Source: Acidobacteriota bacterium
Lineage (GTDB): Bacteria > Acidobacteriota > Holophagae > Acanthopleuribacterales > Acanthopleuribacteraceae
DNA length: 64,000 nucleotides
Direction: 5' to 3'
NCBI GenBank assembly: GCA_020439745.1
Contig: JAGQSC010000003.1
Location: forward strand, 62,001-126,000
The translations under genes and the position numbers were made by a program. This document shows positions 1 through 64,000 of this stretch, one piece after another. The notes under the pieces were generated by a model. It ran no database searches, was not told the origin of the DNA, and worked only from the letters and a program-made list of their open reading frames with translations. Position 1 is the first letter of the stretch. Each line of letters opens with the position of its first letter.

Positions 1-131
1 TGCTGCCTTAACACAAAAATCGCCCAACCAGCACGACGCCACCGACTCAATAAAACCAGTGACTTACGTCTCATGTGATCGCTGGCCGTCCGTTTGCCAC
101 CTTGCGGCATGTCACCGCAAAGGAGGTTTTC

Positions 132-2093
132 ATGAAGTGGATGACTGTATTTTCATTGACTTGGGTCGCTGTGATGAGCTGGGCTGCAGGCACCCTGACA
201 CCTGTTTCATCAACTGACCAACTCCCGCAAATAACCGATCACGTGGTGCATGTGGTCATCAACAATGGTTTCGCCATGACCACCGTGGAACAAGTTTTTG
301 TAAATCCTAACGACAAGCCCATCGAGGCCTTGTACACGGTGCCCGTGCCACAAAGTGCTGCCCTATCCGAAATGTCGATTTTGTTGGGAGATCTGGAGCT
401 GCAAGGCGAGGTATTACCTCGTGATGAAGCAGAAAGGGTCTACCAAGAAGAGAAGAACCAAGGAAACGAAGCGGGTTTGGCGACAAAGGAAGCCTTCGAT
501 ACCTTTGCATTCAGAGTCACTCCTGTCCCGGCCCAAGGACAGAGCCGTTTTCGCTATGTTTATTACCAACCCATTCAGATTGATACGTCTGTCGGCAGAT
601 ATGTGTATCCACTTCAGGAGGGTGGTACAGACAAGGCCGCTGTAGATTTCTGGACGCGAAATACTGCCGTCAACGGACGATTTGAATTCGACCTCACCCT
701 CAAAAGCGCATGGCCGATTTCGGCAATTCGTCTGCCCGGCGTGAGTGATGCCGTCTTAAGTCAAAACAACGGCCAACACCAGGTCACCATTCAACGCACA
801 GAAATGGACCTAACCAATGATATCGTCGTGTACTACCAACTGGCGGAAAACCTACCCGGCCGGGTCGAACTAATGGCTTATCGACCAGACGATCAGACTG
901 ACGGCACCTTTATGCTCATACTTACGCCGGGTCTGGACTTAAAACCGCTGAACAACGGCGCCAATTACGTGTTCGTCTTGGATTATTCAGGCAGTATGGA
1001 CTCCAAAATTGCTGCATTACAACAAGGGGTTCAGCAGGCACTAGGACAGATGAACGCCGACGACCAGTTTCGCATCATACACTTCGGCTCCAGTGCCGTT
1101 GAGTGGGCCGGCTGGACACAGGCAACGCTCGAGAACGTGCAGCAGATATCGAACAAGATGGCCAAGGCCGGCAGGTTGGGCGGCACCAATCTGTACAACG
1201 GTCTTCAGGCCGGCCTGCAAAGGCTGGATGACGACCGCGCAACGAGTTTGATCCTCATTACCGATGGTGTTGCCAATGAAGGCCTGGTGAACCCACGCGA
1301 TTTTCACGACTTGATGCGGCAATACGACTTACGTGTTTTTGGGTTCTTGATGGGCAACAACACCAATTGGCCTTTGATGCGCGCCATTGCCAATGCTTCA
1401 GGAGGATTTTACGCAGGCGTTTCTAATGCTGATGACATCATTGGCCAGGTGCTACTGGCCAAAAGCAAAATCACCCATGAAGCCCTCCACGATGCGCAAT
1501 TGAGCATCAAAGGCGTGAATACATACGGCGTGAACAAGGACTTCCTGGGGAAAATCTATAGGGGTCAGCAGCTGGTGTTCTTTGGCAGGTACACCAAACC
1601 GGGACGCGCCAAACTGGAACTTCACGCCACTCTTTCCGGAGCTGACAAAACCTATCAATGTGCCTTCGACTTTCCAGAGATCGACACCGACCATCCAGAA
1701 CTGGAGCGCTTGTGGGCGTTGGCCAGTATTGAACACGCCGCAGACATGGCCCATGCTGGCCTGCTGGAAGCAACTGAGGCCGATGACGTCGCGCGTTCAC
1801 TGGGTTTGACCTATCAGTTGGTCACCGATCAAACGTCCATGGTGGTCATGCGCGACGAGCAGTTTTCAGCACATGGCATCGAGCGCCGCAATCGAGACCG
1901 AATCGCGCTTGAACGACAGGCACAAACGGATCGTTCTCAACAACCCATCATCACCCGCCGGGTCGATCAAGATCAACCCATGTTCGACCGATCCGCGCCA
2001 TCAATTGGGGGAGGTGCCTTGGATCCATGGTACGTGCTGCTCGCAAGTCTCGCCCTGGCTGCGGCATGGTTCGGTACGAGGACCAAGTCTTGA
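132..2093 (+). CDS. VIT and VWA domain protein with GlyGly-CTERM sorting tail
   Basis: Secreted, surface-bound protein of 653 residues. The start was set at ATG 132 because AGGAGG ends five bases upstream; it is followed by a hydrophobic signal peptide ending near AWA-A. An N-terminal VIT domain (about residues 25-160) precedes a von Willebrand A domain whose metal site is intact: DYSGS near residue 290, GGTN, and ITDG. The C-terminus has GGG, then a hydrophobic stretch (LLASLALAAAWF), then a short basic end (RTKS). That is the layout of a GlyGly-CTERM signal cut by rhombosortase. The next gene encodes a rhombosortase-like protein, so enzyme and substrate appear paired. VIT-VWA proteins of this kind are best known as targets of LPXTG-type sortases (the 'marine proteobacterial sortase target' family), so this sorting signal is a variation. 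The ligand is unknown. Confidence 0.88.
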   Translation: MKWMTVFSLTWVAVMSWAAGTLTPVSSTDQLPQITDHVVHVVINNGFAMTTVEQVFVNPNDKPIEALYTVPVPQSAALSEMSILLGDLELQGEVLPRDEAERVYQEEKNQGNEAGLATKEAFDTFAFRVTPVPAQGQSRFRYVYYQPIQIDTSVGRYVYPLQEGGTDKAAVDFWTRNTAVNGRFEFDLTLKSAWPISAIRLPGVSDAVLSQNNGQHQVTIQRTEMDLTNDIVVYYQLAENLPGRVELMAYRPDDQTDGTFMLILTPGLDLKPLNNGANYVFVLDYSGSMDSKIAALQQGVQQALGQMNADDQFRIIHFGSSAVEWAGWTQATLENVQQISNKMAKAGRLGGTNLYNGLQAGLQRLDDDRATSLILITDGVANEGLVNPRDFHDLMRQYDLRVFGFLMGNNTNWPLMRAIANASGGFYAGVSNADDIIGQVLLAKSKITHEALHDAQLSIKGVNTYGVNKDFLGKIYRGQQLVFFGRYTKPGRAKLELHATLSGADKTYQCAFDFPEIDTDHPELERLWALASIEHAADMAHAGLLEATEADDVARSLGLTYQLVTDQTSMVVMRDEQFSAHGIERRNRDRIALERQAQTDRSQQPIITRRVDQDQPMFDRSAPSIGGGALDPWYVLLASLALAAAWFGTRTKS

Positions 2094-2098
2094 AATTG

Positions 2099-2686
2099 AT
2101 GGCACGAGGGTGCTTTATGGGCACCCTCATCCTGGCCCCTGCGGCGACATTTCTGTCGCCGCTTGGGGACCTCCTGGTGTTTCAACGATCGGCACTTGAA
2201 GGCGGCGAGCTTTGGCGGCTGTTAAGTGGCCATTTCGTTCATTTCTCCGGCAATCACCTTACATGGGATCTGATTGTCTTCGCCGGTCTTTGGGTAGGCC
2301 TATGGTCGGTGACGCGCTCGCTTCATCTGGGTATGCTGATCTTTTCGTCTATTGCGATTAGCTTGGGTGTTTGGGCCTATTCAGACTTGTCCACCTACGG
2401 AGGACTATCCGGACTCTGCACCACCCTTTATGCCGCCCTGGTGATCAAAGTGGCGCAACAGAATCGCGGATTCTTGCGTTGGGTCACTGGATTCGCATAT
2501 CTGGGTGTCCTAGCGAAACTAACCGCCGAATACGCCAGCAACACAACTATCTTCGCGACTCATTCGGGCTGGGTCCCCGTCCCGCTCGCCCACCTCATAG
2601 GTCTCCTTGTTGGAACAGCCTGGCCGCTTACCGATCCAAAACGGCAGGTGAATGGCAGGCGCAAATTAACCGCACCCCTTTTTTGA
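2099..2686 (+). CDS. rrtA: rhombosortase (rhomboid-family intramembrane serine protease)
   Basis: A polytopic membrane protein of about 195 residues with the minimal rhomboid core. It carries GHFVHFSGNHLTWD in an early loop/helix, the catalytic serine motif GLSG (in YGGLSGLCTTLYA) and a late histidine in PLAHLIGLLVG. Short rhomboids of this type are rhombosortases, which cleave GlyGly-CTERM tails and release or re-anchor the product on the outer surface. The gene begins five bases after the VIT-VWA gene, whose tail is the only GlyGly-CTERM-like end I noticed here. Start choice is uncertain: ATG 2099 has a weak ribosome site, and ATG 2117 is preceded by GAGGG. Confidence 0.82.
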   Translation: MARGCFMGTLILAPAATFLSPLGDLLVFQRSALEGGELWRLLSGHFVHFSGNHLTWDLIVFAGLWVGLWSVTRSLHLGMLIFSSIAISLGVWAYSDLSTYGGLSGLCTTLYAALVIKVAQQNRGFLRWVTGFAYLGVLAKLTAEYASNTTIFATHSGWVPVPLAHLIGLLVGTAWPLTDPKRQVNGRRKLTAPLF

Positions 2687-2687
2687 C

Positions 2688-2718
2688 TTGCAACTCCTAC
2701 TACATTGTGTCGTAGAAT
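2688..2718 (+). promoter_or_regulatory. BlaI-type operator in the blaI promoter
   Basis: TACTACATTGTGTCGTA (2698-2714) is a near-perfect inverted repeat, TACTAC-N5-GTCGTA, with one mismatch. It has the same half-site and spacing as the perfect copy at 4029-4045. A possible -35 TTGCAA (2688-2693) and -10 TAGAAT (2713-2718) flank it with a long 19-base spacer, so a bound repressor would cover the promoter. The ATG of the repressor gene is at 2726, so a transcript from this promoter would have almost no leader. The arrangement predicts autoregulation of the blaI-M56 operon. Confidence 0.72.
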
Positions 2719-2725
2719 ATGGGGT

Positions 2726-3136
2726 ATGGGTATTCGATTCAAAACTGGAAAGAAGGGCCAACCCCAGATCCTCGGCGAACTGGAAGCACAGGTGATGGAC
2801 CTGATCTGGGATCACGGGCCGCAGACCGTGAGGCAAGTGCATCGGTCTTTGTCTGCCCAGAGAGATCTGGCCTACACCACCGTGATGACTGTCATGACGA
2901 GACTGGCCGAAAAGGAAGTACTTGCCAAACACAAACAAGGCAATGCCTTTCTCTACAGAGCCGTGCAAGACAAAAACACGTTCCAACAGGATAGTGCCCG
3001 TCGCATTTTCACATCACTGATGAAGGGTTTCGGTGGCGCGGTAGTACAGCCATTAGTGGACAGCCTGGATCATTTGGACGACAGCGAGCTGGATGAACTG
3101 ATGAAAATGGTTCAGGCCAAAAGGAAAAAACCTTGA
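2726..3136 (+). CDS. blaI: BlaI/MecI/CopY family transcriptional repressor
   Basis: A 136-residue winged-helix repressor. The diagnostic BlaI/MecI pattern is present: LGELEAQVMDLIWDHGPQTV at the start, then the recognition segment around LAYTTVMTVMTRLAEKEVL, and a C-terminal dimerisation half (FGGAVVQPLVDSLDHLDDSELDELMKM). ATG 2726 was chosen because homologues begin shortly before the LGELE segment. The gene overlaps the M56 peptidase start, the usual regulator-protease pair in which the protease inactivates the repressor after sensing a signal. Sites resembling its operator lie before this gene and before the cysteine-rich peptide gene. No beta-lactamase is nearby, so the signal need not be a beta-lactam. 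Confidence 0.9.
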   Translation: MGIRFKTGKKGQPQILGELEAQVMDLIWDHGPQTVRQVHRSLSAQRDLAYTTVMTVMTRLAEKEVLAKHKQGNAFLYRAVQDKNTFQQDSARRIFTSLMKGFGGAVVQPLVDSLDHLDDSELDELMKMVQAKRKKP

Positions 3137-4011
3137 ATTGGCTCAACACGATCCTGTGCCAACTTCGTGTGAACACGGGCTGGCTTGTTGGCTACTGGGG
3201 AGCGTGTCCGGTGGTCGTAAAACTGAAAATCATGGTGGTTCTGGCCTTAATCGTTTTGACGATTCGCTGGCTGATTCATCGGGCAAAGCTGCGAGCTATT
3301 CGCGCCCACTTAGTGCCCGTCGATCGGCGCGAAACAAGCCGGGTCATGTCTTTCGCGAACGCCATGAAGATAAAAGGACCTGTTCAGTTATCCCTGCAGG
3401 CAAAGCTTCCGATGGCAGCGGCATGCCTCGATGGTCACAGCATCGCCGTCAACCAAAATTACTTCAATGACCTGGACCGCGAAGAAAGAGATGGCGTCTG
3501 GTGTCATGAGCTCGCACATATCAAGCGCCGTGACATCCAACGTTATTGGGCGTTTCTCATTGTCATCGCCTGCCTACCCCTTCTAGCCATTGAACTGTTT
3601 GGCTCTTCATTCGACTGTGAGCCAGAGTCCTTGCTGTGGCTCATGGTTTCACTCACCGCAATCATGGGTGTTGGCGTTTGGCTGCTGGCTCTGTTTTACC
3701 GACAAGAAGTCGAGCTGATGGCTGACCATATGGCGGTTTCGGTGACTCATAATCCGCATGCTCTGGCCAGTGCACTGATCAAAGCACAGCGCTGGTCGTC
3801 CAAACAAAGTACGCTTGTCACGCTGTCTCTACTGGGAGGATCGGGCCTCAGGCGCCGGCTCCAACAGTTGCTGCATTGGCGCCCCCAACCCAAGCGTTCA
3901 TGGCGCCTACCATTTACTTTTGCAGTAATCGCATTCACGGTGGTGTTCTGGCTCGCACAGCCACAAAGATGTGAGCCCCAATCCTGCATGACGGCTTGTC
4001 ATATGCGTTGA
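3133..4011 (+). CDS. M56 (BlaR1/MecR1-type) membrane metallopeptidase, short form
   Basis: A 292-residue membrane zinc peptidase. HELAH (125-129) supplies two zinc ligands and catalytic Glu, and E194 in VELMAD is the likely third ligand. About four hydrophobic segments are visible (near 30-48, 138-158, 165-188, 255-277). Translation appears to start at TTG 3133, overlapping the repressor stop as TTGA, with AAGGA just upstream. BlaR1 proteins carry a large penicillin-binding sensor domain after the protease. Here the chain ends soon after the last membrane helix, in a short tail holding three cysteines (QRCEPQSCMTACHMR). It therefore probably cleaves BlaI in response to another signal; thiol or metal stress is possible but unproven. 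Confidence 0.85.
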   Translation: MNWLNTILCQLRVNTGWLVGYWGACPVVVKLKIMVVLALIVLTIRWLIHRAKLRAIRAHLVPVDRRETSRVMSFANAMKIKGPVQLSLQAKLPMAAACLDGHSIAVNQNYFNDLDREERDGVWCHELAHIKRRDIQRYWAFLIVIACLPLLAIELFGSSFDCEPESLLWLMVSLTAIMGVGVWLLALFYRQEVELMADHMAVSVTHNPHALASALIKAQRWSSKQSTLVTLSLLGGSGLRRRLQQLLHWRPQPKRSWRLPFTFAVIAFTVVFWLAQPQRCEPQSCMTACHMR

Positions 4012-4017
4012 ATTTTT

Positions 4018-4046
4018 TTGAACCAAAATACTACGCAATGTAGTAA
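4018..4046 (+). promoter_or_regulatory. promoter with perfect BlaI-type palindrome before the Cys-rich peptide gene
   Basis: TTGAAC (4018-4023) and TAGTAA (4041-4046) form a promoter with a 17-base spacer. The perfect palindrome TACTACGCAATGTAGTA (4029-4045) fills the gap between them and overlaps the -10. It shares half-site and 5-base centre with the site before blaI, so the same repressor should bind both. A bound repressor would block polymerase directly. Confidence 0.78.
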
Positions 4047-4075
4047 ATTGGTATTACTAAGAAGGAGTGAATCCA

Positions 4076-4255
4076 ATGAGGATTTTTATCATGACCGCAA
4101 TCGCGATCGCCGGGTTATGGCTGATCGCCGCCAACCCATCCACACCATGCACAAAGACCTGTGAGCAGTCCACGCAATGTGATGTTGAGGATTGCCGCAC
4201 CTGCCCACCCGAATGTGTGGTGGTCTGCCCATCAACTTGCAAACCTGCAAACTAG
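4076..4255 (+). CDS. small secreted cysteine-rich peptide
   Basis: A 59-residue peptide. GAAGGAG at 4061-4067 is well placed for ATG 4076; a GTG at 4067 is possible but lies within the ribosome site. Residues 1-20 are a hydrophobic signal or anchor segment (MRIFIMTAIAIAGLWLIAA). The mature part has eight cysteines in about 33 residues (CTKTC, QC, DCRTC, EC, VC, TC), compatible with disulfide knots or thiolate metal binding. No family was recognised. The BlaI-type operator before it and its position directly after the repressor-protease pair suggest it is the output of that sensor, perhaps envelope protection or metal sequestration. The function is unknown. Confidence 0.72.
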   Translation: MRIFIMTAIAIAGLWLIAANPSTPCTKTCEQSTQCDVEDCRTCPPECVVVCPSTCKPAN

Positions 4256-4262
4256 TTTCCAA

Positions 4263-4283
4263 GGCGGCCGGTCTCCGGCCGCC
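4263..4283. terminator. GC-rich hairpin between converging genes
   Basis: GGCGGCCGG-TCT-CCGGCCGCC is a perfect 9-bp stem with a 3-base loop. It lies between the peptide gene stop (4255, plus) and the TetR stop (4300, minus). U-tracts on either side are weak, so it may be a bidirectional terminator of modest strength or an mRNA 3'-end protector. Confidence 0.6.
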
Positions 4284-4299
4284 TACGCTTTCGATTGAC

Positions 4300-4917
4300 T
4301 CACTGATCCGCCTTTGGCACATAACCAATGCCACGCAGGAAGCAACTCACAACCTTCGCCACGCGCATTTCCAGCTCCCTTTCATCCACTAATGCATCTT
4401 TGCCGCTCATCAACTCGAGCATCTGCCTGCCAGAAACCGCACCCAAAAACATCCAGGCACCTTCGTCCAATTCCACATCGACATCTGGGTGGTTCACTCT
4501 TAATCGCGCAAGGATATTCTTGATCACCTCGAAACCATAACCTGGACCCGTGGCCCAGAAAAGATCACCCACCTTGGGAATCGATCGAGCACTGGCAGCC
4601 ACCGTAAGAAACAGCGAGCGGATGAGCGGGTGATTGAATCTTCGGCAGAACTCCAAACCAATAAATCGCAATGCGTGATCAGGTTCATCATAGTTGAGTT
4701 CCATATCGCGCACACCTGCGTCTCGACACAAGTGCGTGACCACCTCCACAAACAGGGTTTCCTTGTCTTTGAAATGTCGATAAACCGTGGCTTTCGAGAC
4801 GCCGGCGCGCTCTGCAACTTGATCCACGGCGACGCCGGTAAATCCGCGCTCGGAAAACAACGCAGCTGCCGTAGCTAGAATCCTGTCATGCTTGTATTCC
4901 CATTTCGTCATTCCCAT
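4300..4917 (-). CDS. TetR/AcrR family transcriptional regulator
   Basis: A 205-residue protein with a typical N-terminal TetR helix-turn-helix: ILATAAALFSERGF, VDQVAERAGVSKATVYRHF and KDKETLF. A C-terminal ligand/dimerisation half resembles AcrR-type C-terminal domains (ALRFIGLEFCRRF, HPLIRSLFLTVAASA). ATG 4917 was chosen because the sequence preceding the conserved helix is short from there and AGGG lies nine bases upstream; ATG 4911 and 4944 are alternatives. It follows rodA on the same strand after 46 bases and could be co-transcribed with the cell-shape operon, although no efflux or lipid gene is adjacent to suggest a target. Confidence 0.85.
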   Translation of the reverse strand: MGMTKWEYKHDRILATAAALFSERGFTGVAVDQVAERAGVSKATVYRHFKDKETLFVEVVTHLCRDAGVRDMELNYDEPDHALRFIGLEFCRRFNHPLIRSLFLTVAASARSIPKVGDLFWATGPGYGFEVIKNILARLRVNHPDVDVELDEGAWMFLGAVSGRQMLELMSGKDALVDERELEMRVAKVVSCFLRGIGYVPKADQ

Positions 4918-4963
4918 TAACGGCAACCCTTGAACCATACGCAAGGCACGATCACCATGCGCC

Positions 4964-6070
4964 TCAATGGTTTACAAACCGATGGGTTCTAACCGACTGG
5001 ATCAGCCCAAGCAACCCGTAACTGGTGATCATGCTGCTACCTCCATAACTGACCAGCGGGCATGGAATGCCAGTGGTGGGTACAAGGCCCACCAACATCG
5101 CCGCATTAAACAGCATCTGCAAGGCCAATACGCCCACCACCAGCGCAGCCAAGATACTCCCCATGGCGTCGCCGGCCTCGAAGGCGGTCAAAAGCCCTCG
5201 TTGCAAGATCAGAAAGAATAGCCCTAGAACGGTCAGGATCCCGAGGAAACCAAACTCTTCTGCCACAACAGCGAGTATGAAATCGCTATCCTTCTCAGGT
5301 AGAAACCCCAACTGTGTCTGCTTCCCCTTGCCCAAGCCTAACCCCAGGAAACCTCCCTGGCCAATACTGATCTTGCTTTGATGAACCTGGTACCCAGCGT
5401 TGGAGGTATCGCGATCTGGAAACACAAAGGTGAGGATCCGCTCTTTCTGGTAATCCTTCAGAAAGACCACCCAGTCTGGTTTATAGAGCACACTCAATAC
5501 CAACACCCCAGCCATGATGATTCCAACGAGAGACAACCAAATCGCTTCCTTGCGGCCATGGAGAAAGTTGGGAATCAGGATCAAGGGTAGGTAGACAAGT
5601 GCGGTGCCTAGGTCAGGCTGCATGGCGATTAAGACAACGGGCAGCGACACCAAAAACACGGAAACCACGAACTCCACAAAACTGCTCCGTCGAGACTCCA
5701 CTCGTGTAAAAAACTTGGCCATAAACAAAATGGCCGCAATCTTCATAAATTCGCTGGGCTGTAGACTGGCTGGACCCAACCGGAACCACGATCTGGCGCC
5801 ATTGGCTTTGAAGCCCCAAATCAAAACCGCAACCAAACTCACCAGTCCCAGAAGGTAAAAAATATGGCCGCGATCTACCAGACGCTTGTAGTCCAAGTGA
5901 CTGAGCACGAAATAGACAATTAACCCGCAGCACACCCAAATCAACTGTTTCACCCATCGATTTGAGCCGCCTTCAAATGATGTGGCGGAATAGATGAACA
6001 AAATACCAATGGCCGTGAGCGCCAGTGTTGCGACCAGCGACATGCGGTCCATTAACGCAACGCGGCTCAT
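4964..6070 (-). CDS. rodA: RodA, SEDS-family peptidoglycan glycosyltransferase
   Basis: A 368-residue inner-membrane protein with about ten transmembrane helices. SEDS signatures are visible: NGARSWFRLGPASLQPSEFMKIAAIL, the QLGFLPEKDSDFILAVVAEEFGF loop and a C-terminal TTGIPCPLVSYGGSSM. RodA polymerises lipid II during side-wall elongation, working with PBP2 under MreB control. The ATG at 6070 overlaps the mrdA stop as ATGA. It is the last elongation gene of the mreB-mreC-mreD-mrdA-rodA series. The usual His in the EKHTDF-type motif is Asp here, a minor variation. Confidence 0.96.
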   Translation of the reverse strand: MSRVALMDRMSLVATLALTAIGILFIYSATSFEGGSNRWVKQLIWVCCGLIVYFVLSHLDYKRLVDRGHIFYLLGLVSLVAVLIWGFKANGARSWFRLGPASLQPSEFMKIAAILFMAKFFTRVESRRSSFVEFVVSVFLVSLPVVLIAMQPDLGTALVYLPLILIPNFLHGRKEAIWLSLVGIIMAGVLVLSVLYKPDWVVFLKDYQKERILTFVFPDRDTSNAGYQVHQSKISIGQGGFLGLGLGKGKQTQLGFLPEKDSDFILAVVAEEFGFLGILTVLGLFFLILQRGLLTAFEAGDAMGSILAALVVGVLALQMLFNAAMLVGLVPTTGIPCPLVSYGGSSMITSYGLLGLIQSVRTHRFVNH

Positions 6071-7869
6071 ATGGGGTCAATCCTGTCGTGACTGCTAAAG
6101 TAGGCTTCGAGAATCTCGCGAGCAATGGGTGCGGCATTCACACCACCGCCACCGGCGTGTTCCACCAACACCACAACCACCACTTCAGGATTGTTCTTAG
6201 GTGCAAATCCCGCGAACCAAGCGTTCATCAATCGTGTATCTTTGCGATCCGAATCATTGCGGAAGGTAATCAACTGAGCGGTCCCGGTTTTGCCGCACAC
6301 ATCTCGTCCTTTTATGGCTGCAGATGATCCCGTACCCTGATCCAAGTTAACCGCTGCCCACATACCATCGCGGACAACACGAAAATAGGATTCGGGTAGA
6401 TCGACGTGCTGGATTTGCGTTTGCACGTACCTGGATTCTGAACCGCGTTCCAGCTTATGAACCAAACGCGGCACGGGACCATGACCCATATTCGCGACAA
6501 TCGCCATCATGTTCACCAATTGGATCGGTGTCACCTGCAGATCTCCTTGACCAATAGAAACGGAAAGCGTTTCGCCCGGGTACCATATCTTGTTGAATCG
6601 TTCCTTTTTCCATTTAGGCGTAGGTACCAATCCTTTCTTCTCTCCAATCAGATCCACACCGGTAGGTTTGCCGAAACCTAGTCGCTGAGCCATCGAGGCA
6701 ATCTGATTGGCGCCGATACGGTCCGCCACTTGGTAGAAGTAGACGTTGCACGATTTCTGAACCGCCCCTCGAAGGTCCAATTCACCATGGCCTCGACCTG
6801 CATTGCACTTGAACACACGACCATAGTATTCAAAGGCACCTGTGCAGAAAAACGTGGTCTCTGGTGTAACCATTTGTGATTCGAGGGCGGCCAGGGCCGT
6901 TGCAACTTTGAAAATAGAGCCCGGGGCATATAGTCCCTGGATCGGGCGGTTAAACAGGGGCTGATTGGGCTGATTCACCAATGCCTGCCACTCCTCGTCA
7001 GACATGCGCCTGGTGAATCGATTGATATCAAAAGATGGGGCAGAGACAAACACCAGCAACTCGCCACTTTGGGCGTCCATCAAAAGCACCGCACCGTTGA
7101 AGCTGCCCAGGGCTTCCGCAGCAATCTTCTGAAGTTCGAAATCCAGCGTGACGATAATGTTGCCACCGGGAATCGGGTCCAGAGTCACGTTATCGGAGAA
7201 AAAGAATCCACGGCTGTTCATCTGAACGGTTCGGGTGCCATCCACGCCTGTGAGGAAAGCGTCGTAGGATTTTTCAAGTCCCCGCTTTCCGACAATGTCG
7301 CCCAATCCAACGCGCGGATCGCGCTCAATTTCAGATTCCGTGGCTTCGCCAACATATCCTAAAACATGAGAAAAGAGATCGGGATACACGTAGTCTCTGC
7401 GGCTGCTGGTGTTGACATTAAGTCCAGGATACTGGGTACGGTTGCGCAATACGCGCACGACGGACGGGAACCGGATGTCTTTGTCGATCGTGATTGGCAA
7501 CGACATCAACGTGGCACGAAAACGTTGATAATCGGCATGGAGTTCGTCTTCGGGCACATTCAAAAACGCAGAGACTTTCGGTTTCAAATCGTCCCAACGA
7601 TCTTTCATTTCGTCACGCATAAGGACCAGATCGTATGCTGGCAGATTACGAGTGATCAGGCGTTCATGACGATCGTAGATCAACCCACGGGAAGCCTTGA
7701 CCACGCGTTTCTTAATTCGAGATTTCTCGCCCAATGCCTCGTAGTGGTCGTGGTTGAGAATCTGCACGCGGTAGTAGGCAAGCCCTACCGCAACAAATAG
7801 GCACAACAATCCCAACTGCAGCCATTGCAGCTGTTTTCTAAATGCCAGTGGGCTTTTCGCCAGTCTCAC
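6067..7869 (-). CDS. mrdA: penicillin-binding protein 2, elongation transpeptidase
   Basis: A 600-residue class B penicillin-binding protein that cross-links peptidoglycan in the lateral wall. An N-terminal membrane anchor (about 13-32) is followed by the PBP dimerisation domain (starting ASRGLIYDRHERLITRN) and the transpeptidase domain. The active-site motifs are SIFK (318-321), SCN (373-375) and KTG (527-529). Translation appears to start at GTG 7869, overlapping the mreD stop as GTGA, and the 3' end overlaps rodA. Length and motif spacing are normal for PBP2. Confidence 0.96.
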   Translation of the reverse strand: MRLAKSPLAFRKQLQWLQLGLLCLFVAVGLAYYRVQILNHDHYEALGEKSRIKKRVVKASRGLIYDRHERLITRNLPAYDLVLMRDEMKDRWDDLKPKVSAFLNVPEDELHADYQRFRATLMSLPITIDKDIRFPSVVRVLRNRTQYPGLNVNTSSRRDYVYPDLFSHVLGYVGEATESEIERDPRVGLGDIVGKRGLEKSYDAFLTGVDGTRTVQMNSRGFFFSDNVTLDPIPGGNIIVTLDFELQKIAAEALGSFNGAVLLMDAQSGELLVFVSAPSFDINRFTRRMSDEEWQALVNQPNQPLFNRPIQGLYAPGSIFKVATALAALESQMVTPETTFFCTGAFEYYGRVFKCNAGRGHGELDLRGAVQKSCNVYFYQVADRIGANQIASMAQRLGFGKPTGVDLIGEKKGLVPTPKWKKERFNKIWYPGETLSVSIGQGDLQVTPIQLVNMMAIVANMGHGPVPRLVHKLERGSESRYVQTQIQHVDLPESYFRVVRDGMWAAVNLDQGTGSSAAIKGRDVCGKTGTAQLITFRNDSDRKDTRLMNAWFAGFAPKNNPEVVVVVLVEHAGGGGVNAAPIAREILEAYFSSHDRIDPI

Positions 7870-8348
7870 AATCGATCCTTAGAGAACCGCAACATGACCA
7901 TCAGGATGGCGCCAAAAATGAGTGTATGAATGACCCCCCTATACAGGAGTTCGATGCCATTCATCACATCAAAACGCAGGCCTAGAGCCACACTGAGTCC
8001 CCAGGTGCCATAGTAATTCAAGAAATAGAAAAGTGCAAAATACAACAGCACAAATAAGTCCCAATACCGGGGAACTATGTGTTTGTGCAGCATGGCCATA
8101 CAGTACACAAGCGCCATCTGGATCATCGCGGATAATCCTTTTACCTGACTCCCCAAAATAATCAGATCAGTGCAAACAGAGATGGCTGCCGTGTACCACA
8201 ATGCGGGCACGAGTGGCGTTGTTCGAGCCATCATGACAATTAAAATAAGCATGGGCTCAAGAAAACTCGTTTGCGCCATCAACTGGTTCTGGACAAAGGA
8301 GATCAGGGCACAAATCGTCCACCAAACGACGACCCATTTAACCTTCAA
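7866..8348 (-). CDS. mreD: rod shape-determining protein MreD
   Basis: A 160-residue hydrophobic protein with five to six predicted membrane segments. MreD is poorly conserved, so the call rests on size, hydrophobicity and its position between mreC and mrdA. It is an inner-membrane component of the elongasome. The probable start is TTG 8348, which overlaps the mreC stop as TTGA; this fits the coupled style of the operon. Confidence 0.88.
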   Translation of the reverse strand: MKVKWVVVWWTICALISFVQNQLMAQTSFLEPMLILIVMMARTTPLVPALWYTAAISVCTDLIILGSQVKGLSAMIQMALVYCMAMLHKHIVPRYWDLFVLLYFALFYFLNYYGTWGLSVALGLRFDVMNGIELLYRGVIHTLIFGAILMVMLRFSKDRL

Positions 8349-9181
8349 GGCGCATCACCTGGAATGGTAGGGAGCAGAATCAGGACTTCCTCTAGCGCAG
8401 CGAATTCTGTCGTTAGTTGTACGTCAATTTCCAGAAACATCTGCGAGTTTGTGTTGACGTGCAACACGGTTCCCAATAATTGCCCTTTTGGAAAAAGACC
8501 ATCCAGACCCGATGTGACCACCCGGTCGGCTACATTGACAGACGTAAATCCAGGCACATTCTCCAACCGACCTTTGTTCTCTCCATGACCTACCAAATAG
8601 GCATCTGCATAACGACTTCGCTGAATCATGGCAGCAATGGCCGTACCTGGATTATTAGCAGTCATGATCTTCGCGTAGAACGGAGACACTTCCCACACGA
8701 TCCCCACAACGCCCGAAGCCGCAATCACACCCATATCTCTGGTAATGCCGTGTCGCGACCCTTTATCAATGATTAAGATGGCATCATCACCTTTGCTGGC
8801 TCGACCGATGACCGAAGCCAAGACACTGGTCCAGGGATTGGACGCTGCCACCTGCATCAATTCGGTTAAGCGCGCGTTTTCGGATTCAAGTTCGGCGATG
8901 CGCGTTTCAAATTGTTTCATGTACTGAAGCTGATCAGCCATTCGCTGGTTATCGGCCTGCAAGGCCTCCATAGACTTACGGTTTTCCATACGCATGACGA
9001 AATAGTCGCTTGTCTCGTAGGCAAGATGTTGAATCGGGCTAAACAGGGTTAGTGCCATTTTCTCCAAGAGGCTGAGATGCGGTGCAACTTGGATTTGATA
9101 GGTCACGAGCAGGAAACAGGCGAACTCTAGCGCGACAAAAGTCACACCACCTGAGGACCTACGCCAGAACCCAAGCGCCAC
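8345..9181 (-). CDS. mreC: rod shape-determining protein MreC
   Basis: A 278-residue bitopic protein. It has an N-terminal transmembrane helix (about 12-32), a periplasmic coiled coil (residues about 60-105, rich in Leu/Glu/Gln) and the two-beta-barrel MreC domain containing VIGRASKGDDAILIIDKGS and a GVVGIVWEVSP segment. MreC links MreB filaments to PBP2 and activates RodA-PBP2. The start is GTG 9181, two bases after the mreB stop. It overlaps mreD at its 3' end. Confidence 0.94.
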   Translation of the reverse strand: MALGFWRRSSGGVTFVALEFACFLLVTYQIQVAPHLSLLEKMALTLFSPIQHLAYETSDYFVMRMENRKSMEALQADNQRMADQLQYMKQFETRIAELESENARLTELMQVAASNPWTSVLASVIGRASKGDDAILIIDKGSRHGITRDMGVIAASGVVGIVWEVSPFYAKIMTANNPGTAIAAMIQRSRYADAYLVGHGENKGRLENVPGFTSVNVADRVVTSGLDGLFPKGQLLGTVLHVNTNSQMFLEIDVQLTTEFAALEEVLILLPTIPGDAP

Positions 9182-9183
9182 GA

Positions 9184-10227
9184 TTACTCCTTACGGCAGA
9201 CACGCTCCAGCAAGCCGGGTGAAGACAGCATTTGTCCGACACCCATAACCACACTGAGCAGTGGCTCCTCGGCCAGGCTCACTGGGAGATTAGTTTCCTC
9301 GCGTAAACGCTTATCGAAATTCTTGAGTAGGCTGCCGCCACCGGTCAGGATGATGCCTTTATCGACCAAATCAGCCGCCAATTCCGGGGGCGTGCGCTCG
9401 AGCGCGATCTTGATGGTCTCGATAATAGTATTGACGGTATCTTCTAGCGCCTTGCGGATTTCAGAATCATTGATTACCAACGTTTTGGGTATGCCCGTTT
9501 CCAGTGAACGCCCCTTGATTTCCATCTCCATGGGTTCATCAAGCGGGCAGGCACTGCCAATTTTGGTTTTGATGTTTTCAGCCGTGCGCTCCCCAATCAA
9601 CAGTCTGTACTTGCGTTTGATGTATTGGACAATATCCTCATCCATGGCATTTCCGGCCATCTTTAGCGTTCGCGAATAGACCACGCCCGACAACGAAATG
9701 ACCGCAACATCGGTCGAACCCCCACCAATGTCCACAATCATGTTGCCTGTGGGTTCGGTGACCGGTAATCCGGCACCCACTGCTGCAGCCATGGCCTCAT
9801 CAAGCAAGTACACGTTAGCGGCACCGGCCTTCTTGGCGCTGTCTCGAACGGCGCGGCGTTCTACTTGAGTGATCTCCGCAGGCACGCCAATCACGACGTC
9901 GGTTTGAAAAAAATTGAACAGGCCCGACCTTTTCTGTGCGGTCTTGATGAAATGGCTCAACATCTTTTCAGTGATTTCAAAATCTGCAATCACACCGTCC
10001 TTCATCGGCCGAATTGCAACAATGTTGCTAGGTGTGCGCCCTAACATCTCTTTTGCTTCGTTGCCAACGGCTTCCACATGATTGGTGTCCTTGTTGATGG
10101 CCACAATGGAAGGCTCCTGGACAATGATGCCCAGTCCTTTCGCAAACACAAGTGTATTTGCGGTACCAAGATCAATCGCTAAATCGCGATTGAAGGCTGA
10201 AAATAAGCGAGACAAACTGAACCCCAT
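9184..10227 (-). CDS. mreB: actin-like cell-shape protein MreB
   Basis: A 347-residue bacterial actin. Phosphate-1 motif DLGTANTLVF, the connecting GVPAEITQVERRAV segment, phosphate-2 DIGGGSTDVAVISL and the adenosine motif GIILTGGGSLLKNFD are all present. It polymerises under the inner membrane and positions the elongation machinery, so the cell is probably a rod. It is the first gene of the mreBCD-mrdA-rodA operon, preceded by a TATAAT on the minus strand. Confidence 0.97.
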   Translation of the reverse strand: MGFSLSRLFSAFNRDLAIDLGTANTLVFAKGLGIIVQEPSIVAINKDTNHVEAVGNEAKEMLGRTPSNIVAIRPMKDGVIADFEITEKMLSHFIKTAQKRSGLFNFFQTDVVIGVPAEITQVERRAVRDSAKKAGAANVYLLDEAMAAAVGAGLPVTEPTGNMIVDIGGGSTDVAVISLSGVVYSRTLKMAGNAMDEDIVQYIKRKYRLLIGERTAENIKTKIGSACPLDEPMEMEIKGRSLETGIPKTLVINDSEIRKALEDTVNTIIETIKIALERTPPELAADLVDKGIILTGGGSLLKNFDKRLREETNLPVSLAEEPLLSVVMGVGQMLSSPGLLERVCRKE

Positions 10228-10287
10228 TACTATTGATCCCCGTTGTATGAAGTGACGCCAAAGGCAGCAGACGCACCAAAACCCCTT

Positions 10288-10293
10288 ATTATA
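10288..10293 (-). promoter_or_regulatory. candidate -10 box for the mreB operon
   Basis: TATAAT lies about 60 bases upstream of the mreB ATG on the minus strand. No good -35 is found at 16-18 bases, so promoter strength may depend on an activator or an alternative factor. Confidence 0.42.
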
Positions 10294-10326
10294 CGCAAGT
10301 TCTCATTGCAATGGGCGCGAATTCAA

Positions 10327-11652
10327 TCAGGCAGTCTCTACCTGATCGGCAATAGCGATGCCGTTTTTGCCATGGTCCTTAACCCAATACATGGCTTTAT
10401 CAGCCAGTCGAACCAGGCCATTCTTGTCATTACCGTGCTCGGGAAACGCAGCAATACCGATGGACGCGGTCATACGCATCTCATGAAGTCTATAACCCGC
10501 CACATGTTTTCGGATCCGCTCGCCCACTTGGTGTGCACCTTCTGGGTCCGTCGCCGGGAGAATCAACATAAACTCATCGCCACCGTATCTGCCCACAATA
10601 TCCGTCTCGCGGGCTGCTTCCTTGATGATATGGCCAATGTCGATAAGCGAGCGGCTGCCTTGTAAATGACCATACCGATCATTGATGGCCTTGAACCCAT
10701 CCAAATCGATGAATAGTACGCTCACGGGCTGTTTCAAGCGTTTGGCCCGCTGCAATTCGAAGTCAAGACACTTGTTCAGGTAACGTGAATTGTAGAGTTT
10801 GGTTAGGTCGTCTTGAATCGTGAGGATCTCCGTTCGTTGAAACAGGAAGGCATTTTCAATAGCCACCGCCGCCGGGTTCACAAGCACTTCCACCAACTCC
10901 AGGTCCGCCTCTGAAAAACCGTCACTGTCTTTGCGATTAATCATCTCTATGACACCAATCGTTCGACCTCTGCTGATCAGCGGCGCGCAGAGGATATTGT
11001 GGGTAGTGAATTGCTTGTCTACTTGACCAAAGAATCTCGGGTCTTTGGAGACGTCGTTCACAATGAGCGGCTGGCTGTGTTCAGCCACCCAACCGGCAAT
11101 CCCTTCACCCACCGGGATTCGTATCGAAAACAGGGCATCTTTATTCGGGCCCATGGCAGCGGCAAACGTAAGACTCCGATTGTCGTTATCATCAATAATC
11201 AGCACGGACCAAGCCTCGCAAGCGATCAATCCGTTGATTTGCGTCATGACTGAATCCATCACCTCTCGTGGTTTCAAAAGAGAATTGGTGGTGGTGATGA
11301 TGTCAACAAGCGTTTGTAATTCCATCTTGTCGTAATTTTCCGGAGCCAACTGCGTGGAATGCGCCAATTTGTGAAAATGACGCATGAATTTTAGAAAGGC
11401 AGTTTCAACCTTGCCATCCCGAGTTTTGATGATCTCTTCCGCATTGGGCAGAACCATGATCGGAATTCCTGCCGCAGCACACAAGGCCGCCAATCGACTT
11501 TGCTCGTCTTCACCGACATTCGCATCCACAATGAGCGCAGATGTTTCCGACAAGCGCTCGGAATCCAATTCCCCTGGACGCATGACGGATGCATAGCCCA
11601 GCCCAAGGAGCCGCTCCGAATCGGTCGCGAGAATCAGATCACCTTGTTTCAA
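10327..11652 (-). CDS. GAF-GGDEF diguanylate cyclase
   Basis: A 441-residue cytoplasmic signalling protein. Residues about 1-75 look like a receiver-type alpha/beta fold (SALIVDANVGEDEQSRLAAL, then IMVLPNAEEIIK) but lack a clear phosphorylation set. A GAF domain spans about 130-285 and a GGDEF domain about 295-441. The active site is intact (YGGDEF, GGDEF at 357-361), and an inhibitory RxxD site (RETD) sits five residues upstream, so it should make cyclic di-GMP with product inhibition. It is divergently placed neither with mreB nor with the FecR gene: all read on the minus strand, and the FecR gene ends 17 bases upstream, so FecR-GGDEF co-transcription is likely. The ligand of the GAF domain is unknown. 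Confidence 0.9.
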   Translation of the reverse strand: MKQGDLILATDSERLLGLGYASVMRPGELDSERLSETSALIVDANVGEDEQSRLAALCAAAGIPIMVLPNAEEIIKTRDGKVETAFLKFMRHFHKLAHSTQLAPENYDKMELQTLVDIITTTNSLLKPREVMDSVMTQINGLIACEAWSVLIIDDNDNRSLTFAAAMGPNKDALFSIRIPVGEGIAGWVAEHSQPLIVNDVSKDPRFFGQVDKQFTTHNILCAPLISRGRTIGVIEMINRKDSDGFSEADLELVEVLVNPAAVAIENAFLFQRTEILTIQDDLTKLYNSRYLNKCLDFELQRAKRLKQPVSVLFIDLDGFKAINDRYGHLQGSRSLIDIGHIIKEAARETDIVGRYGGDEFMLILPATDPEGAHQVGERIRKHVAGYRLHEMRMTASIGIAAFPEHGNDKNGLVRLADKAMYWVKDHGKNGIAIADQVETA

Positions 11653-11669
11653 TAAGGAATACCCCTAAG

Positions 11670-13097
11670 TCAGTCTTTAATTTCGACGCGTTTTTCCACA
11701 TGGGTGCGGTTACCTGCGGGATCAATCGCAATGATGTTAATGGTGTGAATGCCCTTTTTCTTCATATTCGCCGTATAGGAAAAATCTCCCGTAGCTAGGT
11801 CCAAAATGGCTTTCTGACCATCTACTTGGACTGTCGCCGTTTTTTCAGTCTTGCCGGTGATAATCACCATATAGCCGTGGACCGATATCTCCTTGATCGA
11901 GAGGTTGGGCGGTTTGTTATCGACAGCGCGAGCAGAACTGATCAGTTCCTTGCCTATTTGGAACTGCCAAACGTCAGACGGAGCACCCTCCAAGTTCGCT
12001 CCATCTATACTTGCTACACGCCAAAAATAAACGCCAGGTGGTAGATTGGGGTACTCGATCTGGTTGCGGAAATAGCGTTGGTCCTCGTGTATCCACTCGG
12101 TGAAGAGGATGTTGGGACTTAGTTCTACATGGTAACTGGCTGTAGGATCGACCGCTGTCCATCCGAGAATCACGGACGAGGTGCCCTCGGGGCCCTCCTC
12201 AATTTCAGCGTAATTATCGGGTCGCGATAGTATGGGTGGCGGAGGTAGATTGACCAATTCACCTAAGCTTTGATCGTCAGACAACACCACACGTTGATTG
12301 TCAAACACGTCAATGGTACGAGTGCCTGTGGCTGCTGTCGCACGACCTTGATACACACTCAGTTCTGTGGCTGACTGAATGGCTGAATACTCCACCGCAA
12401 TTTGAGTCGAGTGGTACACCATGGCGCTGCCCGACTTCGTCAACACCGATGGCTTGGATTGGTCGGGAATTTCACTGGACTTCATGGTGAGCTCGCCTGT
12501 TTCAAGCCTTAGGTTGATCATATTGGCATCGCGCTCATCCAGTGATTCTTTAATGGTAATCAAGCTGTTGGGCCCCACAACCGTCACCATGCCATCCTGA
12601 AACACCAACCTGCAACTAGCCCGGGGGGACGTCTTGACCACGTCGCCAATGTCCAAAACCGTCGCTTTTGATGCGGATGAATAAGCGGTGTCCTGAGCGC
12701 GGCGAAACTGCACATCACCCACAATCTCATCAAAACGGACACTCGCAGTCGTAGCCGTTGAGCCGGTGGTGCGGCGGTCCAAAACGAGACGAGCAAATCC
12801 ATTGGCTTTGTTGGCTTCTTCCAACGCCTGAACGTAGTTATTCTCAATAATGAGACTACGTGCCCGATCCAAAGTCTCTCGAGCTCGAGCCACGTTGTGC
12901 TTATCCTGCAGATCATTCGTTTGCTTGGCCACCTCGGACGCTTGGAGAATCGTCACAGACACGTCACGAATGCGTTCTTCAGCTTGCGCGCCTCCCGAAG
13001 GTTTCAACAAAAAATAAGCTGCCACCACCAACGCGGCTGGGAAAAGAAGAAACAGCAGCAATTTCTTGAGATTCTTTGCGGAGCCTTTTCCATCCAT
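11670..13097 (-). CDS. FecR-domain membrane-anchored protein with FN3-like and beta-sandwich modules
   Basis: A 475-residue protein. An N-terminal anchor (about residues 12-31) precedes an alpha-helical segment (40-105). Next comes a FecR-type beta domain (VVKTSPRASCRLVFQDG, then LRLETGELTMKS), an FN3-like module (ILGWTAVDPTASYHVELS, then PPGVYFWRVASIDG) and a C-terminal beta-sandwich resembling glucodextranase B-type domains (VIITGKTEKTATVQVDG, ending IAIDPAGNRTHVEKRVEI). ATG 13097 is preferred because AGGTC lies upstream and the anchor then starts at the usual distance; a TTG at 13145 would extend it. No FecI-type factor is next to it, so it is probably an envelope protein, not a classic anti-sigma regulator. 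It precedes the GGDEF gene. Confidence 0.82.
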   Translation of the reverse strand: MDGKGSAKNLKKLLLFLLFPAALVVAAYFLLKPSGGAQAEERIRDVSVTILQASEVAKQTNDLQDKHNVARARETLDRARSLIIENNYVQALEEANKANGFARLVLDRRTTGSTATTASVRFDEIVGDVQFRRAQDTAYSSASKATVLDIGDVVKTSPRASCRLVFQDGMVTVVGPNSLITIKESLDERDANMINLRLETGELTMKSSEIPDQSKPSVLTKSGSAMVYHSTQIAVEYSAIQSATELSVYQGRATAATGTRTIDVFDNQRVVLSDDQSLGELVNLPPPPILSRPDNYAEIEEGPEGTSSVILGWTAVDPTASYHVELSPNILFTEWIHEDQRYFRNQIEYPNLPPGVYFWRVASIDGANLEGAPSDVWQFQIGKELISSARAVDNKPPNLSIKEISVHGYMVIITGKTEKTATVQVDGQKAILDLATGDFSYTANMKKKGIHTINIIAIDPAGNRTHVEKRVEIKD

Positions 13098-13265
13098 AAA
13101 AGACCTGACCTCGACCGGCGAACCGGATCTCGCGCTGTCAACCAACGCGCCATTTTGGGCTTCAAGTGCCGATTTACCTAAAGTTTAGCAAAAATAACCT
13201 ATTGCAAGAATCGATTTTCCGGAAATACCCTGCGAAATCCCTTCAGCAATCGCGGATTAGAGTGC

Positions 13266-13294
13266 TTGATCCACATTCGACGAATCACTATAAT
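13266..13294 (+). promoter_or_regulatory. sigma-70 type promoter for the PpiD-like gene
   Basis: TTGATC (13266-13271) and a perfect TATAAT (13289-13294) are separated by exactly 17 bases, ending about 70 bases before the GTG start at 13363. The rest of the 13098-13362 gap shows no gene on either strand. Confidence 0.75.
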
Positions 13295-13362
13295 GGTGGC
13301 TTTGCATCAACGCGCATACGCGCGTCTAAACCCCCGCCACTAGTGAAACCAGGAGTCTCAAC

Positions 13363-15318
13363 GTGCTTAAATCCATGCGCCGCAACAACGCCATTCGCAA
13401 TGCGATCATTTTTGGGATCGTCATTTTACTCGCCTCCTACGTGCTCGTCTCCTTTGGACAAGCGCCCCCAACCGTACAAGGCGATACCATTGCTCGAGTC
13501 GGCAGCACCAAAATCAAGTACAGAGACGCACTCATTGCCAAACAGTCCACGCGCAATCGTTTTGCGCAGTTCGGCAGCCAAATGAACATCACCGATGAGC
13601 AGATCAATAGCTACACCGCCAATAGCTTGATGAACGAAGCTGTTCTTTCCCATGGCGCCGATGAGCTGGGTATTCACGTTTCAGACAGTGAGTTGACCGA
13701 AGCGGTCATCAATATCCGCAAACAGTACGGCGGCGAAAACGGATATCTGGATGCAGAACAATGGGCCAATTTCGTCAAATACAACTACCGTTTGCAGGTA
13801 CCTGCCTTTGAACAATGGCTACGCGAAAAGGAACTCAAACTCAATAAGTTTCGCAACCTATTCGCCCAGGCGGCATTCATTTCAGAAAATGACATCAAAG
13901 AGCGTTTCCGCTTAGAAAACGAAAAAGTGGACGTAGAAATCCTCAACGTTCCAATTTCCAAGCTGCGCAATCAGAACGCTTTGAGCGATGAAGAAATCAA
14001 AGCTTACTACGATGCCCACCCGGACGAGTTCATGTCGGGTCCGCAACGCCAATTGCGTTATGTGGAATACGCTACCAACGACTTCTCGGCAGCGATCGAA
14101 CCGACCGAAGACGAAATCACCGCCTATTACGAAGAGAACAAAGAGCAGGGCTGGATCACCTCGCAAGAGTCCGCCCAAATTAGTCACATTCAAATTAACG
14201 GCCTGACCGAAGACGCGATTGCCAAAGCCAACCAAGTGAAATCCGAAATCGATGGGGGCATGAGTTTCGAAGAAGCAGTGACCAAGTATTCCGAAGATGC
14301 GAACTCGGCTGCCCGAGGTGGTGACATGGGTAACCGCACCCGAATCATCCTGGAAAACCAATATGGCGCGGCCTTCGCCGATGCCGTATTGAGCGCTGAA
14401 ATCGGTGCAGTGATCGGCCCGTTACAAGGTCGTCTCGGTCAACATATCGTTCGCGTAGGGGCCAAACAGCCGGCCCGCGTGAAACCTGTCGACGAAGTAC
14501 GCAATGTCATCGTTTCACGCATCAAGAACGAAAACGGCAAGAACCAGGCGCGAACGGCCGCAGCTGATTTTCTGGCCAAATTCGGTGCGCTCAATGATTT
14601 CGACCAAGCCGCTAGCGAGATGTCGGCCACAGTGTACGAAACACGATTGTTTGACCAAGACAATCAATCACAGGTTGATGATCGTTTGAATAAGCATTTC
14701 CAATTGCGGCAAGCGGCCTTTCAATTGGACAACTTGAACGATGTGACCGGGTTGGTTGAAGACGGGTCGCGTTTCTTCGTGGCGCAATGGATCGCAGAAG
14801 CGGAACCAGCCGTTCTTGAATTTGAAGTCAACACCGCACGCATTCGACTACTTGCCGAAGCGAATCTGGGCGCAGCGAAACTGCGCAGCGATATGGAAGC
14901 GATCGCTACCATGCTGGCAACCGATTCAAGCAAGACGTTTGCTGATGTGATTGGCGACTACGACTACATGGATGAAAGCAGCATCATTCAAGTTGAGCCA
15001 TTCAATGAAGAATCCATTCCCATTCAGTTGCAGTCGGATCAACTCACCTTTGCCGATATCTACGGCAAAGAGATCGGCGAGGTAGTTGGACCACTGCGAA
15101 CCCAACGCGACTACTACATGGTGATGGCCCGCGTCATTGACAAATCGGTACCTGATGATGCGCGCTTTGAAGAAGAACGCCAGAACATCGTCGATCAGTT
15201 GCGATACGATCACGGCAATGAGCTGCTGGGCAGCTATGTGTTCACCTACCGCGATGAGTTGGATCCCAACAGCCAACAGATGGCACGTATTCAAGCAGCG
15301 GTCGAAGCCGCTCGCTAG
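13363..15318 (+). CDS. SurA/PpiD-type peptidyl-prolyl isomerase, membrane-anchored
   Basis: A 651-residue periplasmic folding factor. One N-terminal membrane helix (about 13-32) anchors it. A SurA/PpiD-type N-terminal chaperone region follows (30-190), then a parvulin domain (about 260-360) with AQISHIQI, GMSFEEAVTKYSED, ARGGDMGNR and GPLQGRLGQHIVRV. A second, degenerate parvulin-like half lies near residues 470-620 (GEVVGPLRTQRDYYMVMARV). This matches PpiD: helix, chaperone arms and one or two parvulin modules. GTG 13363 was chosen because AGGAG is eight bases upstream; ATG 13375 lies too far from it. A strong promoter and a terminator bracket the gene, so it is monocistronic. Confidence 0.9.
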   Translation: MLKSMRRNNAIRNAIIFGIVILLASYVLVSFGQAPPTVQGDTIARVGSTKIKYRDALIAKQSTRNRFAQFGSQMNITDEQINSYTANSLMNEAVLSHGADELGIHVSDSELTEAVINIRKQYGGENGYLDAEQWANFVKYNYRLQVPAFEQWLREKELKLNKFRNLFAQAAFISENDIKERFRLENEKVDVEILNVPISKLRNQNALSDEEIKAYYDAHPDEFMSGPQRQLRYVEYATNDFSAAIEPTEDEITAYYEENKEQGWITSQESAQISHIQINGLTEDAIAKANQVKSEIDGGMSFEEAVTKYSEDANSAARGGDMGNRTRIILENQYGAAFADAVLSAEIGAVIGPLQGRLGQHIVRVGAKQPARVKPVDEVRNVIVSRIKNENGKNQARTAAADFLAKFGALNDFDQAASEMSATVYETRLFDQDNQSQVDDRLNKHFQLRQAAFQLDNLNDVTGLVEDGSRFFVAQWIAEAEPAVLEFEVNTARIRLLAEANLGAAKLRSDMEAIATMLATDSSKTFADVIGDYDYMDESSIIQVEPFNEESIPIQLQSDQLTFADIYGKEIGEVVGPLRTQRDYYMVMARVIDKSVPDDARFEEERQNIVDQLRYDHGNELLGSYVFTYRDELDPNSQQMARIQAAVEAAR

Positions 15319-15340
15319 AACCCATCAGGTCTAACGAACA

Positions 15341-15382
15341 GGCGCCGAGTGCGGAGACCCGCGCCGGCGCCTTTTCTTTTTT
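15341..15382 (+). terminator. intrinsic terminator after the PpiD-like gene
   Basis: GGCGCCG (15341-15347) pairs with CGGCGCC (15365-15371), with further inner pairing, and is followed by TTTTCTTTTTT. The U-tract runs straight into the ribosome-binding GGAGG of the next gene, so some read-through could feed that gene. Confidence 0.88.
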
Positions 15383-15391
15383 GGAGGCCCC

Positions 15392-17386
15392 ATGAAACCC
15401 TGGAATCAAGTAGAGGCACAAAAGGCTATCGAGACTTATGCCGCCTGGGGACAAGACCTCGCTTTACGCGTCTACGCCAGCAGACTCCTCGGCAGCCAAG
15501 CCGACCTCGTGCTCCACGGTGGCGGCAACACATCGGTCAAGACATCGGCGCGAGATATTTTGGGCAGACCCATAGACGTACTGGCTGTCAAGGGCAGTGG
15601 TTGGAACCTGGCCACCATCGAACCTCAGGGCTTTCCCCAGTTACGGATGCATGGGCTTCAGGAACTGCGGCAGTTGCACACACTGAACGACGAAGATATG
15701 GTCAGTAGCTTGCGTGGCTTGATGTTGGACAGTCGTGCGCCCAATCCGTCCGTTGAAACGTTGTTACACGCATTCATCCCACAAAAATTCATTGACCACG
15801 CCCATGCGGATGCCATTCTTGCCATTGCCAATCAGGCTGACGCCGCACGACGTTTTCAGGATCTGTTCGGCGACCGATTCGGCATTGTGCCCTACATCAT
15901 GCCGGGCTTCGCCCTGTCGCTCGCTGCCGCGCAAACTTATGAACAGAACCCCAACGTTGAAGGGCTGATGCTCCTCAATCACGGCATATTCACCTTTGCC
16001 GAAACGGCTGAAGAATCCTATCAACGCATGTCTGACGCCGTGACCAAAGCTCGCTCCAGTCTGAACAAGACCGTGTTCGCATCCACTACCACGCCACCAT
16101 CTAGTCACCGGGTTCGTCAGGCCATCGTGACACTCCGAGGAGTGCTGAATACTCATTCGAACCAACATTGGGTGATCCACCAACGAAACAATGAGCGGAT
16201 GCAAGAGATTCGACAGCTCGAAAACTGGAAGCATGTGCTTCAGTTGGGACCGATGACACCTGACCACGTCATCCGAACCAAACAAAAACCGCTCATTTTG
16301 GACCTCGATGCTGAAGACCCAAAGCAGCACATCGAAGACGCGGTTGCGGCTTACGTCACTTCCTATCAGTCGTACTTTCAAACGCAGATCAACCGAACAA
16401 GCCGTAAAGTCACCCCACTCGACCCCTACCCACGTGTGGTCGCCATTCCAGATGTGGGGATCCTGGGCATTGGCAGTCAGTTGTCGCAGGCCCGAGCGGC
16501 AGCTGATCTGTTCGAGCACACCCTAAGCACCACCATTGATGCCCAAGGCATAGGCAGCTACGCACCGCTGAACGATAACCACATCTTCGACATGGAGTAT
16601 TGGAGTCTTGAACAGGCCAAGCTGGGTAAATCCAAGCCCCATGCGCTACAGGGGCAGGTCGCCCTGGTGACGGGCGCAGGTGGCGGGATTGGCGCCGCCA
16701 TTGTCCATAAGCTGGTTGCATCGGGTTGCTGTGTGATTGCCGCTGATCAAGATGTTGCGCGTTTGAACCGTCTTTCCAGCGTGGTCACCGTGCAAGGTGA
16801 TGTGTGCGATCCCTCCTGGGCAAGAATCGCCGTGGACTTGGCCATTGACCATTTTGGGGGTCTGGATCTTGTAGTGAGTAACGCCGGAGCAGCATTTACG
16901 GGTCGCATTGATATTTCAGAACCCGAGCTGAGGCGTTCCATGGACTTGAACTTCTGGTCTCACTACCATTTGGCGGCCGCAGCTGCCGAAACCATGATCC
17001 AGCAATCCAGTGGCGGATGTCTGCTTTTTAACGCCTCCAAGAGCGCATTCAACCCTGGACCCGATTTTGGGCCCTATGCTGTTGCCAAGGCCAGCTTGGT
17101 CGCCTTGACCAAACAGCTGGCGGTGGACCTCGCATCATTTGGCATCCGCGCCAACGCCATCAATGCAGACCGAATCCGCACCCATCTTTTTGACCCCGGC
17201 TTGTTGGAGGCGCGTGCCCGAGCGAGGGGCTTGGACGTGGACAGCTATTTCCGCAGTAACCTGCTAGGTCGCGAAGTCACGGCTGAGGATGTGGCCGACA
17301 TGTTCATTGCAGCCTATTGTGCTGAAAAGACCACGGGAAGTGTGTTCCAAGTGGATGGCGGCAATATGGCAGCCTCACCAAGGTAA
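15392..17386 (+). CDS. bifunctional class II aldolase / short-chain dehydrogenase (RhaD-type)
   Basis: A 664-residue fusion. The N-terminal half (about 1-400) is a class II aldolase/adducin domain with the zinc-site region FIDHAHADAILAIAN and LMLLNHGIFTFAE. The C-terminal half (about 415-664) is an SDR dehydrogenase with cofactor motif TGAGGGIGAAI, the NAG motif (VVSNAG), catalytic YAVAK and a closing GSVFQVDGGN. Known fusions of this type split rhamnulose-1-phosphate into dihydroxyacetone phosphate and lactaldehyde and then oxidise lactaldehyde. No other rhamnose genes are near, so the substrate could be another deoxy-sugar phosphate. GGAGG sits six bases before ATG 15392. Confidence 0.88.
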   Translation: MKPWNQVEAQKAIETYAAWGQDLALRVYASRLLGSQADLVLHGGGNTSVKTSARDILGRPIDVLAVKGSGWNLATIEPQGFPQLRMHGLQELRQLHTLNDEDMVSSLRGLMLDSRAPNPSVETLLHAFIPQKFIDHAHADAILAIANQADAARRFQDLFGDRFGIVPYIMPGFALSLAAAQTYEQNPNVEGLMLLNHGIFTFAETAEESYQRMSDAVTKARSSLNKTVFASTTTPPSSHRVRQAIVTLRGVLNTHSNQHWVIHQRNNERMQEIRQLENWKHVLQLGPMTPDHVIRTKQKPLILDLDAEDPKQHIEDAVAAYVTSYQSYFQTQINRTSRKVTPLDPYPRVVAIPDVGILGIGSQLSQARAAADLFEHTLSTTIDAQGIGSYAPLNDNHIFDMEYWSLEQAKLGKSKPHALQGQVALVTGAGGGIGAAIVHKLVASGCCVIAADQDVARLNRLSSVVTVQGDVCDPSWARIAVDLAIDHFGGLDLVVSNAGAAFTGRIDISEPELRRSMDLNFWSHYHLAAAAAETMIQQSSGGCLLFNASKSAFNPGPDFGPYAVAKASLVALTKQLAVDLASFGIRANAINADRIRTHLFDPGLLEARARARGLDVDSYFRSNLLGREVTAEDVADMFIAAYCAEKTTGSVFQVDGGNMAASPR

Positions 17387-17416
17387 CTTGACAAAACCTT
17401 AACCTTTGAGTCTCTT

Positions 17417-17431
17417 CAGTCTCGTAGACTG
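17417..17431. promoter_or_regulatory. inverted repeat upstream of the histidine kinase gene
   Basis: CAGTCT-CGT-AGACTG is a perfect 6-bp inverted repeat in the 82-base gap between the aldolase and kinase genes. A TTGACA lies about 25 bases upstream. It may be an operator, for example for autoregulation by the response regulator, or a weak hairpin ending the upstream transcript. There is no U-tract. Confidence 0.35.
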
Positions 17432-17468
17432 GATGGCGACCTGGTTGAAGCCATCATAGAATACTCAC

Positions 17469-18872
17469 GTGACCACCAAATCAAACCGAATCACTCGAAT
17501 CGCGCTCGTCATTCTGATTGCACTGACACCCGTGCTTACAGGTATTAGCTGGTCAAGGCAACGGCAATTGGACCGTCAAAGGCTGGACGAATCGTCGCGT
17601 CTTCTGCTGGAAAACCCAGCTTGGTGTGCCGATCTTATTTCTGGGTCACTGGAGCAACAAACGCCCTGGGCTACCTGGACCCTGTTTGAGGGCTTAAGCG
17701 GATCGTTCATCTCCCAAACGACCACAAGGGACCTGAATCGCACGTATTCCGGCATACCCATCGATTATGTTCGGCTAATCGATGAGCCTTATGAAGACAT
17801 GGATCAAACTGACTTACAAATGTTACTCAGCGGCTATGGACTGACGCGATCAACCTATTTGTACTTTATGCAAAGGCTCTCCGCACACTTGACACTCGCG
17901 ATTCCTTTTCGGCAAATGTTCCAACTGGAACCCCCTGCGAACCAAGACGCACTCGTGCGCGTGGACCGAGGCAACCAAACCCTGTGGTTCCAACTAACAC
18001 CTGAGCAAGTCGCTGTGATTCAAGAACGATTAACGTCCATTGCACCAGGCTTGCGTGTCGCCTCGGAACCCATCTGGTCGAGCTACGATCAAGTCACCAC
18101 CAACTTGGCGTTCCAGTCCGACCCGTCCGCCCTTCGACACGACTCGTTCTGGAACACCTTCAATCACACATTAATCTCCATAGCCGTTTTGTCCTCCTTG
18201 ATCATGCTGTGGCTCGCACTTTCAGCCCATGCCAAGGCACTGCGGCTGCAGAAGGAACTGGTTGCAGCCACCTCCCATGAGTTACGTACGCCGATCACTG
18301 CCATCCGCCAGCATTCGGAACTCTTGCTGGATCAGCTGCCTGTGGAGGCACCGGAATCCAGCTATGCGCGCCATATCGAACGGGAGTCACGGCGCCTCCA
18401 ACACATGGTGGAGAACCTGTTACAAACGGCACGCTTTGAGCAAGGACTTCCGCCCCTCAATCTACAGCCAGCGCGTCTCGAGGGGTTTCTGCATGATATC
18501 TGTACACCTTGGCAGCGCTCATTCCCCGAATGTGCGCTAAAACTAGATGCCAAACGCGTGACGGTGGTGTGGGACAAACACCTCATCACCCAGGCTGTCA
18601 TTAACTTGTTGGACAATGCGCGTATTCACGGAGCACCACCCATCCTGATCAAGGCAGACCTCACTGGCGACCTCGTTCAATTGACCATACGCGATCACGG
18701 ACAGGGCCTCAAAACTGATTCGAGCCCCGAACTCAGCAGCCATGGTCTGGGGCTCGGCCTCGCCATTTGCCGCGAAATCATCGAACGACATGGAGGAGAT
18801 ATGCATTTCGGTCACGCCGATCCTGGCCTTATGGTGAAAATCAAACTCCCTCAAACCGTGCATCAAACATGA
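17469..18872 (+). CDS. sensor histidine kinase
   Basis: A 467-residue inner-membrane kinase. TM1 spans about 10-28 and TM2 about 232-252, with a roughly 200-residue periplasmic sensor of no recognised family between them. The dimerisation/phosphoacceptor segment has ATSHELRTP (H270). The ATPase domain has the N box (INLLDNARIHG), G1 (IRDHGQGL) and G2 (SHGLGLGLAICREIIERHGG). It should phosphorylate the OmpR-type regulator whose ATG overlaps its stop (ATGA at 18869). The start is GTG 17469 with a poor ribosome site. The gene heads a three-gene coupled operon. Confidence 0.92.
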   Translation: MTTKSNRITRIALVILIALTPVLTGISWSRQRQLDRQRLDESSRLLLENPAWCADLISGSLEQQTPWATWTLFEGLSGSFISQTTTRDLNRTYSGIPIDYVRLIDEPYEDMDQTDLQMLLSGYGLTRSTYLYFMQRLSAHLTLAIPFRQMFQLEPPANQDALVRVDRGNQTLWFQLTPEQVAVIQERLTSIAPGLRVASEPIWSSYDQVTTNLAFQSDPSALRHDSFWNTFNHTLISIAVLSSLIMLWLALSAHAKALRLQKELVAATSHELRTPITAIRQHSELLLDQLPVEAPESSYARHIERESRRLQHMVENLLQTARFEQGLPPLNLQPARLEGFLHDICTPWQRSFPECALKLDAKRVTVVWDKHLITQAVINLLDNARIHGAPPILIKADLTGDLVQLTIRDHGQGLKTDSSPELSSHGLGLGLAICREIIERHGGDMHFGHADPGLMVKIKLPQTVHQT

Positions 18873-19552
18873 AGCAGATCTTGATCGTAGAAGACGAAAC
18901 TGCCGTAAGGGAAGGACTCCGCACACAGTTCAGTCATCTGGGGTACACCGTTGTGTGCGCTGCCAATGGAGCCGAGGCCCTTGAACTTTTGCAGGGGAAC
19001 ACGAATCCCGATCTCATCATGCTTGACTTGGGCCTTCCAGACATGGATGGTACGCGCTTGCTGGACTGGCTACAACAACGCCCATTGCCCATTCCGGTGC
19101 TGGTGCTCAGCGCAAGGACCCATGAATCCGACATTGTCCTCAGTTTCAAGCTGGGAAGCTACGACTACGTGACCAAACCATTTTCGCCACGAGTACTGGC
19201 TGCTCGGGTGGAGTCCCTCATCAATCGTGGCACACACGTACCATCACAAACCTTTGTACTTGGAGATCTGACCATTGATTTAGAGGCTTATTCAGTCCAA
19301 TCACCCCGTCGCGAAGTGCACTTAACCACGAAGGAATTCGATATCATGCGCGCACTGTTCGAGAATGCCGGCAAGCCCGTTACGCGGCATGACCTACTGG
19401 ACGAAGTGTGGGGACTAGACAGCGATGCCGGGCCACGAACGGTTGATACGCACATTGCTGCATTACGCAAGAAAATTGAACCCACGCCAGATCAACCGCG
19501 ATTCATCATCAGTCAACGGGGGATAGGATACAAGCTGGTGGTGAGCTCTTGA
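18869..19552 (+). CDS. OmpR/PhoB-family response regulator
   Basis: A 227-residue regulator. The receiver domain (1-120) has the acidic pair ED (8-9), phospho-acceptor D53 (LDLGLPDMDG), the Ser/Thr switch (LVLSAR) and the conserved Lys (YDYVTKPF). The C-terminal winged helix (about 130-225) carries VHLTTKEFDIMRALFENAGKP-type and RTVDTHIAALRKKIE motifs. ATG 18869 is fixed by the ATGA overlap with the kinase gene. It forms a two-component pair with that kinase; targets are unknown. Confidence 0.95.
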   Translation: MKQILIVEDETAVREGLRTQFSHLGYTVVCAANGAEALELLQGNTNPDLIMLDLGLPDMDGTRLLDWLQQRPLPIPVLVLSARTHESDIVLSFKLGSYDYVTKPFSPRVLAARVESLINRGTHVPSQTFVLGDLTIDLEAYSVQSPRREVHLTTKEFDIMRALFENAGKPVTRHDLLDEVWGLDSDAGPRTVDTHIAALRKKIEPTPDQPRFIISQRGIGYKLVVSS

Positions 19553-20442
19553 TTGTCTTTTACGTGATGCTCCAGGTGCCGTTACTAGAACGATTGGACA
19601 ATGCCACGCACCCAACAGCGATGACACTCATCGATGCATTAATTGAAGCCGAAGTCCATGAGAATCCCGAACAGGCTCAAACCCTAATTGTTGATTTCTT
19701 GATGACTGGGGCGGACTTGCCCGAAATCGATCTGGCCTTGATCGCAGAGACTCTGGCATTGCTGAGACCCATGGATCAAGGCCCACCAGACATCGACCTG
19801 GAAATCACCGGCATCGGTAAACTGGGCCACTACAGCTTTGTCTGCGCCAACGGGGTTTGGATGGGTATTGGCGACCATTGGATGGGTTATTGGTTGAAGT
19901 CCATCCAGCCGAAAAGTCTTGTCTTCACCAACAATAGCGGCGCAATCAAAGAAGTATCACATGCCATGCCCCAAGTGGCATCTGGCCAGCTGGTCTGTTC
20001 CGATGAGGGCGTATTGCATGCCATTCGGTTTTGTGCGCGACATGCCAACATGAATATGTGGACACCTGCTTCGGTGGCCACACGTCCCACCACGGCCCAT
20101 GGCTCCTCCTGGATCGAGCTGATCGATGCACTGTGCAAAGCCAACGAACTCACCTGGTCCAAACACCAAAACAGCATCGTGGTTCGTGCCTACACGCCCC
20201 GTACAACTTCCACGCTGACAGCGTCTGGACACAGCGATTTGGGCACCTTTCTGCAAGGTGTTGCCCGCACATTGGATCTGGAACTGCTGATTGACGATGC
20301 GGTTGCCAACATTCAAATTGATGTGGACGCAAGCGCCACCGACTGGCAGGAAGCACTGGACTGTGTGGCCATCCTCAACGATTTGGAGTGGACGATCACC
20401 AAGGACGCCCTCCATCCACGCCTCATCGTAACCTTCAGATAA
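19549..20442 (+). CDS. STN/secretin-N0-like protein coupled to the two-component system
   Basis: A 297-residue protein of no firmly recognised family. Residues about 88-140 (GKLGHYSFVCANGVWMGIGD, then MGYWLKSIQPKSLVFTN) resemble the small beta domain of PilP/GspC-type pilus or secretion proteins. Residues about 165-215 and 225-297 each look like STN/N0 domains, the alpha/beta fold at the start of secretins and FecA-type receptors (SWIELIDALCKANELTW; LLIDDAVANIQIDVDASATDWQEALD). The likely start is TTG 19549, overlapping the regulator stop as TTGA, so its synthesis is tied to the two-component pair. An N-terminal hydrophobic stretch is short and export is unclear. It could be a secretion-system accessory protein or a ligand-binding partner of the sensor. 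Confidence 0.6.
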   Translation: MIVFYVMLQVPLLERLDNATHPTAMTLIDALIEAEVHENPEQAQTLIVDFLMTGADLPEIDLALIAETLALLRPMDQGPPDIDLEITGIGKLGHYSFVCANGVWMGIGDHWMGYWLKSIQPKSLVFTNNSGAIKEVSHAMPQVASGQLVCSDEGVLHAIRFCARHANMNMWTPASVATRPTTAHGSSWIELIDALCKANELTWSKHQNSIVVRAYTPRTTSTLTASGHSDLGTFLQGVARTLDLELLIDDAVANIQIDVDASATDWQEALDCVAILNDLEWTITKDALHPRLIVTFR

Positions 20443-20550
20443 GCCTCATTGGTTAAAGACAAACCTTTTTTCACTTTTTTTGGGGGTGCATGAGCCGATT
20501 TGCAGGCGAACTGCGCGTGTCTCCTGAAACATCCACTCAGGAGCACAGCC

Positions 20551-23463
20551 ATGATGACCCGCATTTTCTTCACATTATTCGCCAATTTGCCTAGCAATCG
20601 GGCACTCGTTTTGGACGGAACCAACTATGCAACGACACCCAGCATCGGACTCAGTGAAACGAGCGACTGGACCATAGAGTTAGACTTTGTGGCTTTTTCT
20701 GGCGGCACCCTTATTGATGACCAAGGAAGTACGGCTGGCGACGGCATCCTCATTCAACTCACCGGCACCTCGCTACAAATGACGGTGAACGGTGTGGGCT
20801 CGACCAATGTGCCTGATTTTCTAAGCGAAGAGCTCATTATCTATGGTCGTCACTACCATTTGGCCATCACTCACGAATACGACTCAGGAACCGGACTCGC
20901 TGACTTTACTTGGTATCTGAACGGTACGAAATACCCGGCACTCACTCAAGTGGATTACGAACAAAACAACATTACAACCACCCATATCGGACGTCAGGAC
21001 CTCGCAGCGGGATACTTTCAGGGCTGGATCGACAATGTCCACATGACCGAAGAACTCCTGTACACAGCCGACTTTTACCCCACCCCCTCACCCCCCACAC
21101 CGACCGGATTCTCTCAACTTCTGTTGACTTTTGATGACGCTTTGCCTGGAGACGCCACATACACAGACACCAGCGGTCAAGGCAATGACGCCACCGCCCA
21201 AGGCAGCTCCATCACAGCCGTAGACACCTACACCATGGACGATGGCTATGCCCGGCTCAACGGCTTTTCGTCGGTCCTCACCTGGCCGGACTTCGACATC
21301 AGCCCGGGCGTAGATCTAACCGTCGAATTCGACATGCGTTACTTCAATATCCCAGGCTCCATGGATCTGATGACACTTTTCGATGCCATCGACAACGACA
21401 TAGCCTCCGATGGGGGCTTAAGCATTCGGTTCGATCCATCGACACAATTCTTTCAGGTGACCACCAAGACGGCTGGCAATGCATCCATCCACACCGACAT
21501 CTCCACGGCGATCACGCCCAACACATGGACCCGCTGCTGTATGAGCCTGGAGCGTACCTCTGCCACCACCAGTCAATTGAGGTTCTACGTGGATGGCATT
21601 CGAGTGTTTAACAGCAATGTCGACTATGAGAAACCTCCCGCACGCGAGTTGTGCATTGGTGCCACGCACAACCTCGCCGGAACGTACCTCAACTTTTTTA
21701 ACGGCCACCTGGACAACATCCGAATCAGTAATGTCTTACGGTACAGCGGCGCCGACTACAATCACTACCCCGGATCCATTGTGGATGATGTGGATACCGT
21801 GGCCCTTTGGAACATGGAACGACCCGATGTGGCACCTGGTTCGTTTTTTGATAATTCCGGCAACGGAGCCACGTTGTTCGCTGACGAAGTAGAAGCTGCC
21901 CACACCTGGGCCGTCCCCTTCTGGCCCAGTCCCGACATTTCCCCAACCCCTTATACCTATGTGGCTCCCATGCCCGATTTGGGCGCTTCGTGGACGATTG
22001 AGTTTTGGTACAACCGACTCACGAACCTGGATGGCGTCATGTTCGATGCCTATGACGAGTTACTTTCCAATGGCCTCAAAATATCGGTTGATACGTCCCA
22101 CAACATCATCTTCAAGGCGGACGGCATCAATTACACGCTCGGCGCATTGAATGCCAACGCCTGGAATCATGTAGTTGTCCAACAACGCGTCACCACCCCA
22201 GGTGCGCCTCCAATGGTCCGCGTAAGAGCCATCATTGACGGCACCGCACAAACGCCAACCACCCCATTCTCTCGAGTCCTACCCCAAGGCACACATCTGT
22301 TATTGGGCAACAACGACGCGGGCTCCAGCCCCTTGGCCGGGTCCATATCGGAATTACGCATATCATCTGTACCCAGGTACGGAGGCGATGCCGCGCCTTC
22401 TCGTTCCACCTTAGGAAGTGACCTAGAGACGTTGGGTGTATGGTCGATGGATGAACCCACCGGCTCAAGCCTCATTGATCGAAGTCCATACCAACGGGAT
22501 TTTCAGCTATGCGACGGCGCCGTCACTTTTACCAGTCAGCCGGTGGACCAGTCCACCTGTGCCGGAGAAAACGTTCAGTTCAGCACCACAACACTCGATA
22601 CCATCACCACCTTTCAATGGCGCAAGGACGGTGTGGAAATACCCAACGAAACCAACAACACGCTGGTGCTCGTCAACGTGTCGGCGGCCGATGAGGGCGT
22701 CTATGACTGTATCGTTTCCATTGGATGCGATACCGTCATAAGCGACCCCGGCACATTCACACTTGCAGACAACTATGTATTCGACAGTTGGCCTGGTTTT
22801 CTTGATGTGTGTGTGGGTGACGATGTAGACATGACCGTTTCGGTCATCCTACAAACCAAAATGGCAGGTACCTACAGCCTGCAGTGGCTCAAAGACGGTG
22901 TCGTGATTCCAGGAGCCACTGCCGAAACCTACTCCATTACCAATGCCCAGCTCAGCGACCAAGGTTTCTATGAATGTCGCCTGCAGTCTTTTCCTGGCTG
23001 CAGTTTTCAATATTCGCCGCTTCGATCACTTGATGTATTGGGTCCCATCGCCGATGCGGGTCCAGATCGGGTGGTCTGCCTTCCAGGTGAAAGCATCACA
23101 CTCAATGGCAGCCTGCAATGCCCAGACACGGGCACGATTACCTGGACAGGCCCAGGCTCCATCATGAATGGTGATACTTTTTCGCCTACCGTTACCCCGA
23201 CTGCCGCGCCTGGCAACTACACCTACACCATGATGTTCGATCACATGTCAGGCTCTACATCTGACCAAATGGTGGTGGAAGTGCGCGATTACAGTTTCGC
23301 TTTCGGCAATGGTGGTGTTGACATCGACGACCTTTTGGAGCTAGCTGCAGACTGGCCAACCCTCGTCAATCCAGATCACGATACCTACCCCACGCTCGGT
23401 GACGGACAACTGGACATCCGTGACATGATCGCGCTGACCCAATGCAACAGTTACAATCCGTGA
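20551..23463 (+). CDS. large secreted multi-domain protein: LamG repeats, Ig-like domains, dockerin-like end
   Basis: A 970-residue probable exoprotein. AGGAG seven bases upstream sets ATG 20551; the first 18 residues are an unusual short signal-like segment. About three LamG/concanavalin-type modules fill residues 20-650 (repeated SDWTIELDF-, LTVEFDMRYF- and SWTIEFWYN-type starts and IDNVHMTEELLY / LDNIRISNVLRY ends). Two Ig-like domains follow (WRKDGVEIPNETNN and LQWLKDGVVIPGA, each ending YDC or YEC). A PKD-like segment (ADAGPDRVVCLPGESITLNGS) and a dockerin-like C-terminus come last, with two Asp-rich calcium-loop repeats (GGVDIDDLLELAADW; GDGQLDIRDMIALTQ). Such proteins bind glycans or surfaces. 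No catalytic domain is visible, and no cohesin is encoded nearby. Confidence 0.75.
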   Translation: MMTRIFFTLFANLPSNRALVLDGTNYATTPSIGLSETSDWTIELDFVAFSGGTLIDDQGSTAGDGILIQLTGTSLQMTVNGVGSTNVPDFLSEELIIYGRHYHLAITHEYDSGTGLADFTWYLNGTKYPALTQVDYEQNNITTTHIGRQDLAAGYFQGWIDNVHMTEELLYTADFYPTPSPPTPTGFSQLLLTFDDALPGDATYTDTSGQGNDATAQGSSITAVDTYTMDDGYARLNGFSSVLTWPDFDISPGVDLTVEFDMRYFNIPGSMDLMTLFDAIDNDIASDGGLSIRFDPSTQFFQVTTKTAGNASIHTDISTAITPNTWTRCCMSLERTSATTSQLRFYVDGIRVFNSNVDYEKPPARELCIGATHNLAGTYLNFFNGHLDNIRISNVLRYSGADYNHYPGSIVDDVDTVALWNMERPDVAPGSFFDNSGNGATLFADEVEAAHTWAVPFWPSPDISPTPYTYVAPMPDLGASWTIEFWYNRLTNLDGVMFDAYDELLSNGLKISVDTSHNIIFKADGINYTLGALNANAWNHVVVQQRVTTPGAPPMVRVRAIIDGTAQTPTTPFSRVLPQGTHLLLGNNDAGSSPLAGSISELRISSVPRYGGDAAPSRSTLGSDLETLGVWSMDEPTGSSLIDRSPYQRDFQLCDGAVTFTSQPVDQSTCAGENVQFSTTTLDTITTFQWRKDGVEIPNETNNTLVLVNVSAADEGVYDCIVSIGCDTVISDPGTFTLADNYVFDSWPGFLDVCVGDDVDMTVSVILQTKMAGTYSLQWLKDGVVIPGATAETYSITNAQLSDQGFYECRLQSFPGCSFQYSPLRSLDVLGPIADAGPDRVVCLPGESITLNGSLQCPDTGTITWTGPGSIMNGDTFSPTVTPTAAPGNYTYTMMFDHMSGSTSDQMVVEVRDYSFAFGNGGVDIDDLLELAADWPTLVNPDHDTYPTLGDGQLDIRDMIALTQCNSYNP

Positions 23464-23532
23464 TCTGGGCCACGAATTTTGTGAATAACACCATGATAAA
23501 CTTGCTTATATTCGTCCTTTCAAAGAGTCGGC

Positions 23533-24093
23533 ATGCAAGCAAACGAGATCACCGACCTCCTCCATTCATGGCATTTGGACATGGATCGTGCCTGGCACGA
23601 ACTGGTGCCGCTAATTTACCAGGAAATGCGAAAACTGGCGCGTTATCACTTACGCCAGCAAGGCAGCGCGGTGTCTTTTCAGACCACGGAACTGCTTCAC
23701 GAGACCCTGATCAAGCTGGAAGCTCAAGACCGCGTGCAATGGGCCGATCGCAGACATTTCTTTGCCGTGGCCACCACCGTAATGAGAAGGGTGTTGTTGG
23801 ACCATGCCCGCGCTCAAACCGCCGACAAAAGGGGTCACCAGAGCATTCACTTTCAGATCGACGATACCGACTTGGCCCACCCTACCCACGATCGAGATTT
23901 GATTGCATTGGACCAAGCACTCACCGACCTTGCGAGACTAGACCCACCTCTGGCTCGATTGGTGGAATTACGCGTATTTGGCGGACTGACCATCGAAGAG
24001 ACCGCCGATCTTTTGGGATGTTCGCCCGCAACCGTCAAGCGAGACTGGACCACCGCACGCCTTTGGCTATTTGATTACCTCGTCACTGTATGA
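23533..24093 (+). CDS. ECF-type RNA polymerase sigma factor (PF07638-like)
   Basis: A 186-residue sigma factor. Region 2 contains YQEMRKLARYHLRQQ, TTELLHETLIKLE and RRHFFAVATTVMRRVLLDHARA, the pattern of the ECF subgroup common in Planctomycetes and Acidobacteria. Region 4 has LARLVELRVFGGLTIEETADLLGCSPATVKRDW. The stop overlaps the start of the kinase-TPR gene (ATGA at 24090). In this subgroup activity is thought to be controlled by the linked Ser/Thr kinase, not by a classic anti-sigma factor. Confidence 0.93.
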   Translation: MQANEITDLLHSWHLDMDRAWHELVPLIYQEMRKLARYHLRQQGSAVSFQTTELLHETLIKLEAQDRVQWADRRHFFAVATTVMRRVLLDHARAQTADKRGHQSIHFQIDDTDLAHPTHDRDLIALDQALTDLARLDPPLARLVELRVFGGLTIEETADLLGCSPATVKRDWTTARLWLFDYLVTV

Positions 24094-26555
24094 ACCTAGA
24101 CACCTGGCCACGGATTAAGGAAGCGCTCTCGGCGCTGCTCGAATCGCCGACACCTGAGGTCGACCTCAAACGCTTGAACGATTTGGAACCCGAGATCGCT
24201 CAAGACGTAGCCAGGCTCTTTCATCAACGAAAAAGCTTGGGCTCGTTTCTAGAGCCCTCGCAACCAGCGAATGATCCCTTGCTTGACGAGCTTCAGGCGA
24301 CGCTCGGCCAGGATTTTGAAGGTTTCGACCGCGTCGGTGAAGGTGGTTCCAGTGCCGTCTATCGTGCGCGGCAGTTGAAGCCCGTAACCCGCGATGTGGC
24401 GATTAAGATCATGGACCAGCGAACGTTGAACCCTGCGCTACGCGCCCGTTTCCAATTGGAACGAGATGCACTCGCCACCCTCAATCATCCTGGCATAGCA
24501 GTTATTCACACGGCAGGCGAAAGCCGCACAGGGCAGCTTTATCTGGTCATGGAGTGGATCGAAGGCCTACCGATCACGGAATTTTGTGACGTGGGAAAAT
24601 TGTCTATCCGCCAACGCCTCGATCTATTTGTCCAAGTGACCCATGCTGTGCAATTTGCCCATCAAAACGGCATTCTCCACCGAGATCTAAAACCCTCGAA
24701 CATCCTCGTTACCGAGACAGCTGAGGGCCCTCGCGCAAAGGTGATCGATTTCGGGATTGCCACGCGTTTGCAAGCCACACCGAAAGAACGAGTTACCCTA
24801 GAAATGAGTGGTTTTCCCGGAACATTGGCCTATATACCGCCGGAACGACTCAATCACCCCAATGCACCGCCCAACACACAAACCGACGTGTATGCCTTGG
24901 GCGTCGTCTTGTTCGAATTACTCGTAGGTTTGCGGCCTTTCGAAGAACACTCGAACATCGCCTTGGCACAAGCCATCATGCATCGCGATCCACCACGCCC
25001 AAGTCGAGCGCTCGGGCAGCACACAGATCGCGAACAGATGGCTCAAACAAGGGGCTGCACATTCGAAGCATTAACCAAACAACTGCATCTGGACTTGGAT
25101 TGGATCATTCTTCGATGCATTGAGCCCGATACCAGCCAACGATATGCATCAGTCACAGAAATTTCCGCGGATCTGCAGCGAGAGTCAAAAGGTGAGCCGG
25201 TGTCAGCCCGCCCATTTCATTGGTCCTATCTGGCTCGCAAGTTCATCCGCCGCCATAAAGCCTTTGTCATGGCGGGTGTTTTCATGATTGCCATGCTCTT
25301 GATATCAAGTTTTGGGTTCTACAACCTATTTCGAAAATCTGAAGCCGCACGTGTTCGGGAATTAGCGGCCCGACAAACTGCTGAAGCAGAGACGAAACGG
25401 GCCCAAACTATTTCACAGTTCCTCGAAGACATGCTGCGATCTCCTGACCCGGCCAGACTCGGTTCAAATGCCAAAATCGTCGATTTCCTGGATCACAGTG
25501 CTGAGGGCCTTGAAAGCCGATTACAGGACGATCCCGTGGTTTTGGCAAACATCCATATCTCTTTGGGCGACACCTATCTGAACTTGGCGGAGTTCGATAA
25601 GGCGGAACGACACTACCTGACGGCGCTTGAACTTCAAGGCTCTAATCCCGAAACGAAAGTGCGGATGTTGAACAAGCTGGGTCGTCACGCCATCTACACC
25701 ACCCATTATCCACAAGCTCGGACTTACTTGGAATTGGCCCAGGCATTGACGTTCCAACCAGATTGGCAAGACATGGGATTGCGGTATGGTGTGGCTTATA
25801 ACCTGGCGATTGTGGCCGAGGAAACGGGAGATCTTGCAGCAGCCTCCCAGCAGCTTGCCGAATTGTCACCACTCCTGGAAAAACTCGTGCCCTACGACCC
25901 ATCACTTCATTTGGGGAGTCTCAGCAGCCTTGCTAGAATCAATGCCGAATTGGGCCGCTTGGACGAGTCAGAAACCGTTTTGAGGCAGGTGCTTGCGCGC
26001 CAAAACGAGGTGTTTGGAGCACAGCACCCAGATACACTGACCACGCTGTTCGATTTGGCGAAGATCCTGCGAAAACAGAATCGCTTTGAAGAGGCTGAGA
26101 CCCTACAACGCCAGGAATTGCAGTTGAGCACTCAAGTGCTCGGCCAAAAACACCCGGAAACCCTCGTCTCCATGGAAGGCCTGGTGCGCAATCTGATCCG
26201 TCAAGGAAAATACGAAGAGGCGGCACCCCTTTCACAACAGTGTTATCACTGGTTTCTTGAAGTGCTGGGCGAAGACCATGCGTTCACACCTTATGCAGTG
26301 ATCAATCAGGCTTGCATCGTCGGGGCACTTGGCAACCACAAGCAAGCGATGGACCTGTTCGAGCAGGCCATTTCAGGTGTTAGCGACCGTCCGACACTTT
26401 CAGTCAAGTTCCAGACACAATATCTAACCTTCCTCGAAGATGCCAATTACCGCCAAGAAGCAGATCAACTACGCGCAATCTTGTGTGCGCGTGCCAGTGA
26501 CTTCCCAGATCAAGATCCTGAATGGGTGAATCCCTGCGTCTTCACAAATCCATGA
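24090..26555 (+). CDS. membrane Ser/Thr protein kinase with extracytoplasmic TPR domain
   Basis: An 821-residue Hanks-type kinase. The kinase domain (about 75-370) is complete: Gly loop VGEGGSSAV (82-90), K106 in VAIK, HRDLKPSN (197-204), DFG (220-222), PPE (250-252) and DVYALGVVLFELL. One membrane helix lies near 390-413, and about ten TPR-like repeats fill 430-800 (for example LANIHISLGDTYLNLAEFDKAERHYLTAL). The TPR part should therefore be periplasmic and could sense partners, while the kinase acts in the cytoplasm. It overlaps the ECF sigma gene, and phosphorylation of that sigma factor is the likely output. Confidence 0.93.
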   Translation: MNLDTWPRIKEALSALLESPTPEVDLKRLNDLEPEIAQDVARLFHQRKSLGSFLEPSQPANDPLLDELQATLGQDFEGFDRVGEGGSSAVYRARQLKPVTRDVAIKIMDQRTLNPALRARFQLERDALATLNHPGIAVIHTAGESRTGQLYLVMEWIEGLPITEFCDVGKLSIRQRLDLFVQVTHAVQFAHQNGILHRDLKPSNILVTETAEGPRAKVIDFGIATRLQATPKERVTLEMSGFPGTLAYIPPERLNHPNAPPNTQTDVYALGVVLFELLVGLRPFEEHSNIALAQAIMHRDPPRPSRALGQHTDREQMAQTRGCTFEALTKQLHLDLDWIILRCIEPDTSQRYASVTEISADLQRESKGEPVSARPFHWSYLARKFIRRHKAFVMAGVFMIAMLLISSFGFYNLFRKSEAARVRELAARQTAEAETKRAQTISQFLEDMLRSPDPARLGSNAKIVDFLDHSAEGLESRLQDDPVVLANIHISLGDTYLNLAEFDKAERHYLTALELQGSNPETKVRMLNKLGRHAIYTTHYPQARTYLELAQALTFQPDWQDMGLRYGVAYNLAIVAEETGDLAAASQQLAELSPLLEKLVPYDPSLHLGSLSSLARINAELGRLDESETVLRQVLARQNEVFGAQHPDTLTTLFDLAKILRKQNRFEEAETLQRQELQLSTQVLGQKHPETLVSMEGLVRNLIRQGKYEEAAPLSQQCYHWFLEVLGEDHAFTPYAVINQACIVGALGNHKQAMDLFEQAISGVSDRPTLSVKFQTQYLTFLEDANYRQEADQLRAILCARASDFPDQDPEWVNPCVFTNP

Positions 26556-26607
26556 CATTCACGAAATGGAGCCATCACCTTCGGGAAGTCCCTTTACGCT
26601 GAAATAG

Positions 26608-26640
26608 CCTTGGGAACAATATCCCAATCTAATCCCAAGG
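26608..26640 (+). promoter_or_regulatory. alternative hairpins covering the DUF1573 ribosome site
   Basis: The arm CCTTGGGA (26608-26615) can pair with the near TCCCAA (26622-26627) or with the far TCCCAAGG (26633-26640). The far arm contains the AAGG of the ribosome site AAGGAG (26637-26642) for ATG 26649. The two pairings exclude each other, one hiding and one freeing the site. No known riboswitch family was recognised. Confidence 0.38.
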
Positions 26641-26648
26641 AGACATTC

Positions 26649-27023
26649 ATGTTTTTGACACTATTATGCTTAGCAGGACTTTTGATGGGCCAAGGTGCCG
26701 AAATTACCACAGAACAAGCTGTGCTGGATATGGGGCACGTCACTCAAGGCGAGGAAATTGCCTCCACCATCACATTCCGCAACAGTGGCAACGAAGAGCT
26801 CGTCATTACGTCTGTCAAAACGTCGTGCGGTTGCACGGCAGCCAAGCTGGAGAAAATGACCTATGCGCCCGGTGAATCAGGCGAGATTGCTGTGACTATG
26901 AAAACCGCGCGCCTTCAGGGTGAAGTCAGTCGCAAGGTGAGCATCCTCAGCAACGCTTCGGTGCATCCCTTCGACATCACGATCAAGGCCAACGTGACTT
27001 CCGCAACTACTGCCAGTAACTGA
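26649..27023 (+). CDS. DUF1573 secreted protein
   Basis: A 124-residue exported protein with a signal peptide (MFLTLLCLAGLLMGQG) and one DUF1573 beta-sandwich. The family hallmark is plain: DMGHVTQGEEIASTITFRNSGNEELVITSVKTSCGCTAAKLEKMTYAPGESGEI, here quoted only for its two key parts, FRNSGNEEL and VKTSCGCTAA. AAGGAG lies seven bases before ATG 26649; an upstream in-frame ATG at 26610 has no such site. DUF1573 proteins are ASPM/SPD-2/Hydin-like periplasmic or surface proteins of unknown role. A strong terminator follows. Confidence 0.9.
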   Translation: MFLTLLCLAGLLMGQGAEITTEQAVLDMGHVTQGEEIASTITFRNSGNEELVITSVKTSCGCTAAKLEKMTYAPGESGEIAVTMKTARLQGEVSRKVSILSNASVHPFDITIKANVTSATTASN

Positions 27024-27032
27024 GTCCTATGT

Positions 27033-27068
27033 GCGGATTGGAGGGCTCATCCTTCAATCCGCTTTTTT
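27033..27068 (+). terminator. intrinsic terminator after DUF1573
   Basis: GCGGATTG (27033-27040) pairs with CAATCCGC (27055-27062) and is followed by TTTTTT (27063-27068). The minus-strand zinc-ribbon reading frame stops inside it. Confidence 0.85.
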
Positions 27069-27341
27069 CTTGGCCATCAAGTCGGCGCGCTTCATCCCTG
27101 AAGCCGTGCATCCCAGACATGGGTCGTCCAGACAGGTGGCACAACGAATACCTTGGCACAAGGGACATCGCTCCCATCGAGCTTCATCTTTCACCCGTGT
27201 ATCTATGGTGCTGTAGCAGTTGGAACAAAGCTCGAATGTATGCGACATGTAACCTCTCGCCATCATAGCACCAGAACGTCCGATCGCGCAGAACAAGCAA
27301 ATCATAAAAATAGTGATGGTTACGTGAATCAATGCACACAA
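27054..27341 (-). CDS. small zinc-ribbon protein, possibly membrane-anchored
   Basis: A possible gene of up to 95 residues. Four CxxC pairs occur in about 40 residues (CSNC, CPLC, CATC, CLGC), which fits one or two treble-clef/zinc-ribbon sites, followed by a Lys-rich end. Read from TTG 27341 it begins with a 19-residue hydrophobic helix (ALIHVTITIFMICLFCAIG); from ATG 27248, which has AGAGG close upstream, it would be a 64-residue soluble protein. No family was identified. If this is not a gene, the stretch 27024-27438 holds only the terminator. Confidence 0.45.
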   Translation of the reverse strand: MCALIHVTITIFMICLFCAIGRSGAMMARGYMSHTFELCSNCYSTIDTRVKDEARWERCPLCQGIRCATCLDDPCLGCTASGMKRADLMAKKKAD

Positions 27342-27438
27342 GCGGGCTTTGGACTAAAGGTGATGACCGCAGGCGGCTATTTGCATTGGTTTGTCAGCAT
27401 CCAGTGTCAATTCTACTTTGGAAGACTGACACCTTGAC

Positions 27439-27810
27439 TCAGTTCATTGCAGCCAAAGAGGGTTTGATCAAAGATTCTGCGGGTATACCTAGTCCCGTGT
27501 GTAATTTCCAAATCATGCGAAGCGTAAGGCTACGTTTTCGATTAAGGACCTCGTAAACGCGATTGCTCTTGCCGATCATGGGTTCCAAGTCCTTGACGGT
27601 TAACCCCTTGCGCTCCATTTCAAACTTAATGGCGTCGATTGGATCGGGCAAATCCAACGGAAAGTGCTTGGCCTCATAGGCTTCAATCAATGTGACTATG
27701 ACATCCAGTCGCTCACCTTCCGGCGTACCCACTTCTGCATTCATCAACCCCGCAACCTCGTTCAATGCTGCATGATAATCTGCGTCTGTCTTAATGGGCT
27801 TGATGCGCAT
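27439..27810 (-). CDS. higA: HigA-type antitoxin (COG5499-like)
   Basis: A 123-residue antitoxin and probable autorepressor. The N-terminus (MRIKPIKTDADYHAALNEV) and the following GTPEGERLDVIVTLIEAYEAKHFP segment are typical of the COG5499 HigA group. A C-terminal Xre-type helix-turn-helix follows (GLTVKDLEPMIGKSNRVYEVLNRKRSLTLRMIWKLH). ATG 27810 was chosen because AAAGGA sits just upstream; a TTG at 27834 would overlap the toxin stop. It lies downstream of the toxin gene, the toxin-first order usual for HigBA. Confidence 0.92.
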   Translation of the reverse strand: MRIKPIKTDADYHAALNEVAGLMNAEVGTPEGERLDVIVTLIEAYEAKHFPLDLPDPIDAIKFEMERKGLTVKDLEPMIGKSNRVYEVLNRKRSLTLRMIWKLHTGLGIPAESLIKPSLAAMN

Positions 27811-27830
27811 GTCTTTTCCTTTCATTTTTA

Positions 27831-28133
27831 TCAAATCGTCTGTGCATCGATCCTGTCATATTGGGCATGCGTACCGATAAAGCGTATATACACTACTCGA
27901 TAGCCATAATTGATCCACACCACCAACCGATATTTGTTTCTAGCAATATTAAATACTACCCGACCATCCTTGAGGACGCTCGCATGATTGAAATCTGCTT
28001 TGACATCAACTGGTGAACTCCAATCTGCATTCAATGAATGTCGATACCAGGCCAAAGTTGGTTGTTTTGCGTCCAAGTATTCTGAGTTGCTTTCCCAGAA
28101 TCTCTTCAGCGTAAACAACGCGATGACCCTCAT
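27831..28133 (-). CDS. higB: HigB-type mRNA interferase toxin
   Basis: A 100-residue RelE-fold toxin of the HigB_toxin family. The start MRVIALFTLKRFWE, the AWYRHSLNADWSSPVDVKADF segment and VFNIARNKYRLVVWINY, with a late YIRFIGTHAQYDRID, match ribosome-dependent mRNA interferases. It should cleave translated mRNA unless bound by the adjacent HigA. ATG 28133 has a palindromic operator directly upstream. Confidence 0.93.
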   Translation of the reverse strand: MRVIALFTLKRFWESNSEYLDAKQPTLAWYRHSLNADWSSPVDVKADFNHASVLKDGRVVFNIARNKYRLVVWINYGYRVVYIRFIGTHAQYDRIDAQTI

Positions 28134-28141
28134 GCAGACAA

Positions 28142-28164
28142 TTTAGTCCCGATTTGGGACAAAA
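28142..28164. promoter_or_regulatory. probable HigA operator
   Basis: GTCCC-GATTT-GGGAC (28146-28160) is a perfect inverted repeat extended by T-rich and A-rich flanks. It lies nine bases upstream of the higB ATG, where an autorepressor with an Xre-type domain would act. Confidence 0.6.
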
Positions 28165-28270
28165 TCAACTGCGAGTCAATGGCATTTGTTCAAGCTCGAC
28201 CAAAACCTCCGCATCAGCTAAACGCATTGGGGTCTGGTGTCGTTGGTCGTTCAAGAATCGAGGTGTGCCA

Positions 28271-29416
28271 ATGATCTGGATGTTGATCTGGGCTTTTTTA
28301 TCGGGCCAAGAGTTGAAGCTGGTCGAGACCATGCGTTTCGGCGGTGGCGATGATGATCGTTATCTCTGGCAGGGTGCCAATCAACCCTGCACCTTCACTG
28401 TCAACCAAAAGGGTCATGTTTTTGTCATAGACGCACGAAACGTGCGTATCCTGGAATTCGATGACAAAGGCGCATTTGTGCGCCAGCTGGCATCCCAAGG
28501 CCAGGGTCCGGGCGAGTACCAATCCGTCGCTCAGTTCCAAATCCTGACGGACGGATCGGCCATTGGACTGGACGGTTTGCAAGGAACGTTACGCCGCCAA
28601 ATCTACGACAAGGAACTCAATTTCCAACACGCGGAGGTCCTGTCTGGCCTCACCGGTTTTGCACCCAAGATCCTTTTCTCGCCAACGGGTTCCTACGCCT
28701 ATGCCTGGTTCCTCAAGTTCAACGCCGATACCAGCACGCTCACATCGCTCAGCGCCATCACGGACAGTAACCTTCAACCCTTGGAAATCTTTCACGAAAC
28801 ACCCTGGCCAACCATCAACGGCGCCACCCTTTCAGATCGGGCACTGTTGGTTCAGGCGCTGGCCAGCCAGTTTAATGGGGTGTGGCAGCTCAATGCGAAG
28901 ATCGCCCGCCACTTGACCGATGACCGTTTGATGTACGTGGACAACATCAATCACAAAATTGAAATCCGAACCGCAGACGCCAAGACCACACTGGTGGAAA
29001 TCAAACACACCCTGAAACCGGAAGCCTTCGAAGATGATCAACGCCAGGCACTTGTGTCGTCCCTGGAAGAGCACCTTTTCAACCAAGGGGGTCAAGCGCT
29101 GATGCAGATCGTGACGCCTGCGGTGCTGCGCGAGTCGATCGAACAAGCCGATCTTCCCCGAGTCAATTACTCCGTCCATGACGTGGTCCCCGTCAATGAC
29201 GGCGGCTTCTTCCTATTGACGGATGTGGACTACCAACGCAAAAGCATCACGCTCCAGCGATTCGACAAATCCGGTACTTTCATGGGTCGTGCGCCTTATC
29301 CGGGCGATGGCGTCTGGACCGTGTTCGGCACGCGTATCGCCGCCACCGACAAGGCCATTTACGGCATGGAGGTCAACGAAGACGGCGACCATATCGTGGT
29401 CAGGTATGCCTACTGA
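28271..29416 (+). CDS. secreted 6-bladed beta-propeller protein
   Basis: A 381-residue exported protein. ATG 28271 has GAGGTG seven bases upstream and begins a short signal peptide (MIWMLIWAFLSGQ). The sequence VFVIDARNVRILEFDDKG followed by GQGPGEY is characteristic of the 6-bladed beta-propeller (NHL-like) family, and the repeating blades continue to GRAPYPGDGVWTVFG near the end. Such proteins bind ligands or partners in the periplasm or at the surface. No enzyme residues are evident. It is divergent from higBA and convergent with the barrel gene. Confidence 0.78.
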   Translation: MIWMLIWAFLSGQELKLVETMRFGGGDDDRYLWQGANQPCTFTVNQKGHVFVIDARNVRILEFDDKGAFVRQLASQGQGPGEYQSVAQFQILTDGSAIGLDGLQGTLRRQIYDKELNFQHAEVLSGLTGFAPKILFSPTGSYAYAWFLKFNADTSTLTSLSAITDSNLQPLEIFHETPWPTINGATLSDRALLVQALASQFNGVWQLNAKIARHLTDDRLMYVDNINHKIEIRTADAKTTLVEIKHTLKPEAFEDDQRQALVSSLEEHLFNQGGQALMQIVTPAVLRESIEQADLPRVNYSVHDVVPVNDGGFFLLTDVDYQRKSITLQRFDKSGTFMGRAPYPGDGVWTVFGTRIAATDKAIYGMEVNEDGDHIVVRYAY

Positions 29417-29418
29417 AT

Positions 29419-29928
29419 TCAAAAACGGATGCGAACGCCAAACTTGAGACCGAGATCGGTTTTCTCGAGCTTGAAGTCGTTGACGAACACTTCGTCTTGG
29501 GCGTTGCGAACGGTGGCCGAACAATCAAGGGCCGCGTGTTCGGTAACGGCATATTTCAGACCAGCACCGGCCCCTAGCGTGAGGCTGGACTCGTTGTGGT
29601 CTAGGTAGTCCAGCCAGGCCATTCCGGCAGTGGCTCGGACAAAAGGCAAGAACTTGTTTGAACCGAACACATACTCAAAAGCGAAATCCACTTCTCTAAA
29701 TCGATAGTCTTTCTCGCCGGGCGCCACGTCTTCCACGGTTTTGAGCTGAAAAAGCCCACCCAGCGAGTATCGGTCTTTCATGAAGAATCCATACCCTACG
29801 TCGGCGACGAGTGTATCGCCGGTTACACCTTCAAGATCAGGCGAAATATACAGCTGTAGCTCGTGTTTCCCAAGCGATGAGTCGGGCACCTGCAACAGAA
29901 TCGTCATTACAAACATCCATGTGATCAT
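29419..29928 (-). CDS. small outer-membrane beta-barrel protein
   Basis: A 169-residue protein. ATG 29928 follows AAAAGG at eight bases and starts a signal peptide (MITWMFVMTILLQ). The rest alternates in amphipathic beta-strands (YISPDLEG, DRYSLGGLFQL, LPFVRATAGMAWLDY, LTLGAGAGLKYAV) and ends in a C-terminal aromatic (FGVRIRF), the usual barrel-assembly signal. It resembles eight-stranded OmpA/OmpW-like barrels. The function is unknown. The 29929-30121 gap beyond it shows no gene. Confidence 0.72.
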   Translation of the reverse strand: MITWMFVMTILLQVPDSSLGKHELQLYISPDLEGVTGDTLVADVGYGFFMKDRYSLGGLFQLKTVEDVAPGEKDYRFREVDFAFEYVFGSNKFLPFVRATAGMAWLDYLDHNESSLTLGAGAGLKYAVTEHAALDCSATVRNAQDEVFVNDFKLEKTDLGLKFGVRIRF

Positions 29929-30121
29929 GGCCACCATCCTTTTGATTAACCATGCCCACCCTTCATGAAGACTTGATGAAGAAAATGAGCAAGAGATCAT
30001 CGCGAGTGATAGTGAACCAAAATTCATCGCCGACTAGGCGGAACCCATCATCCGTTCCCGGGTATTGTGTTCTCAGGCACAGGCACCGAGAGATTCCGTA
30101 CGTACGGCATCCAAAAACCAC

Positions 30122-30155
30122 GAAAGCCCGGAACACTTATGTGTACCGGGCTTTC
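30122..30155 (-). terminator. terminator downstream of the tRNA pair
   Basis: GAAAGCCCGG (30122-30131) pairs perfectly with CCGGGCTTTC (30146-30155), and inner ACAC/GTGT pairing lengthens the stem. It lies six bases beyond the 3' end of tRNA-Glu on the minus strand, with a T-run (TTTTT) a few bases past it. Confidence 0.75.
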
Positions 30156-30160
30156 TTAAG

Positions 30161-30236
30161 TGGTACCCCCAAGGAGATTTGAACTCCTGTCACCGCCGTG
30201 AAAGGGCGGTGTCCTAGGCCTCTAGACGATGGGGGC
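30161..30236 (-). tRNA. tRNA-Glu (anticodon TTC)
   Basis: A full 76-base cloverleaf with encoded CCA. The acceptor 5' GCCCCCA pairs with TGGGGGT (one G-U), the anticodon loop is CTTTCAC with TTC, and the T arm is AGGAG-TTCAAAT-CTCCT. It lies seven bases after tRNA-Lys and is presumably cut from the same transcript. Confidence 0.95.
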
Positions 30237-30243
30237 ATGAAAA

Positions 30244-30319
30244 TGGTGAGCCGTGCTGGATTCGAACCAGCGACCACCTCCTTAAAAGGGAGATGCTCTA
30301 CCAGCTGAGCTAACGGCCC
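30244..30319 (-). tRNA. tRNA-Lys (anticodon TTT)
   Basis: A full 76-base cloverleaf with encoded CCA. GGGCCGT pairs with ACGGCTC, the D arm has AGCTCAGCTGGTAGAGC, the anticodon loop is CTTTTAA and the T loop is TTCGAAT. It is the first tRNA of the pair. Confidence 0.96.
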
Positions 30320-30368
30320 ACGTTAAATCCACAACATTTACACGCGGACGCGCGAGCAACGGATGCTA

Positions 30369-30398
30369 ATCCTAGTCGAGCCAGTCGCTGTGTGTCAA
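30369..30398 (-). promoter_or_regulatory. promoter of the tRNA-Lys/tRNA-Glu transcript
   Basis: On the minus strand, consensus TTGACA (30398-30393) and TAGGAT (30374-30369) are 18 bases apart, about 50 bases before tRNA-Lys. Confidence 0.72.
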
Positions 30399-30415
30399 GT
30401 ATTTTTGGCGCCTTT

Positions 30416-31438
30416 TTATTCCAGCGGCTCCACTTCCCAAATACCCCGCCATTCTATAGGCGCAGGCTGTGTTTGAATGGGTTTGCGAGACCTCAGCCGA
30501 TCCATCTGTCGCGCCAGCCACGGCTTGTTTTCGACGGAATCAATCAGTGCCCGTATTTGGTCCATATGCTCGCTGGCAAAGGCATAGCCAATATCCGCGG
30601 CTTCATTCACTTGCCTGAACTCCGCCCAGTGGAGCTTTTGGACCGGTGGATGCCACACCAGTGGCGCCTCTCTTAACTGAATCTGCTGTAGTCGATGGTG
30701 AGAGGCCACGTAGGCTTGCATCATGACCGAGAGCCCGCTTTTGGCATGGTTCTCGGCGGGTGTATCGTCAGACACATCCACACCCACCACGGCCTTGGCA
30801 CCCAGGGCCAAGAGTGGAGACACGGGGACCTTGTTCATCCAGCCCCCATCCACATAGGTCACATCACCATCTTTAATGGCTGGAAACACGCCGGGAATGG
30901 CGGACGATGCCATCACTGCGGATCGAATCAGGCCCCGATGAAAAACCACTTCGCTGCGGTTGTTCAAGTCCACGGCCGTGGCAAACAAGGGGATGCTGGT
31001 ATCCGAGAACCGTTTGGCGGGCACCAGCTCTTTGATTTCCCGGGCCAACTCATCGAATGGGACCATGCTTCCGAATGCGACGGAACGACCCCAAAGCACA
31101 CCACTGCGCAACAGCCGACGCAAATTGCCTTTGCGCTCCTGTTGGTTCATCTTGTCGGCGGCCCGGATGAAGGCGTAGCGCGCGTGGTTGTAAACATCCC
31201 CATTCACGAACTCCAGGAAATGTTCTCGGAGCAGTTGGGCATCGGGTTGTAAGCAATAAAGGGCACCGATCAGCGAACCCATACTGGTGCCGCAGACCGA
31301 GGCAATGGGGATCCCCGCATCCTGAATAGCGTGAATGATGCCGATATGCGCCAGCCCTCTTGCCGCACCACCCCCAAGGGCAAGGTGGATACCCGGCCGT
31401 CCTCTCAACTGTTGCTGAAGTTTTTCGACTGGACTCAT
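30416..31438 (-). CDS. patatin-like phospholipase (RssA/NTE-type)
   Basis: A 340-residue lipid acyl hydrolase. The oxyanion motif GGGAARG (in LALGGGAARGLAHIGI), nucleophile elbow GTSMG and the dyad aspartate in VDGGWMNKVP are intact. Family members hydrolyse phospholipid or lysophospholipid acyl esters in the cytoplasm or at the membrane face. No signal peptide is seen. ATG 31438 is fixed by ATGA overlap with the TPR gene, so the two are translated together. Confidence 0.9.
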   Translation of the reverse strand: MSPVEKLQQQLRGRPGIHLALGGGAARGLAHIGIIHAIQDAGIPIASVCGTSMGSLIGALYCLQPDAQLLREHFLEFVNGDVYNHARYAFIRAADKMNQQERKGNLRRLLRSGVLWGRSVAFGSMVPFDELAREIKELVPAKRFSDTSIPLFATAVDLNNRSEVVFHRGLIRSAVMASSAIPGVFPAIKDGDVTYVDGGWMNKVPVSPLLALGAKAVVGVDVSDDTPAENHAKSGLSVMMQAYVASHHRLQQIQLREAPLVWHPPVQKLHWAEFRQVNEAADIGYAFASEHMDQIRALIDSVENKPWLARQMDRLRSRKPIQTQPAPIEWRGIWEVEPLE

Positions 31439-32970
31439 GAAGCTCCGCGCGACCAGCGTCTGATCTGCTGTCGGTCCACACCCAGCTTGCGCAAGTGTTG
31501 GGTCGCCGTTCGGGTGGAGTTCTTCTGCCTCAGGCAGATTTGCAAACGTTCCCGCCACGCTTCGATGGCTAATTGCCGCCAGGGGTCTGCACCATCTTGA
31601 ATCATCAGTTTCTCGTAGAGGTAACCCAGGTTGTTTGCGGCTTTGGCATGGTCGTGATCGGCATCCAATGCGGCTTGATAAGCCGTAGCGGCTTCGTTCC
31701 ACTGTTCGTTACACTCAAAGGCTATGCCAAGCTCATTCAATACATCCCCATCATCGGGTGCATGCTCCACCGCTTTCTGGGCATGGAACAGTTGGCTGGG
31801 CGCATCTTTCCGTTTGCGGGCCAACCGAGCCAATCCCATGTGCGCGTGACTCTCTGAAACTTCCAAGTCGATGGCGGCGTTGAAACAGCGCTTGGCACGT
31901 GGGAGTTTGTCTTTGTTCAACGCAATAAATCCCAATTCGACCCAACTTTCTCCACTTCCCGGGTCGTGCTCCAGCGCGTTCTTGAAATGGCGTTCGGCGG
32001 CAGCAACGCGGCCACGCATCAGTGCCAAGCGCCCGAAATTGTAATGCACCACGCCCAGTTCAGGTTCGAGGGCCAGGGCCTTTTGCAGGTGGTTCTCCGC
32101 CTGTTGCAGGTCGTCCTTTTTCAGGTAGAGGTATCCGAGTCCGTTGTGGACTTCGGCCTCGATACGCGGATCTGGCGCGAACAACATCAACTTGTGTAGC
32201 TCTGCAAGGGCCAAATCGTATTCCTTCATGTCCATGAAGGCTTCCGCTGGAATAAAGTAACTGCCCGGATCGGTGGGATTGACGTAGGTCGCCTTGCCGA
32301 AATAGCGGAAGGCGCGTGCCAGATCTGCATCGTGTAAGGCGTGTTCCGCCAGCGAGTGACAAGCCCACACGAAATGAGGTTCCTTTTCCAAAGCAAGGAT
32401 CAGGGCCGCTTCTGCTTTGTCTTTTTGACCCAACTCGAATAGCGACAGCCCTTTCAAGCGGATGCACCGAGCCGAGGGTCCGCTGGCAAGTACCGCTCTG
32501 TCGCAGTCTTCAATACACAGTTGAAACGATTCCTCGGCATAGTGGATCAGCGCAAATGTCTCGTAGGTACGGCTGTCGGGCTTGAAATTGGAAATAGCAA
32601 GCGCTCTCTTCAGTGTGGCCAAAGCTAGTTCGTCCTGCTCCAGGTAGTACTGGATCAATGCGAGATTGCGCAATAACAAGGGATCATGGGCCGATTGGGA
32701 TGATTTCAGACGATCGGCCAAGTTCTCTAAGACATGCGCTCTATTCAGACCTGATGCCAGAATGAGCTCGAAGGTCAAGTCGTGGAGTCGCTGCCATTCC
32801 GACTCGTATTGTTGAGCTATTTCCACACAGACGTTGTGGTAGGAACGAATATTCAATTCGTAACAGACACGCACCAATAGGTCCGTGTCGTTGGACCGAT
32901 GGGCTAGTTGTCCCAGTAGGCGCTGCATCTCATAATCAAATCGGGATACGTCCACCTTTGGTACTTTCAT
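31435..32970 (-). CDS. TPR-repeat protein coupled to patatin
   Basis: A 511-residue, mostly helical protein with about ten tetratricopeptide repeats from residue 95 onward (examples: PRIEAEVHNGLGYLYLKKDDLQQAE, quoted in part as GYLYLKKDDLQQAENHLQKA; HYNFGRLALMRGRVAAAERH). The C-terminal 40 residues are basic and non-repetitive. There is no signal peptide or membrane helix, so it should be cytoplasmic. ATG 32970 was preferred because GAGGA lies just upstream; a GTG at 33006 would add 12 residues. Coupling to the patatin gene suggests a scaffold or regulator for that lipase. Confidence 0.78.
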   Translation of the reverse strand: MKVPKVDVSRFDYEMQRLLGQLAHRSNDTDLLVRVCYELNIRSYHNVCVEIAQQYESEWQRLHDLTFELILASGLNRAHVLENLADRLKSSQSAHDPLLLRNLALIQYYLEQDELALATLKRALAISNFKPDSRTYETFALIHYAEESFQLCIEDCDRAVLASGPSARCIRLKGLSLFELGQKDKAEAALILALEKEPHFVWACHSLAEHALHDADLARAFRYFGKATYVNPTDPGSYFIPAEAFMDMKEYDLALAELHKLMLFAPDPRIEAEVHNGLGYLYLKKDDLQQAENHLQKALALEPELGVVHYNFGRLALMRGRVAAAERHFKNALEHDPGSGESWVELGFIALNKDKLPRAKRCFNAAIDLEVSESHAHMGLARLARKRKDAPSQLFHAQKAVEHAPDDGDVLNELGIAFECNEQWNEAATAYQAALDADHDHAKAANNLGYLYEKLMIQDGADPWRQLAIEAWRERLQICLRQKNSTRTATQHLRKLGVDRQQIRRWSRGAS

Positions 32971-33027
32971 GCCGTCCTCGCGATCTAGGCGCCAAGCGCC
33001 ATCCACCCCCTATTATAGCGTTGGCCA

Positions 33028-33921
33028 TTACTCCGCGCGCACGTGATCTAAACGAATCGCTTCAAAGGGTTTGTCCGGCGGATTGCCTTCTGGCCCACTG
33101 GTACCCACGTTGCCAATAGCCTCCACCACATCCTCACCGGTTACGACGCGTCCAAACACGGTGTAGTGCTGGTCCAGTTCGGGCAAATCCTGCAAACACA
33201 CGTAGAACTGAGACTGCGCCGAGTCGGGTTCTTCGGCGCGCGCCATGCCGACCGCGTACTTCTTGTGTTTCAAGAACGGGGACACTTCCAGCGATAGCGG
33301 AAAGCCGCTTCCTCCCGTTCCGTTGCCGTTGGGATCGCCCATTTGAATGACGCGTTTGCGGACCACGCGATGAACTTCCATGTCTTTGTAGAAACCGAGC
33401 TGCGCCAGGATGGCGAAGTTACGCGCGTGATTGGGTGCCTCAAGTTCATTGAGCTTAATAGAGAAATCACCCATGGAGGTGGATACAACATAAGTCTGGT
33501 TGAGGTCGGGTAGGTCAAAGGGCGCCACACGAAAACGATGGCCTTTTACCTGATTAAAAGTGTCTTGGTAGGTAATCTCAAACTCGCCTCCCTTGCGCAG
33601 GTCAGGAAAATACTTGGCGAGATTCACTCTGAAATCGCGATGGGCATTGATGGCAAGACTAATGGCATTGCGAAACATGCCCTTGTGGTCCACTGACGGA
33701 TCGATTTCCAGCTTGGCCCCATCCAGCGTTACTTCCAGTCCCCCAATCAGATCGGGAAATTTCTTGGGTTTCAGATCCTTGTCGTCTTGGTTGCCCAAGC
33801 GAATGCGAATGATCACGGGCTCATCGCGCGCAAAAAGCGTGCGTTCCTGGATCAGGGATACAAAGTAGGGCGGCAAATCCGTCCCTTGGCACATGAAAAA
33901 CAGGTACATAAAAGCGGTCAT
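33028..33921 (-). CDS. cyclophilin-type peptidyl-prolyl isomerase with N-terminal beta domain
   Basis: A 297-residue protein. Residues about 20-135 form a beta-rich domain of no recognised family. Residues about 140-295 are a cyclophilin with MGDFSIKLNELEAPNHARNF, FYKDMEVHRVV, the core QMGDPNGNGTGGSGFP and SAQSQFYVCLQDLPELDQHYTVFGRV. The active-site Arg normally seen in FHRVI is kept (VHRVV), while the FxxQGGDP-type motif is QMGDP. A short hydrophobic start suggests possible export. ATG 33921 overlaps the queA stop (ATGA). Confidence 0.87.
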   Translation of the reverse strand: MTAFMYLFFMCQGTDLPPYFVSLIQERTLFARDEPVIIRIRLGNQDDKDLKPKKFPDLIGGLEVTLDGAKLEIDPSVDHKGMFRNAISLAINAHRDFRVNLAKYFPDLRKGGEFEITYQDTFNQVKGHRFRVAPFDLPDLNQTYVVSTSMGDFSIKLNELEAPNHARNFAILAQLGFYKDMEVHRVVRKRVIQMGDPNGNGTGGSGFPLSLEVSPFLKHKKYAVGMARAEEPDSAQSQFYVCLQDLPELDQHYTVFGRVVTGEDVVEAIGNVGTSGPEGNPPDKPFEAIRLDHVRAE

Positions 33922-35003
33922 AGAGGATCCTCGTCGGGGGATGGATTCAAAAACATAGCGTCGCCGAAGGAATAAAAGCGATAGCGGTGCTCGATGGCTT
34001 CGGCATAGGCTGCCATCATCTTATCGCGGCCCATCAAAGCACAAACCAGGACCATCAGTGAAGAACCAGGCAGGTGAAAGTTCGTGATCAATGCATCAAT
34101 GGCGCTAAACGTATGACCGGGATAGATGTACAGGTCTGTGGCATAAGTGCCGCATGTAAAGGATCCGGCTCGAATATTGGATTCAAGACAACGAGTTGTG
34201 GTCGTGCCCACGGCAATAATGCGGCGCCCATCGGAACGGGCCCGATTGAGTTGGTCGGCGACTGTTTGGCTGATACTGTAATGTTCTTGGTCAACTCGGT
34301 GATGGCGGACGTCATCCACCAACATGGGTTTGAAGGTGCCAATCCCCACGTGGTGGGTGATTTTGGCTATTTGAACACCTTTCGCCTTTAGCTCACCCAA
34401 GATCGGCTCGGTAAAATGCAGACCGGCGGTCGGGGCAGCTACCGCACCCAGGTCCGATGCAAAAACGGTTTGATATCGCCGTTCGTCTTCAGCGGATGGG
34501 CCATCCTGGCGCTTGATGTAAGGTGGCAAGGGTATCTCGCCATCCCGAGCTAGGACCTGTTCAAAATCGGCCAGGCTCAAAGGAGAAAGCTGCACTTGAC
34601 CGCCTTCCATTCGATTCACCACGTCCACGGTGACTTGGGACTGGGGAAAGGTCAGTTGCGTGCCCAGGGGAACCCGTTTAGCGGGTCGAATCATGGCCTG
34701 CATGGGCTGACCCTCGACAGGTACATTCAAAAAAAAGACTTCCACGCGACCACCCGAAGCCGCTTTGATGGCGCGGCAGCGCGCGCGCATCACCTTGGTT
34801 TGGTTCAACACAAGCACGTCGCCTTCCCGAAGATAGGCCACCAAATCGGCAAACACACGGTGCGCCAAATCACCGTCATTCTGAACGACCAAAAGGCGCG
34901 CCTGTTCGCGACGGGCAGCCGGTGTTTGTGCAATTAATTCCGCGGGCAGATCAAACTCAAATAGAGCGCGTTGATAGTCTGAATCGGTTGACTTATCTAT
35001 CAT
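33918..35003 (-). CDS. queA: tRNA preQ1(34) S-adenosylmethionine ribosyltransferase-isomerase QueA
   Basis: A 361-residue enzyme that moves the ribosyl part of SAM onto preQ1 in tRNA to make epoxyqueuosine. Family marks include FDLPAELIAQTPAARREQARLLVV at the N-terminus (cited as LPAELIAQ), VLNQTKVMRAR, APTAGLHFT, HVGIGTFKP and TNFHLPGSSLMVLV. Its length is typical. It precedes the cyclophilin gene in a coupled pair. No other queuosine gene is in the window. Confidence 0.96.
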   Translation of the reverse strand: MIDKSTDSDYQRALFEFDLPAELIAQTPAARREQARLLVVQNDGDLAHRVFADLVAYLREGDVLVLNQTKVMRARCRAIKAASGGRVEVFFLNVPVEGQPMQAMIRPAKRVPLGTQLTFPQSQVTVDVVNRMEGGQVQLSPLSLADFEQVLARDGEIPLPPYIKRQDGPSAEDERRYQTVFASDLGAVAAPTAGLHFTEPILGELKAKGVQIAKITHHVGIGTFKPMLVDDVRHHRVDQEHYSISQTVADQLNRARSDGRRIIAVGTTTTRCLESNIRAGSFTCGTYATDLYIYPGHTFSAIDALITNFHLPGSSLMVLVCALMGRDKMMAAYAEAIEHRYRFYSFGDAMFLNPSPDEDPL

Positions 35004-35006
35004 ATT

Positions 35007-35035
35007 TTGTCTTTTGCCATTCGCTCCATTATAAT
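35007..35035 (+). promoter_or_regulatory. candidate promoter for the 35184 secreted-protein gene
   Basis: TTGTCT (35007-35012) and TATAAT (35030-35035) are 17 bases apart. The same AT-rich palindrome gives a TATAAT on the minus strand that could serve queA. Confidence 0.5.
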
Positions 35036-35183
35036 ACTAGGCTGAGTCCTTATCTCTACACCCTAAACACACTATCAAAGTCTAGCGGAAAACCATGAAC
35101 AGACCAATGCTTTCACATGCCAACGCAGCAAAAGCTCTAAGTTCCAGGTGCAGCCGCCACACCGTGTTCGTACGGGAGTCATT

Positions 35184-37265
35184 ATGTCAAAGACCGTTGC
35201 CAATCTCATCGCGATCTTAAGTTTATCCGCTTGGGCCTCAGACCCATACGTCCAATATGCAGCCGACGTCCGTTGGGATGAAGACATCCACACCTACGTG
35301 GGTTTCGCCAACCCGTTACGCAGCACGGTTGAGGTGACAGTGTACGGATATTCCGCTGAAGGGGTGTTACAGGATTCCAAATCATTTACCTTGGGCCACT
35401 TCCAAAGAGTGGAGCAGAGCCTTAACCAGTTGTTTGGGTCCCAGCAAGTGGCTTGGATGAAATTGGAAAGTGACCTGGAGGTAGGTGCCTTCGTGCGTTT
35501 TGAATCGCCTGATGGCTTACGTGTCTCCACTTACCCCATGACCCCCTATGCAGGCAACGAATTCTGGGTGCCCCACATTGCACGCGATACGTCCCTGTTC
35601 TTTACTGAGATCGGCGTGGCCAATGTGGCTAATGGCATGGGCAGCGCATGGGTACAACCCTTCATGGACAATCCCGACGACGAAGAGCCGCCGCGTGTTC
35701 AGGCCGAGGTACCCCTTGCTTTACCCAACCTGACTGCGCCCTACGAACACACCGTTTTTGAATACGAATCCCTTTTTGGCGAATTAACCTCACTCCTGCA
35801 GTGGGACAATGTGCGCGTAAATGGCGATATGGCGATTGCAGCGGTTCAACATTTCGGCAAGAAAACACCTGGTATTCATCAGTTGGCTTCGGTGGCGTTG
35901 CCACGAACGCCGAGCTACGACCTGATCATCAGCCACATCAACCGCGACCGCGAGAACTTCTGGACCGGACTGGTGCTGATCAATACCAAGCCGGGCATTT
36001 TGCCGATTAAGATTCAGTCCTACTTGGATGATGGCAGTGTGTTCCAGACGTTGTTCATCGATCTCCAGCCCAACGAGAAACACACGTTCCTCATCAACAA
36101 CACCAACGAACTGGGGCTTTCGGACATCGCCGCCTGGTTCCGAGTCACCTCGTTTGAACGTACCCTTTTGGGTTATGAGATCTTTGGCTCACCGGATGAT
36201 CGCGTGATGGCTGGGATGGAACCTGCCCCCGAGCCTTCAAGCATGTTGGTGCTGCCCTACACGCCTACCAGTGATGTGCTGTGGACCGGCGTGGGTGTCA
36301 TCAACCCACACGACGAAACCATCAATGTCCAAATCGGTGGATTCGACGATCAGGGCAACATGATCGGCGTCTTTGATTGCGAACGATTGGCGCCCAACGA
36401 GAAGCGCCTCTACACTTATGACCAAATGTTTGGGGAGCGGGCATCGGAAGTCACCTGGTCTCGCGTAGACACCAACCGCGGTGTGGTTTCGGCCTTCAGT
36501 ATTACGGGTGACCGAGAACGCAATCAGTTGTCCGCCTTGCAGGGTGTCCCCAACCTCGCACTGGATGGCGCCGTCTTTGTCGCCAACTTCGAATACGATG
36601 ATTTGAGTTACATGAAGGATCAGGGCTGGACCGAAGTGCGATTTAACCCTGAGTTCCACGTACCTGACTCCAAGGGATTCGACACCGAGCGCTGGTTCGA
36701 GGCCAAGAGTGGTATTTTCCATTTGATGTTTGAATCTGAGTGGCTCACCTATGGTTTGCCCATCACCCACGAGTCGAAAGCGATGATGTCGCAATTTATC
36801 GACGTGCCCAATGACGATTTCGACTACTACATTTCGTTTTATCTGCGCTTAGTCGATCCCGAGTACACCCGCATTGACGGCAAATTCGGAATTGTCTGGC
36901 GCGAAGAGGGCTCACCCGTATACAACTGGTATGGTCTATCTGGCGAGTACATGTTGAGCGAAGATCAGCCATTCGATTTCCGCGATCGCATTCAAGTGTG
37001 GCGCTGGCGCGATGAAAACCATGCCATGACCGAGTGGATGCCCTTCGAAGTGAAACTGCCCCAGTCGGTCAAAGGAAAACGGATCCAGCTTGGACCGTAT
37101 TTTTCTCAAACCACACCACCCGAAACGTACTTGACTCGGGTGAAGGCACCCATCATGTTCGTGGACTTGGTTCAGTTGAGCCCAAAACCCTTACCGCTGC
37201 CCTTCATCCTCGATCCAGAAGGCAAAGGCAGTTTCATTCCTGACAGCATTTTGATTGAGGAGTAG
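35184..37265 (+). CDS. secreted repeat protein of unknown function
   Basis: A 693-residue exported protein. GGGAG upstream and a clean signal peptide (MSKTVANLIAILSLSAWASD) set ATG 35184. Residues 25-480 look like four related beta-sandwich units of about 100-110 residues, each with a phrase of the type TYVGFANP, TEIGVANVANG, TGLVLINTKPG or TGVGVINPHDE, followed by a VTVYGYSAEG / IQSYLDDG / IGGFDDQG strand pair and a later LQPNEK / LAPNEK turn. Residues about 480-690 form a different beta-rich domain. I recognise no named family; it is probably a surface or extracellular protein. It converges with the pseudokinase gene, the stops abutting. Confidence 0.7.
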   Translation: MSKTVANLIAILSLSAWASDPYVQYAADVRWDEDIHTYVGFANPLRSTVEVTVYGYSAEGVLQDSKSFTLGHFQRVEQSLNQLFGSQQVAWMKLESDLEVGAFVRFESPDGLRVSTYPMTPYAGNEFWVPHIARDTSLFFTEIGVANVANGMGSAWVQPFMDNPDDEEPPRVQAEVPLALPNLTAPYEHTVFEYESLFGELTSLLQWDNVRVNGDMAIAAVQHFGKKTPGIHQLASVALPRTPSYDLIISHINRDRENFWTGLVLINTKPGILPIKIQSYLDDGSVFQTLFIDLQPNEKHTFLINNTNELGLSDIAAWFRVTSFERTLLGYEIFGSPDDRVMAGMEPAPEPSSMLVLPYTPTSDVLWTGVGVINPHDETINVQIGGFDDQGNMIGVFDCERLAPNEKRLYTYDQMFGERASEVTWSRVDTNRGVVSAFSITGDRERNQLSALQGVPNLALDGAVFVANFEYDDLSYMKDQGWTEVRFNPEFHVPDSKGFDTERWFEAKSGIFHLMFESEWLTYGLPITHESKAMMSQFIDVPNDDFDYYISFYLRLVDPEYTRIDGKFGIVWREEGSPVYNWYGLSGEYMLSEDQPFDFRDRIQVWRWRDENHAMTEWMPFEVKLPQSVKGKRIQLGPYFSQTTPPETYLTRVKAPIMFVDLVQLSPKPLPLPFILDPEGKGSFIPDSILIEE

Positions 37266-40200
37266 TTAGCGGTCGCGACGTACGTCCAAAATGATGGACC
37301 AACCGTCGGGACTGTTAAAGATCTGGTCCTTACCAGAGCGCGGCATCTGTGGGATCTGCAGTGCGCCTAGCAATTGGGCTTTGCCAAACTTGTTGTCGTC
37401 AAAGACCCGAAACACCAACGGTGACCCATTAGCTTTAAAGGCGCAGGTCATGTTCCACTTGGGGTTACGTTCATCCTTGAGCACTTCGGTGGTGAATTTA
37501 CTGCCTGCCACTTCCAGTTCACAATAGGCTTCGGGCGCCTTGTTACCGATGTCATTGGCATCAGGCAGGTTTTTGGCTCCCTTCAATACCAAGGTCACGC
37601 CACCCGTGTAGTTCACAATCAGATTCTCATACTTGGCGATCAAACGAGCTACGGGTTGTTTGGCAAAGTCGAACGAGAAAGAACTGTTCCCCTTCAAACT
37701 GTTGATGATCTGTTCGTAGGTAAGCGATGCATCCATTTCAGCTTTCGATTCCCATTCAAGCACCTTGGCCATCTTTTCCTGGTCACTCTTCACGCGATCC
37801 TGAAGGGCTTGAGCCTCCACATAGACTTCATCCGATGAGAAATTACTGAACTTCTCAAGAAACCCTCTGATGCGACGGTCCACATCGTCATACGTGCCAC
37901 CGAGATTTGACTTTAGTTGCGCAAACTGTGTGTCGAAGTCTTGCAGGGTTCGACGCATCTTGTCTCGTTCACTGCGGAAATGGGCCGTGTTGCTGATACG
38001 CACAATCGCGTCGTAGGTCTTGACGGCCTCTCGAGGACTGCTGCTTCTTTGCCGCTGGGCTTGATCTTCAAGCCTCGAAAGAGAGGTGCTCAAGGCTTCC
38101 TTAGCTGCGGGATGCTCGGAATCCAGCGCCAGCAATTCGTTGGCAAAAAGGCCGGCACGCGCATAATTATTGCCGCTTAGCGCCTGATCCAGTTTCCGTT
38201 CCACATCGCGAATCTTGGCGTTGTTCAGCTCCCGATTCAAGAGGTTCTTGCGGTCTTGAAGGGCCACATCGTCGGGACGGATCCGGGCCATGATCTGCAA
38301 GTAACCCAACACCTTTTCAGGCTGGTTCTTTTGTTGGGCATCGGCCACCAGTTGTTCAAACTCCGCCATCTCTTGGTCCCAGCGGGCGTCGATGGCTGAC
38401 GCATCATCGACGGTTGCTTTCACTTGATCGGTGATTTCAAAAGCTTCGTCCCATTTCTTGCGCTTTATGGCTCGATCCAGCTTGTCCAATTCAGGCTTAA
38501 TGACATTTTCATGAACCCACTGCTGTAATTGGTCCTGAAAGGCCGCATCGCGAAAATTGGGGTCAATCTCACGCACCTGCACATACATTTCGCGGGACTC
38601 TTTCACCGACCCAGCATCAAACAACATCTGCGCTTCCCGCATACGGTCATCTCGTATTTCAGCCAACAAATCAAGGCTGGGCTGATGGGTGGCATCAATC
38701 GCGAGGTTGCGCTTCAGATAAGCCACCGCATTTTCGTCCGAGCTGTCGATGAGTAGCCCATCGGCCACGTAATCCCGGGCCGTTTCCAAGTTCTGCGCAA
38801 TTTGATTCTTACGCTGTGTAATTCGATCGTTGATTTCTGAAAGACGGCTGCGCACATCGCGGAATTCGGGCGCTTCTTGTACGAGTGACGCCCATTGATT
38901 GGCGGCATCATCCCAACGGCCATCGCTTTCAGTTTGGTGGGCCTTGGCATACAGTCCCGCCAATTCTTTGTTGCGCTGACTGTTCTTGTAGAACACAAAG
39001 CCGCCTGCACCCACAGCAATCACCACGACAGCGGCGATGATGCCGATGAGCATCCCCTTCCCTTTTTTCTTCGCCGGCGGCGCCGCTGCTTGAGGGCCGT
39101 GGGGCGGTGCGACGGGTGCGGGCGGTGCCTGGGGCGACACGGTGGGCAAAAGCTCTGTGGCCATTTCCGATTTGAACAGCGTTTTGTCTTTGGCGATCTG
39201 CATGGTGCGGCCCGCGCCCAGCGACTCCAATAATTGGTGGGCCTTGGTGTAATTCGGGTATCGGTCAAGCAGTTCGTTCAAGCGCTGCACAGCGCCTTGC
39301 ATATTCCCCTTTTGCACCATGCTCTGTGCTTCCGAGAATCGCCACTCCATTTCTTGGTTCAGTTCTATTTTCTGACGGATGCGGCGTTTTAAGGAAACCA
39401 GTTCCGGCACTTCGCTAAATCGTTGTTCCGCATGCTCGATGAGCGAGGATGCCTGATCCAACTGACCTTCCATCTCCAGCTGATTGATTTGGCGCAGGAA
39501 CTTGACCAGTTCACGACCCGACTGTACCTGGTTCTCGGCTTGGCTCAGGGCCTGCATGGCACCTGCATGGCCCGGCTGAATCTTCAGGATACCTGTGGCC
39601 ACCTTATGGACACCGCTAAAGTCGTTTTTTTCAAATAGCTGTGATATTTTCGCCATACCCCGTTCAATCGCTTGCTCGCGGGCAGCTGTGGTGGCCCGAT
39701 CGACTAAATTCACCAACGCCGGATCGTCAGGGTATAGCGTGAGATAACTCTTGCCTTTGTCTAAAGCCTCATGAATTTTGCCGTCAGAAAGCAGCATCTG
39801 TACTTCGAGAACGGCCTCTTCTATGCCGTGTTGAATCCCCGTGTTGTTGACCGAACCCATGAGTTCAGAAATAGGGCTCATGACCGTTGGCTGTTCGTTC
39901 ACATCCATGCCAGGAGGTGCAGATGCGCCTGGCTTCATGGCGGGCATCATGACGGTGGGACCATCCGGCGTGGCTGGGGGCATTGGCGCGGGCTTGGGCG
40001 GCGGTTCTGGTGCTTGAGCCGTGAGCACATGGCGCCACTCATCTTGGGCGTCTTGATTGCTTGGGTCCTGAACCAGCGCGATGGCGAATAAACGTTGTCC
40101 CAAGGTCGTTCTGTTACCGGACTTGGCCCTCTGTGCTGCCGACGTAATGGCAAACACATCGTAATGAGGATCAAAATCAACGTCACTTTCCAGGAACTGT

Positions 40201-41423
40201 TCAAAGATAAACTTGATCGTTTTCCATGCCTCATTGGTGTCAGGGGCAAGGTTCAAAACACTGACTGCTTCCCTCAGGGCCGCGTCAAACTCTTGTCGGT
40301 CCATGTGGTTGCTCGACCTGGCCAGCAACGCCTTCAATTCGGGACTCAAAAGCTGGTTCTGAAACTGGCGGCGCAACATCTTGGCGCCTTCATGACCGGG
40401 GAATGCCATCAATACCGCATCGATGGACTGCACGGCCCTTTCAATTTCGCCATTGGCAGCCATGCGATTGGCCATATTCAGGTCGTGATCAATTTTGGCC
40501 ACATCTGCCTCGGACCAAAACGCCTCAGCCGCACCGGGCGTCGCCAACACATCATCCCGTTCACCTGCAGGGAGCATGAAGGCCAAGGCTTGTTTAAACT
40601 CAGAAAGATGCATGAACCGCTGCTGTGGGTCTTTGCTCATGGCACGGGCCATGATGCGACTCAGCCCCAAATTCACGTCCTGATTAATCGATTGGGCATT
40701 TGGTGGATTCACCTCGAGGTGGCCCTTGCGAATGGCGTCGAAATCACCGTCGAACGGCAATCGCCCAGTGACCAACTCAAATAACAGAACGCCCAGAGAA
40801 TAAAGGTCACACGAAACCGTCATCTCGGTACCGAGCAGGTGCTCGGGCGACACATATCGAATATCAAATAATGATGAAAGGCCAAGGAGCTTTGCAACTT
40901 GCAGTTCAAAATCATACAAGCCGTAGTTTCTCAGAGAAATCGACCCGTCGTAGCCCAGCAGCACATCGGAAGGTTTTAATTGGAAATGGGCAGCGCCCCG
41001 CGCATAAACAGATTCAAGCGCCTTAAGGGTTTCAATGGCAATTCGCGTGGAGAAATTGGCGGGCAAGCAACCCACTCGTTTCATCAGGCGGTCCAACCCC
41101 ACACCCTGCCGCCATTCATATAAGAACACCAGTTCCTGACCCACGGTGCGCAAGCCTATGGGACGGTTCAATGCCTCATGAACAAGTCCGTCGAGCATAT
41201 AGGCTTCCGACGACCAGTAATCCCGCACGGTCGCATGTAGGTCCGGCTCCAGATGGTACACTCGGCCGCCAAACATTTGGCCACTATTCTTCTGCGTCAA
41301 GATCATTTCAGTCATCACCGGACTGATATCCGTAACCGCAACAATCTGATAGTCTTGACCCAATTTCAATTGGGCGGAGTGTGCAATTGCTGAAAAGATT
41401 CTGGTCCCAATCGTCATTGACAT
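37266..41423 (-). CDS. pseudokinase-TPR-transmembrane-C2 domain protein
   Basis: A 1385-residue protein. Residues about 20-285 have the Hanks kinase fold signature at the C-lobe (RYVSPEHLLG, CDLYSLGVLLFELVTGRLPFDGD), but catalysis should be lost. HRD is HFQ (146-148), the expected DFG is NYG (166-168), and there is no clear Gly loop or VAIK lysine. A long helical, TPR-like and coiled-coil region follows (300-1265), broken by a Pro/Ala-rich stretch and one transmembrane helix near 785-808 (MLIGIIAAVVVIAVGAGGFVF). The last 112 residues (1274-1385) match a C2 domain: VTLVLKGAKNLPDANDIGNK, RNPKW and LVFRVFDDNKFGKAQLLGALQI. The topology places the pseudokinase in the cytoplasm and the C2 outside it. 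C2 domains bind membranes or calcium and are uncommon in bacteria. It may act as a scaffold or sensor. Confidence 0.85.
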   Translation of the reverse strand: MSMTIGTRIFSAIAHSAQLKLGQDYQIVAVTDISPVMTEMILTQKNSGQMFGGRVYHLEPDLHATVRDYWSSEAYMLDGLVHEALNRPIGLRTVGQELVFLYEWRQGVGLDRLMKRVGCLPANFSTRIAIETLKALESVYARGAAHFQLKPSDVLLGYDGSISLRNYGLYDFELQVAKLLGLSSLFDIRYVSPEHLLGTEMTVSCDLYSLGVLLFELVTGRLPFDGDFDAIRKGHLEVNPPNAQSINQDVNLGLSRIMARAMSKDPQQRFMHLSEFKQALAFMLPAGERDDVLATPGAAEAFWSEADVAKIDHDLNMANRMAANGEIERAVQSIDAVLMAFPGHEGAKMLRRQFQNQLLSPELKALLARSSNHMDRQEFDAALREAVSVLNLAPDTNEAWKTIKFIFEQFLESDVDFDPHYDVFAITSAAQRAKSGNRTTLGQRLFAIALVQDPSNQDAQDEWRHVLTAQAPEPPPKPAPMPPATPDGPTVMMPAMKPGASAPPGMDVNEQPTVMSPISELMGSVNNTGIQHGIEEAVLEVQMLLSDGKIHEALDKGKSYLTLYPDDPALVNLVDRATTAAREQAIERGMAKISQLFEKNDFSGVHKVATGILKIQPGHAGAMQALSQAENQVQSGRELVKFLRQINQLEMEGQLDQASSLIEHAEQRFSEVPELVSLKRRIRQKIELNQEMEWRFSEAQSMVQKGNMQGAVQRLNELLDRYPNYTKAHQLLESLGAGRTMQIAKDKTLFKSEMATELLPTVSPQAPPAPVAPPHGPQAAAPPAKKKGKGMLIGIIAAVVVIAVGAGGFVFYKNSQRNKELAGLYAKAHQTESDGRWDDAANQWASLVQEAPEFRDVRSRLSEINDRITQRKNQIAQNLETARDYVADGLLIDSSDENAVAYLKRNLAIDATHQPSLDLLAEIRDDRMREAQMLFDAGSVKESREMYVQVREIDPNFRDAAFQDQLQQWVHENVIKPELDKLDRAIKRKKWDEAFEITDQVKATVDDASAIDARWDQEMAEFEQLVADAQQKNQPEKVLGYLQIMARIRPDDVALQDRKNLLNRELNNAKIRDVERKLDQALSGNNYARAGLFANELLALDSEHPAAKEALSTSLSRLEDQAQRQRSSSPREAVKTYDAIVRISNTAHFRSERDKMRRTLQDFDTQFAQLKSNLGGTYDDVDRRIRGFLEKFSNFSSDEVYVEAQALQDRVKSDQEKMAKVLEWESKAEMDASLTYEQIINSLKGNSSFSFDFAKQPVARLIAKYENLIVNYTGGVTLVLKGAKNLPDANDIGNKAPEAYCELEVAGSKFTTEVLKDERNPKWNMTCAFKANGSPLVFRVFDDNKFGKAQLLGALQIPQMPRSGKDQIFNSPDGWSIILDVRRDR

Positions 41424-41437
41424 ATCAATCTCACTTC

Positions 41438-41935
41438 ATGACCGACGGCGCGCGCGAACAAGCTCGAATTAACTGGCTTACATTGTTGCCCATGACATTA
41501 TATACGGCAAGCATTGGTTTTGCTGCGCAAGAAGCTGGTTCTCCGAAACTTGGCATCCTATTGCAATCCCATGCGTCGGAAATTGTGCTGCAAGCCTGCC
41601 TATCGCAATCGGTTCCCACTTTGATCGCGTCTCGTCCGGGGCCTATTCACCTGGCACGTGGTCTGCGGGTGTTACCCAATCACGTATTGCCAGACGCACC
41701 CTATCCTCAGTTCCTCGTGATTTCTGGCTTTGAATCATTGACCACGCTGGAGCTTGCGTATGTTCGAGCATGCCTGGTCCGCGGCTCGCAGGTTATTTGG
41801 ATTGGACCCAGTTTCCCGGACTCGTTCGCGTCCATGCCGCTAAAACCAGGCCAGGAGATTCGCCGACTCGACGTAGAACAGCTTGCCGACTATTTAAAGG
41901 GGATCAGTCAAAACGCCAGCGAACACCCAGATTGA
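41438..41935 (+). CDS. hypothetical protein
   Basis: A 165-residue reading frame that fills the gap between two divergent/convergent minus-strand genes. It starts 15 bases from the pseudokinase ATG and overlaps the 3' end of the FadL-like gene by 32 bases. The sequence has a regular alpha/beta rhythm (LGILLQSHASEIVLQACL, PTLIASRPG, FLVISGFESLTTLEL, GSQVIWIGPSFP) compatible with a P-loop-less RecA-like or Rossmann-like fold, but no motif was recognised. There is no ribosome site before ATG 41438. It is probably real because the stretch is otherwise empty. Confidence 0.5.
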   Translation: MTDGAREQARINWLTLLPMTLYTASIGFAAQEAGSPKLGILLQSHASEIVLQACLSQSVPTLIASRPGPIHLARGLRVLPNHVLPDAPYPQFLVISGFESLTTLELAYVRACLVRGSQVIWIGPSFPDSFASMPLKPGQEIRRLDVEQLADYLKGISQNASEHPD

Positions 41936-43196
41936 GATGGTGACGTTGGGTTTCAAAAACCCCGTTCTCACCTGTGGGTGAGACATAGTCAGGGGGCGTG
42001 TCCACTGGAATGAACTCCAAGTTACGCACCTTGCGGTCGCGGTACTGCACATACATGTACGCCGCTTCAAAAACCCAATCCCCTCGTGAATAAGAAACGC
42101 CGCCTGCGATGAGGAATTGATCTGCATCGGGAAAAGACGGCTCCAGATTCTGGGTACTCACAACTGAGTTACGGCTTGCCAGTCCCAAACGCCAAAGTAA
42201 TGCCTTGCGCTGTTGAAAGTCTCCGGACACGCGAAATGTGGTTATTTCATCGAATTCGCGGGTTATCGATTCTTGTCCAGAAGGTGCGCCCGTTAATTCA
42301 TAATCCGAAGACACCCAATCGGACCAATCTTCACGACCCAGATTCACCTCGACGCGGGTCCGGATCGTCGTGCGAAAAGCAGCGCCTACATTTATGCGCT
42401 GCGGCAACCAAACCCTGGTGCGGGCATCTCCGTCCTCGAACATCGCCGCAAAATCAGTCGTGAACCTGCGATCCGCATCGAAGCCAGGGGACAAGCTAAA
42501 ACTCCGAGCGCCATCGACATCGACGTCCACGCCCGACTCAAAGGAGAGGCCTGCCGAGAACTTGCGGCCTCGGTAATATTGGATACCCAATACAAATTGA
42601 TCGCCATTTCCCGACATACTACGAGTTTCGTTCACTTCGTAAAAGGCGAGGTCGCCAAAACCGTCATCGACTGCCCGGTTCCAAGCCCGCTGATATTGCA
42701 CGTCCAGATCGTTGCTACGCCAAGCGACACCCACGGCCCATTGCTTCGTAATGGCGAACGAGCCACCGAGGGAAATCGTTTCGGCTTCGAACTTGGAACC
42801 CGTGGCGCCAAACCGGCCCGGATAGGTGGGCGACTTCCATTCCAGTTCATAAAAACTGGTCGGAGTCCTGCCGGCAGCTAATCCAAACCTGCCAAACGTC
42901 TTGTTTACAATAATCGAAGGAAAGGCTTCGGCCGACTTGTCGCTGTACCATGTCGTTTGGCCTATGTTCGCATAGGTACTGCGTTGCGCAGCGAATTGCA
43001 TGCTAAACGTGAGTTCGCCCTTGGTGAGTTTGGCAAGTCCTGCAGGATTATGGAAAAGGGCCGAGTTGTCCTCGGCGCGAGCTACATAGGCGCCGGCACT
43101 ACCCATACCACTCACACCCACTTCCGGTATTAGTGGACCTGATGCATGGCAGGCTATTCCTGCAACCGCCACTGCCAATAACATCAATCTGTTCAT
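41904..43196 (-). CDS. OmpP1/FadL/TodX-family outer-membrane transport protein
   Basis: A 430-residue outer-membrane barrel. A signal peptide (MNRLMLLAVAVAGIACHA) is followed by the FadL hatch signature: VGVSGMGSAGAYVARAEDNSALFHNPAGLAKL (key part NSALFHNPAGLA). Alternating strands run to the end (HHLNLGVRWRFD). FadL proteins import long-chain fatty acids or other hydrophobic compounds. ATG 43196 was chosen for the signal peptide; the longer reading frame runs back into the hisS leader. It is divergent from hisS. Confidence 0.87.
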   Translation of the reverse strand: MNRLMLLAVAVAGIACHASGPLIPEVGVSGMGSAGAYVARAEDNSALFHNPAGLAKLTKGELTFSMQFAAQRSTYANIGQTTWYSDKSAEAFPSIIVNKTFGRFGLAAGRTPTSFYELEWKSPTYPGRFGATGSKFEAETISLGGSFAITKQWAVGVAWRSNDLDVQYQRAWNRAVDDGFGDLAFYEVNETRSMSGNGDQFVLGIQYYRGRKFSAGLSFESGVDVDVDGARSFSLSPGFDADRRFTTDFAAMFEDGDARTRVWLPQRINVGAAFRTTIRTRVEVNLGREDWSDWVSSDYELTGAPSGQESITREFDEITTFRVSGDFQQRKALLWRLGLASRNSVVSTQNLEPSFPDADQFLIAGGVSYSRGDWVFEAAYMYVQYRDRKVRNLEFIPVDTPPDYVSPTGENGVFETQRHHLNLGVRWRFD

Positions 43197-43369
43197 CCCA
43201 CACCCGCCTAATCTCGTTTCAAATGCGAAAGCATAGCAGAAAATTGAAACTGTGCCATGCATGGCCCGCAAAACCGGCTGTTAGACGGCAACCCCGTTGT
43301 AAAAGGGCCCCTGATTGGGTAAACTACGCGGTTTATGACTACGGACAGTGGCGCCGTAGGGGGTTAGGG

Positions 43370-44617
43370 ATGAAATCCGTCAAAGGTACGCGCGACCTGT
43401 TACCGCGAGACACATACTTGTTCCAACAGCTGGAGCAAGGTGCGCTCGTCCACTTTGCCCGCTACGGTTTTCGGGAGATTCGTACGCCGATCTTCGAAGA
43501 AACGCAGCTCTTTCTACGAGGAATCGGTGACGAGACAGATATCGTCAGCAAAGAAATGTACAGTTTCGAAGATAAGGGCGGAAGATCAATCACACTTCGA
43601 CCTGAACTCACTGCAGCAGTATGTCGTGCGGTAATCCAACACCAGCTTGTGGGGCCAACGGACATCGTGAAGTTGATGTATATGGGACCCATGTTCCGTT
43701 ACGAACGGCCACAGGCAGGGCGTTACCGGCAGTTTTATCAGCTCGGCGTAGAAGTCTTTGGATCAGACGATCCGTTAATAGATGTAGAAACCATTGAAGC
43801 GCTGATGAGCTTTATCCAACCTTACGGTTTGCCCAATTTAGAATTGATCGTTAATTCCGTAGGCGACAGTACAGACCGTCCAGCTTATTTGGCATACCTC
43901 CGTGAAGCACTTGACGATGTGCGCGATCAACTTTGCAACGATTGCCAGACGCGAATGGTGCGCAACGTGCTGCGTGTGCTTGATTGTAAGAACGAAAATT
44001 GTCAATCGCTATTTGGCGAGCTTCGACCCATTAGCGATTTCCTCAGCCACGAGAACCGCCAACATTTTGAAGCGGTCTGCAACGGTTTGAGCCAATTGGG
44101 TATCCCCTATCGGCTGAACCCCAAATTGGTACGGGGATTGGACTACTACACCAAGACAGCCTTTGAACTGGTAAGCGGGGATTTGGGCGCACAAAGTGCG
44201 GTCATGGGCGGAGGACGCTACGACAACCTGGTTCAGACCTTAGGTGGGCCGGCAACGCCCGCCTTTGGATGGGCTATGGGACTGGACCGAATGGCGTCGC
44301 TACTCGCTGCTCGGGGCATGGAAGAAAAGGGACCCGATCTGTTCCTTGTCTTCGGTGAACGGAGCTGGCTGGACCAAGCACTGCCCTGGATCGTCAAACT
44401 CCGACACCAGGGATTGGAAGTGACCTATGATCTTCGGGTTGGCAGCTTTAAGTCACAAATGAAACGTGCCAACCGTGAGAACGCGCGATGGACTGGGATC
44501 ATCGGGACCGCTGAATGGGCAAATGGCACCGTATCCATGAAGCACATGGCCACGTCTGAACAAACCACTTTGGCACGGGAAAACGTGGCCAAATTCATTG
44601 AGGAACAACATGCTTGA
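43370..44617 (+). CDS. hisS: histidyl-tRNA synthetase
   Basis: A 415-residue class II synthetase. It begins MKSVKGTRDLLP, has motif 1 around IRTPIFEETQLF, motif 2 MFRYERPQAGRYRQFYQLGVE, the histidine-A box LVRGLDYYTKTAFE and motif 3 FGWAMGLDRMASLL, then an anticodon-binding domain. GGGGGTTAGGG lies immediately before ATG 43370. The last eight bases overlap aspS, forming the common hisS-aspS pair. Confidence 0.97.
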   Translation: MKSVKGTRDLLPRDTYLFQQLEQGALVHFARYGFREIRTPIFEETQLFLRGIGDETDIVSKEMYSFEDKGGRSITLRPELTAAVCRAVIQHQLVGPTDIVKLMYMGPMFRYERPQAGRYRQFYQLGVEVFGSDDPLIDVETIEALMSFIQPYGLPNLELIVNSVGDSTDRPAYLAYLREALDDVRDQLCNDCQTRMVRNVLRVLDCKNENCQSLFGELRPISDFLSHENRQHFEAVCNGLSQLGIPYRLNPKLVRGLDYYTKTAFELVSGDLGAQSAVMGGGRYDNLVQTLGGPATPAFGWAMGLDRMASLLAARGMEEKGPDLFLVFGERSWLDQALPWIVKLRHQGLEVTYDLRVGSFKSQMKRANRENARWTGIIGTAEWANGTVSMKHMATSEQTTLARENVAKFIEEQHA

Positions 44618-46403
44618 TCATTTGGGAGATCTCAAACGAACCCACAATTGCGGTGAACTGAGACCGGACGATGCCGGGAAAGAAGTGCTGCTCATGGGAT
44701 GGGTGCACCGACGCCGCGACCAAGGCTACCTGATTTTTATCGATGTGCGTGACCGTTGGGGCATGACGCAAGTGGTCTTTAATCCAGATGTCAACGAGCA
44801 GGCTCATGCAAAGGCAAAATCACTGCGCACCGAATTTGTGGTAGCTGTATCAGGTACGGTCCACAATCGGCACGAAAAGACGATCAACGAGAAACACGCC
44901 ACCGGTGCCATCGAGGTTCATGTCAACCAGCTGCACATACTCAATCAGGCCAACACACCACCCTTTGTCATTGAAGATCGCGTGGAGGGCGTAGGCGAGG
45001 AACTTCGACTCAAATACCGTTACCTGGACTTGAGACGACCGGTACTGCAGCGCAATTTCATCTTGCGCCATAAGATCGCCATGAAAGTGCGCGAAATCCT
45101 GGATCAAAATCATTTTCTCGAACTGGAAACACCGATTTTGACCAAGTCGACGCCTGAAGGTGCACGCGATTACTTGGTCCCTTCGCGCGTGCATAAGGGG
45201 AAGTTCTACGCGCTGCCTCAATCGCCACAAATATTCAAACAGCTCTTTATGGTGAGTGGACTCGAGCGTTACTACCAAATCACAAGGTGTTTCCGCGACG
45301 AGGATTTACGCGCCGACCGCCAACCAGAATTCACCCAAATCGATATGGAAATGTCGTTCGTTCAGATGGAAGATGTGTTCGAAGTTGTGGAGCACATGAT
45401 GGCCGAGGTGATGACGTTGATCGACGTGGACGCCACCCGTCCGTTTCCGAGGATAGCCTATACCGAAGCCATGGACCGCTACGGTTCGGACAAACCAGAC
45501 CGCCGGTTTGGTTTGGAACTGCAGGATTTTTCGACGCTGGTAGCCAGCTGCGATTTCAAGGTGTTCGCCGACTGCATCACAAACAACGGTCGCGTCAAAG
45601 GCATCTGCGTTCCGGGCGGTTCGGATTTGTCCCGCAAAGATATTGACCAGCTCGAGTCCTGGCTCAAAAAGGATTACGGCATTAAGGGTCTGGCCTGGAT
45701 GAAGTGGACGGACGAAGGTGTTGCGGGCGGCATCAGCAAGTTTCTCGGCGATCTGGGTCCAGATCTGTTCCGAGCAGCAAACGGGTCTCAGGGGGACCTC
45801 CTATTCTTTGTTGCTGACAGTCGTGAAAAGGCGAACCAAGCTTTGGGTGCTCTTCGACTTCAAGTCGGAAAGAATCGAAACCTTATCGATGAATCACGGT
45901 TCGAGTTCTTGTGGGTGATCGACTTCCCACTGCTCGAGTTCGACCACGAACAAGGCCGCTACATTGCGCTTCACCATCCGTTCACGTCACCGTTGGATGA
46001 GGATTTGCCGAAGCTATCTACCGATCCGGGTCAAGTAAACGCCAAAGCCTACGATTTGGTGCTGAACGGTTTTGAAGTGGGTGGCGGGTCCATTCGTATC
46101 CACCGTCGCGACGTACAGGACGCTATGTTCAAGGCATTAGGCATTGGCGACGAAGAAGCCAATCTAAAATTCGGCTTCCTTTTGGATGCTCTGAGTTTTG
46201 GGGCACCTCCCCATGGCGGCATTGCGCTGGGCTTGGACCGATTGGTCATGATCATGGCTGGAGAAAAATCGCTTCGCGACGTCATAGCATTCCCAAAGAC
46301 CACTTCGGCAACATGCCTGATGACCGATTCCCCTTCAGAAGTGTCCGTCAACCAACATGTGGAACTGGGCATTCACGTGATGCGAGGCGCCAAGTCAGAT
46401 TGA
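44610..46403 (+). CDS. aspS: aspartyl-tRNA synthetase, bacterial type with GAD insertion
   Basis: A 597-residue class II enzyme. The N-terminal OB-fold anticodon domain (1-130) has GWVHRRRDQGYLIFIDVRDR. The catalytic domain has LELETPILTKSTPEGARDYLVPSR, motif 2 RCFRDEDLRADRQPEFTQIDMEMSF (key residues RDEDLR, DRQPEFTQ) and motif 3 GIALGLDRLVMIM. A GAD insertion domain lies between them (about 285-420). ATG 44610 has GAGG upstream and sits within the end of hisS. No gatCAB genes are visible, so discrimination against Asn-tRNA cannot be judged here. Confidence 0.97.
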   Translation: MLDHLGDLKRTHNCGELRPDDAGKEVLLMGWVHRRRDQGYLIFIDVRDRWGMTQVVFNPDVNEQAHAKAKSLRTEFVVAVSGTVHNRHEKTINEKHATGAIEVHVNQLHILNQANTPPFVIEDRVEGVGEELRLKYRYLDLRRPVLQRNFILRHKIAMKVREILDQNHFLELETPILTKSTPEGARDYLVPSRVHKGKFYALPQSPQIFKQLFMVSGLERYYQITRCFRDEDLRADRQPEFTQIDMEMSFVQMEDVFEVVEHMMAEVMTLIDVDATRPFPRIAYTEAMDRYGSDKPDRRFGLELQDFSTLVASCDFKVFADCITNNGRVKGICVPGGSDLSRKDIDQLESWLKKDYGIKGLAWMKWTDEGVAGGISKFLGDLGPDLFRAANGSQGDLLFFVADSREKANQALGALRLQVGKNRNLIDESRFEFLWVIDFPLLEFDHEQGRYIALHHPFTSPLDEDLPKLSTDPGQVNAKAYDLVLNGFEVGGGSIRIHRRDVQDAMFKALGIGDEEANLKFGFLLDALSFGAPPHGGIALGLDRLVMIMAGEKSLRDVIAFPKTTSATCLMTDSPSEVSVNQHVELGIHVMRGAKSD

Positions 46404-47435
46404 GGTAACAAGCTGGCCCACCCGCTTTTTCATCAATTTCAACCGGTCCCAAAAGGTGGGCGAGTATTCTAATCTGAGTTCCAACATCACTGCGCCCGGA
46501 GGCGGCCACATCAGCCGAAGCGGCGAACATGCGCTTCGACCGGTACCTCGTTGAAACCGACGCACCTGAATCATGATCATCCTATTGGCATAGCTGGGCT
46601 TATGGATCGCACGTTGGACGGCCCATTGTTCCAAGCGCGAGCAAGCGTTCCAACACGCTTCGGCAAGACTTTCGATGGGTTCGAAGGCGCATGGCCAGGT
46701 CTCACACGCCAACCTCAAAACGAAGGCCACAAACGATTGCAACCCGTATTTCCTGCTCATGTGAACCAATCGAGTTTGCTCTGTTTCCGGCAATGACCGA
46801 ACTAACAAAACACTCTCCAACAGCCAGCCCCAAAAGAGACGCCCACTCTGGGTATAGTGAACGATCGAGGCAAGCGCCAAGTGTACCGGTTCAATCACGT
46901 GTAGTGGACCGACGAGCCTGGTGTTGGCCTTCATGTCACGTTCCAATTCAAGGGGAATATCGCGCCATAACCGATGGTGTAGTTCCAACATGCCGGCATG
47001 AGGATGAACCAGAGGCACTGCATAGCCGTGGTCGTAGGTGTAATCGGTGATCACCTGATGGGGATAAAGTTGCCGATACCCGCAGGCCTCGGCAGCCTGA
47101 ATGGCTGCCTCCAAATCGCCGTCCACCCATAAATCAAGATCGCCAAGTGGTCGGTGCACGGCCGCGGTGTAGATTTGCGGCTGCAAGGCCATGCCCAATC
47201 CCTTAAACGCCAGAAGGCGAACGTCCTTTTTTTGGCAAATTGCATTGAGTGCATCCAGCCAAACGGTTGCTTGCAAATGCTGGCCCACAGCAGATCGGAT
47301 CAAGTCAGGTCTTGCTGTGAGCAGGCCAGGGATCAGACCAACCAGTCTTTGTGAGGCCAGCCAGGAGGCCGCGGCCTCATCCACCGGGACACGGTACCCG
47401 CTCAACCATTGGTCCACCAGGTGGTGATGCGTCAT
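46395..47435 (-). CDS. NTP_transf_5-family nucleotidyltransferase of the RiPP-like cluster
   Basis: A 346-residue protein of the PF14907 type. The family core is visible as LLAFKGLGMALQPQIY followed by RPLGDLDLWVDGD, in which DLDLW supplies the presumed metal-binding acidic pair; a later ELHHRLWRDI segment also fits. Such proteins often sit beside lasso-peptide, asparagine-synthase-like or HprK-like genes, where their substrate is unknown. ATG 47435 is set by GGAG six bases upstream and ATGA overlap with the McjB-like gene; a GTG at 47453 is an alternative. It is the last gene of the five-gene cluster and converges with aspS, overlapping its stop by nine bases. Confidence 0.83.
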   Translation of the reverse strand: MTHHHLVDQWLSGYRVPVDEAAASWLASQRLVGLIPGLLTARPDLIRSAVGQHLQATVWLDALNAICQKKDVRLLAFKGLGMALQPQIYTAAVHRPLGDLDLWVDGDLEAAIQAAEACGYRQLYPHQVITDYTYDHGYAVPLVHPHAGMLELHHRLWRDIPLELERDMKANTRLVGPLHVIEPVHLALASIVHYTQSGRLFWGWLLESVLLVRSLPETEQTRLVHMSRKYGLQSFVAFVLRLACETWPCAFEPIESLAEACWNACSRLEQWAVQRAIHKPSYANRMIMIQVRRFQRGTGRSACSPLRLMWPPPGAVMLELRLEYSPTFWDRLKLMKKRVGQLVTSI

Positions 47436-47863
47436 GATCGGCTCCAACACCACAACTCGCGATACTGCAAAGGCAAGCGTTCGGTCTTTAGCGCTTTTGA
47501 TTCAACCCATGCATGAAATGCACGATCTTGATGATCGGAGGCGACACCCAAATGAAAGGTAACCGGTACGCGTGCTCGGGCCATGATATCCAGCAGAATC
47601 AGCGACGATTTGAGGCATGCACCCATCCCGAACGGTGGCAAGACGGGTCTGACGAAGTGAACCACCGACCTGAGTCGTTCAGGTTGTCGTGGCCACACGG
47701 TCGGTGAAACAAAGACATCGGACATGATGTTCGTGAGTTGATCCAACCGCCGTCTGGGGTACCACCAACTCAATCGCAACGAAGCCCAAACAATCCATGG
47801 GAACCAGAGGAGCGCATAGCATCCGTTGACCAGCCGATGGCGATCAAACCGCAAAGGAAACAC
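47432..47863 (-). CDS. lasso-peptide B2-like (McjB C-terminal/transglutaminase-fold) protease
   Basis: A 143-residue protein matching the Transglut_core3/McjB family. The catalytic cysteine is C83 (in GACLKSSLILLDIMARARVPV) and the histidine is H117 in HAWVES, with LGVASD between. In lasso-peptide systems this B2 protease removes the leader, guided by a separate RRE protein. The RRE role here would fall to the PqqD-like protein. Translation starts at GTG 47863 inside the radical SAM gene (20-base overlap), and the stop overlaps the nucleotidyltransferase start. Confidence 0.85.
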   Translation of the reverse strand: MFPLRFDRHRLVNGCYALLWFPWIVWASLRLSWWYPRRRLDQLTNIMSDVFVSPTVWPRQPERLRSVVHFVRPVLPPFGMGACLKSSLILLDIMARARVPVTFHLGVASDHQDRAFHAWVESKALKTERLPLQYRELWCWSRS

Positions 47864-48857
47864 CCATCTGGTCTAACAGATCGGCACGTGATTGAGCGGC
47901 GGTTGAGGGCCCGTACATATTGCCGTCTTCAACCAAAGCCTGCGCATGGCATCGGCCACAATAGGCCAATCGGTCACACGTATTGCAAGTATCCAAATCG
48001 CGACGCCGAATCGAACGTACCTCGTTCAGCCAAGGGGAATGCTGCCAAATCTGTTGGAAGGATTGGTTCAGGAGATTCCCGCCAGAACCGGGAAGGATGT
48101 TGCACGCCATCACATCACCGGCGGCGGTGATGTTGCAAAAACGACTGGCAGCTGCACACAGCGGCTCGTCCTCCTGGATGGAGCGCGCCACATGACAGCC
48201 GGAGAATGGGCCATTCAAGTAATGTTGCATACTCGTCGCGTCGAGTCTCAAAGCCAGCGTGCTGCGGTCGCCGTCCTTTTTTGCGGCGATCGACGTAAAA
48301 CTCTGAAAGGCGGCGCCCAGACCCAAAGCATATTCACGGACCGATTCATCGTGCTTGTTGTTAAGTGTCATAAGTGGCGTTTTGATCAACATCTGCACTT
48401 CTTGTTTGTGCAACTCCGCGATACCAGCCATGGTGGCGCGGAAAGAGCCCTTCCTTTGCGTTATTTCGTCAAAAACCGCCTCGTTCATAGAAAACACCGT
48501 GATCTCTACAATGGAACCCAACTGACTGACTTGGTGAGCGATTTGCGACGTGATGCGTGAGGCATTAGTAAATAAGCGCAGGGCAAAGCCCAATGACCGT
48601 GCCCGTCGCGCAATATCGAACCAGTCCTTGCGCAGGAACATCTCCCCCCCTGTAAGGGTGAGGAACAGGGTACCCATGGCTCTTAGTTCCTCCAACAACA
48701 CCATAATGCGCTCGGTGGACATGGCGTTTGGCGCCGAAAAATCAGGGATGTAGCAATGTTGACAACGGTAATTGCAGTGATGGGTAATCTCCAGTGCCAC
48801 GTCCAAAGGGATCGAGTGACGCGCAGCGTGTTGGATCAGTGCATTGAAATGGGACAT
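47844..48857 (-). CDS. radical SAM/SPASM peptide-modifying enzyme
   Basis: A 337-residue enzyme. The SAM-binding 4Fe-4S cluster motif is CNYRCQHC (C28, C32, C35) after DVALEITHH, and LTGGEMFL is the GGE motif. A SPASM-type C-terminus holds further cysteines (CHVARS, LCAAASRFCNITAAGDVMAC, then DTCNTCDRLAYCGRC) for one or two auxiliary clusters. SPASM enzymes typically act on ribosomal peptides, forming thioether or carbon-carbon links, or make quinone cofactors. ATG 48857 overlaps the kinase stop as TGATG. In this cluster it stands where a lasso cyclase would be expected. Confidence 0.92.
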   Translation of the reverse strand: MSHFNALIQHAARHSIPLDVALEITHHCNYRCQHCYIPDFSAPNAMSTERIMVLLEELRAMGTLFLTLTGGEMFLRKDWFDIARRARSLGFALRLFTNASRITSQIAHQVSQLGSIVEITVFSMNEAVFDEITQRKGSFRATMAGIAELHKQEVQMLIKTPLMTLNNKHDESVREYALGLGAAFQSFTSIAAKKDGDRSTLALRLDATSMQHYLNGPFSGCHVARSIQEDEPLCAAASRFCNITAAGDVMACNILPGSGGNLLNQSFQQIWQHSPWLNEVRSIRRRDLDTCNTCDRLAYCGRCHAQALVEDGNMYGPSTAAQSRADLLDQMGVSFAV

Positions 48858-49633
48858 CAGGCCACCTCTCGGATTACGTCCCAGACGCCGATATCGGGCG
48901 TGAACGCCAACACATAACAAGGGACTCGTGCTAATAAGTCTTGTACCATTGCCAACCCTCGTTGCACATCGTCGGGTCGCAGACCCCATACCATTTGACG
49001 GCTCAGCAGCCGCAGTGCCTCTCGCGGATGGCAAGGTGCGATTTGATGTCGAGGACCATGCCGTAACATCATGATGGCATCCAGACGTGCGGTTCCAGGC
49101 CGTCCTTGCCAAAACGGTAGACCAACCAATCGAATGTCTGAATGCTCACGCACCACACCCGCAAACTCGTCACACAAAGCACGAAAGCCCATCAGTCGGG
49201 CCAGTGTTGATTTTCCCGCCCCAGAAGGACCACTGCATAGCCATCCCCGCTCGCCATCCACAATAGCTGCCCCATGAATCAGGGCTGCTTGCTTATGGGC
49301 ATCCACCCACGCTTGTGCGAGCACGAAGTCAATGGGGTAGGTCGCCAAGGGCCCATGAATCTGGATAGAACCGGGCCGTAATGTTGCATCGAAGAAAGCG
49401 CCGCGCATGCTCCAGCCATGTATTGAATCCTTCAGCGTAGGTCGAACGTGGCGAGCCTTCAATAAGGCTGGCCCGTCAAATGAAAACTGGTGGCGCACAT
49501 GACACGTTACGTCAATATCAAAAGATCCATGCACCACAAATGGCGCGTACCGTTCTTGGATCAGCTTAAACAATGCAGGATGATCGGTGCAAACCCGCAC
49601 CACCCAACTACCGAACTGGAACCGGATATCCAT
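48857..49633 (-). CDS. HprK-like P-loop kinase of the RiPP-like cluster
   Basis: A 258-residue protein resembling the catalytic half of HPr kinase. The P-loop is GPSGAGKS (135-142), preceded by ALIHGAAIVDGERGWL as in HprK-related kinases, and followed by ALCDEFAGVV, where the Asp-Glu would be the Walker-B-like acidic pair. HprK-like kinases linked to lasso clusters phosphorylate the peptide's C-terminal residue; others in PqqD-linked groups have no assigned substrate. ATG 49633 overlaps the stop of the PqqD gene (TAATG). Confidence 0.86.
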   Translation of the reverse strand: MDIRFQFGSWVVRVCTDHPALFKLIQERYAPFVVHGSFDIDVTCHVRHQFSFDGPALLKARHVRPTLKDSIHGWSMRGAFFDATLRPGSIQIHGPLATYPIDFVLAQAWVDAHKQAALIHGAAIVDGERGWLCSGPSGAGKSTLARLMGFRALCDEFAGVVREHSDIRLVGLPFWQGRPGTARLDAIMMLRHGPRHQIAPCHPREALRLLSRQMVWGLRPDDVQRGLAMVQDLLARVPCYVLAFTPDIGVWDVIREVA

Positions 49634-50013
49634 TAACTAAAAGGATTTTGGTTACACAGTGCGGACTGTGCGGGTAGAAAGGCGCATGTAGCGGCCACAG
49701 CCAACATCGGTTCCTGCCACAACAATTCGGGTTTGGTGTCGATATCTTTAAGGCGCCCGTCCACAGCGTCATGGGATTCCATCAACAAACCCAAATCCAC
49801 CAACTGCTGAAGAAAAGCCGCAGTTCCATTGACAGGCGACCGGCCAATAATCGACTTCATCTGCCTCGGTTCTGCTAGAAATTCCCAAATCGCTGCAGCA
49901 CTATGATTGAAGCCAAACATCTGCTTTTGCATCAGATCGAGCACAATTGTCTCAAGCCCATAAGTTCGCCACGCCACATGGCGAGCATGCACAATGTTCA
50001 CGTATCCATCCAC
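49633..50013 (-). CDS. PqqD/RRE-like protein with precursor-like C-terminal tail
   Basis: A 126-residue protein. Residues about 5-85 are a PqqD-type winged helix, the RiPP recognition element: HVAWRTYGLETIVLDL, then MFGFNHSAAAIWEFL, then FLQQLVDLGLLMES. These domains hold the leader of a precursor peptide for the modifying enzymes. The 34-residue tail (about 93-126) is outside that domain. It reads W99-Q-E-P102-M-L104, a variant of the YxxPxL motif of lasso leaders, then ends with AFLPAQSALCNQNPFS including C110 and C120. The tail could be a built-in leader and core. The start is probably GTG 50013, without a clear ribosome site. It is the first gene of the cluster. Confidence 0.83.
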   Translation of the reverse strand: MDGYVNIVHARHVAWRTYGLETIVLDLMQKQMFGFNHSAAAIWEFLAEPRQMKSIIGRSPVNGTAAFLQQLVDLGLLMESHDAVDGRLKDIDTKPELLWQEPMLAVAATCAFLPAQSALCNQNPFS

Positions 50014-50143
50014 GAAAAAAGTCCGACCGAGTTGTTTCTATTCCAAACAGGAAACGAATTTATGGATATAAGGCCATCCCGGCTTTTTACTCTAGCCACT
50101 TCCATTCCAGTGACGCAAGCTGAAAAATGAATCGAATTTCAAC

Positions 50144-50172
50144 TTGACACACTATTCTGGAATCGGTTGAAT
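50144..50172 (+). promoter_or_regulatory. promoter for the subtilase gene
   Basis: A consensus TTGACA (50144-50149) and TTGAAT (50167-50172) are 17 bases apart, about 98 bases before ATG 50270. The 50014-50143 part of the gap should hold the opposite promoter for the RiPP-like cluster, but I see no convincing one. Confidence 0.6.
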
Positions 50173-50269
50173 GGGAAACAGCCTGGGGTTCGGGATTTTG
50201 CATCAATCAATCACTGTTTATTAACCATTAGCCAGGTATCAGGTGCTGCGGCACAGGTCGAGGGAAAGC

Positions 50270-53200
50270 ATGGCTCGTTTCTTGGTGGCTTCGTGGATTG
50301 GTCTGACAATTTGGGCGCAGGACCCTCAGAAAACGGTGGTCATGCCCGACGACTGGAAAGGTGAAGCACCCTTTGCATTGCGATTCCAGCAAGTGGCAGG
50401 AGACCACGTCATTGATCTTGCAGCTTACCGATTTGCGACGGATGGACTCGTGCGGACAGAAAACGACGGTACCCGGAGTTTCTTGGCGCCTGACCTCACC
50501 TCATTCGAACCCACCTTGATCCGTGAACCATTTGGTGACCGCGATCTTGAGCTTTTTGTCGTACAGGCCAACTCCGCCGAAGATCAGGCCCAACTACGTA
50601 AGCGCTTGGAACAATCAGGCATTGCTATTCGCGAGTACGTCCCCCATTTGGCCTATCTCGTCGAGTTGAGTCCGACCATGTACCAATCAATAACCGCTTG
50701 GGACACCGTTCACTGGATGGGATTCTTGCAGCCTGCCTGGCGAGTGAGTCCCAAATTGGAGTTTTTGGCATCGGAAGACGACAGTCTGCGACTGCAGTAC
50801 ACCGCCATGTTCCACCGGTCATTGGCCTTCGACGATTTGTTCAAACTGGCCAAACAGTATGGATTTGAAATTGAGAACCTTGCTGACCGAGGTCGCGATT
50901 GGAAGGTTCTCCTCTACGGCCAAACAGCGTCAAGTCTCCGATTGGCCCGCGAGCCGAGTTTATTGTGGTTGGAGTATCGGGCTCCTTACGAATGGCACAA
51001 CAACGTGGCACGTACCTCACAAAATGTCACAACGGGACGAGGCGCATCATCGGGTCCGATCATGGACGTGGAAGACGTTTGGGCCCGTGGCATTCGCGGA
51101 GAGGGTCAGATCGCATCGGCCGCAGATACGGGATTGTCGACTGGTAATCTTGGGACATTGCACTGGGATTACGGGCAACAAGGCGTCGCTACCAATCCCA
51201 TGCGCGTCATTGCGGGATACGCCTTAGGCCGAGCTACCTGGGATGATCCCAACCCCAACGGTGGCCATGGCACACACACTTCCGGCTCGATTGTGGGCAA
51301 CGGCATTCGCTCCGGATCCACACCGAATACGAACACCTTTCCCTCGACCTGCTTCGCGGGCAATGCACCCAAAGCGCAATTTGTGTTCCAGTCCATTATG
51401 GACGGAAGCGGAAATCTGGGCGGTCTGCCTGCGGACCTCAACACGCTTTTCCAACAAACCTACAACGACGGGGCTCGTGTTCATTCCAATTCCTGGGGCG
51501 CACCGGTAGCAGGTCAATACACGGCAGATTCACAAGATGTCGATCAGTTCACCTGGGCCAATAAAGACATGGTGATTACATTCTCAGCGGGAAACAGCGG
51601 CGTGGATGGACGCGCTTCGGGTATGTTCGGTTGCAGCAACAACGGCGATCCCATAGACGGCGTCATTGACGACGATTCCATTGGCGCACCCGGGACAGCC
51701 AAGAACTGCATCACGGTTGGCGCCACGGAAAACTATCGACCCACGTACGTCTATGAATACCCACAAGGTGACTGTACGGGCACCGCCACGGTCCAGACGT
51801 CATGGGGATGGTTCAACGGCTGTTCGTTTTCTGTAAACCCGATCAACACGGACCTACTTGCTGACAACGCCAACGGCATGGGTGCTTTTTCCAGTCGCGG
51901 CCCCACCGATGATCTCCGTTTCAAGCCCGACGTATCCGCGCCCGGAATCGCCATTGTGTCTACGCGCACCAACCAAAATCAGCAGTACGAACAATGGGGT
52001 ATTTGCCCTGTGCCTGTTGCGCAGAGACCGTACTACCTATCCCAAGGCGGCACGTCCATGGCCAACCCGCTCACGGCAGGTGCGGCTGTGTTGGTCCGTC
52101 AGTACTATGCCGACGGATGGCATGCCAACAACAGTGCTGTCACCAACGGTTCGGCTGTGGGTGGTGACGCTTTTTCACCTTCATCGGCCCTTGTTAAAGC
52201 CACCTTGATCAACGGGGCCTGGGACATGCGGCCCGGCCAATACGGTGGCGGAGGGACCACCGAATTACCGCCCGGTTGGGACTCGCCCAATAACTTGCCC
52301 AACAATGCCATGGGTTATGGCCGTGTGGATGTGGAATCCAGTCTGTTCCCCGGCTCTGGGTTTGGGCACGATGCCGCTCGCGAAATGGCCGTCCATGATG
52401 TGTCAACCGGATTAATGACAGGCCAAGTCAACTCGCACGACGTGACCATCGCATCCAATGGCGATCCTCTGATCATCACGTTGGTGTGGACCGATCCCTA
52501 CGCTGCCACGGGTGGCGGAACCAAGCTGGTCAATAACCTCGACCTGGAAGTCTTTGCGCCGGGCGGAACCCGTTATTACCCGAACCGCGTCAATTACACC
52601 GGTGGTAGCACCGATACGCGCAACAACGTCGAGCAGGTGTATGTCACGTCACCCACACCAGGTACCTGGTCCATTGACGTGCGCGGTACGAGCGTCCCGG
52701 GCAATGCCGTTCCAGGCAGTAATGCGCAGCCTTATGCACTGGTCATTTCGGGCGTACTGGGTTCACCCTGCACAGCTCCTTCGGCCCCAACAGGGCTGAA
52801 CGCTACGGCTTCAGCACCGAACACCATCGCGTTGACCTGGAATGCTGTAGCGTCTGACAGTTACAACGTGTACCGCAGCACGACGATGGGCGGACCCTAT
52901 GGTTTGCTTGCCAGCGGACTGGTTACCAACAGCTACAACGACACTACGGTATCTGACGGAACGACTTACTATTACGTGGTCACAGCATTAAACAATCCCA
53001 ACTGTGAGTCCGCCATCTCTAACGAGGACAGCGCAATCGCATTTGGCGATTGCACGTCTGATCCGACCTTCGCTGGATTGCAATCCGTGACGCCGTTTCC
53101 CAACGGGGGCGCTTGCGGGTTGAAGCTCACATGGAACGAAGCCACCGCTAACTGCGGTACTGGCGTGGTTTACAACATCTACCGATCCACCACTATGGGT

Positions 53201-55459
53201 GGACCGTATTCGCTGATTGCTGGTTGTGTCACCGATCTTTTCTACGACGATACCGCAATCACAGGGGGCGTCACTTACTACTACCTGGTCCGAGCCGAAG
53301 ACAACACCAACGGCAACGGCGGACCTTGTAACTCTGGCAACGAAGACACCAACACCAATGAAATGTCTGGTGTGTTCCTGGTCGCAAGCACCATTACGGT
53401 GTTTCAAGATACCTTTGACGCCGCACCATTCCCGGCTGACCTCATGAATTTCGGTTTTTCGTTTGGAAACCCCTATACAACCGGTGGCTGTGCAGGCGCA
53501 ACCATGGCAGACGACTGGTACGAACCGGAAACCGGATTCTGTTCGGGCAACGCGATGGCGTCCAACGACGGCGCTGGCAACCCCGGTTATTCAGACCCGA
53601 ATAATGGTGCCGCCATCCTAGGTAACCCACCAAGCGGCGGCCCCCCCTTCACCGATGGCGGTATCGTACTTCCCGCTGGAGCCACGAGTATCACGTTGAC
53701 CTTCGATCACGACTATGACTTTGAGAGTACTAACTGGGACGGCGGTCGCGTGATGATCTGTGATAACAATTGGCCCACTTTCACCGCCATCACACCCGTA
53801 GGCGGATACCCGGGCTTCACTCGCAACACGACTACCTATTGCCATCCTTGGCCCAATCAACCGGCCTACATTGCCGATTCAGGTGGCTGTGTTTCTGCTG
53901 AATTCGACCTGACCGCCTATGCGGGTCAACGGGTGTGGATCGCTTGGAACCACGGCGCAGATAACTTCAGTACTGGAGACGACGGCTGGATCATTGACAA
54001 CATTCTCATAGAGGCTAACGTTGCAGGCGCCTGTAATGCTGCACCCAACCCGGTTTCGTTCTTTACGGCCACCTCCACGTCTACCCAAAATGTACTCGAG
54101 TGGCAGAACCCCTTGGGTGCCTACGGATCCACCATGATCCGTTTCAGCACGGCTGGATTCCCAGCCTCGCCATCAGACGGCACACTGCTCGTGGACCAAA
54201 ACGACGGGATGGGTATGAAAGGCACGACAGTGCATTCCAGCTTAACCAACGACACCACGGTCTACTACACGGCCTTTGTGAACGATGGGTCTGGCAATTT
54301 TTCTGCAGCACGTACTGTTTCGGGAAGACCCCAGTTAACCTCAGGCGCATTGGCCTGGATCTACAACACCGGAGCCACTGCCATGGCACCACCCGGAATT
54401 GGCTCCGTTTACGGTGTCTCCAACGACCGTAATTTCCATTCTATGGCGACTGGCGGTGCGGGGGCAGGCCAATGGCCGGCAACCTGGACACCTATGGCCA
54501 TGAACGCGCCCGCTCAATCGCGTCCGCCCATTGTACCTTTGGCGATAGCCGGCCAGAAGACGGCGTTCCTGGGTAGTTTGGATGGTTACGCCTATGCGGT
54601 GAATGCCGATACAGGCGCACAAATATGGGCCAGTTCGGCACAGCTGGGCGATATGGTGATTGCGGCACCTGCCGGCATCTTCGCAGCCTTCGGAGCAACT
54701 GTCGACCTGGTTATGGTCGGTACTCGAAACCTGACCAACCCGAACGTCTTCTACGGCTTGAATGCCGCCACAGGCATGGTGGCATGGAGCTTTGACAATG
54801 GGGGCGGAGCCAGTGCTCTGGGAATCATGAGTGGCACACCGACCGTCAACTACAGCAGTAATCGCGTCTACTTCACCAGCCGCGCTCGATCGGGTGGCAG
54901 TAATCACACGGTATGGTGCCTAAGCGTGACACAGGGCAGTGCGGCACTCTTGTGGAGTGCGCCCATTGGGGATGTGGACACAAGCCCTGTACTTGTTGGC
55001 AATCGTTTGTACGTGACCAACTTGGGTGGTCAGGTCCATGCGCTCAATGCCGACACCGGTGCACCAGAGTGGCCCATTCCATTCAATACGGGCGATGGGG
55101 CCGTCAAAATTGCTGTATCACCGGATTTCACGGCACCTGACTTGATCTTCTCTACCAACTCCACAGTCTGGTCTATTGACGCCACCGGGATGACTCCCAC
55201 GATTAATTGGACCGTCAATACAATCCCCAACCCCTCAGCACCCCTGGTCAACCTTTCGGGTAACCATGTGTGGGTTGGATCAGGAAACGGTAATCTCTAC
55301 CAGCTAGACAAAGACACCGGTGGCGGTATCCTCTCGCTTCAAATAGGCGATGGGTCTGCGGCCGTAGGCAGTCCTGCATTTTCAAACGGTGACAACCTGA
55401 TCTTCGTAGGTACGGAATCAGGGGCCGTTCACGCCATTGCCATCCCCTTGGGGCCATAA
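50270..55459 (+). CDS. secreted subtilisin-like (S8) protease with FN3 and PQQ-like propeller domains
   Basis: A 1729-residue exoprotease. GAGGGAA precedes ATG 50270, which begins a signal peptide (MARFLVASWIGLTIWA). A propeptide-like region (20-255) precedes the S8 domain (about 260-690) with the catalytic triad D286 (AADTGLS), H333 (GHGTHTSG) and S596 (GGTSMANP), and oxyanion N442 (SAGNSG). A P-domain-like beta region (about 700-835) follows (TLVWTDPYAATGGGTKLVNNLDLEV, cited as LVNNLDLEV). Two FN3 modules come next (about 845-1040; YNVYRSTTMGGPY and YNIYRSTTMGGPY), then a jelly-roll-like module (1050-1270) and a PQQ/BamB-like propeller (about 1380-1729; FLGSLDGYAYAVNADTG, VGSGNGNLYQLDKDTG). 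It probably degrades extracellular protein. A small secreted gene follows in the same transcript. Confidence 0.92.
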   Translation: MARFLVASWIGLTIWAQDPQKTVVMPDDWKGEAPFALRFQQVAGDHVIDLAAYRFATDGLVRTENDGTRSFLAPDLTSFEPTLIREPFGDRDLELFVVQANSAEDQAQLRKRLEQSGIAIREYVPHLAYLVELSPTMYQSITAWDTVHWMGFLQPAWRVSPKLEFLASEDDSLRLQYTAMFHRSLAFDDLFKLAKQYGFEIENLADRGRDWKVLLYGQTASSLRLAREPSLLWLEYRAPYEWHNNVARTSQNVTTGRGASSGPIMDVEDVWARGIRGEGQIASAADTGLSTGNLGTLHWDYGQQGVATNPMRVIAGYALGRATWDDPNPNGGHGTHTSGSIVGNGIRSGSTPNTNTFPSTCFAGNAPKAQFVFQSIMDGSGNLGGLPADLNTLFQQTYNDGARVHSNSWGAPVAGQYTADSQDVDQFTWANKDMVITFSAGNSGVDGRASGMFGCSNNGDPIDGVIDDDSIGAPGTAKNCITVGATENYRPTYVYEYPQGDCTGTATVQTSWGWFNGCSFSVNPINTDLLADNANGMGAFSSRGPTDDLRFKPDVSAPGIAIVSTRTNQNQQYEQWGICPVPVAQRPYYLSQGGTSMANPLTAGAAVLVRQYYADGWHANNSAVTNGSAVGGDAFSPSSALVKATLINGAWDMRPGQYGGGGTTELPPGWDSPNNLPNNAMGYGRVDVESSLFPGSGFGHDAAREMAVHDVSTGLMTGQVNSHDVTIASNGDPLIITLVWTDPYAATGGGTKLVNNLDLEVFAPGGTRYYPNRVNYTGGSTDTRNNVEQVYVTSPTPGTWSIDVRGTSVPGNAVPGSNAQPYALVISGVLGSPCTAPSAPTGLNATASAPNTIALTWNAVASDSYNVYRSTTMGGPYGLLASGLVTNSYNDTTVSDGTTYYYVVTALNNPNCESAISNEDSAIAFGDCTSDPTFAGLQSVTPFPNGGACGLKLTWNEATANCGTGVVYNIYRSTTMGGPYSLIAGCVTDLFYDDTAITGGVTYYYLVRAEDNTNGNGGPCNSGNEDTNTNEMSGVFLVASTITVFQDTFDAAPFPADLMNFGFSFGNPYTTGGCAGATMADDWYEPETGFCSGNAMASNDGAGNPGYSDPNNGAAILGNPPSGGPPFTDGGIVLPAGATSITLTFDHDYDFESTNWDGGRVMICDNNWPTFTAITPVGGYPGFTRNTTTYCHPWPNQPAYIADSGGCVSAEFDLTAYAGQRVWIAWNHGADNFSTGDDGWIIDNILIEANVAGACNAAPNPVSFFTATSTSTQNVLEWQNPLGAYGSTMIRFSTAGFPASPSDGTLLVDQNDGMGMKGTTVHSSLTNDTTVYYTAFVNDGSGNFSAARTVSGRPQLTSGALAWIYNTGATAMAPPGIGSVYGVSNDRNFHSMATGGAGAGQWPATWTPMAMNAPAQSRPPIVPLAIAGQKTAFLGSLDGYAYAVNADTGAQIWASSAQLGDMVIAAPAGIFAAFGATVDLVMVGTRNLTNPNVFYGLNAATGMVAWSFDNGGGASALGIMSGTPTVNYSSNRVYFTSRARSGGSNHTVWCLSVTQGSAALLWSAPIGDVDTSPVLVGNRLYVTNLGGQVHALNADTGAPEWPIPFNTGDGAVKIAVSPDFTAPDLIFSTNSTVWSIDATGMTPTINWTVNTIPNPSAPLVNLSGNHVWVGSGNGNLYQLDKDTGGGILSLQIGDGSAAVGSPAFSNGDNLIFVGTESGAVHAIAIPLGP

Positions 55460-55470
55460 AGGAGCAGACA

Positions 55471-55974
55471 GTGAAATTGACGTTAGGTGCACTTATTGCG
55501 GTAACGGCCCTCGCGGGTTGGGCCCAAACAGGTCCGTGCGCGGAGATCATGCTCAGCGCGCAACCGGAACCCCCGATTCGCATCAGCCAAAAGCCTATTT
55601 CAGCTACCAGTGATGAGAATTTCTACGTCCACGTCATCTTCTCCAACACGATGACCGGCGATCACGTGGTTAATGTGAAGCTCACAACGCCAGGAGGGTT
55701 TCTGTACCAGCAGGTCGATGTACCCATCACATTGAACACAGTGCGAGGACCTGCCACTCGATCAGTGCCCGGATATCCAAGGCCATTAACAGTGGTGCAA
55801 GTAGACCAGAACAGATCACCTCGCCCCAACACCGGCGTCATCAGCATTGCCATACCCTTGGCCGGTACCACCATCACGCAAAACGCCTTGTTCGGGAAGT
55901 GGTCCGTGGATGTGGACCTTGATTTCGAGCCCAAGACCTGCACCGGCGCTGTTGTGTTTGAAATAGAGCCTTGA
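55471..55974 (+). CDS. small secreted protein downstream of the subtilase
   Basis: A 167-residue exported protein of unknown function. GTG 55471 has GGAG seven bases upstream and gives a signal peptide (MKLTLGALIAVTALAGWAQ). The mature part has a beta-sandwich pattern (ENFYVHVIFSNTMTGDHVVNVKLTTPGG, cited as HVVNVKLTTPGG; GKWSVDVDLDFEP near the end) and two cysteines far apart (near 23 and 157) that could form a disulfide. It lies 11 bases after the protease gene and may be its partner or inhibitor, which is inference from position only. Confidence 0.68.
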   Translation: MKLTLGALIAVTALAGWAQTGPCAEIMLSAQPEPPIRISQKPISATSDENFYVHVIFSNTMTGDHVVNVKLTTPGGFLYQQVDVPITLNTVRGPATRSVPGYPRPLTVVQVDQNRSPRPNTGVISIAIPLAGTTITQNALFGKWSVDVDLDFEPKTCTGAVVFEIEP

Positions 55975-56477
55975 GCGAGCTTTATTATCTCGCTTTCGGA
56001 TCTAACCTGTTGCAAAAAAGGCTGACCAACCGAATACAATCGGCACAATTCCAACGCACCCATTTGTTGAAGGGCTACCAATTGCGTTTCCACAAACGGA
56101 GTCCAGATGGCAGTGCCAAGGCCGACGCTTACTTTACGAGTTCGCCAAATCACGAATTGTGGTGCGCACTTTATCGAATTCACGCACAAGACAAGCCTGA
56201 GCTGGATGCCATAGAAGGTGTGGGTGACGGCTACGAGATACGTAAAACGGCCATCGATGAAGGAATCGCTTTTTTCTACGTGGCTCAGTCTTCACACATT
56301 GAGCCGTCACTGAAACCTTATTGTTGGTATCACGCATATGTTTTAGAGGGAGCACGACAACGACAGCTTCCTCATCACTACATTCAATCCATAACCGATG
56401 TAGAGGTCTGGGAAGATCAACATGTTGAACGACACGCTCGGAACTGGAATCTATTAGGAACCACATGCCAGCGTTAA
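55971..56477 (+). CDS. gamma-glutamylcyclotransferase-like protein
   Basis: A 168-residue cytoplasmic protein with the GGCT-like fold. The family motif YLAFGSNLL is at the start (usual form YGSNL), and the catalytic glutamate is likely in LDAIEGVGDGYEI. Related enzymes cyclise gamma-glutamyl amines or dipeptides to 5-oxoproline. Translation probably starts at TTG 55971, overlapping the upstream stop as TTGA, and the end overlaps the next membrane protein by 13 bases. The substrate is not predictable. Confidence 0.82.
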   Translation: MSELYYLAFGSNLLQKRLTNRIQSAQFQRTHLLKGYQLRFHKRSPDGSAKADAYFTSSPNHELWCALYRIHAQDKPELDAIEGVGDGYEIRKTAIDEGIAFFYVAQSSHIEPSLKPYCWYHAYVLEGARQRQLPHHYIQSITDVEVWEDQHVERHARNWNLLGTTCQR

Positions 56478-56998
56478 CGCCTGAAATCATGATTGCCGTT
56501 GTATCTTTGGCCCTGTTGTTTTTTGGCCGTCAACTTTTCCCGCTGTTCGTGGGTGCCGTAGGATTCGCATTTGCTCATATGGTGTCACGTCAACTGCTCA
56601 CGCAGCTGGACGCCGATACGGCATTGATTATTTCCGTTCTTTTAGGCGTGTTTGGTTTCATCTTGGCGATTCAGGTCCAAAAACTGGCTATTGCCGTCAG
56701 CGGATTCCTTGCGGGCGGTTTTTTGGCGTACCACGCATGTGCGATTTTCACAGATCCCAATCAGCCAATGGTATGGGTCATCGTCATTGTCGCCGGTATT
56801 TTGGGTACGTTGGCCATGGCCCTCATGTTCACGACACTTGTGGCCGCCGCCACTTCGGCGGTAGCAGCGATCTCGCTTGCTTCGCTGGTGCCTGCAGACG
56901 GCCTATGGCAGTTGGTTATCTTTGCCGTCCTTTGGATCTTTGGCATGTCGTTTCAGCTCAAACGCCGATCATCAAAACCCAAGCTGGAACGCGCCTAG
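56465..56998 (+). CDS. polytopic membrane protein (DUF4203/TMEM198-like)
   Basis: A 177-residue inner-membrane protein with about six hydrophobic helices (near 8-25, 28-45, 52-70, 73-92, 102-120, 125-165). Glycine-rich helix pairs (LFVGAVGFAFAHM, VSGFLAGGFLAYH) recall small-channel or DUF4203-type proteins. ATG 56465 lies inside the end of the preceding gene. The stop overlaps the converging rsmG stop by four bases. The function is unknown. Confidence 0.72.
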   Translation: MPALTPEIMIAVVSLALLFFGRQLFPLFVGAVGFAFAHMVSRQLLTQLDADTALIISVLLGVFGFILAIQVQKLAIAVSGFLAGGFLAYHACAIFTDPNQPMVWVIVIVAGILGTLAMALMFTTLVAAATSAVAAISLASLVPADGLWQLVIFAVLWIFGMSFQLKRRSSKPKLERA

Positions 56999-57624
56999 TT
57001 TATGCACACCAGGTGCCGCTCGGCGCCATTGAGGTGGGAATCCAACGGAACCACTTTGACCTTGGCCCCACGAAGCAACGGCTGTGCGTTTGCTAATTCC
57101 TCGTCTATTCGTGCGCGCCGAGCCTTGAATAGCAGGTAGGATCCCCCATTTTGCAAATAGCTCCGAGTCATCAGTAGCGTCTCACCAATGGGCTTGAACG
57201 CGCGGCTAACGACCAATTCCACTGCATGATCCAGTCCGCTATCTTCCACTTTTGCATGCAGCTTCAGATTGGGCACAAGGTCGGTCAGCCCCATCAAGTA
57301 GCGACGCTTCAGGACACTCTTCTCGTAAAGATGAAACCTTGTTTTGGCACGGCAAATGGCCAAGGGGACAGCAGGAAAACCACCGCCAGTACCCAGATCG
57401 GCAATGCAGGTCACGTCCGGTACATGAGGTAACCCAAGCAGAGAGTCAATCAGGTGATCGACAACCAGTGTCGGCGCGTCCATTTTTCTGCTGAATAGGT
57501 TGATCTGCCGATTCTCTTGCCATAATCGGTCCAGGAACTGCGCGAGCTGCATCAAGCATCTTGAATCCACACCCAAATGGAGTAGCTCAGCTCGATATTC
57601 TTCCATCAAATCGGCAAACATCAC
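56995..57624 (-). CDS. rsmG: 16S rRNA (guanine527-N7)-methyltransferase RsmG
   Basis: A 209-residue SAM-dependent methyltransferase. The signatures NLFSRK (family NLTAI/NLTS position), VVDHLIDSLLGL, DLGTGGGFPAVPLAICRAKTRFHLYEKSVLKRRYL (key parts DLGTGGGFPAVPLAI and KSVLKRRYL) and VVSRAFKP are present. It modifies G527 near the ribosomal decoding site; loss gives low-level streptomycin resistance in other bacteria. It is not beside mnmG here. The start could be either of two adjacent ATG codons at 57624 and 57621. Confidence 0.92.
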   Translation of the reverse strand: MMFADLMEEYRAELLHLGVDSRCLMQLAQFLDRLWQENRQINLFSRKMDAPTLVVDHLIDSLLGLPHVPDVTCIADLGTGGGFPAVPLAICRAKTRFHLYEKSVLKRRYLMGLTDLVPNLKLHAKVEDSGLDHAVELVVSRAFKPIGETLLMTRSYLQNGGSYLLFKARRARIDEELANAQPLLRGAKVKVVPLDSHLNGAERHLVCIN

Positions 57625-57661
57625 GTCTCACCTCAGCGCCACATCTTAACGGATTTCGGAC

Positions 57662-57691
57662 TTGAGCGAACAGCCAACCATCACCTATGCT
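57662..57691 (+). promoter_or_regulatory. candidate promoter for the purine permease gene
   Basis: TTGAGC (57662-57667) and TATGCT (57686-57691) are 18 bases apart. The ATG at 57700 is only nine bases beyond the -10 and has no ribosome site, so the transcript could be leaderless. No purine riboswitch was seen. Confidence 0.42.
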
Positions 57692-57699
57692 TTGGGTTC

Positions 57700-59031
57700 A
57701 TGAACATGATACGACGGTATTTTGCATTGGAAGACCACAAGACCGGGGTTTGGACGGAGGTCCGTGCCGGCGTCACAACATTCTTGACCATGTCGTACAT
57801 TCTCTTCGTAAATCCTCAGATCCTGAGTAAAGCCATCGATGTACCCAACGCCGTTGAAGTGCTTCTGGTCGTCACGGCCTTGGCATCGGCTGTGGGCACG
57901 ATGATCATGGGTCTTTATGCTCGATTGCCGTTTGCACTCGCGCCCGGAATGGGGCTCAATGCCTACTTTGCCTACACCGTTGTTTTGGGACAGGGCATCC
58001 CCTGGCCAGTCGCGTTGGGTGCGGTGTTCATCAGCGGTTGCGTGTTCCTGGTTATTAGTGTTTCTGGTATTCGTGCAGCTATTGTGGCGGTCATTCCAAG
58101 CCACCTGAAGTGTGCCATTGCGGCAGGCATCGGTATCTTCCTGGCACTAATCGGCCTTCAGCACGGTGGATTCGTGGTTGACCATCCCGCAACACTGATA
58201 TCAGTAGGTGACATGTCCGCACCGGGCCCCTTGCTGGCTCTTGCAGGACTGGCACTGACAGCCCTACTCTTGATGTATCGCGTTCCTGGTGCCGTCATTG
58301 TGGGTATAGCCGCCGTGTCACTGGTGGCAATCTTAAGCAATGCCCCTGTCTTCAACGGGACTGCATTTTCTGGATTTTCCAAGCCATTCTTTAGCTTGCC
58401 TGCCAATAGCGATGCAACCTGGATGGCACTAGACATCACTGCTGCATTGAGTTTGGGCATTGGCGCCATTGTATTTGTCTTTCTTTTTGTGGATTTTTTC
58501 GATACAGCTGGCACGTTGATTGGCCTTTCTCACAAAATCCCACAGCACATCTCGCCCTTAGCCATGAATAGAGCATTTACTGCTGATGCCTTGGCGACGA
58601 TGTTCGGATCGCTTTTGGGGACCTCGACCACCACCAGCTACATTGAATCTGCGGCGGGTGTTGAAGAAGGTGGGCGAAGCGGATTGACCGCCGTCGTCAC
58701 AGCTCTTTGCTTCCTCTTAGCCGTTGGCGCATGGCCCTTGGCAGCAGCCGTACCTACCGTAGCAACTGCACCCGCCCTGATCATCGTGGGTTGGCTTATG
58801 AGCAGTGTCATGAACAAGATTGATTGGCATGATATTCGAACTGGATTACCGGCATTCGTGACCATGCTCGGAATTCCGCTCACCTTTTCCATAGCCCAGG
58901 GCATTTCCTTTGGCATCCTGGCAGAATGCGGCCTGTGCCTTTTTGGCGGTCGACCAAAAGCCGCGCACCCGTTGCTTTATGCCATTGCCGTAGTACTGCT
59001 GCTCCGTGTCTTTTTTCTAGCAAGCGGCTGA
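57700..59031 (+). CDS. NCS2/AzgA-type purine permease
   Basis: A 443-residue inner-membrane transporter with about 12-14 helices. The AzgA/PbuG-type motifs are FALEDHKTGVWTEVRAGVTTFLTMSYILFVNP (key part GVTTFLTMSYILFVNP), LAPGMGLNAYFAYTVV, AGIGIFLALIGLQ, FLFVDFFDTAGTLIGLS and SLLGTSTTTSYIESAAGVEEGGRSGLTAVV (key part GTSTTTSYIESAAG). Members take up adenine, guanine or hypoxanthine with protons. No purine genes are adjacent. Confidence 0.93.
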   Translation: MNMIRRYFALEDHKTGVWTEVRAGVTTFLTMSYILFVNPQILSKAIDVPNAVEVLLVVTALASAVGTMIMGLYARLPFALAPGMGLNAYFAYTVVLGQGIPWPVALGAVFISGCVFLVISVSGIRAAIVAVIPSHLKCAIAAGIGIFLALIGLQHGGFVVDHPATLISVGDMSAPGPLLALAGLALTALLLMYRVPGAVIVGIAAVSLVAILSNAPVFNGTAFSGFSKPFFSLPANSDATWMALDITAALSLGIGAIVFVFLFVDFFDTAGTLIGLSHKIPQHISPLAMNRAFTADALATMFGSLLGTSTTTSYIESAAGVEEGGRSGLTAVVTALCFLLAVGAWPLAAAVPTVATAPALIIVGWLMSSVMNKIDWHDIRTGLPAFVTMLGIPLTFSIAQGISFGILAECGLCLFGGRPKAAHPLLYAIAVVLLLRVFFLASG

Positions 59032-59108
59032 CGAAGCAAGATTGGATACGTATACTTAAGAGTGTGGTACATGAGAGGGGCAGCGCATGTACTCAGGGGG
59101 AACAAACC

Positions 59109-59510
59109 GTGAAACTGGCAGACAATATTCCCGTGGCATTTGTCGAATTCAAAAAGACGCCACAAGACACAATACGATCGGTCGTATCCGGCGAATTTTT
59201 CGTGGCGCAATCAGGACGCGCCTGGCGGCCACCTACCGACGTCTATGAAACCGAAACCAACCTTGTGGTACGAGTGGAAATACCCGGTGTCTTTGAAGAC
59301 GCCTTCTCGGTGACCTTCCATAAGAACCACTTGAGAATCACGGGATCACGCACGGATTGCGTCCCCAAACGCACAGTCCACCAAATGGAAATCAACAACG
59401 GTCCCTTCGCTACAGATGTGTACATCGGCATTCCGGTAGCAAGGGACCAAATCCAAGCCCAGTACAAAGACGGCTTTTTGGTCGTCACGTTGCCTAAGAG
59501 CGAACAATAG
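59109..59510 (+). CDS. small heat-shock protein (Hsp20/alpha-crystallin)
   Basis: A 133-residue holdase chaperone. The alpha-crystallin domain is clear: WRPPTDVYETETNLVVRVEIPGV (key part PPTDVYETETNLVVRVEIPG), LRITGSR, and DGFLVVTLPKSE at the end. The GTG at 59109 is preceded by GGGGGAA and yields a normal N-terminal arm; the reading frame upstream overlaps the permease gene and is unlikely. It ends 15 bases before lon, so chaperone and protease are probably induced together. Confidence 0.88.
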   Translation: MKLADNIPVAFVEFKKTPQDTIRSVVSGEFFVAQSGRAWRPPTDVYETETNLVVRVEIPGVFEDAFSVTFHKNHLRITGSRTDCVPKRTVHQMEINNGPFATDVYIGIPVARDQIQAQYKDGFLVVTLPKSEQ

Positions 59511-59525
59511 TGGAGTTCCATAAGC

Positions 59526-61970
59526 ATGGTTGATATTAATCTTGAAAAGAATCCTGAGGAGGATGGCAGCCACACCACTCAGGTGATGGACGATCTGCCC
59601 ATTTTGCCATTGCGCAATGTGGTGGTTTACCCGCACATGGTGGTTCCGATCACCGTCGGTCAACCACGTTCGCTGAGACTGGTCGACAGCGCGGCCATTG
59701 GAGAACGGATGCTAGGCCTGGTCACCATGAAGGACCCAAATATTGATGAACCAGGGCCAGACCTGCTTTACGAAATAGGCACATGGGCGCGCATCATCAA
59801 ATTGATCAAAGCTCCAGACGGAACGGTCCGAATGATCGTTCAGGGGGTCGAGCGTATCAAAGTTCAAAAATGGACCGCAGAGGAGCCGTTCCTTCGCGCC
59901 CGAGTAGAAACCATGCCCGACCATATGCCTGCATCGGATGATAATCAGGCCGAAGCCATGCGTCGCCATGTCTTGGAATTATTCGGACGATTGGCAGCGT
60001 CAAGTTCACGTATCCCGACGGAAGTGGCCAACGCGGCCATACAGTCCGAGGATCTTCGTCATTTTGTCTATCTTGTGGCTTCAAGCGTCCAGCTTGAACT
60101 CAATCAGGCACAGGACCTTTTGGAAATCGATGATGTAAAGGAGAAGCTAAGTCAACTTCAACAAATCATGTCCCGCGAAATAGAGGTACTAGAGCTGGGC
60201 AAGAAGATCCAGAGCGACGCGCGTTCGGAAATCGACAAAACACAACGAGAATACCTGCTACGCGAGCAACTAAAAGCCATCAAACGCGAACTCGGCGAAA
60301 GTGACGAGCAGCAAGTTAAGCTGGATGAGTACCGCTCAAAAATCGATCAGCTGGGCATGACAGAAGAAGCCAAACGCGAAGCGTTACGGGAATTAGGTCG
60401 CCTGGAGAAATTGCCAGAGGCCGCAGCTGAATACGGAGTGATTCAAACTTATTTGGACTGGTTGACCTCCTTGCCCTGGTCCAACAAGACCAAAGACACA
60501 CTTGATCTGGCACACGCAAAGCAGGTACTGGACGAAGACCATTTCGACTTGGAAAAGATCAAGGAACGGTTACTTGAGTTTTTGGCAGTTCGTAAACTCA
60601 AGTCGGAACGCGGCAATACATCTCAATCTGAAGACCATATCCGTAAGCAGCGAGAGGGGGTTATTTTGTGTCTGGTGGGCCCACCGGGCGTCGGCAAGAC
60701 CTCGCTGGGTCAATCCATAGCACGAGCGCTGGGCCGCAAGTTCATCCGCATCAGTTTGGGAGGGGTCCGCGACGAGGCGGAGATCCGTGGTCATCGGCGA
60801 ACCTATATCGGTGCCATGCCAGGCAGATTCATACAAACCATTCGCCGGGCTGAAACCAAAAACCCAATCATTATGCTCGACGAGGTGGACAAGCTCTCCC
60901 ATGATTGGCGTGGCGACCCTTCCTCTGCCTTGTTGGAGGTGTTGGACCCAGAACAGAACCGCGAGTTCCGCGACCACTACTTAGACGTGGCGTTTGACCT
61001 TTCCGAGGTTATGTTCATTGCCACAGCCAATGTGGCAGAGACGATACCACAACCGCTATTAGACCGCATGGAAGTGATCCAATTATCCGGATACACCGAT
61101 TATGAGAAGTTACACATCGCAAAGGGTTACCTGATCCCGAGACAGGTGAGTGAGAATGGTTTGCGAACTGAGGAGGTAACTTTTGACGATGAAGCGCTCA
61201 ATCGCATGATCAACGACTATACCCGAGAGGCCGGTGTCCGGAGCTTGGAACGTCAGATTGGTGCCGTTTGCCGTAAAGTAGCTGTTCGCATCGCCAAGGA
61301 CGAGATCAGTCAGGCACAAGTTACGGAGTCGGACGTGACAGAATATTTGGGCAAGCCTCGTTTCTTTGCTGAAGTCGCCGAGCGAACCGCCACACCGGGC
61401 GTTGCAACAGGCTTGGCCTATACGCCAGCGGGTGGGGATATCTTATTCATCGAAGCCACAAGAATGGCCGGCAAGAAGGGATTAACCATCACTGGACAAT
61501 TGGGCGATGTCATGAAGGAGTCGGCCCAGACCGCACTGAGTTATGTTCGCGCTAAAGCCGATCAGTGGGGCATTGATGCGGATTTCTTTGAATCCAGCGA
61601 TATTCATATCCATGTGCCTGCTGGCGCAGTTCCGAAAGACGGACCCAGTGCGGGCGTCACCATTGCCACCGCGCTCACCAGCTTATTGACAGGACGGCCT
61701 GTACGAACTGACGTAGGCATGACCGGTGAAATCACACTCAGAGGAAAGGTCATGCCCGTGGGCGGCATAAAGGAGAAGATTCTCGCGGCTCATCGGGCGG
61801 GACTGAGAACCATTCTATTGCCGCAACGCAATGAAAAGGATTTGGAGGATTTACTCCCCGAGGTCAGGGACGCCATGACCTTCATCCTCGTGCAACATAT
61901 CGATGAAGTAATCGAGGCGGCGCTTGAAAAGACTCAGAGTGCGTCGATCGCTTCTTCCACCGTTTCGTAG
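59526..61970 (+). CDS. lon: ATP-dependent protease Lon
   Basis: An 814-residue AAA+ serine protease. The N-terminal substrate domain (about 22-220; [19 protein letters not shown]) precedes a coiled coil and the AAA+ module with Walker A GPPGVGKT (385-392) and Walker [10 protein letters not shown]. The C-terminal protease domain has S708 in PKDGPSAGV and the partner lysine near 751 in [12 protein letters not shown]. It degrades misfolded and regulatory proteins in the cytoplasm. TGGAG sits before ATG 59526. Its 3' end overlaps the converging STAS gene by 37 bases. Confidence 0.97.
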
Positions 61971-62266
61971 GTCTTGATGTAATTCTGTAATCCCGTCAAT
62001 TTGAGCAGCTCATTGATTTTGTGGTTGGTGCGGGCCAGTACCAAACTTCCCTTGATCTCATCAAGGGCGGCATAACCACCGGCCAGTTGACCCATGCCAA
62101 TACTGTCAATGTACTTGACCTTGGTCATGTCTAGAACGATTTTGGTTCGACCTCGACCCACCTGTTCCTCAAACATCTTGGAGAGCTGAATGTCGGAACC
62201 CAGCGTAATCATCCCATCCACCGTTACCACAGTAATGTCATCAATATCGTTCACATCAATATACAT
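61934..62266 (-). CDS. STAS-domain anti-sigma factor antagonist
   Basis: A 110-residue SpoIIAA/RsbV-like protein. The fold runs [20 protein letters not shown], with [24 protein letters not shown] containing the phospho-acceptor serine (DSIGMG), and [19 protein letters not shown]. Such proteins bind an anti-sigma or switch kinase when unphosphorylated. No kinase or phosphatase partner lies beside it. The ATG at 62266 has no strong ribosome site. Confidence 0.88.
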
Positions 62267-62341
62267 GTCCCACCCACAGAGCTGACTTTGCCGCTCACTT
62301 TACTTGCCGTTGTAGACGCTGTCAACTTTACACACTGCCTT

Positions 62342-62860
62342 TCAACGTCCGACGATCTCGCGGAAGTTACAGGGCTTATGCCGATTGTCTAATTGCTCCA
62401 GGATGATGGCATCCATAGCCAATCGGCACGCGGGCGTCGAGCCGGGCAACAAAAACACCAGCGTGTTGCCGCATAGTCCCGCATCGGCGCGGCTCTGGAT
62501 CGTGGAGGAGCCGATTTCCTGATAACTGAGCATGCGAAAAAGTTCACCGAACCCGGGGATGTGTTTCTCGAAAAGTGGCTGAACCGCATCGGGGGTGACA
62601 TCGCGTGCGCTAAATCCGGTGCCACCTGTTACGATGATGGCCGCACATTGGTCCTGTTGTACAAGGCTGAACACCGCATTGCGTATGGCAACCCGATCAT
62701 CCTTCACAACCAACCGTTCGCCGATATGGTGACCCGCATTTCTCAGCTTTTCCTCAATGAGCTGACCTGACCGGTCGTCCTGCAAGGTCCGCGTGTCCGA
62801 AACTGTGACAATAGCGATGATGGCGGGCAAAAAGTCACCCGTCTGATGATCACGATTCAT
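62342..62860 (-). CDS. molybdenum cofactor biosynthesis protein, MogA/MoaB type
   Basis: A 172-residue MPT-binding protein. It shows IAIVTVSDTRTLQDDRSGQLI, then IIVTGGTGFSARDVTPDAVQPLFEKHIPGFGELFRMLSY (key part GGTGFSARDVTPDAV) and a C-terminal FLLPGSTPACRLAMD. MogA-type proteins adenylylate molybdopterin before metal insertion; MoaB-type proteins overlap in function. ATG 62860 follows GGGGGTG; a GTG at 62878 is possible. It overlaps the oxidoreductase gene by 11 bases, and no other moa/moe genes are present. Confidence 0.9.
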   Translation of the reverse strand: MNRDHQTGDFLPAIIAIVTVSDTRTLQDDRSGQLIEEKLRNAGHHIGERLVVKDDRVAIRNAVFSLVQQDQCAAIIVTGGTGFSARDVTPDAVQPLFEKHIPGFGELFRMLSYQEIGSSTIQSRADAGLCGNTLVFLLPGSTPACRLAMDAIILEQLDNRHKPCNFREIVGR

Positions 62861-63443
62861 GCTGCACCCCCAATTCACGTCCCAAGATCAGGATGTCGTT
62901 CAAGTAGGCATTCCTTTTCTCGGCGGATGAATAGACATCATGTAGGAAGACATGATCCACTTGTTCAATCCCACAATAGCCGAACACGCCTTCCTTTTCT
63001 TTCAGGCGCATCGCGGACTCCAGTGCTTTTTGTGCCTGCGACTCACCCGAGTTGCCCAGTGTACACACCAATATGACACGTTGGATTCGCAGCAATCCCC
63101 GATCGCCCTGCGCATCAATCTGATAGGCAAAACCTTTGGAAAAAACGCGATCCACCCAGCCCTTGAGGATGGCCGGCATGTCATTCCACCAGACCGGATA
63201 GAACAACGCCAAAACATCAGTTTCATCAAGGCGGCTCTGGTAATTAAGGATCTCCTGAGAGAGGCTGCCACCCAGGAACTGATTAAAATCATCACCATGC
63301 ATCACCGGATTGAAGGCGAGGGCATACAAATCGTAACTGACAATGTCCGAACACACACCGGAAGCACCTTTGAGAAATGACTTGAACAATTGGTGCACGT
63401 AGGATTCCTGATAGTGGCTGGCAACGACGGCTGTGATTTTCAT
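62850..63443 (-). CDS. flavodoxin-fold NAD(P)H oxidoreductase
   Basis: A 197-residue FMN/FAD-binding protein of the NQO/MdaB family. It has MKITAVVASHY at the start, a DVLALFYPVWWNDMPAILKGWVDRVFSKGFAY segment (key part LFYPVWWNDMPAILKGWVDRV) that is characteristic of this group, and LVCTLGNSGE. It should reduce quinones or similar acceptors. ATG 63443 follows AAAGGA. It lies between a MogA-like gene and a lipoate ligase on the same strand. Confidence 0.87.
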   Translation of the reverse strand: MKITAVVASHYQESYVHQLFKSFLKGASGVCSDIVSYDLYALAFNPVMHGDDFNQFLGGSLSQEILNYQSRLDETDVLALFYPVWWNDMPAILKGWVDRVFSKGFAYQIDAQGDRGLLRIQRVILVCTLGNSGESQAQKALESAMRLKEKEGVFGYCGIEQVDHVFLHDVYSSAEKRNAYLNDILILGRELGVQHES

Positions 63444-63456
63444 AAGGGTCCTTTCA

Positions 63457-64000
63457 TTATCCACCCACCAAATCCAATTCGGTGCGTAATCGGTGAGGTA
63501 ATAGAGTCTGTAATTGGTGACAAAGCTCGGCCATGGACATGGTGACACCCAACCTCCGCAGCGACGTCACAAAGGATGCATGATCGCGACCCTCCCGATA
63601 ATCAGGCTCACGGGGGGGATGCTGCAAATAGCGGCTCATGAGCCCATCTTCAGACGCCACAAGAAGTGATGCCTGATAAAGCAGCAGGGATTTGCGTCGA
63701 AAAATGGATGACCCAACCAGTTTTTGGGTACCCGTCGCGATGTCCGAAAGCCCGCGTTGCGCCAGATTTGGAACGCCCCACCGTTCCATGACATGCATCA
63801 TCGCGCGGTTAATGGCAGCGAAATAGGAACCATTCTGAAAGGGTTGTTGGACGCCCGCCCTCACCGTGATCACGAGGACATGGGGCCCCAATAGAACCGT
63901 GCCCCCTCCGCCCCGCCTTTTAAAAACCGGTATCCCGTCGGCCTCCATGTGTTCGATGACAACTTCACGTTCCACCTTACCACTGGCACCCATGACAACC
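63457..64000 (-). CDS. lipoate-protein ligase A family protein (truncated by window edge)
   Basis: The coding region runs off the end of the window, so the N-terminus is missing. About 181 residues are present. VVMGASGKVEREV, FKRRGGGGTVLLGPHVLVITV (the RRxGGGGxV lipoate/ATP-binding pattern) and DIATGTQKLVGSSIFRRKSLLLYQASLLV (key part TGTQKLVGSS) match the biotin/lipoate ligase fold. Canonical LplA has a GRRxSGGGxVxH motif and NNRKIxG; here those are RRGGGGTVLLG and GTQKLVG. The protein could be a lipoate ligase or an octanoyl transferase (LipM/LipL type). It is 13 bases upstream of the oxidoreductase gene in the same direction. Confidence 0.82.
   Translation of the reverse strand, partial: VVMGASGKVEREVVIEHMEADGIPVFKRRGGGGTVLLGPHVLVITVRAGVQQPFQNGSYFAAINRAMMHVMERWGVPNLAQRGLSDIATGTQKLVGSSIFRRKSLLLYQASLLVASEDGLMSRYLQHPPREPDYREGRDHASFVTSLRRLGVTMSMAELCHQLQTLLPHRLRTELDLVGG

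Follow-up and report, generated by a model that had tools for sequence, protein, structure and literature searches.

What function might a protein serve in a bacterium that joins a kinase-like domain through a single membrane helix to a C2 domain of the kind typical of eukaryotes? This question is raised by an open reading frame in the window, i.e., the whole stretch of 64,000 nucleotides of Acidobacteriota DNA that was analysed, which spans exactly positions 37266-41423 on the minus strand, begins with an ATG start codon and codes for a product of 1385 aa. That a kinase, one membrane helix and a C2 domain are combined in this one frame had been claimed in an initial annotation, and the combination is supported by Pfam profile matches, AlphaFold2 (AF2) models and full-length orthologues in all seven genomes of the family Acanthopleuribacteraceae that were examined. 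Judged by its sequence, the protein is a pseudokinase that spans the membrane and ends in a C2 domain, its architecture being secure and its function being one that we infer.

Transmembrane pseudokinases are known from few bacterial lineages and mostly lack an assigned function, and literature searches covering open-licence papers returned neither a paper on a pseudokinase-C2 protein nor one on C2 domains in Acidobacteriota. What is new here is a family-wide transmembrane pseudokinase, which has a paralogue; its outer module is unusual and a candidate partner is encoded next to it, two features that make a mechanism testable.

Kinase fold, catalytic motifs and membrane topology

The pseudokinase domain comprises residues 22-285 (40569..41360, minus strand). 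The Pfam profile Pkinase (PF00069) matches residues 70-271 (E = 3.2e-18; 66.5 bits, cut-off 31.7), and structure prediction of this N-terminal part, proposed initially as a check, yields an AF2 model in which N-lobe and C-lobe are both folded (pLDDT 87) and which is matched by Foldseek to the solved kinases PknB, PknA and Stk1 (E = 1e-17 over about 270 columns for PknB/Stk1). Profile match and bilobal model thus identify a Hanks-type protein kinase fold.

All three catalytic signatures had been described as replaced, and this holds for all seven orthologues. HRD gives way to HFQ at residues 146-148 (40980..40988, minus strand) and to H-x-Q or H-x-M across the family (H[F/L/D/A][Q/M]), the catalytic Asp being retained in none of the seven; DFG gives way to NYG at residues 166-168 (40920..40928, minus strand), with the family pattern N[Y/F/I]G in which Asn and Gly are invariant; and the Gly loop and the beta-3 Lys are absent throughout. 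The window protein and its six orthologues therefore lack the Lys of VAIK, the Asp of HRD and the Asp of DFG expected of an active Ser/Thr kinase, and can be regarded, by the sequence criterion, as pseudokinases. With intact kinases of the same genome as controls, a census over the retrieved regions found only two of 59 kinase-fold ORFs to be devoid of all three catalytic residues, so that the loss seen here does not reflect a general decay.

The transmembrane helix, located by hydropathy and flanking charge in 7/7 orthologues, occupies residues 792-810 (38994..39050, minus strand) and is preceded by KKKGKG; as initially claimed there is one such helix, and each orthologue likewise has one in the corresponding position. 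Lys and Arg residues are more numerous on its N-terminal than on its C-terminal side in all seven proteins, which suggests an N-in/C-out topology and supports the earlier proposal that the C2 domain probably lies beyond the membrane. The charge bias is modest, with positive residues flanking the helix on both sides.

On the cytoplasmic side, a first helical, TPR-like region probably extends over residues 300-480 (39984..40526, minus strand), and a second over residues 530-735 (39219..39836, minus strand), as indicated by the alignment and by a Pfam TPR_14 match at residues 699-732; in four orthologues the alignment shows a Pro-rich/acidic linker in place of the latter. Residues 813-1260 (37644..38987, minus strand) are predicted by AF2 to form an extracytoplasmic helical solenoid, collinear with that of a second pseudokinase family (see below). 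Of the TPR/coiled-coil connection initially described, TPR-like helical solenoids are thus supported by Pfam and the model, whereas a coiled coil is not. Matches to the outer solenoid in other Acidobacteriota were considered as relatives but discarded, those inspected being mostly plain TPR proteins.

The C2 domain and its distribution

The C2 domain (residues 1262-1385; 37269..37640, minus strand) is recognised by PF00168 at residues 1276-1358 (E = 1.9e-12; 47.7 bits, cut-off 22), and the profile scores above its cut-off in all seven family genomes; neither this match nor that of the kinase profile has arisen by chance. The AF2 model shows an eight-stranded beta-sandwich with strands at residues 1273-1383, and the alignment reveals a conserved end of the domain, the tail G-W-x3-D-[IV]-[RQ]-R-x-R. 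Superposition by VIA-align on the C2B domain of E-Syt gives Z = 15.1 and an rmsd of 2.2 A over 112 residues. The assignment of a C2 domain to the C-terminus therefore stands, by profile score, model and family-wide conservation, and the structure prediction suggested for it has returned a C2 fold that matches solved C2 domains at Z 15.

The search for homologues with the same domain order, likewise suggested earlier, found full-length orthologues in 7/7 Acanthopleuribacteraceae genomes and in none of 54 genomes from the rest of the class. The orthologues are intact frames of 1227-1435 residues with 26-62% identity and a conserved domain order. The C2 domain is present in a single copy per family genome, and none was detected outside these seven among 396 sampled Acidobacteriota genomes. 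It is also the most constrained domain of the protein: within the genus pair it has 77% identity and a dN of 0.19, as opposed to 62% and 0.32 for the whole protein, and across genera 36-42% identity as opposed to 31-34% for the kinase. That the sampled Acidobacteriota have a C2 domain in one family only, and there in one protein per genome, bears on the entry and reuse of eukaryotic-type membrane or protein docking modules in bacteria.

Linked gene, second pseudokinase and possible function

Neither of two further elements, a head-to-head partner gene and a second pseudokinase with a different outer head, had figured in the initial annotation. The partner gene (41438..41935, plus strand; start codon ambiguous) codes for a small, probably exported protein and lies head-to-head with the pseudokinase-C2 gene, about 14-90 bp apart, in six of the seven family genomes. 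Strong matches to it occur only beside the pseudokinase-C2 gene, and it stays in place while the other neighbours vary between genera. Its absence from one family genome (G002) implies that it is not essential to the pseudokinase-C2 protein everywhere. Export is probable from the signal peptide, which is clear in four orthologues and weak in the window and in G001. No Pfam match was obtained for the product, which neither reaches the PF01965 cut-off nor has the nucleophile-elbow Cys of DJ-1/PfpI; its weak likeness to DJ-1/PfpI is a profile-profile similarity to the N-terminal half only (prob 85%, E = 6.5e-6), ending before the catalytic Cys, the position of which is taken by Gly in the alignment. 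The convergent neighbour at 35148-37265 was also considered as a functional partner but rejected, as it is a member of a large group of paralogues, with 27 matches in this genome, and as its best match in G002 is on a different contig.

The second family-wide transmembrane pseudokinase (L096) has the order pseudokinase, transmembrane helix, TPR and FGE domain. It shares with the window protein this general plan, the single transmembrane helix and the loss of the HRD Asp in 7/7 genomes, and the outer solenoids of both are collinear over 331 columns and probably homologous, but its last domain is of the sulfatase-modifying-factor (FGE) type, where the window protein has C2. Part of the solenoid similarity may be generic to TPRs, given that the protein's own cytoplasmic repeats score E = 8e-12 against the solenoid. 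A plan held in common, with collinear solenoids but different heads, suggests receptor-like proteins whose outer modules can be exchanged.

On balance, the protein may well be a non-catalytic, single-pass transmembrane scaffold or receptor, a reading to which we give about an even chance and which makes the scaffold signalling initially proposed plausible. The pseudokinase at the N-terminus would reside in the cytoplasm together with the first TPR-like repeats, one helix would cross the inner membrane, and the helical solenoid would hold the C2 domain in the periplasm. There, the C2 head, probably calcium-free, might dock onto a protein or membrane surface, with the exported product of the head-to-head gene as the first candidate for an outer ligand or co-factor. 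Docking would be passed across the membrane to the pseudokinase, which might hold or position cytoplasmic partners, possibly including some of the about 55 intact Ser/Thr kinases of the genome. Tentatively, the Acanthopleuribacteraceae could possess a set of transmembrane pseudokinase receptors that have a chassis of pseudokinase, membrane helix and homologous solenoid in common and carry swappable heads of C2 or FGE fold, in which a calcium-free C2 domain of eukaryotic type outside the cytoplasm recognises a dedicated exported, dead relative of DJ-1/PfpI encoded head-to-head. A function in lipid binding, or one that is purely structural, would fit nearly as well as a receptor or scaffold.

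One such structural role would be that of a tether, in which solenoid and C2 domain connect the inner membrane with the outer one or with some other surface of the envelope and the pseudokinase is a mere cytoplasmic anchor. A helical solenoid of about 450 residues that ends in a membrane-binding type of domain would suit this role, as would the presence of extended synaptotagmins among the best structural matches of the C2 domain, since eukaryotic C2-ended proteins such as these are membrane tethers. However, a mere anchor would not need a well-conserved pseudokinase with the invariant replacements N166 and G168, and the paralogue carries an FGE-type head, for which we know of no membrane-binding precedent; a tether is therefore rather unlikely.

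A receptor whose periplasmic C2 domain binds Ca2+ and phospholipid, in the manner of classical C2 domains, and signals via the pseudokinase is unlikely, too. The C2 fold itself is solid, and acidic residues occupy four of the canonical ligand positions in two orthologues (L050, L052) and three of the five in another (L051). The window protein, however, keeps one of the five canonical Asp residues plus an adjacent Asp, so that the partial retention of acidic residues initially noted holds weakly, the range among orthologues being 0 to 4. Of the five Asp ligands in loops 1 and 3 that characterise a calcium-binding C2 domain, most are missing in the window genus and all are missing in two orthologues; across the family, none of the ligand positions is conserved. 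Moreover, the periplasm of a marine bacterium probably contains much calcium at any time, so that Ca2+ would be a poor signal. Calcium sensing, as once suggested, is thus rejected as the main function of the family, and the C2 head most likely functions independently of calcium.

Very unlikely is an enzymatic activity of a different kind, as in SelO and SidJ, for which bacterial pseudokinases with AMPylase or glutamylase activity provide a precedent (PMC12599244), in line with the invariant Asn at the position of the DFG Asp in 7/7 orthologues. SelO and SidJ, however, retain ATP- or metal-binding residues, namely the Lys of VAIK and the Asp of DFG (PMC12599244), while the proteins described here have lost the Gly loop and the beta-3 Lys along with the Asp residues of HRD and DFG. 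Finally, a decaying kinase gene devoid of present function, although suggested by the lost catalytic motifs, is refuted by the intact frames and conserved domain order in seven genomes and by the C2 domain being the slowest-changing part.

Comparison with known systems

EssB/YukC of type VIIb secretion has a cytoplasmic pseudokinase with degraded motifs that acts as a non-catalytic scaffold (PMC12599244). The degraded Gly loop and all three degraded motifs, the one transmembrane helix and the extracytoplasmic part are shared with the window protein, whereas the long TPR-like solenoids and the C2 head are not. Membership in this system was rejected for want of the YukC profile (PF10140), which has no match in the window protein at E 10 and none in the five Acanthopleuribacteraceae genomes searched (G000-G004), the B. 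subtilis control being positive. Mycobacterial MviN (ActPs3) is a membrane protein with a pseudokinase that binds neither ATP nor Mg2+ (PMC12599244). The likeness lies in the attachment of a pseudokinase to a membrane protein. MviN also contains a flippase part of the multi-pass type, but in the window protein Pfam detects no MurJ/MviN flippase part and there is one transmembrane helix only.

Transmembrane Ser/Thr kinases of the PknB/StkP type are the nearest solved kinase relatives by sequence and fold, and likewise consist of an N-terminal kinase, one transmembrane helix and an extracytoplasmic sensor. They differ in that the window protein lacks the catalytic residues and has a TPR-like solenoid and a C2 domain instead of PASTA repeats; in line with this, the PASTA-kinase profile NF033483 reaches 104.6 bits against a cut-off of 450, over the kinase part only. 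A role in anti-phage defence was rejected, as the PADLOC matches (PD-T4-6, mad6) are located within the kinase domain or begin there, and are explained by the generic kinase profile.

At the other end of the protein, the C2 domains of extended synaptotagmin, dysferlin/myoferlin, intersectin-2 and PLC-delta superpose over 109-114 residues (Z 14-15, rmsd 2.1-2.4 A), and the N-P-x-W motif is a further feature in common. Unlike these eukaryotic domains, however, the C2 domain described here is bacterial, predicted to be extracytoplasmic, has lost most of its calcium ligands and is fused to a pseudokinase.

The pseudokinase-C2 protein and its distribution

The ORF at 37266-41423 on the minus strand, whose position in the initial annotation was exact, has an ATG start and encodes 1385 residues. 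In Pfam its product exceeds the curated cut-offs by a wide margin for two domains, a protein kinase domain (E 3.2e-18, residues 70-271) and, beyond a stretch of TPR-type repeats, a C2 domain (E 1.9e-12, residues 1276-1358); the closest solved sequences are those of the bacterial Ser/Thr kinases StkP, PknE, PknA and PknB. Its stop codon abuts that of a plus-strand gene at 35148-37265 (stops at 37265/37266) coding for a 705-aa protein, which has no Pfam match and is a member of a large paralogous family with 27 matches in the window genome.

A full-length orthologue of 1227-1435 residues is present, once per genome, in all seven Acanthopleuribacteraceae genomes examined (five genera), the named records being Acanthopleuribacter pedis, Sulfidibacter corallicola and three MAGs, the genera of which we take to belong to this family; 54 other genomes of the class yielded ordinary kinase matches only. 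Likewise, the C2 profile, surveyed within the phylum Acidobacteriota, matches every one of the seven family genomes once only, always in this protein, and matches neither the class's other 54 genomes nor 14 control genomes. In 396 genomes sampled over the phylum, a sample that left out the other five family genomes, there was no C2 match outside the window's genus pair, and when the solenoid and C2 together were searched across the phylum, the only full-length matches came from the two family members drawn.

Loss of the catalytic residues and a second pseudokinase

Alignment of the seven orthologues with 11 intact kinases of the window genome shows that in all seven the Gly loop is missing and the column of the beta-3 Lys holds no Lys, an invariant Arg (R54) adjoining it, and that HRD is replaced by H-x-Q or H-x-M and DFG by N-x-G throughout. 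Residues 1-300 are modelled (from six sequences, as for all structure models of this protein) as a complete two-lobed kinase with a pLDDT of 87, matching PknB, Stk1 and PknA over ~270 columns. In a census of the 59 kinase-fold ORFs of the window genome, Lys/Asp/Asp were found in all but four. Of these four, L110 reflects an alignment gap and L109 has lost the residues only in part, which leaves the window protein and a second protein, L096, as the sole ORFs missing all three. General decay does not account for this: the predicted loss of catalysis is conserved and specific.

With about 59 kinase-fold ORFs in 5.1 Mb, the catalytic residues being intact in nearly all, this kinome is large for a bacterium. 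The L109 ORF (L109:760-5928, contig C8; 1723 aa) reads HYQ and DLN, keeps VLIK and also carries AAA_16, GAF and SpoIIE phosphatase domains; judged by these motifs it is a third, partly degenerate kinase of this genome. In another Acidobacteriota family, a TPR-containing kinase-like ORF (L067, genome G299) has HGS for HRD but keeps DFG, and is possibly a separate pseudokinase.

L096 lies outside the window (L096:3839-7315; G000:C27:246841-250314; orthologues L153-L158) and has the same domain order, namely pseudokinase, transmembrane helix and TPR-like region, but with an FGE/sulfatase-modifying-factor domain (E 2e-53) where the window protein has the C2 domain. The L096 family is present in all seven family genomes and has lost the HRD Asp in seven and the DFG Asp in six of them. 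Its FGE part shows no Cys pair at the position of the active-site pair of human FGE, and the domain seems to be devoid of this pair. Between the two families, the outer solenoids can be aligned over their whole length (331 columns, E 6e-18), as compared to E 0.12 for a control TPR family of two sequences only, and the kinase domains align over 258 columns. Even the inner repeats of the window protein reach E 8e-12 in the solenoid comparison, indicating that TPR regions attract false similarity. Common descent of the two chassis is likely, and L096 is probably a paralogue of the window protein.

Topology and the C2 head

By simple hydropathy, by which topology and signal peptides were judged throughout, every orthologue has one hydrophobic helix, located at the same place. 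Lys and Arg are more numerous on its N-terminal than on its C-terminal side in all seven, a modest bias with positive residues on both sides, which favours an N-in/C-out topology and would place the C2 domain in the periplasm.

For residues 812-1385 the model (pLDDT 89) has a long solenoid of helices and then, at residues 1273-1383, eight strands. VIA-align matches this C-terminal part, over 112 residues, to C2B of a trypanosome extended synaptotagmin at Z 15.1 and an rmsd of 2.2 A, and comparable figures were obtained with PLC-delta, intersectin-2, Munc13 and dysferlin; Foldseek agrees on the C2 fold, and in a sequence search of the PDB with the family profile ferlins, extended synaptotagmins and synaptotagmins rank first. 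The N-P-x-W turn already noted in the initial annotation is indeed present, its P and W being invariant, and the C-terminal residues G-W-x3-D-[IV]-[RQ]-R-x-R are strongly conserved across the orthologues. In the genus pair, where synonymous sites are saturated, C2 is the slowest-changing domain (77% identity, dN 0.19).

The head-to-head gene and possible functions

Comparison of the seven genomic surroundings shows that the genes flanking the pseudokinase-C2 gene vary between genera. In six genomes, nevertheless, a small opposite-strand gene (41438-41935, plus strand, in the window) starts about 14-90 bp from the pseudokinase-C2 start, depending on the start codons chosen. These partner genes are homologous (E down to 2e-49 between genera), and in none of the six does the partner profile match strongly anywhere but at the head-to-head locus; the search of the seventh (G002) gave no strong match. 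That a divergent pair has been conserved while its surroundings were shuffled is evidence for a link, which may be functional or regulatory. In Sulfidibacter and Acanthopleuribacter, a VIT-VWA domain protein (L044:3707-6016; counterparts in loci L046 and L047) is also encoded beside the pseudokinase-C2 gene.

Four of the six partner proteins have a clear signal-like hydrophobic N-terminal stretch, which is weaker in the G001 and window copies, the latter with an ambiguous start codon; the protein is probably exported. It matches no family in Pfam or NCBIfam, and its PDB matches, all below significance (E 1.6), are solely DJ-1/PfpI isonitrile hydratases. When profiles were compared, DJ-1/PfpI proteins from the same genomes matched the partner with 85% probability and E 6.5e-6, against E 0.3-0.5 for three unrelated profiles. 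This alignment stops just short of the nucleophile Cys, a Gly in the partner, and weakly suggests an N-terminal half that resembles DJ-1/PfpI but lacks the position of the catalytic Cys.

The best-supported reading, to which we give an even chance, is that of a non-catalytic transmembrane scaffold or receptor, in which the outer C2 head would dock onto a surface or a protein, the product of the head-to-head gene being the first candidate, while the inner pseudokinase would organise cytoplasmic partners. That the protein instead acts as a structural tether we regard as rather improbable. Still less weight is given to the sensing of calcium or lipid by the C2 domain, as initially proposed: in an alignment to synaptotagmin-1 C2A, the window protein has N, A, D, N and Q at the positions of the five Asp ligands, and since two orthologues have no acidic residue there and two have four, calcium binding, on this alignment, is not a conserved property of the family, even if certain members may have kept it.

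Taken singly, membrane pseudokinases and the two folds, kinase and C2, are already known; in the open-licence literature we found no description of the pseudokinase-C2 combination, its restriction to one family or the linked gene. Although the defining feature of EssB/YukC and that of MviN are both missing from the pseudokinase-C2 protein, these two provide precedents (PMC12599244) in that they are, like it, membrane pseudokinases.
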